13,296 nt of DNA. It comes from Candidatus Aerophobota bacterium. Its GTDB lineage: Bacteria > Aerophobota > Aerophobia > Aerophobales > B3-G15. This document shows positions 1-13,296 of this stretch, one piece after another. Under the pieces are notes generated by a model. The model worked only from the letters and a program-made list of their open reading frames with translations, searched no databases and was not told the DNA's origin. Each line of letters starts with the position of its first letter. Position 1 is the stretch's first letter. Location: positions 1-13,296 of the forward strand of contig JACUUP010000035.1 of NCBI GenBank assembly GCA_014859225.1, written 5' to 3'. The translations under genes and the position numbers were made by a program.

Positions 1-179
1 TGAAGCGGCAAAGCTTCGCCGAATACAGAGACTGAAGCGAAGCGGGAAGGTTTAAAGCGGGGGGATATGTCCTGGATATTTGACAATAAAGTTTTGCGTG
101 AAAAATAAGTATCCTAAAAAATAAATGAAGGACGAGTTCTTGCAGAGAAGTTAAACTATTATTTTTAAGGAGTATAATT
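1..179. other. Upstream region before hicB, no gene recognised
   Basis: No convincing coding frame is seen. The first 60 bases are purine-rich and hold a perfect 7-bp inverted repeat (GCTTCGC at 13-19, GCGAAGC at 37-43) of unknown meaning; it may be the edge of a repeat or of a preceding gene. A consensus -35 box, TTGACA, lies at 80-85, but the hexamer 17 bp downstream (AAATAA, 103-108) is a poor -10, so the promoter of the hicB-hicA pair is uncertain. A good ribosome binding site, AAGGAG, stands just upstream of the hicB ATG at 180. Confidence 0.4.
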
Positions 180-398
180 ATGCAAACAAGAGAGGTAGTT
201 TTTATAGTGGAGGAAGACCCTGAAGGAGGGTATACCGCCAAAGCTCTTGATTATTCAATTTTTACAGAAGGTGAAACACTGGAGGAACTGAAAGGGAATG
301 TTAAAGATTCTCTAAGGTGTCATTTTGATAAAGAAGAAGACATCCCTCGTATTATTCGCCTGCATATAGTTAGGGAAGAGATACTCTCCTATGTCTAA
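180..398 (+). CDS. hicB: HicB-like (UPF0150) antitoxin
   Basis: A 72-residue protein with the short HicB/UPF0150 fold pattern: an N-terminal beta strand (REVVFIVEEDPEGGYTAKA), the D-x-x-IFTEGETLEEL turn at about residues 24-37, then a helix (KGNVKDSLRCHF). Antitoxins of this family bind and neutralise the HicA mRNA interferase. No C-terminal DNA-binding extension is present, so this is the minimal form. AAGGAG lies a few bases before the ATG. Its stop codon overlaps the start of the hicA reading frame (ATG at 391), which shows translational coupling typical of a toxin-antitoxin pair. The partner toxin is frameshifted, so this antitoxin may now be an orphan. Confidence 0.82.
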   Translation: MQTREVVFIVEEDPEGGYTAKALDYSIFTEGETLEELKGNVKDSLRCHFDKEEDIPRIIRLHIVREEILSYV

Positions 399-646
399 AA
401 TACCAAGGGATGTTTCTGGAGCAAAGTTGGCTGAGTTACTTAAAAGATATGATTACCAAATTAAAAGAAAGAAGGACAGGAAGTCATATACGGTTAGCCT
501 CTTATTTTAAAGAGACCGAACATAAGATAACGATCCCTAATCATGTCTCAATTAAAATTGGGACTTTAAATAGTATCTTAAGTGATATAGCTAATTATTT
601 AAAGATGACAAAGAGGGAACTTGTAGAGGAATTATTCGGGAAATAA
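391..646 (+). pseudogene. hicA: hicA toxin gene broken by a single-base frameshift
   Basis: HicA (YcfA) toxins are small double-stranded-RNA-binding-like mRNA interferases. The frame starting at the ATG at 391 gives the usual N-terminus (MSKIPRDVSGAKLAELLKRY) but then runs out of family sequence and stops at 508-510. The next frame supplies the rest of the family pattern: TGSHIRLAS with the catalytic-type histidine, then HKITIPNH and IKIGTLNSILSDIANYL, ending at 646. The switch needs one base to be skipped inside the purine run at about 463-476 (AAAAGAAAGAAGGA). Rejoined, the product would be 84 residues, normal for HicA. This is either a true inactivating insertion, a sequencing or assembly error in a slippery tract, or, least likely, programmed frameshifting. 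The start overlaps the hicB stop by 8 bases. Confidence 0.85.
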
Positions 647-657
647 TCCCTCTACAA
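621..657. repeat. 37-bp quasi-palindrome at the junction of two broken toxin genes
   Basis: The left arm TTGTAGAGGAATTATT (621-636) and right arm AATAATCCCTCTACAA (642-657) pair over 16 positions with a single A.C mismatch (630/648) around a 5-base loop. The left arm encodes the last residues of hicA and the right arm contains the stop codon of the shortened pemK-like gene on the other strand. It could fold as a hairpin that ends both convergent transcripts, although no clear T-run follows on either strand. It may equally be the scar of a fold-back rearrangement that cut off the pemK end. Confidence 0.75.
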
Positions 658-828
658 ATTAATTGAAACGGCGTATCTATTTCTAATAGAGTGACTGGTA
701 ACCTGGCAAAGAATTAAATCATCACCTTCCAACTTAGCAATTACTAAAGCTGGCCGTCTTTTAGTCAAGGTTAAATCTGAGAAGGGAAAGGGAACAACTA
801 CTACATCTCCTTTTATAAATCTTTCCAT
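652..828 (-). pseudogene. PemK/MazF-family toxin, C-terminally truncated
   Basis: A 58-residue frame begins MERFIKGDVVVVPFPFSDLT and continues KRRPALVIAKLEGDDLILCQVTS, the N-terminal SH3-like half of PemK/MazF endoribonuclease toxins. Family members are usually about 105-115 residues; here the frame stops just after RYAVSINL, and sequence past the stop shows no family resemblance in any frame, because only six bases separate it from the end of hicA. The start overlaps the upstream antitoxin-like gene by 16 bases, the usual coupled arrangement. The missing C-terminal half holds part of the core fold, so an active toxin is unlikely. Recognition of the family is confident; loss of function is inferred. 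Confidence 0.8.
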
Positions 829-1007
829 ACTTCGTCTTCTTCAGGTTTCAGCCAATCTTTTTTGAGAGACACTTCACTTGCTAATGCAAATTCCATCTTT
901 TGTTCCAAAGCTTTAGTCTTCAAAAATCGGATAAAATCCAGTATTTCTATGAGATATGGCACCGGGATATTTTCTATCTCATTGGTTATTAATTCTTTCT
1001 CTTCCAT
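813..1007 (-). CDS. DUF2281-like antitoxin partner of the PemK/MazF fragment
   Basis: A 64-residue protein with an N-terminal helix-rich part (IENIPVPYLIEILDFIRFLKTK) and the acidic C-terminal signature KKDWLKPEEDEVWKDL at about residues 49-64. That tail, ending in W-x-x-L, is typical of DUF2281 proteins encoded immediately upstream of PemK/MazF-type toxins, where they act as the antitoxin. The gene has its own strong promoter (1044-1072), and its end overlaps the start of the truncated toxin by 16 bases. It appears intact although its toxin is not. The antitoxin role is inferred from family and position. Confidence 0.72.
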   Translation of the reverse strand: MEEKELITNEIENIPVPYLIEILDFIRFLKTKALEQKMEFALASEVSLKKDWLKPEEDEVWKDL

Positions 1008-1043
1008 CGTCTAATACCCCTATTTTTATCTTTGACATTTAAT

Positions 1044-1072
1044 ATTATACTAAATCCAAAATAATTTTGCAA
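1044..1072 (-). promoter_or_regulatory. Sigma-70-type promoter of the DUF2281/PemK pair
   Basis: On the minus strand a -35 hexamer TTGCAA (1072-1067) is followed after 17 bp by a perfect -10 TATAAT (1049-1044). Transcription would start near 1037, giving a leader of about 30 bases before the ATG at 1007. Confidence 0.7.
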
Positions 1073-1118
1073 TAAAATTTTAGTTTTTAAACCAGGAGGT
1101 AAGGCAGTGGATGAACTT

Positions 1119-1243
1119 AATGTAGCCGCAAACTTTAGGGTGCGTAAGGAAAGCGTTAATACCGTAGGACAGGCATCCCGCCTGTCATTGCAAACCCATG
1201 GTAGTGCAGGAAACCTGCACACCTTAAAGGGTGCGGCTACATT
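1119..1243. repeat. MITE-like element with terminal inverted repeats and two internal hairpins
   Basis: The ends are perfect 12-bp inverted repeats, AATGTAGCCGCA (1119-1130) and TGCGGCTACATT (1232-1243). Similarity extends inward to about 22 bp (left CTTTAGGG against right-end complement CTTTAAGG). Inside are two perfect stem-loops: GACAGGC/GCCTGTC (1168-1174, 1180-1186, loop ATCCC) and GTGCAGG/CCTGCAC (1204-1210, 1214-1220, loop AAA). There is no coding capacity for a transposase. The design is that of a small non-autonomous or REP-like palindromic element; no clear target duplication flanks it. It sits between the antitoxin gene and the end of the exported-protein gene. Confidence 0.75.
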
Positions 1244-1287
1244 TTGTCAGGATTAATGTCAAATGCCCAAGACCTGACCGCTTTTCA

Positions 1288-2451
1288 TTAGAGGCGAATC
1301 TTAAGGTCTACTACCAGACCTTTAAACTCAAGTGTTCTTTTTTGAAGCTGCCATCCTGTTCCACCTCCTGCTTCCCAGTTGCCGGGAAGTGAAAATTCAG
1401 GAGCAACCGGTGCATCCCACCAGATAGAGAGGAAACTGCCAAAACTCAAGGAGATGTTATCTGTTATATCATAGAGAACTTTGAGCTTGAGTTCGGTTAC
1501 GGGAACAGCTGTCTTTTCCTCTTTAGCAAAGGGGAAAGAGCCATACAGAATCAGGTATGAGCCAACGGGGTCACCATCTTCTGCATACCATATATCATCA
1601 ATATCCTCCCAGATGCCCTCGTATTTTACATTGCCGAATAAAACGGACTGGTTGATAAAGCCCTCAATTCCCCATCTTTTATACTTTGCCTGTCCCTGAA
1701 ATCCTAAAACTGGACCTAACATAATCTCATAGTTTGCTTTGCTTTTGCTCTCCAGGGTGACATAGTTATCCCAGTCGTAACCTTCAGGCCAGTAAGGAAG
1801 CTCAGAGAAATATTCAGGATCATAGTAAACATACGCCCGCTGCTCCTGTCCTTCCCTTCTTTCATTATTCAGACTTCCTAATTTTGCTCCAAATACGAAG
1901 TCAATCTGACTTGCTGGTTTTTCTGCCAGGGTGCGAATACCAAATACATCGGCTGTCCAGATGCCAAGTTTGTTTTCTGCAAAATAATCTACAGGAGAAC
2001 AAAGTGACTCTTCCAGGTCATTCCACAAAGGCCAGATGGTATGGTCCCACATACGCACTCCATTTTCATAGTAAATATACCCCGTTGATGTCTCTTGCCA
2101 AAGAGGAGTTGTTACCCTGCCAGTTTCTGATGCATCAGTATTAAACTGCCACCCACTAAGACCCCACCCCCACTGATTTTTTCTGTAGGTTAACTCTGCT
2201 CTTAGCGCTAAACCGTCTTTCATATTCAGGTTTATCGGCTCATAAGTTATATCGTATTCAAGGGTAGAAGTGTATGCATTCCACTTTTCTTTATAGTAAA
2301 ATATATCCCCCACATGCTCATCGTAGCCATAAACATCCATCCACATAGGCTCAATTTGAATTTCCAGACTGCCATCCCGGGCAAAGCCCAAAGCTACCAG
2401 TATAAAAACAAACATTAGCACTAACCCAAAAATTATGAATATTTTTCGCAC
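1288..2451 (-). CDS. Exported beta-rich protein, probable outer-membrane beta-barrel, family not recognised
   Basis: About 387 residues. I place the start at GTG 2451 because AAGGAG lies 6 bases upstream and the product then begins as a textbook Sec signal peptide: basic RK, hydrophobic IFIIFGLVLMFVFILVALG, cleavage after about residue 24 (GFA/RD). A longer frame opens at GTG 2523 but would add a charged stretch with no export logic. The mature part is rich in Trp, Tyr and Gly with alternating polar and hydrophobic residues (for example LALRAELTYRK, KLKVLYDITDNISLSFG) and ends in a strand, LVVDLKIRL. This is the pattern of an outer-membrane barrel with short turns and longer acidic loops. No catalytic motif is seen. 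It has a promoter at 2545-2573 and no clear operon partner. The barrel assignment is inference from composition; the specific function is unknown. Confidence 0.7.
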   Translation of the reverse strand: MRKIFIIFGLVLMFVFILVALGFARDGSLEIQIEPMWMDVYGYDEHVGDIFYYKEKWNAYTSTLEYDITYEPINLNMKDGLALRAELTYRKNQWGWGLSGWQFNTDASETGRVTTPLWQETSTGYIYYENGVRMWDHTIWPLWNDLEESLCSPVDYFAENKLGIWTADVFGIRTLAEKPASQIDFVFGAKLGSLNNERREGQEQRAYVYYDPEYFSELPYWPEGYDWDNYVTLESKSKANYEIMLGPVLGFQGQAKYKRWGIEGFINQSVLFGNVKYEGIWEDIDDIWYAEDGDPVGSYLILYGSFPFAKEEKTAVPVTELKLKVLYDITDNISLSFGSFLSIWWDAPVAPEFSLPGNWEAGGGTGWQLQKRTLEFKGLVVDLKIRL

Positions 2452-2544
2452 TTTTCTCTCCTTTTGTATTTCTTTTTCTCCAGTTCTTCTTTTTCCCTCT
2501 TTCCCCTCTTTCACCTCCTGCACCCCCCTTTGAGTTTTTTCCTA

Positions 2545-2573
2545 AATTTAAGTTTAAAAATCTTTTTTGTCAA
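2545..2573 (-). promoter_or_regulatory. Promoter for the exported barrel-like protein
   Basis: On the minus strand a perfect TTGACA (2573-2568) is followed after 17 bp by TAAATT (2550-2545, four of six matches to TATAAT). It lies about 94 bases upstream of the chosen GTG start and back to back with the promoter at 2580-2607. Confidence 0.5.
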
Positions 2574-2579
2574 CTGTAT

Positions 2580-2607
2580 TTGACAGGTGCTTTTTGTGTG
2601 GTAAAAT
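2580..2607 (+). promoter_or_regulatory. Promoter of the M20 peptidase-ftsK-pgsA-pgpA operon
   Basis: Perfect -35 TTGACA (2580-2585), 16-bp spacer, -10 TAAAAT (2602-2607, five of six). The start of transcription would be near 2614, followed by a GAGGAG ribosome binding site at 2622-2627 and the ATG at 2638. Confidence 0.72.
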
Positions 2608-2637
2608 TGCTTCAAATGCCAGAGGAGAAAAATAGCT

Positions 2638-3801
2638 ATGGAAAATTTAGCCTGGCTGGATGCTCTTTCTTCCCGTATAGATAAAGAAGAGATGCTAAAT
2701 CTTGCCTCAAGGCTCATGGAAAAAAACACAGTGAATCCCCCGGGAAATGAGTTTCTGGTAAAAGATATTTTAATAGAGTATCTTAAAAAGATTGGTGCCA
2801 GGATAAAAGTTTATGAGCCGGCCCCGGGAAGATTAAGCATCTTAGGCTGTATCGGCGAAGACTCGCCCGTTGTTGCTATAATTTCTCATATGGATGTTGT
2901 TCCCCCCGGTGAGGGGTGGGATTTTGACCCATTTTCACCCAGGATAAAAGATGGTAAAATCTATGGGCGAGGAGCTGTAGATAATAAAGGTCCTTTTGCC
3001 GCAAGCTGGGCAGGAGTAAAAGCTCTTCTTGATGCAAAAATTCCCTTAAGAGGCACTATAGTTTTAGGAGCGGTAGCTGATGAGGAAAAGGGCTCCCGTT
3101 ATGGTATGCAGTATCTTTTAGAAAAAGATTTTCATCCAGATTTTTGTATCATTCCTGACGGTGGTAAATTAGATGAGATAGTGATAGGAGAAAAAGGAAG
3201 AATGGAAGTTTATCTTCGTACACAAGGAAAATCAGCACATGCCTCCGAGCCTCAAAAAGGTGAGAATGCCATATATAAGATGGTAAGTTATCTTGAAAGT
3301 TTAAAAAATTTTAGCTTTAAGAATGAACATCATCCTTTATTTGAACCTGCCACCTTAAATTTAGGACAGATAAAAGGAGGTCAGGCTCCTAATATTGTTC
3401 CTGATAGCTGCGAGGCAACTTTTGACATCAGGTATCCTCTGGGAATGGAAGAGGATGAGATGCTATGCGAACTTAAAGCTCTTGCTTCAAAATACAACCT
3501 GAAAGTTGAAATTGCAAAAAGAAACTTTTCTGCAAAACCACATCTTCTTGATATAGAACATCCCCTGACTGAAATATTTAAGGATACAGCTGAAAAAATT
3601 GGTATTTCTTTAAAAGTTGGAACCATGGGGGGTATAACTCTTGCTAAAAATCTTTATTTTAGAAATATTCCTGCTGTAGTTCATTCTCCTGCAACAGAAT
3701 CAGTAGCCCATCAGGCGAATGAATATGTTAAGATAGAAAATCTGGTAACCTGTGCAAAAATTTGGGCTGGCGTGGTGGGCGGGTTATTGAAAGCAGATTA
3801 A
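2638..3801 (+). CDS. M20-family metallopeptidase (ArgE/DapE/PepV-like)
   Basis: A 387-residue zinc-dependent amidohydrolase that cleaves N-acyl amino acids or small peptides in the cytoplasm (no signal peptide). The M20 metal and catalytic residues can be read in order: H84 and D86 in SHMDVVPPG, D115 in GRGAVDNKG, the pair E149/E150 in ADEEKGS, D174 in IIPDGG, H201 in GKSAHAS and H358 in VAHQANEYV. The dimerisation or lid domain spans about residues 185-295. The usual GG-T-D-x-R segment reads GGITLAKN (331-338), lacking the Asp; this is closer to the GGGTYA form of PepV-like dipeptidases, so a dipeptidase or general deacylase is as likely as DapE or ArgE. It is the first gene of an operon, 16 bases before ftsK, with its own promoter. 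Family certain, substrate not. Confidence 0.9.
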   Translation: MENLAWLDALSSRIDKEEMLNLASRLMEKNTVNPPGNEFLVKDILIEYLKKIGARIKVYEPAPGRLSILGCIGEDSPVVAIISHMDVVPPGEGWDFDPFSPRIKDGKIYGRGAVDNKGPFAASWAGVKALLDAKIPLRGTIVLGAVADEEKGSRYGMQYLLEKDFHPDFCIIPDGGKLDEIVIGEKGRMEVYLRTQGKSAHASEPQKGENAIYKMVSYLESLKNFSFKNEHHPLFEPATLNLGQIKGGQAPNIVPDSCEATFDIRYPLGMEEDEMLCELKALASKYNLKVEIAKRNFSAKPHLLDIEHPLTEIFKDTAEKIGISLKVGTMGGITLAKNLYFRNIPAVVHSPATESVAHQANEYVKIENLVTCAKIWAGVVGGLLKAD

Positions 3802-3817
3802 TAGAGGGAAAATAATT

Positions 3818-5887
3818 ATGACAGAACAAATCCCGGGAAAAAGAAAAAAAGATATTGCCAAGGCTACCCTTTTGATTATAATAGGGCTTTTTATCCTGGT
3901 TAGCCTCCTTTTTTATCATCCAGAAAAGTCACCTTTTTTTACTTTTCCTCCCGAAATTTCTCCAGGAAACTATGTTGGGAAAGCGGGAATTTTCCTTGCT
4001 ACTTACCTTTTTTTGGGGCTCGGAATTTCTGCTTTTCTTTTGCCCTTTATCTTTATATGGTTTGGTATAAAAAAGGCGAAAAAAGGTTATATAGAGAGCC
4101 TTTTAAGTAGGGGCATAAGCCTTATCTTTGGTTTTATAGCTTTATGCACTCTTTTTTATTTTGCTGGCTTGGACCTTACCTTCCCCTGGCATGGAGGAGG
4201 ACTGGTAGGTTTTATTTTTCACGAATGGTTCATACTTCTTTTGGGGAAAGTTGGAGGATTGATTGTGGTAATTGGGCTTTTGTTTATCAGCTTTATTTTA
4301 AATATTGATTTTTCTACCCTGAGAAGAAAAAAAGAAATTAAAAAGCAGGTTTTCTCCCAAAAAAATCTTACCTTAAGCAAAAATTCTAAGTATATTTTGC
4401 CCAAAGAAAAAAAGGGAGAGAAAGATATCCAGAGATTTTCTACCTCAGGTTATCAATTTCCACCCCTTGATTTGCTTGATTCTCCAAAGGGAAAGCTTTC
4501 CTCATCCAACGAGGTTCAGGAGGCAGGTAGAAGGCTTCAGCAAACTTTAAAAGACTTTGGAGTGGAAGTTGAGATAGATGAGGTGAAAGAAGGTCCATCT
4601 GTTAACCGGTATGAAATTAAGCTTGCTCCCGGGATACGGGTAAGCAAACTCATGAACCTTGCAAGCGACCTCGCTTTATCCTTAGCTGTTCCCAATGTCA
4701 GGATAGAGGTTCCCGTAAGTGGTAAATCTTTAGTGGGGGTGGAGGTGCCTAAAAAGAAAGTTAACTTTGTTTACCTGCGCAGCCTTTTAGAGGAAGCTGA
4801 GTTTAAAAATAGGAGAGAAAAGCTTCTTTTCCCCCTGGGTAAGGATATTGCCGGGGGAACAGTATGGGCTAATCTGGAGAGTCTACCTCATCTTTTAATA
4901 GGAGGCTCAACCGGTTCTGGAAAAAGTGTTTGTGTAAACTCCATTTTAATCAGTCTTCTTTATAAAGCCTTGCCCGAAGAGGTTAAATTTTTACTTATTG
5001 ACCCTAAAACAGTGGAACTTGTTGACTATGCGGACATTCCTCACTTAATATTTCCTCCTATAAAAGACTTCAAAACAGCAACAACTTCTTTAGACTGGGT
5101 AGTCCAGGAAATGATGCAGCGCTACGAGAGACTCAACAAGGATGGTGTGCGTAATATTGCTGAATTTAACCAGGACAAAGAAAAAGAAAAGATTATGTCT
5201 TACCTTGTGGTGGTCATTGACGAGCTTGCTGACCTTATGATGCTTGCCGGGGCAAGACTGGAGAAAACCCTCTGTCGAATTGCCCAGCTTGGAAGAGCAA
5301 CAGGTATTCATCTTGTTGTTGCCACCCAGAGACCTTCAGTTGATGTTATAACCGGTTTAATTAAGGCAAATTTTCCCTCCCGCGTTTCCTTTTCTGTTGC
5401 CTCACAGATTGATTCAAGGACTATCCTTGATACAACCGGTGCTGAGAAACTCATTGGAAATGGTGATATGCTTTTCTCGCCCGTAGAGGCATCAAGGCCT
5501 TTCAGGATTCAGGGAAGTTACATCTCCTCCATAGAGGTGAAAAGAGTGGTTAACTTTATCAGGCAACAAGAGGCTCCCGTTTACAAGGATATAATCAGTG
5601 AAATTGAGGACGAGATGTTGGATGAAACAGATGAGGCTGTTGGAGATGAGCTTTACCAGGAGGCAAAGGAACTTGTTCTTGCAAGAGGTAGAGCATCCAC
5701 CTCTTATCTTCAGAGAAGGCTCGCCATAGGGTATAATAGGGCTGCCAGAATTATGGAGCAGCTTGAAAAAGAGGGATTAGTAGGACCTCTTAGAGGAAGT
5801 AAACCAAGGGAGGTTCTGGTGGAAAGAAAGCCTGATAGAGGGGGAAAGGAAGAGAAAAAAGATACAACGGATGAATACAGCCAATAA
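3818..5887 (+). CDS. ftsK: DNA translocase FtsK/SpoIIIE
   Basis: A 689-residue septal DNA pump that moves chromosome ends through the closing division site. Four membrane segments lie in the first 165 residues (about 16-33, 55-83, 96-118, 137-162). A short charged linker runs to about residue 225, much shorter than that of E. coli FtsK. The motor follows: alpha domain about 230-305, RecA-like ATPase with Walker A GGSTGSGKS (362-370) and Walker B VVVIDELADL (464-473), then ATQRPSVDVITGLIKANFP (502-520). The C-terminal gamma winged helix (about 612-668, RGRASTSYLQRRLAIGYNRA) is the part that reads polar DNA sequences. The length is typical of SpoIIIE/SftA-sized members. The end overlaps pgsA by 17 bases, so the two are translationally coupled. 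Confidence 0.97.
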   Translation: MTEQIPGKRKKDIAKATLLIIIGLFILVSLLFYHPEKSPFFTFPPEISPGNYVGKAGIFLATYLFLGLGISAFLLPFIFIWFGIKKAKKGYIESLLSRGISLIFGFIALCTLFYFAGLDLTFPWHGGGLVGFIFHEWFILLLGKVGGLIVVIGLLFISFILNIDFSTLRRKKEIKKQVFSQKNLTLSKNSKYILPKEKKGEKDIQRFSTSGYQFPPLDLLDSPKGKLSSSNEVQEAGRRLQQTLKDFGVEVEIDEVKEGPSVNRYEIKLAPGIRVSKLMNLASDLALSLAVPNVRIEVPVSGKSLVGVEVPKKKVNFVYLRSLLEEAEFKNRREKLLFPLGKDIAGGTVWANLESLPHLLIGGSTGSGKSVCVNSILISLLYKALPEEVKFLLIDPKTVELVDYADIPHLIFPPIKDFKTATTSLDWVVQEMMQRYERLNKDGVRNIAEFNQDKEKEKIMSYLVVVIDELADLMMLAGARLEKTLCRIAQLGRATGIHLVVATQRPSVDVITGLIKANFPSRVSFSVASQIDSRTILDTTGAEKLIGNGDMLFSPVEASRPFRIQGSYISSIEVKRVVNFIRQQEAPVYKDIISEIEDEMLDETDEAVGDELYQEAKELVLARGRASTSYLQRRLAIGYNRAARIMEQLEKEGLVGPLRGSKPREVLVERKPDRGGKEEKKDTTDEYSQ

Positions 5888-6419
5888 AATAACCCTTTTT
5901 CGTATAGCTCTTGTCCCTTTTTTCATTGTTTTTCTATTTATTTTTGCAAAAGTGGGTGTGGTTTTTTCTCTTTTTATCTTCACTGTTGCTTCTTTTTCTG
6001 ATTGGCTGGATGGATACGTAGCAAGAAAGAAAAATGAAGTGACGGTCACAGGAAAGATAATAGACCCTGTTGCCGATAAAATTCTCGTTTACAGTGCTTT
6101 TATTTGCTTTATTTACCTGCACATTATCCCTTTCTGGATGGTAATAGTCATTATGGCGCGGGATTTTTTGGTGATGGCTCTTAGAGTGGAGTTGGCGGCA
6201 ACAGGATTCGTTTTAGCCTCAAGTATGACGGCTAAATTAAAAACAGTGCTGGAGTATGTAGCTCTTTTTTTTGTGTTTTTTTACCTTCTTTTCGACCTTA
6301 GATTTTTCCAGATTTTTATGCAGGTATTTATTTATTCTGCTATGGGTTTAGCGTGTATTTTTGCTGTAGTTTCAGGTATTGAATATTTTCTGCAGGGAAG
6401 GAGAATGCTAATAAAATGA
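5871..6419 (+). CDS. pgsA: CDP-diacylglycerol-glycerol-3-phosphate 3-phosphatidyltransferase
   Basis: A 182-residue integral membrane enzyme that makes phosphatidylglycerophosphate from CDP-diacylglycerol and glycerol-3-phosphate. The CDP-alcohol phosphatidyltransferase signature is complete: D44-x2-D47-G48-x2-A51-R52-x8-G61-x3-D65-x3-D69, read from SDWLDGYVAR and GKIIDPVADK. The N-terminus NKITLFRIALVPFF is typical of PgsA. Hydrophobic segments cover most of the rest (about 8-42, 72-95, 125-142, 150-172). The gene overlaps ftsK upstream by 17 bases and pgpA downstream by 4 bases (ATGA), so the next pathway step is encoded directly after it. Confidence 0.96.
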   Translation: MNTANKITLFRIALVPFFIVFLFIFAKVGVVFSLFIFTVASFSDWLDGYVARKKNEVTVTGKIIDPVADKILVYSAFICFIYLHIIPFWMVIVIMARDFLVMALRVELAATGFVLASSMTAKLKTVLEYVALFFVFFYLLFDLRFFQIFMQVFIYSAMGLACIFAVVSGIEYFLQGRRMLIK

Positions 6420-6874
6420 AACGGGTATTTTTAGCTATTGGAACAGGGTTTGGAGCAGGCTATGTTCCGTTTTTTCCCGGAACAGCAGGAACACTCTGGG
6501 GAGTGCTTATCTATATTTTAATCTCATCAGCTACCCCGATTATCTGGTGGCATCTTTTTGTAGCCATATTTGTCATTTTTTTGGGAGTCTGGGTGTCCGG
6601 GGAGTGTGAGAAGATTCTTAAGGATAAGGACCATCGTTTTATTGTAATTGATGAGATAGGAGGATTTCTCATAGCTATGCTGGGACTTCCCGTTTCTCCC
6701 CTCTTCCTGGTGTCTGGATTTATTTTTTTCCGCTTATTTGATATGATAAAGCCCTTTTATATAAATAAACTTCAAAAACTACCAGGAGGATGGGGAGTGG
6801 TTCTTGATGATGCTGCAGCAGGTCTTCTTGCTAATATTTTTATCAGGGTTGTAATTTCTATGTTTGGGTGGTAG
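6416..6874 (+). CDS. pgpA: Phosphatidylglycerophosphatase A
   Basis: A 152-residue membrane phosphatase that removes the phosphate from phosphatidylglycerophosphate to give phosphatidylglycerol, the step after PgsA. PgpA motifs are all present: GYVPFFPGTAGTL (15-27), the metal-binding IDEIGG (78-83), FRLFDMIKP (105-113) and GGWGVVLDDAAAG (124-136). Length is normal for the family. It starts inside the pgsA stop (ATGA overlap) and is the last gene of the operon that begins at 2638. Its stop lies seven bases from the stop of the convergent GGDEF gene. Confidence 0.96.
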   Translation: MKRVFLAIGTGFGAGYVPFFPGTAGTLWGVLIYILISSATPIIWWHLFVAIFVIFLGVWVSGECEKILKDKDHRFIVIDEIGGFLIAMLGLPVSPLFLVSGFIFFRLFDMIKPFYINKLQKLPGGWGVVLDDAAAGLLANIFIRVVISMFGW

Positions 6875-6891
6875 AAGCGTTTTACTCTACC
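6870..6891. terminator. Possible weak terminator between convergent genes
   Basis: GGTAGA (6870-6875) and TCTACC (6886-6891) form a 6-bp stem with a 10-base loop exactly at the converging ends of pgpA and the GGDEF gene, followed on the plus strand by TTTT. The stem is short, so this is tentative. Confidence 0.35.
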
Positions 6892-7895
6892 TTTTCCACT
6901 CTATCTCCTCCCTTCCCTTTAGCCTGATACATCGCTTTATCAGCCTTATCTAAAAGCTGCCGGGGTTTTTGGGCATCCTCAGGAAAAGATGCTATTCCCA
7001 AACTTAAACTTGTTTTATGGACGCAAGCATTTTCTTTTATCTTTTTTCTTATCCTTTCTGCGACGAGAGAGGCTCTTTCTGGGTCTACCCCGGGCAGAAT
7101 CACTACAAATTCATCTCCCCCATATCTGAAGGCAATATCCATTTTTCTTATGCTCGTCTTTATACTTTTAGCGATAAATTGGAGCACTTTATCTCCCGTC
7201 AGGTGACCACAGCTATCGTTGATGTCCTTCAGTTTATCTGCGTCCATAAAGAGTAAAGATAAAGGGTGTCTATTGCGCCATGCTCTTGCTATTTCTTCTT
7301 CAAGGCGCTGATAGAAATGGTTTTGATTGTAAAGACCTGTCATTTTGTCTACGGCAGCTACTTTGGTTATTTTTTCAATATAGCCTCTGTTTACCAGTGC
7401 AAGGGTGCTTTGAGAAGCAATAATTTTAGCCATCTGCATTTCAGCAAAACCGAACTTTCTTTTGTTTTTGTTGTAAAAGGATAAAGTTCCCAGGGTCTTG
7501 TTTTTAGCCTTAAGGGGTAAGGTTAAAAAAGGGCGGAGCTTGCCAGGCGATGGACTACCAGATGAGCGAGAATCAGAGTGTGCAGAAGAATCTGACACAG
7601 AATCTGAAGGAGATGTTTTGTTTTTTACTTTAATCACAAGTTTTTTGTGTTTAGAATCAACCAGCCTCAAAAAAGCCGCCTCTACCCGCAGAATTTCTAT
7701 TCCCTCTTCAATTATATACTGGAGAATTGATGAGAGGCTATCCCGGGAGAGAATCTCTTGGTTTACCCTTAGAAGATAGTTAAGTTTTTTCTCCTGTTCT
7801 CTCTGCTTCGCTTCCCACCATCTTTTTCGCTCATTATTAATTGAGCAGGTTTGTGAGATAGCTCTTTGGTTAATTTTTGGCACCCCTGGATACAA
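6882..7895 (-). CDS. GAF-GGDEF diguanylate cyclase
   Basis: Makes the second messenger cyclic di-GMP from two GTP. Reading from a TTG at 7895 gives 337 residues: a short coiled-coil-like lead (27-45), a GAF-type sensor region (about 46-170) and a GGDEF domain (about 180-335). The active site is intact: FMDADKLKDIND supplies a metal Asp (D218), GGDEF is at 259-263, and an inhibitory I-site RxxD (R250-D253) sits five residues before it, so product inhibition is expected. The centre of the GAF domain is replaced by a serine/aspartate-rich stretch (95-117). There is no membrane segment. The start is weak: no good ribosome binding site is seen, an in-frame stop lies just upstream of the TTG, and no in-frame ATG occurs near the N-terminus, so 5' loss or a frameshift is possible. 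It lies 34 bases after the small upstream gene, likely in one transcript. Confidence 0.88.
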   Translation of the reverse strand: MYPGVPKINQRAISQTCSINNERKRWWEAKQREQEKKLNYLLRVNQEILSRDSLSSILQYIIEEGIEILRVEAAFLRLVDSKHKKLVIKVKNKTSPSDSVSDSSAHSDSRSSGSPSPGKLRPFLTLPLKAKNKTLGTLSFYNKNKRKFGFAEMQMAKIIASQSTLALVNRGYIEKITKVAAVDKMTGLYNQNHFYQRLEEEIARAWRNRHPLSLLFMDADKLKDINDSCGHLTGDKVLQFIAKSIKTSIRKMDIAFRYGGDEFVVILPGVDPERASLVAERIRKKIKENACVHKTSLSLGIASFPEDAQKPRQLLDKADKAMYQAKGKGGDRVEKVE

Positions 7896-7929
7896 TTTGG
7901 AAATAATTCATTGGGTTAGAATTGTAAAA

Positions 7930-8256
7930 TTAAGCAGGATTTTTCCCTCTCTTAGCATTTTGCTTTCTTTTCTTCTGGTCAGCAGGGCAGACAAGCTGGA
8001 ACTGGAAACTCCATTCATCACAATGGTTAACTTTTGCGAGATGTAATTTTTGCAAACCACAAATTGTCCTCTTTAGACCATTGAGACTGATTTCCAGATA
8101 ACGGTTCACCTCTTGCAGACTTAGTTCACCTTTCCCACCTTTACTATCGGCTGTTACTATGAGGAGCAGGTATAATCTAATCTCTTTTGAAGAGAGATTT
8201 TCCCACAGGTCTTTTTTGACCAGCTGGTTTAATATTTGCCGTTTATTTATCCTCAT
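7930..8256 (-). CDS. Small winged-helix-like protein, function unknown
   Basis: A 108-residue protein not assigned to a named family. Residues about 18-78 look like a winged helix: a helix (LSSKEIRLYLLLIVTADS), a linker (KGGKGE), then LSLQEVNRYLEISLNGLKRTICGLQKLHLAKV, where the second and third helices would form the DNA-reading pair. The C-terminus is strongly basic (KKRKQNAKRGK). An AAGGAAA ribosome binding site precedes the ATG and a near-consensus promoter lies directly upstream (8274-8302). It is divergent from the XRE regulator and is followed by the diguanylate cyclase. A DNA-binding role, perhaps at the shared promoter region, is inference. Confidence 0.7.
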   Translation of the reverse strand: MRINKRQILNQLVKKDLWENLSSKEIRLYLLLIVTADSKGGKGELSLQEVNRYLEISLNGLKRTICGLQKLHLAKVNHCDEWSFQFQLVCPADQKKRKQNAKRGKNPA

Positions 8257-8273
8257 TTATCTTTCCTTATCTT

Positions 8274-8302
8274 ATGATAGGATAAATAATTATTATTGTC
8301 AA
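8274..8302 (-). promoter_or_regulatory. Promoter of the winged-helix-like/GGDEF transcript
   Basis: On the minus strand a perfect TTGACA (8302-8297), 17-bp spacer and TATCAT (8279-8274, five of six). The start would be near 8267, giving a very short leader before the ATG at 8256. Confidence 0.7.
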
Positions 8303-8343
8303 GAAAAAATATGCATAATAACTCATACAAATTGACAAGAAAA
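8296..8343. repeat. Pair of operator-like direct repeats over both -35 boxes
   Basis: ATTGTCAAGAAAA (8296-8308) and ATTGACAAGAAAA (8331-8343) match at 12 of 13 positions and are 35 bp apart start to start. The first overlaps the -35 of the minus-strand promoter and the second the -35 of the plus-strand promoter. The core TTGNCAA is itself symmetric, and a perfect TATGCATA palindrome lies between the copies. This arrangement suggests binding sites for the adjacent XRE regulator, unproven. Confidence 0.45.
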
Positions 8344-8359
8344 GTAAATAATTTAGTAT
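8332..8359 (+). promoter_or_regulatory. Promoter of the XRE regulator gene
   Basis: Perfect -35 TTGACA (8332-8337), 16-bp spacer and TAGTAT (8354-8359, four of six). The ATG follows at 8379 after a GAGGA ribosome binding site, so the leader is very short. Confidence 0.5.
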
Positions 8360-8378
8360 ATAGCAATGTGAGGAAAAA

Positions 8379-8918
8379 ATGAGTTTCGGGGAAAGACTTA
8401 AAAGTCTAAGAAAAAAACTGGGTTTAACCCAGAAGGAGTTTGCAAATCGCATTGAAGGAAAAGTTGATTATACCTACATTGGAAAGGTAGAACGGGGGCA
8501 GCAGTATCCCTCCCTTAAAATGCTGGAGCGTATAGGAAAATCTTTCTCTGTTCCTCTGAGTTACTTTTTTGAGGAGGATAGCATTGCTACGCTGTTAAGC
8601 CTTCTTCCTCAAGATATAAGGAGTCTGCTTAAAGACACTGAAAAACAAAAACTTTTAAGGATAAGTGACTGGCTGGATGAACAGGACTTCTCTTTACTGG
8701 TGCGTATAGCAGATGTTTTGGTTCAAACCAGGAAAGAGTTGCTATCTCAGGTAGCTGATGATAAGGGAAAATATGAAGTAGATGAGAGAGAGAAGTTAGC
8801 TTTAAAATTGCGTCAGACTTTATCATCCCCTGGAATTACTATTTCGCTGGAGGAGCCCTGGGTGAGGGAAGCCCTCCGGATTGCCCTTTTTGCCCTGGAG
8901 AAAACAAAGCAAGGATAG
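8379..8918 (+). CDS. XRE-family helix-turn-helix transcription regulator
   Basis: A 179-residue protein with a clear Cro/CI-type HTH at about residues 3-62: FGERLKSLRKKLGLTQKEFA, then the recognition helix region YTYIGKVERGQQYPSLKMLE and the closing KSFSVPLSYFFEE. The rest (65-179) is helical and charged, with no enzymatic motif recognised; it may mediate oligomerisation or ligand sensing. The gene is divergent from the winged-helix-like/GGDEF pair, with repeated boxes over both promoters, so it may control itself and that pair. A membrane-protein gene follows after 60 bases and may be cotranscribed. Family confident, target inferred. Confidence 0.9.
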   Translation: MSFGERLKSLRKKLGLTQKEFANRIEGKVDYTYIGKVERGQQYPSLKMLERIGKSFSVPLSYFFEEDSIATLLSLLPQDIRSLLKDTEKQKLLRISDWLDEQDFSLLVRIADVLVQTRKELLSQVADDKGKYEVDEREKLALKLRQTLSSPGITISLEEPWVREALRIALFALEKTKQG

Positions 8919-8978
8919 TGCCTGTTTATATTCAGGGAGAAGTTTAAAAGGAAAATGAGGTGAGAGGAGGTGATAAAA

Positions 8979-9320
8979 ATGCAAAAAAAACGAGTGGTGA
9001 TAGCTACTATCTGGGGGGGAATTTTTGGTATTATCTGTATGCTCTTACAAAAATATGGTGTAGGGGTAGCTTTTTGGCCTCTTGGCATCTATGCGCTAAT
9101 TCATCATTCGGTGATGGGATTTGCCATCGGCACAAGCAACCTGAAACTTCACTGGGCTCCTCATGGAATTTTGTGGGGATTTCTTTTTGGTATCTTTGCC
9201 GCAATTGGCTTCTGGGGGGGACCGCAGGGATTCTGGGCGACGCTGGGTTTAGTTATTCTCTGGGGTTTTCTTATTGAACTTATAACCAGTGCGGGTTTTA
9301 AACTGAAGAGAGAAAAATAA
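8979..9320 (+). CDS. Four-helix integral membrane protein, function unknown
   Basis: 113 residues when started at ATG 8979, which I prefer because AGGAGG lies about 8 bases upstream; the in-frame GTG at 8970 overlaps that ribosome binding site. Four hydrophobic segments are visible at about residues 6-26, 28-51, 62-80 and 84-106, rich in Gly, Trp and Phe, with a basic start (MQKKR) and basic end (KLKREK). Polar residues in the membrane region include a His pair (IHHS, 41-44) and a conserved-looking HGILWG. No family with known function is recognised. It follows the XRE gene and is closed off by the hairpin at 9340-9407. Confidence 0.75.
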   Translation: MQKKRVVIATIWGGIFGIICMLLQKYGVGVAFWPLGIYALIHHSVMGFAIGTSNLKLHWAPHGILWGFLFGIFAAIGFWGGPQGFWATLGLVILWGFLIELITSAGFKLKREK

Positions 9321-9339
9321 AACCAGAGTAAAAAAGCCT

Positions 9340-9407
9340 AAAATAGGGACGGTGCCCATTTTTTGCATTTTTGCAGCTTTTTCAGGAGAGGGTGCCGTCC
9401 CTATTTT
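9340..9407. repeat. Long hairpin: intergenic palindromic repeat, likely also a terminator
   Basis: AAAATAGGGACGG (9340-9352) and CCGTCCCTATTTT (9395-9407) are perfect 13-bp complements. Inside, TGCCC (9353-9357) faces GGGTG (9390-9394), so as RNA the stem reaches 18 pairs with two G-U wobbles, around a 32-base T-rich loop. It is followed by TTA and stands between the membrane-protein gene and the por promoter, where it can end the upstream transcript. A loop this large is unusual for a simple terminator, so it may be a dispersed palindromic element that took on that role. Confidence 0.7.
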
Positions 9408-9410
9408 TTA

Positions 9411-9439
9411 TTGACAGCCCACCCGATTTAATATAAAAT
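9411..9439 (+). promoter_or_regulatory. Strong promoter of the por operon
   Basis: Perfect -35 TTGACA (9411-9416), 17-bp spacer and -10 TAAAAT (9434-9439, five of six). The transcript would start near 9446 and reach an AGGGGGT ribosome binding site just before the porC ATG at 9471. No later promoter is evident, so all four subunits are probably on one message. Confidence 0.78.
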
Positions 9440-9470
9440 GCACTGATTTATTGAGTGAAAAGGGGGTACC

Positions 9471-10043
9471 ATGAAAACAATAACTGAGGTTAGATGGCAT
9501 GGAAGGGCGGGTCAGGGAGCAAAAACAGCCGCTCTTCTACTGGCAGAGGCAGCTTTAGGTGAAGGTAAGTATATCCAGGGATTTCCCGAGTATGGCCCGG
9601 AAAGAGAGGGAGCTCCTATAAAAGCTTATACCAGGATAAGTGATACTCCTATTTTTATCCATTCGGGAGTTGTAAATCCTGATGCTGTAGTTGTGCTTGA
9701 CGAAACCTTGCTTGATGCGGTTGATGTGGCTGAAGGTTTGCCTGAGCAGGGAGTTTTAGTGGTCAATACTAACGAGGAGCCTGAGGTTGTGCGCAAAAAA
9801 CTTGGTATGAAAAATGGCAAAATTTATACAATTAATGCTACCTCTATTTCCCTGGAGATTCTTGGCCGAAATCTTCCCAATATGCCCATGGTGGGTGCTC
9901 TTATAAAGGCGCTTCCTATTTTTAACCTTGATATACTCCTTGCAGGTGCCAAGAAAAAATTTGAAAAAAAATTTAGCTCTAAAATAGTAGAGGGAAATAT
10001 TTCTGCAATCAGGAAGGCTTACAAGGAGGTTAAATCAGAATGA
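9471..10043 (+). CDS. porC: 2-oxoacid (pyruvate):ferredoxin oxidoreductase, gamma subunit
   Basis: A 190-residue subunit of the oxygen-sensitive enzyme that converts pyruvate (or a related 2-oxoacid) and CoA to acyl-CoA and CO2 with reduction of ferredoxin, or the reverse. The gamma-subunit signature is present: a glycine-rich VRWHGRAGQGAKTAA at about 7-21, EYGPEREGAPIKAYTRIS at about 40-57, and MPMVGALIKALP near 138-149. Length is normal. It is the first gene of the operon, with the promoter at 9411-9439, and overlaps the delta-subunit gene by 4 bases (ATGA). Gene order gamma-delta-alpha-beta matches four-subunit PorCDAB enzymes. Pyruvate is the best guess of substrate; 2-ketoisovalerate or similar is not excluded. 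Confidence 0.93.
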   Translation: MKTITEVRWHGRAGQGAKTAALLLAEAALGEGKYIQGFPEYGPEREGAPIKAYTRISDTPIFIHSGVVNPDAVVVLDETLLDAVDVAEGLPEQGVLVVNTNEEPEVVRKKLGMKNGKIYTINATSISLEILGRNLPNMPMVGALIKALPIFNLDILLAGAKKKFEKKFSSKIVEGNISAIRKAYKEVKSE

Positions 10044-10360
10044 AAGAAAAAAGCTGGAAGGAAATCCCGATTGGAGGGCTTATTTTAGAGGCGGGAAATG
10101 CTGAGAAATACTTAACCGGAAGCTGGAGAACTTTTCGTCCTGTACTTAATAAGGAAAAGTGCACGAATTGTCTTTTGTGCTGGATATACTGTCCTGACTC
10201 TTCGGTGATTGTTGAAGAAGAAAAGACAAAGGGTTTTCTCTACAGTCACTGCAAAGGATGTGGTATATGTGCTAATGTTTGTCCCTTTGATGCTATAGAA
10301 ATGATAGAAGAGGCTAAATACAGACAAAAGCAGGGCGAGCAGAAAGAAGGGGGTACATAA
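10040..10360 (+). CDS. porD: 2-oxoacid (pyruvate):ferredoxin oxidoreductase, delta (ferredoxin-like) subunit
   Basis: A 106-residue electron-carrying subunit with two complete [4Fe-4S] motifs of the CxxCxxCxxxCP type: C41, C44, C47, C51 and C71, C74, C77, C81 (CTNCLLCWIYCP and CKGCGICANVCP). The N-terminal extension containing SWRTFRPVLN before the first motif is typical of PorD. It carries electrons from the thiamine site cluster of the beta subunit to external ferredoxin. It starts within the porC stop and ends one base before the alpha-subunit ATG, with GAAGGGGGT as that gene's ribosome binding site. Confidence 0.95.
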   Translation: MKEKSWKEIPIGGLILEAGNAEKYLTGSWRTFRPVLNKEKCTNCLLCWIYCPDSSVIVEEEKTKGFLYSHCKGCGICANVCPFDAIEMIEEAKYRQKQGEQKEGGT

Positions 10361-10361
10361 G

Positions 10362-11543
10362 ATGGCGAAAATTTTAGCATTAACCGGTGATGAAACGGCT
10401 GCCGAGGCTATGCGTCAGATAAATCCAGATGTTGTGGCTGCTTATCCTATAACACCACAAACTGAGATAGTCCAGACTTATTCTCAATTTGTGGCAGATG
10501 GGGAGGTAGATACAGAGATGGTACGGGTGGAAAGTGAACACTCGGCTATGAGCGCCTGTATTGGCGCAGCAGCATCAGGCGCGAGGGCAATAACGGCTAC
10601 CTGTGCCAATGGGCTTGCTTTGATGTGGGAGATTTTATACATTGCAGCCTCCTACCGCCTTCCCATAGTGATGTCAGTTGCCAACAGAGCTTTGAGTGGT
10701 CCCATAAATATTCACTGTGACCACTCTGATTCAATGGGAGCAAGGGATTCTGGATGGATACAACTTTACAGTGAAAATTGCCAGGAAATTTATGATAGCT
10801 TAATTCAAGCGGTAAAGATAGGAGAAAATAAAGATGTGTTGCTCCCGGTAATGGTTTGTTTTGATGGGTTTATTATCTCCCATTCTACGGAAAGGATAGA
10901 TATTTTAGAGGATGAGGAAATTAAAAATTTCATAGGAGATTTTAAGATAGAGCACTCTCTTTTAGATATAGATAACCCGGTAACCTATGGTCCGCTTGAC
11001 CTTTTTGATTACTATTTTGAACACAAAAGACAGCAGGTTGAAGCTATGGAAAAGGCACTTCCTGTTATAAAAGAAGTAGGAAAAGATTATGGAAAGCTTT
11101 CTGGTAGAGATTACGGATTGGTGGAAAAATTCAATATGGATGAATCAGATATGGTGATAATAGCGCTTGGTTCTACTGCCGGGAATATTAAAGCCACGAT
11201 ACAGGAGCTTAAAGAAAAAGGTATTAATGTTGGACTTTTGAAAATAAGAGCTTTTCGTCCCTTCCCTCAAGAAGAGGTGAGGCAAGCCTTGCAAGATAAA
11301 ACTTGTGTTGCCGTTATGGACCGCGCCGCTTCCTTTGGGGCTGTGGGTGGTCCTGTATTTTTAGAGGTAAGGTCTTCCCTGTATGAGCTGAATAAGCGGC
11401 CACAGATTATAAGTTACATTTATGGTTTAGGGGGAAGAGATGTAACTGTAGAACATATTAAAAAAGTTGTGGATGAGCTTAGCGGAATAAAAAAATCTGG
11501 AAAAGTGGAAAATCTGGTAAATTATTTAGGAGTAAGAGAATAA
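10362..11543 (+). CDS. porA: 2-oxoacid (pyruvate):ferredoxin oxidoreductase, alpha subunit
   Basis: A 393-residue subunit that supplies the thiamine pyrimidine-binding half of the active site. Visible family motifs: [20 protein letters not shown] with YPITPQTEI (28-36), the glutamate-bearing [20 protein letters not shown] (56-75; E58 is the probable cofactor-activating Glu), [11 protein letters not shown] (80-90), and the transketolase-C-like domain from about 260 ([34 protein letters not shown]). Length is normal for the separate alpha subunit. The next gene, beta, starts 11 bases downstream after AAAGGAG. Confidence 0.95.
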
Positions 11544-11554
11544 AGGAGAAAAAA

Positions 11555-13296
11555 ATGCCTTCTCTTAAGGAACTTTCCCATAAAAAAGAACTTTTGTCCC
11601 CGGGACACAGGCTTTGCCCGGGATGTGGAGCTTCAATTATAGTAAGACAGGTGCTTTTGGCTTCGGATAAACCGGTGATAGCTGCCTGTCCAACAGGCTG
11701 CCTTGAGGTAGCAACCAGCATTTATCCCTATACTGCCTGGAGGATTCCCTGGATTCACTGTGCCTTTGAAAATGTTGCGGCTACACTCTCGGGAGTTGAA
11801 ACCGCCTATCGTGCTTTCAAGAAACAGGGAAAGATTGGTGAAGATTTCAGATTCATTGCCTTTGGTGGAGATGGGGGAACCTATGATATTGGTTTGCAGG
11901 CACTTTCAGGAGTGCTTGAACGGGGACACAAAATGCTCTATGTATGCTACGATAACGGGGCCTACATGAACTGCTTAAGTACATCTTCTTTAATAATGAC
12001 GAAAGATGGTCTTAAGAAAATAACCGAGGTAAAAGAAGGGGATGAGATTTATGCTTTTAACCAGAGAACCCACGCGTTAGCTTTGAAAAAATGCACAGGT
12101 GTATTTGATAATGGAATAAAAGATGTTTATGAGGTTAGAACCCTTCATCATTCAATACAAGCAACAGCAAATCATCCTTTTTTAGTTTTGAAGCGAAATG
12201 GACGAGGTAAAGAAAACGAACTTATCTGGAAAACAGTATCAGAGATGGAAGTTGGGGATGAGGTTGTGGCATTGAAGAATTTGGATGAAGGAAAGTCATT
12301 TAAATTTAACTTTAATGGAGTACAAAAAGGAGATTATAAAGTAAACCGTTTGAATGAGATAAGATTGCCGGAATTTTCCAGTCCTGATGTAATGAAGTAT
12401 CTTGGCATATGGGTTGGTGATGGCTGGGTGAGAGCTGAGAAAGGAGAAGTAGGTTTTGCTATTCCTGAAGAATCAAAGGCAAGAGAGACCTTAACCTCCC
12501 TTCATTCAGAAATTTTTGGCGGGAAGATAAGAGCGGATGACAATTATGTCTATGTGAATTCTGTAAATCTTGCTCGATTTATTGATTCCCTGGGATTTGG
12601 ATTGGGAGCAAAAAATAAAACAATTCCCTCCTGGGTATTTAGCCTTCCTCTGGAGGAAAAAGAAAGTTTCCTTCAAGGTATGATGCTCTCGGATGGGTAC
12701 AAAATAGAAAATAGCTCGCGTTATGTCTCAGCAAGCTATGAGCTTCTTAAACGTCTCAGACTGTTGCTACAGACGATGGGATACAGGGTTGGCAAAATAC
12801 ACCGACAGAAAAAAGAAAAGGGTACGGTATGCGTTAAAAGAGAGCTTTTGAAAGATTCCGAGTATGGATATGTCTGTTTCAGCAAGAGGAATGGATGGAA
12901 GATTAAAAAATACCCCAATCAGTACAGATACCAAAACTTTTTAATAGGTAACAAATATTTCGAGATGGAAAAAGTAAGACAGATAAAGTTAGTCGGGAAA
13001 GAGCCAACCTTAGATTTAAGGGTAGAACATGAACATAACTTTATTGCTGACGGAATTGTAGTCCACAATACGGGCATTCAGCGCTCAAGCGCAAGCCCCT
13101 TAGGGGCTCATACAACCACCACCCCTCCCGGTAAAGCTATCCCTGAGGGAAAAACAGAATCAAGGAAGAACCTGACAGAAATTGTAGCTGCCCACAACAT
13201 CCCTTATGTTGCTCAAGCCTCCCCTGGTTATCATATGGACCTCATTAAGAAGGTTCAAAAAGCTCTATCAGCAGATGGTCCAAGTTTTATCAATGT
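11555..13296 (+). CDS. porB: 2-oxoacid (pyruvate):ferredoxin oxidoreductase, beta subunit, intein-containing, cut by window end
   Basis: The frame is open from ATG 11555 to the window end. Residues 1-139 are the N-terminal part of PorB: cluster cysteines C21 and C24 in CPGCG, C49 in TGCLEV, the [12 protein letters not shown] block (57-68), and the thiamine diphosphate/Mg motif starting at GDG (105-107) and continuing to YDNGAYMN (132-139). At that point a 366-residue intein interrupts it. The sequence then resumes at [20 protein letters not shown] and continues through [16 protein letters not shown] to the edge. PorB is about 300 residues in relatives, so roughly a third is missing to the right. 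The joined sequence [14 protein letters not shown] is the expected family motif, so splicing should restore it. Until splicing, the cofactor site is split, so the enzyme should be inactive. Confidence 0.95.
11972..13069 (+). mobile_element. In-frame intein with LAGLIDADG homing endonuclease inside PorB
   Basis: 366 residues from Cys1 to Asn366, followed by Thr+1. N-terminal splicing block: [13 protein letters not shown] with [15 protein letters not shown] (16-30). Block B: TANHPF, the T-x-x-H pattern with T65 and H68. Endonuclease: first LAGLIDADG-type motif YLGIWVGDG (143-151, acidic D150), KTIPSWVF (216-223), second motif [10 protein letters not shown] (233-242, acidic D241). C-terminal splicing block: [20 protein letters not shown] with the penultimate His365 and Asn366. 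All residues of a class 1 intein are present and the frame is open, so both splicing and endonuclease activity look possible. The residue before Cys1 is Asn. Both boundaries are exact to the codon because the flanking host motif rejoins cleanly. Splicing itself is inferred. Confidence 0.95.

Follow-up and report, generated by a model that had tools for sequence, protein, structure and literature searches.

A class-1-type LAGLIDADG intein, probably mobile, in the active-site motif of pyruvate synthase subunit PorB in an uncultured bacterial order

The porB locus and its intervening block

The window analysed here, 13,296 nucleotides long, is one entire contig (G000:C98) of an Aerophobota genome (G000; 1.8 Mb, 91% complete). 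It carries a pyruvate synthase operon in the order porG-porD-porA-porB, in which porB is the last gene visible (Table 1). Since the window is the whole contig, the end of porB is absent. PorB sequence was found in two stretches of this single frame, residues 1-139 and 505/506-580 (NCBIfam PRK11865, E 1.2e-77), and the PorB subunits in PDB entries 9bt4 and 5c4i also aligned in two separate stretches, 11-139 and 505-579. The preliminary description had proposed a 2-oxoacid:ferredoxin oxidoreductase beta subunit, read without interruption on both sides of a 366-residue block. Both points were confirmed, and the PorB profile on either side together with the porGDAB operon identifies the host as PorB, the beta subunit of pyruvate:ferredoxin oxidoreductase.

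Table 1. Features of the pyruvate synthase operon and of the interrupted porB, in window coordinates
Feature	Position	Strand	Evidence or remark
porG/porC, gamma subunit	9471-10043	+	TIGR02175, 8.7e-65
porD, ferredoxin-type delta subunit	10040-10360	+	TIGR02179, 1.5e-32
porA, pyruvate synthase alpha subunit	10362-11543	+	NF040682, 1.2e-162
PorB ORF with intein	11555-13294	+	580 codons, uninterrupted, open at contig end
PorB N-extein, 139 aa, ending YDNGAYMN	11555-11971	+	PRK11865, PDB alignments
Intein, 366 aa, C1 to N366	11972-13069	+	ORF residues 140-505; PF14890, PF14528, TIGR01445, TIGR01443
Intein block with Cys1 nucleophile (11972-11974)	11972-12010	+	direct reading
Cys41, intein residue 41	12092-12094		outside the classical blocks
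Block B, T-A-N-H, intein T65-H68	12164-12175	+	invariant in 7 of 7 copies
LAGLIDADG motif 1, YLGIWVGDG, intein 143-151	12398-12424	+	direct reading
LAGLIDADG motif 2, intein 233-242	12668-12697	+	PF14528
Block F and adjoining block, ending His365-Asn366	13010-13069	+	TIGR01443
PorB C-extein, Thr+1 then GIQRSS, cut by contig end	13070-13296	+	PDB alignments

The block between the two PorB stretches matched the intein splicing domain Intein_splicing (PF14890) at 2.5e-15 and 57 bits, above the curated cut-off of 35.8, and LAGLIDADG_3 (PF14528) at 2.7e-7, also above cut-off, over ORF residues 368-425. Its N-terminus matched the full profile, 1-83, of TIGR01445, and its C-terminus matched TIGR01443 at ORF residues 487-506. 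In the PDB, the middle block aligned weakly with the intein endonuclease PI-PkoII (E 2e-11). Cys1, T65-A-N-H68, the two LAGLIDADG motifs, His365-Asn366 and Thr+1 could be read directly, and both LAGLIDADG motifs have an acidic residue at their end. The proposed boundaries, N139 / C140...N505 / T506, are thus those of an intein, as the preliminary description had it, and they recur in the homologous inserts of relatives. The host halves join seamlessly, and empty alleles read AYMNTGIQRS across the junction. The GC content of the intein was 0.38, that of the extein 0.48. An AlphaFold model of the intein reached a mean pLDDT of 38.9, from a shallow alignment of seven rows, and at that quality did not confirm a HINT fold. 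We place the element in the class 1 type because every sequence-level defining feature that we tested was found. Taken as a whole, the insert is with a probability of about 0.93 a class-1-type PorB intein that bears a LAGLIDADG endonuclease and is mobile.

The insertion had been placed inside the motif that binds thiamine diphosphate (ThDP) and Mg in these enzymes, and this placement proved correct. In an alignment of an intein-free PorB from its own family (L009, genome G001) with 1b0p, N139 corresponds to Asn996 of Desulfovibrio africanus PFOR, which by our own count is sequence position 995 of 1b0p, a numbering offset of one residue. The same offset places Asp963, Thr991 and Val993, which we take to be Mg ligands. 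In PFOR, Asn996 forms part of the wall of the pyruvate pocket and turns when the substrate binds (PMC5020499), so the intein follows a residue equivalent to one of the substrate pocket. Among 98 PorB sequences, the six residues spanning the junction ranked as the 9th most conserved of 297 windows, a rank somewhat inflated since these sequences were partly retrieved by that motif.

From the conserved residues and from what is known of the family, we infer the chemistry of splicing as well as cleavage of DNA by the intein. porB would be translated as one precursor, in which Cys1 would attack the Asn139-Cys140 bond (N-S shift), Thr+1 would take over the N-extein and Asn366 would cyclise. The PorB intein would in this way excise itself and ligate its exteins, releasing normal PorB with the sequence AYMN-TGIQRS; if it stayed in place, it would divide the ThDP/substrate site. 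Intein-free porB is most likely cut at this position by the endonuclease domain, upon which the intein would be copied in.

Occupied, eroding and empty alleles in the order

Of 17 genomes analysed from the order, all of them fragmented assemblies, seven had an insert at this codon boundary: G000, G004, G007, G011, G013, G015 and G016. Seven others (G001, G002, G005, G006, G008, G009, G010) had an intact, empty PorB site. The boundary is supported at both ends in G000, G013, G007, G015 and G016, at the C-side only in G011, whose contig starts inside the intein, and at the N-side only in G004. Chance can be ruled out, because six further genomes have a homologous insert at the identical codon boundary. 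Fragmentation of the assemblies might suggest an artefact of assembly or binning; with the same insert framed by host-matching exteins in seven assemblies, however, we consider the probability of such an error close to negligible.

The copies differ in length. Those of G000 and G013 are full-length (366 aa), and both LAGLIDADG motifs are intact in G013 as well. G011 shows 244 aa of an intein that is at least that long, and G004 at least 116 aa before the contig end. Mini forms of 173 aa (G007) and 165 aa (G015, G016) were also found. Four distinct in-frame deletions with different ends have removed all or part of the endonuclease and kept the splicing half-domains. LAGLIDADG motif 1 is retained in G013 and G011; motif 2 is retained in G013 and deleted in the other copies, that of G011 included. 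Cys1 and the His-Asn end are each kept in 6 of the 6 copies that include the respective end, and TxxH and HN followed by T in every copy covering them. Cys41, a further cysteine, is invariant in all 7 PorB inteins and may be a redox partner of Cys1.

Full-length and mini copies occur within one genus (G013 and G007, both g8). The G004 assembly contains both alleles. On contig C67 the PorB frame passes into the intein; the first 93 nt of contig C13 are identical to C67 exactly as far as the insertion codon, after which the C-extein follows (TGIQRSS). Most simply, this would reflect a population in which the intein is polymorphic, but a second copy in the same genome or a co-binned strain may also account for it. 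The intein-free alleles that the preliminary description had suggested looking for thus occur at the level of the family, of the order and of a single assembly. At this one position, the relatives represent nearly all stages of an intein life cycle, from full through eroding and minimal forms to absence.

Neither 98 PorB loci nor about 370 genomes outside the order contained an intein at this site, a search in which archaea were barely covered. Among about 100 intein-free PorB loci from many phyla, empty relatives included, the insertion was absent, and a phylum-level extension around G061, G049 and G073, which added two new genomes, was negative throughout. The junction pattern HN-TGIQR, run over 386 genomes, matched in six of the order's intein-bearing genomes and in G144; the latter match was a chance one, with no PorB at that place. 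G004 was missed by the pattern, as the contig with its occupied copy breaks off before the intein is complete. Viral contigs contained no relative of the intein-bearing PorB, and phage records matched inteins of other hosts at only about 22-29% identity, which argues against a phage vehicle.

Divergence, homing and the question of regulation

In the PorB tree, occupied and empty alleles are neighbours: G000 is sister to the empty G001 and the occupied G015/G016 are sister to the empty G009/G010, each with support 100/98. When G011 was compared with the f6 members, the extein differed at 0.50-0.57 of comparable synonymous third positions and the intein at 0.22-0.24 (permutation p 5e-5). This discordance between genera, where the intein has diverged about half as much as the flanking gene (0.22 vs 0.52), indicates horizontal transfer. 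The lower GC content of the intein implies a lower level of synonymous saturation, and the intein plateau in comparisons with G000 was 41-48%, about 0.45 and twice the 0.22 of G011. As the G011/f6 divergence lies well below this plateau, the ancestor of these inteins is clearly more recent than that of their host genes. For G000 and G013 the extein excess was small (0.54 vs 0.43 in the intein, p 0.02), so that vertical descent is possible for this pair. The intein tree is weakly resolved, so that some pairs may have inherited the intein vertically from far back, with many losses since.

Between G000 and G013, omega was about 0.07 in the endonuclease and 0.08 in the splicing domain, with dS near saturation; judged from these substitutions, the endonuclease of both has been under purifying selection. 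The missing 3' end of porB leaves room for a dead or merely cleaving intein-like element in a non-functional porB copy, with the activity supplied by another enzyme. We regard this as very improbable. The frame is open and all splicing residues are kept, selection is strongly purifying in intein and exteins, the porGDAB operon is intact, and no second PorB match was found in the 91%-complete genome. The pattern across the order fits the homing cycle of invasion, fixation, endonuclease decay and loss described in PMC8966425. Two signs touch on homing, horizontal transfer and the co-existing alleles of G004; both are indirect as to cleavage.

The order is rich in other inteins, whose hosts include RtcB, V-ATPase subunit A, a UvrD-like helicase and class II ribonucleotide reductase. 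RtcB inteins were found in G000:C209 (L155), a copy that matches NF038162, the NCBIfam model of intein-containing RtcB, and in G007:C57 (L160). UvrD/PcrA-like helicase inteins (GDDDQ-C...HN-SIYKFRG) lie in G000:C84 (L153, cut by the contig start) and G002:C93 (L156), V-ATPase subunit A inteins (GSGK-C...HN-TVVQHQ) in G015:C117 (L158) and G007:C45 (L159), and inteins of the B12-dependent ribonucleotide reductase in G002:C91 (L157) and G006:C1 (L163).

Acetyl-CoA synthase (AcsB/CdhC, NF040764) was interrupted at two sites. At the first, in G000:C16 (L154, 3-3365) and G004:C25 (L162, 647-4501, minus strand), the intein lies between SCIL and CQSYAPNHVC, with the second Cys of the CxxC motif in the +1 position; this site is empty in G002 and G009. 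At the second, in G007:C69 (L161, 3-3488), +1 is by direct reading the first Cys of CGC, and match boundaries suggest that G015:C7, G011:C64 and G012:C72 probably carry an intein there, too. We take the CxxC and CGC cysteines to be ligands of the A-cluster, with CGC binding Ni. No paper on an acetyl-CoA synthase intein at the first site was found in the open literature searched.

The inteins of PorB and acetyl-CoA synthase hence sit at catalytic positions of two enzymes that follow one another in autotrophic carbon assimilation. In view of this succession, a shared regulatory role is conceivable, and the two inteins could gate the flux from CO2 to pyruvate as redox- or condition-dependent splicing switches; to us this is a speculative idea with little probability. 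Much the same holds for PorB taken by itself. Its intein might splice and yet have been co-opted as a switch, for instance through the redox state of Cys1, leaving pyruvate synthase inactive until conditions are reducing. Pyruvate synthase is an Fe-S/ThDP enzyme sensitive to oxygen, a second cysteine besides Cys1, Cys41, is invariant in all seven copies, the splicing domain outlives the endonuclease, and the preceding enzyme has inteins as well. However, the intein is patchily distributed and absent from sister genomes, and as its loss has to be precise, the splicing domain would be retained in any case. We therefore find such conditional splicing unlikely by a wide measure. This scattered distribution speaks for selfish elements with a preference for invariant codons of active sites.

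Relation to known inteins

Inteins reside mostly in proteins of DNA metabolism. With an insertion in the active site of pyruvate synthase, their host range comes to include a core enzyme of anaerobic carbon metabolism. The preliminary description knew of no intein in this host at this site. The open papers that we searched, among which InBase and the largest published surveys do not figure, contained no report of an intein in PorB, and host and site are on that footing likely to be unreported.

With class 1 LAGLIDADG inteins (PF14890 and PF14528; e.g. PI-PkoII), the PorB intein shares Cys1, TxxH, two LAGLIDADG motifs, the penultimate His, the C-terminal Asn, the +1 nucleophile and a conserved catalytic motif as insertion site. 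It differs from them in its host, in its site after the Asn996 equivalent and in its low identity to any solved intein. The inteins of V-ATPase A (VMA; PMC8966425) follow the same homing-cycle logic, with full, degenerate and missing endonucleases. Unlike these, the PorB series is confined to one site, in a carbon-metabolism enzyme of one uncultured bacterial order, and combines partly deleted, mini and empty forms. With seven occupied and seven empty sites, the order offers a natural deletion series on which the homing-cycle model can be tested at a single site. Finally, DnaB and other mini-inteins (PDB 1mi8, 4o1r, 6frh) consist of the splicing domain only, as do the copies of 165-173 aa in G007, G015 and G016. 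The PorB mini-inteins differ from these in host and sequence, and for that of G007 a full-length copy exists within its own genus (G013); the PorB series thereby supplies mini-inteins with known full-length counterparts.
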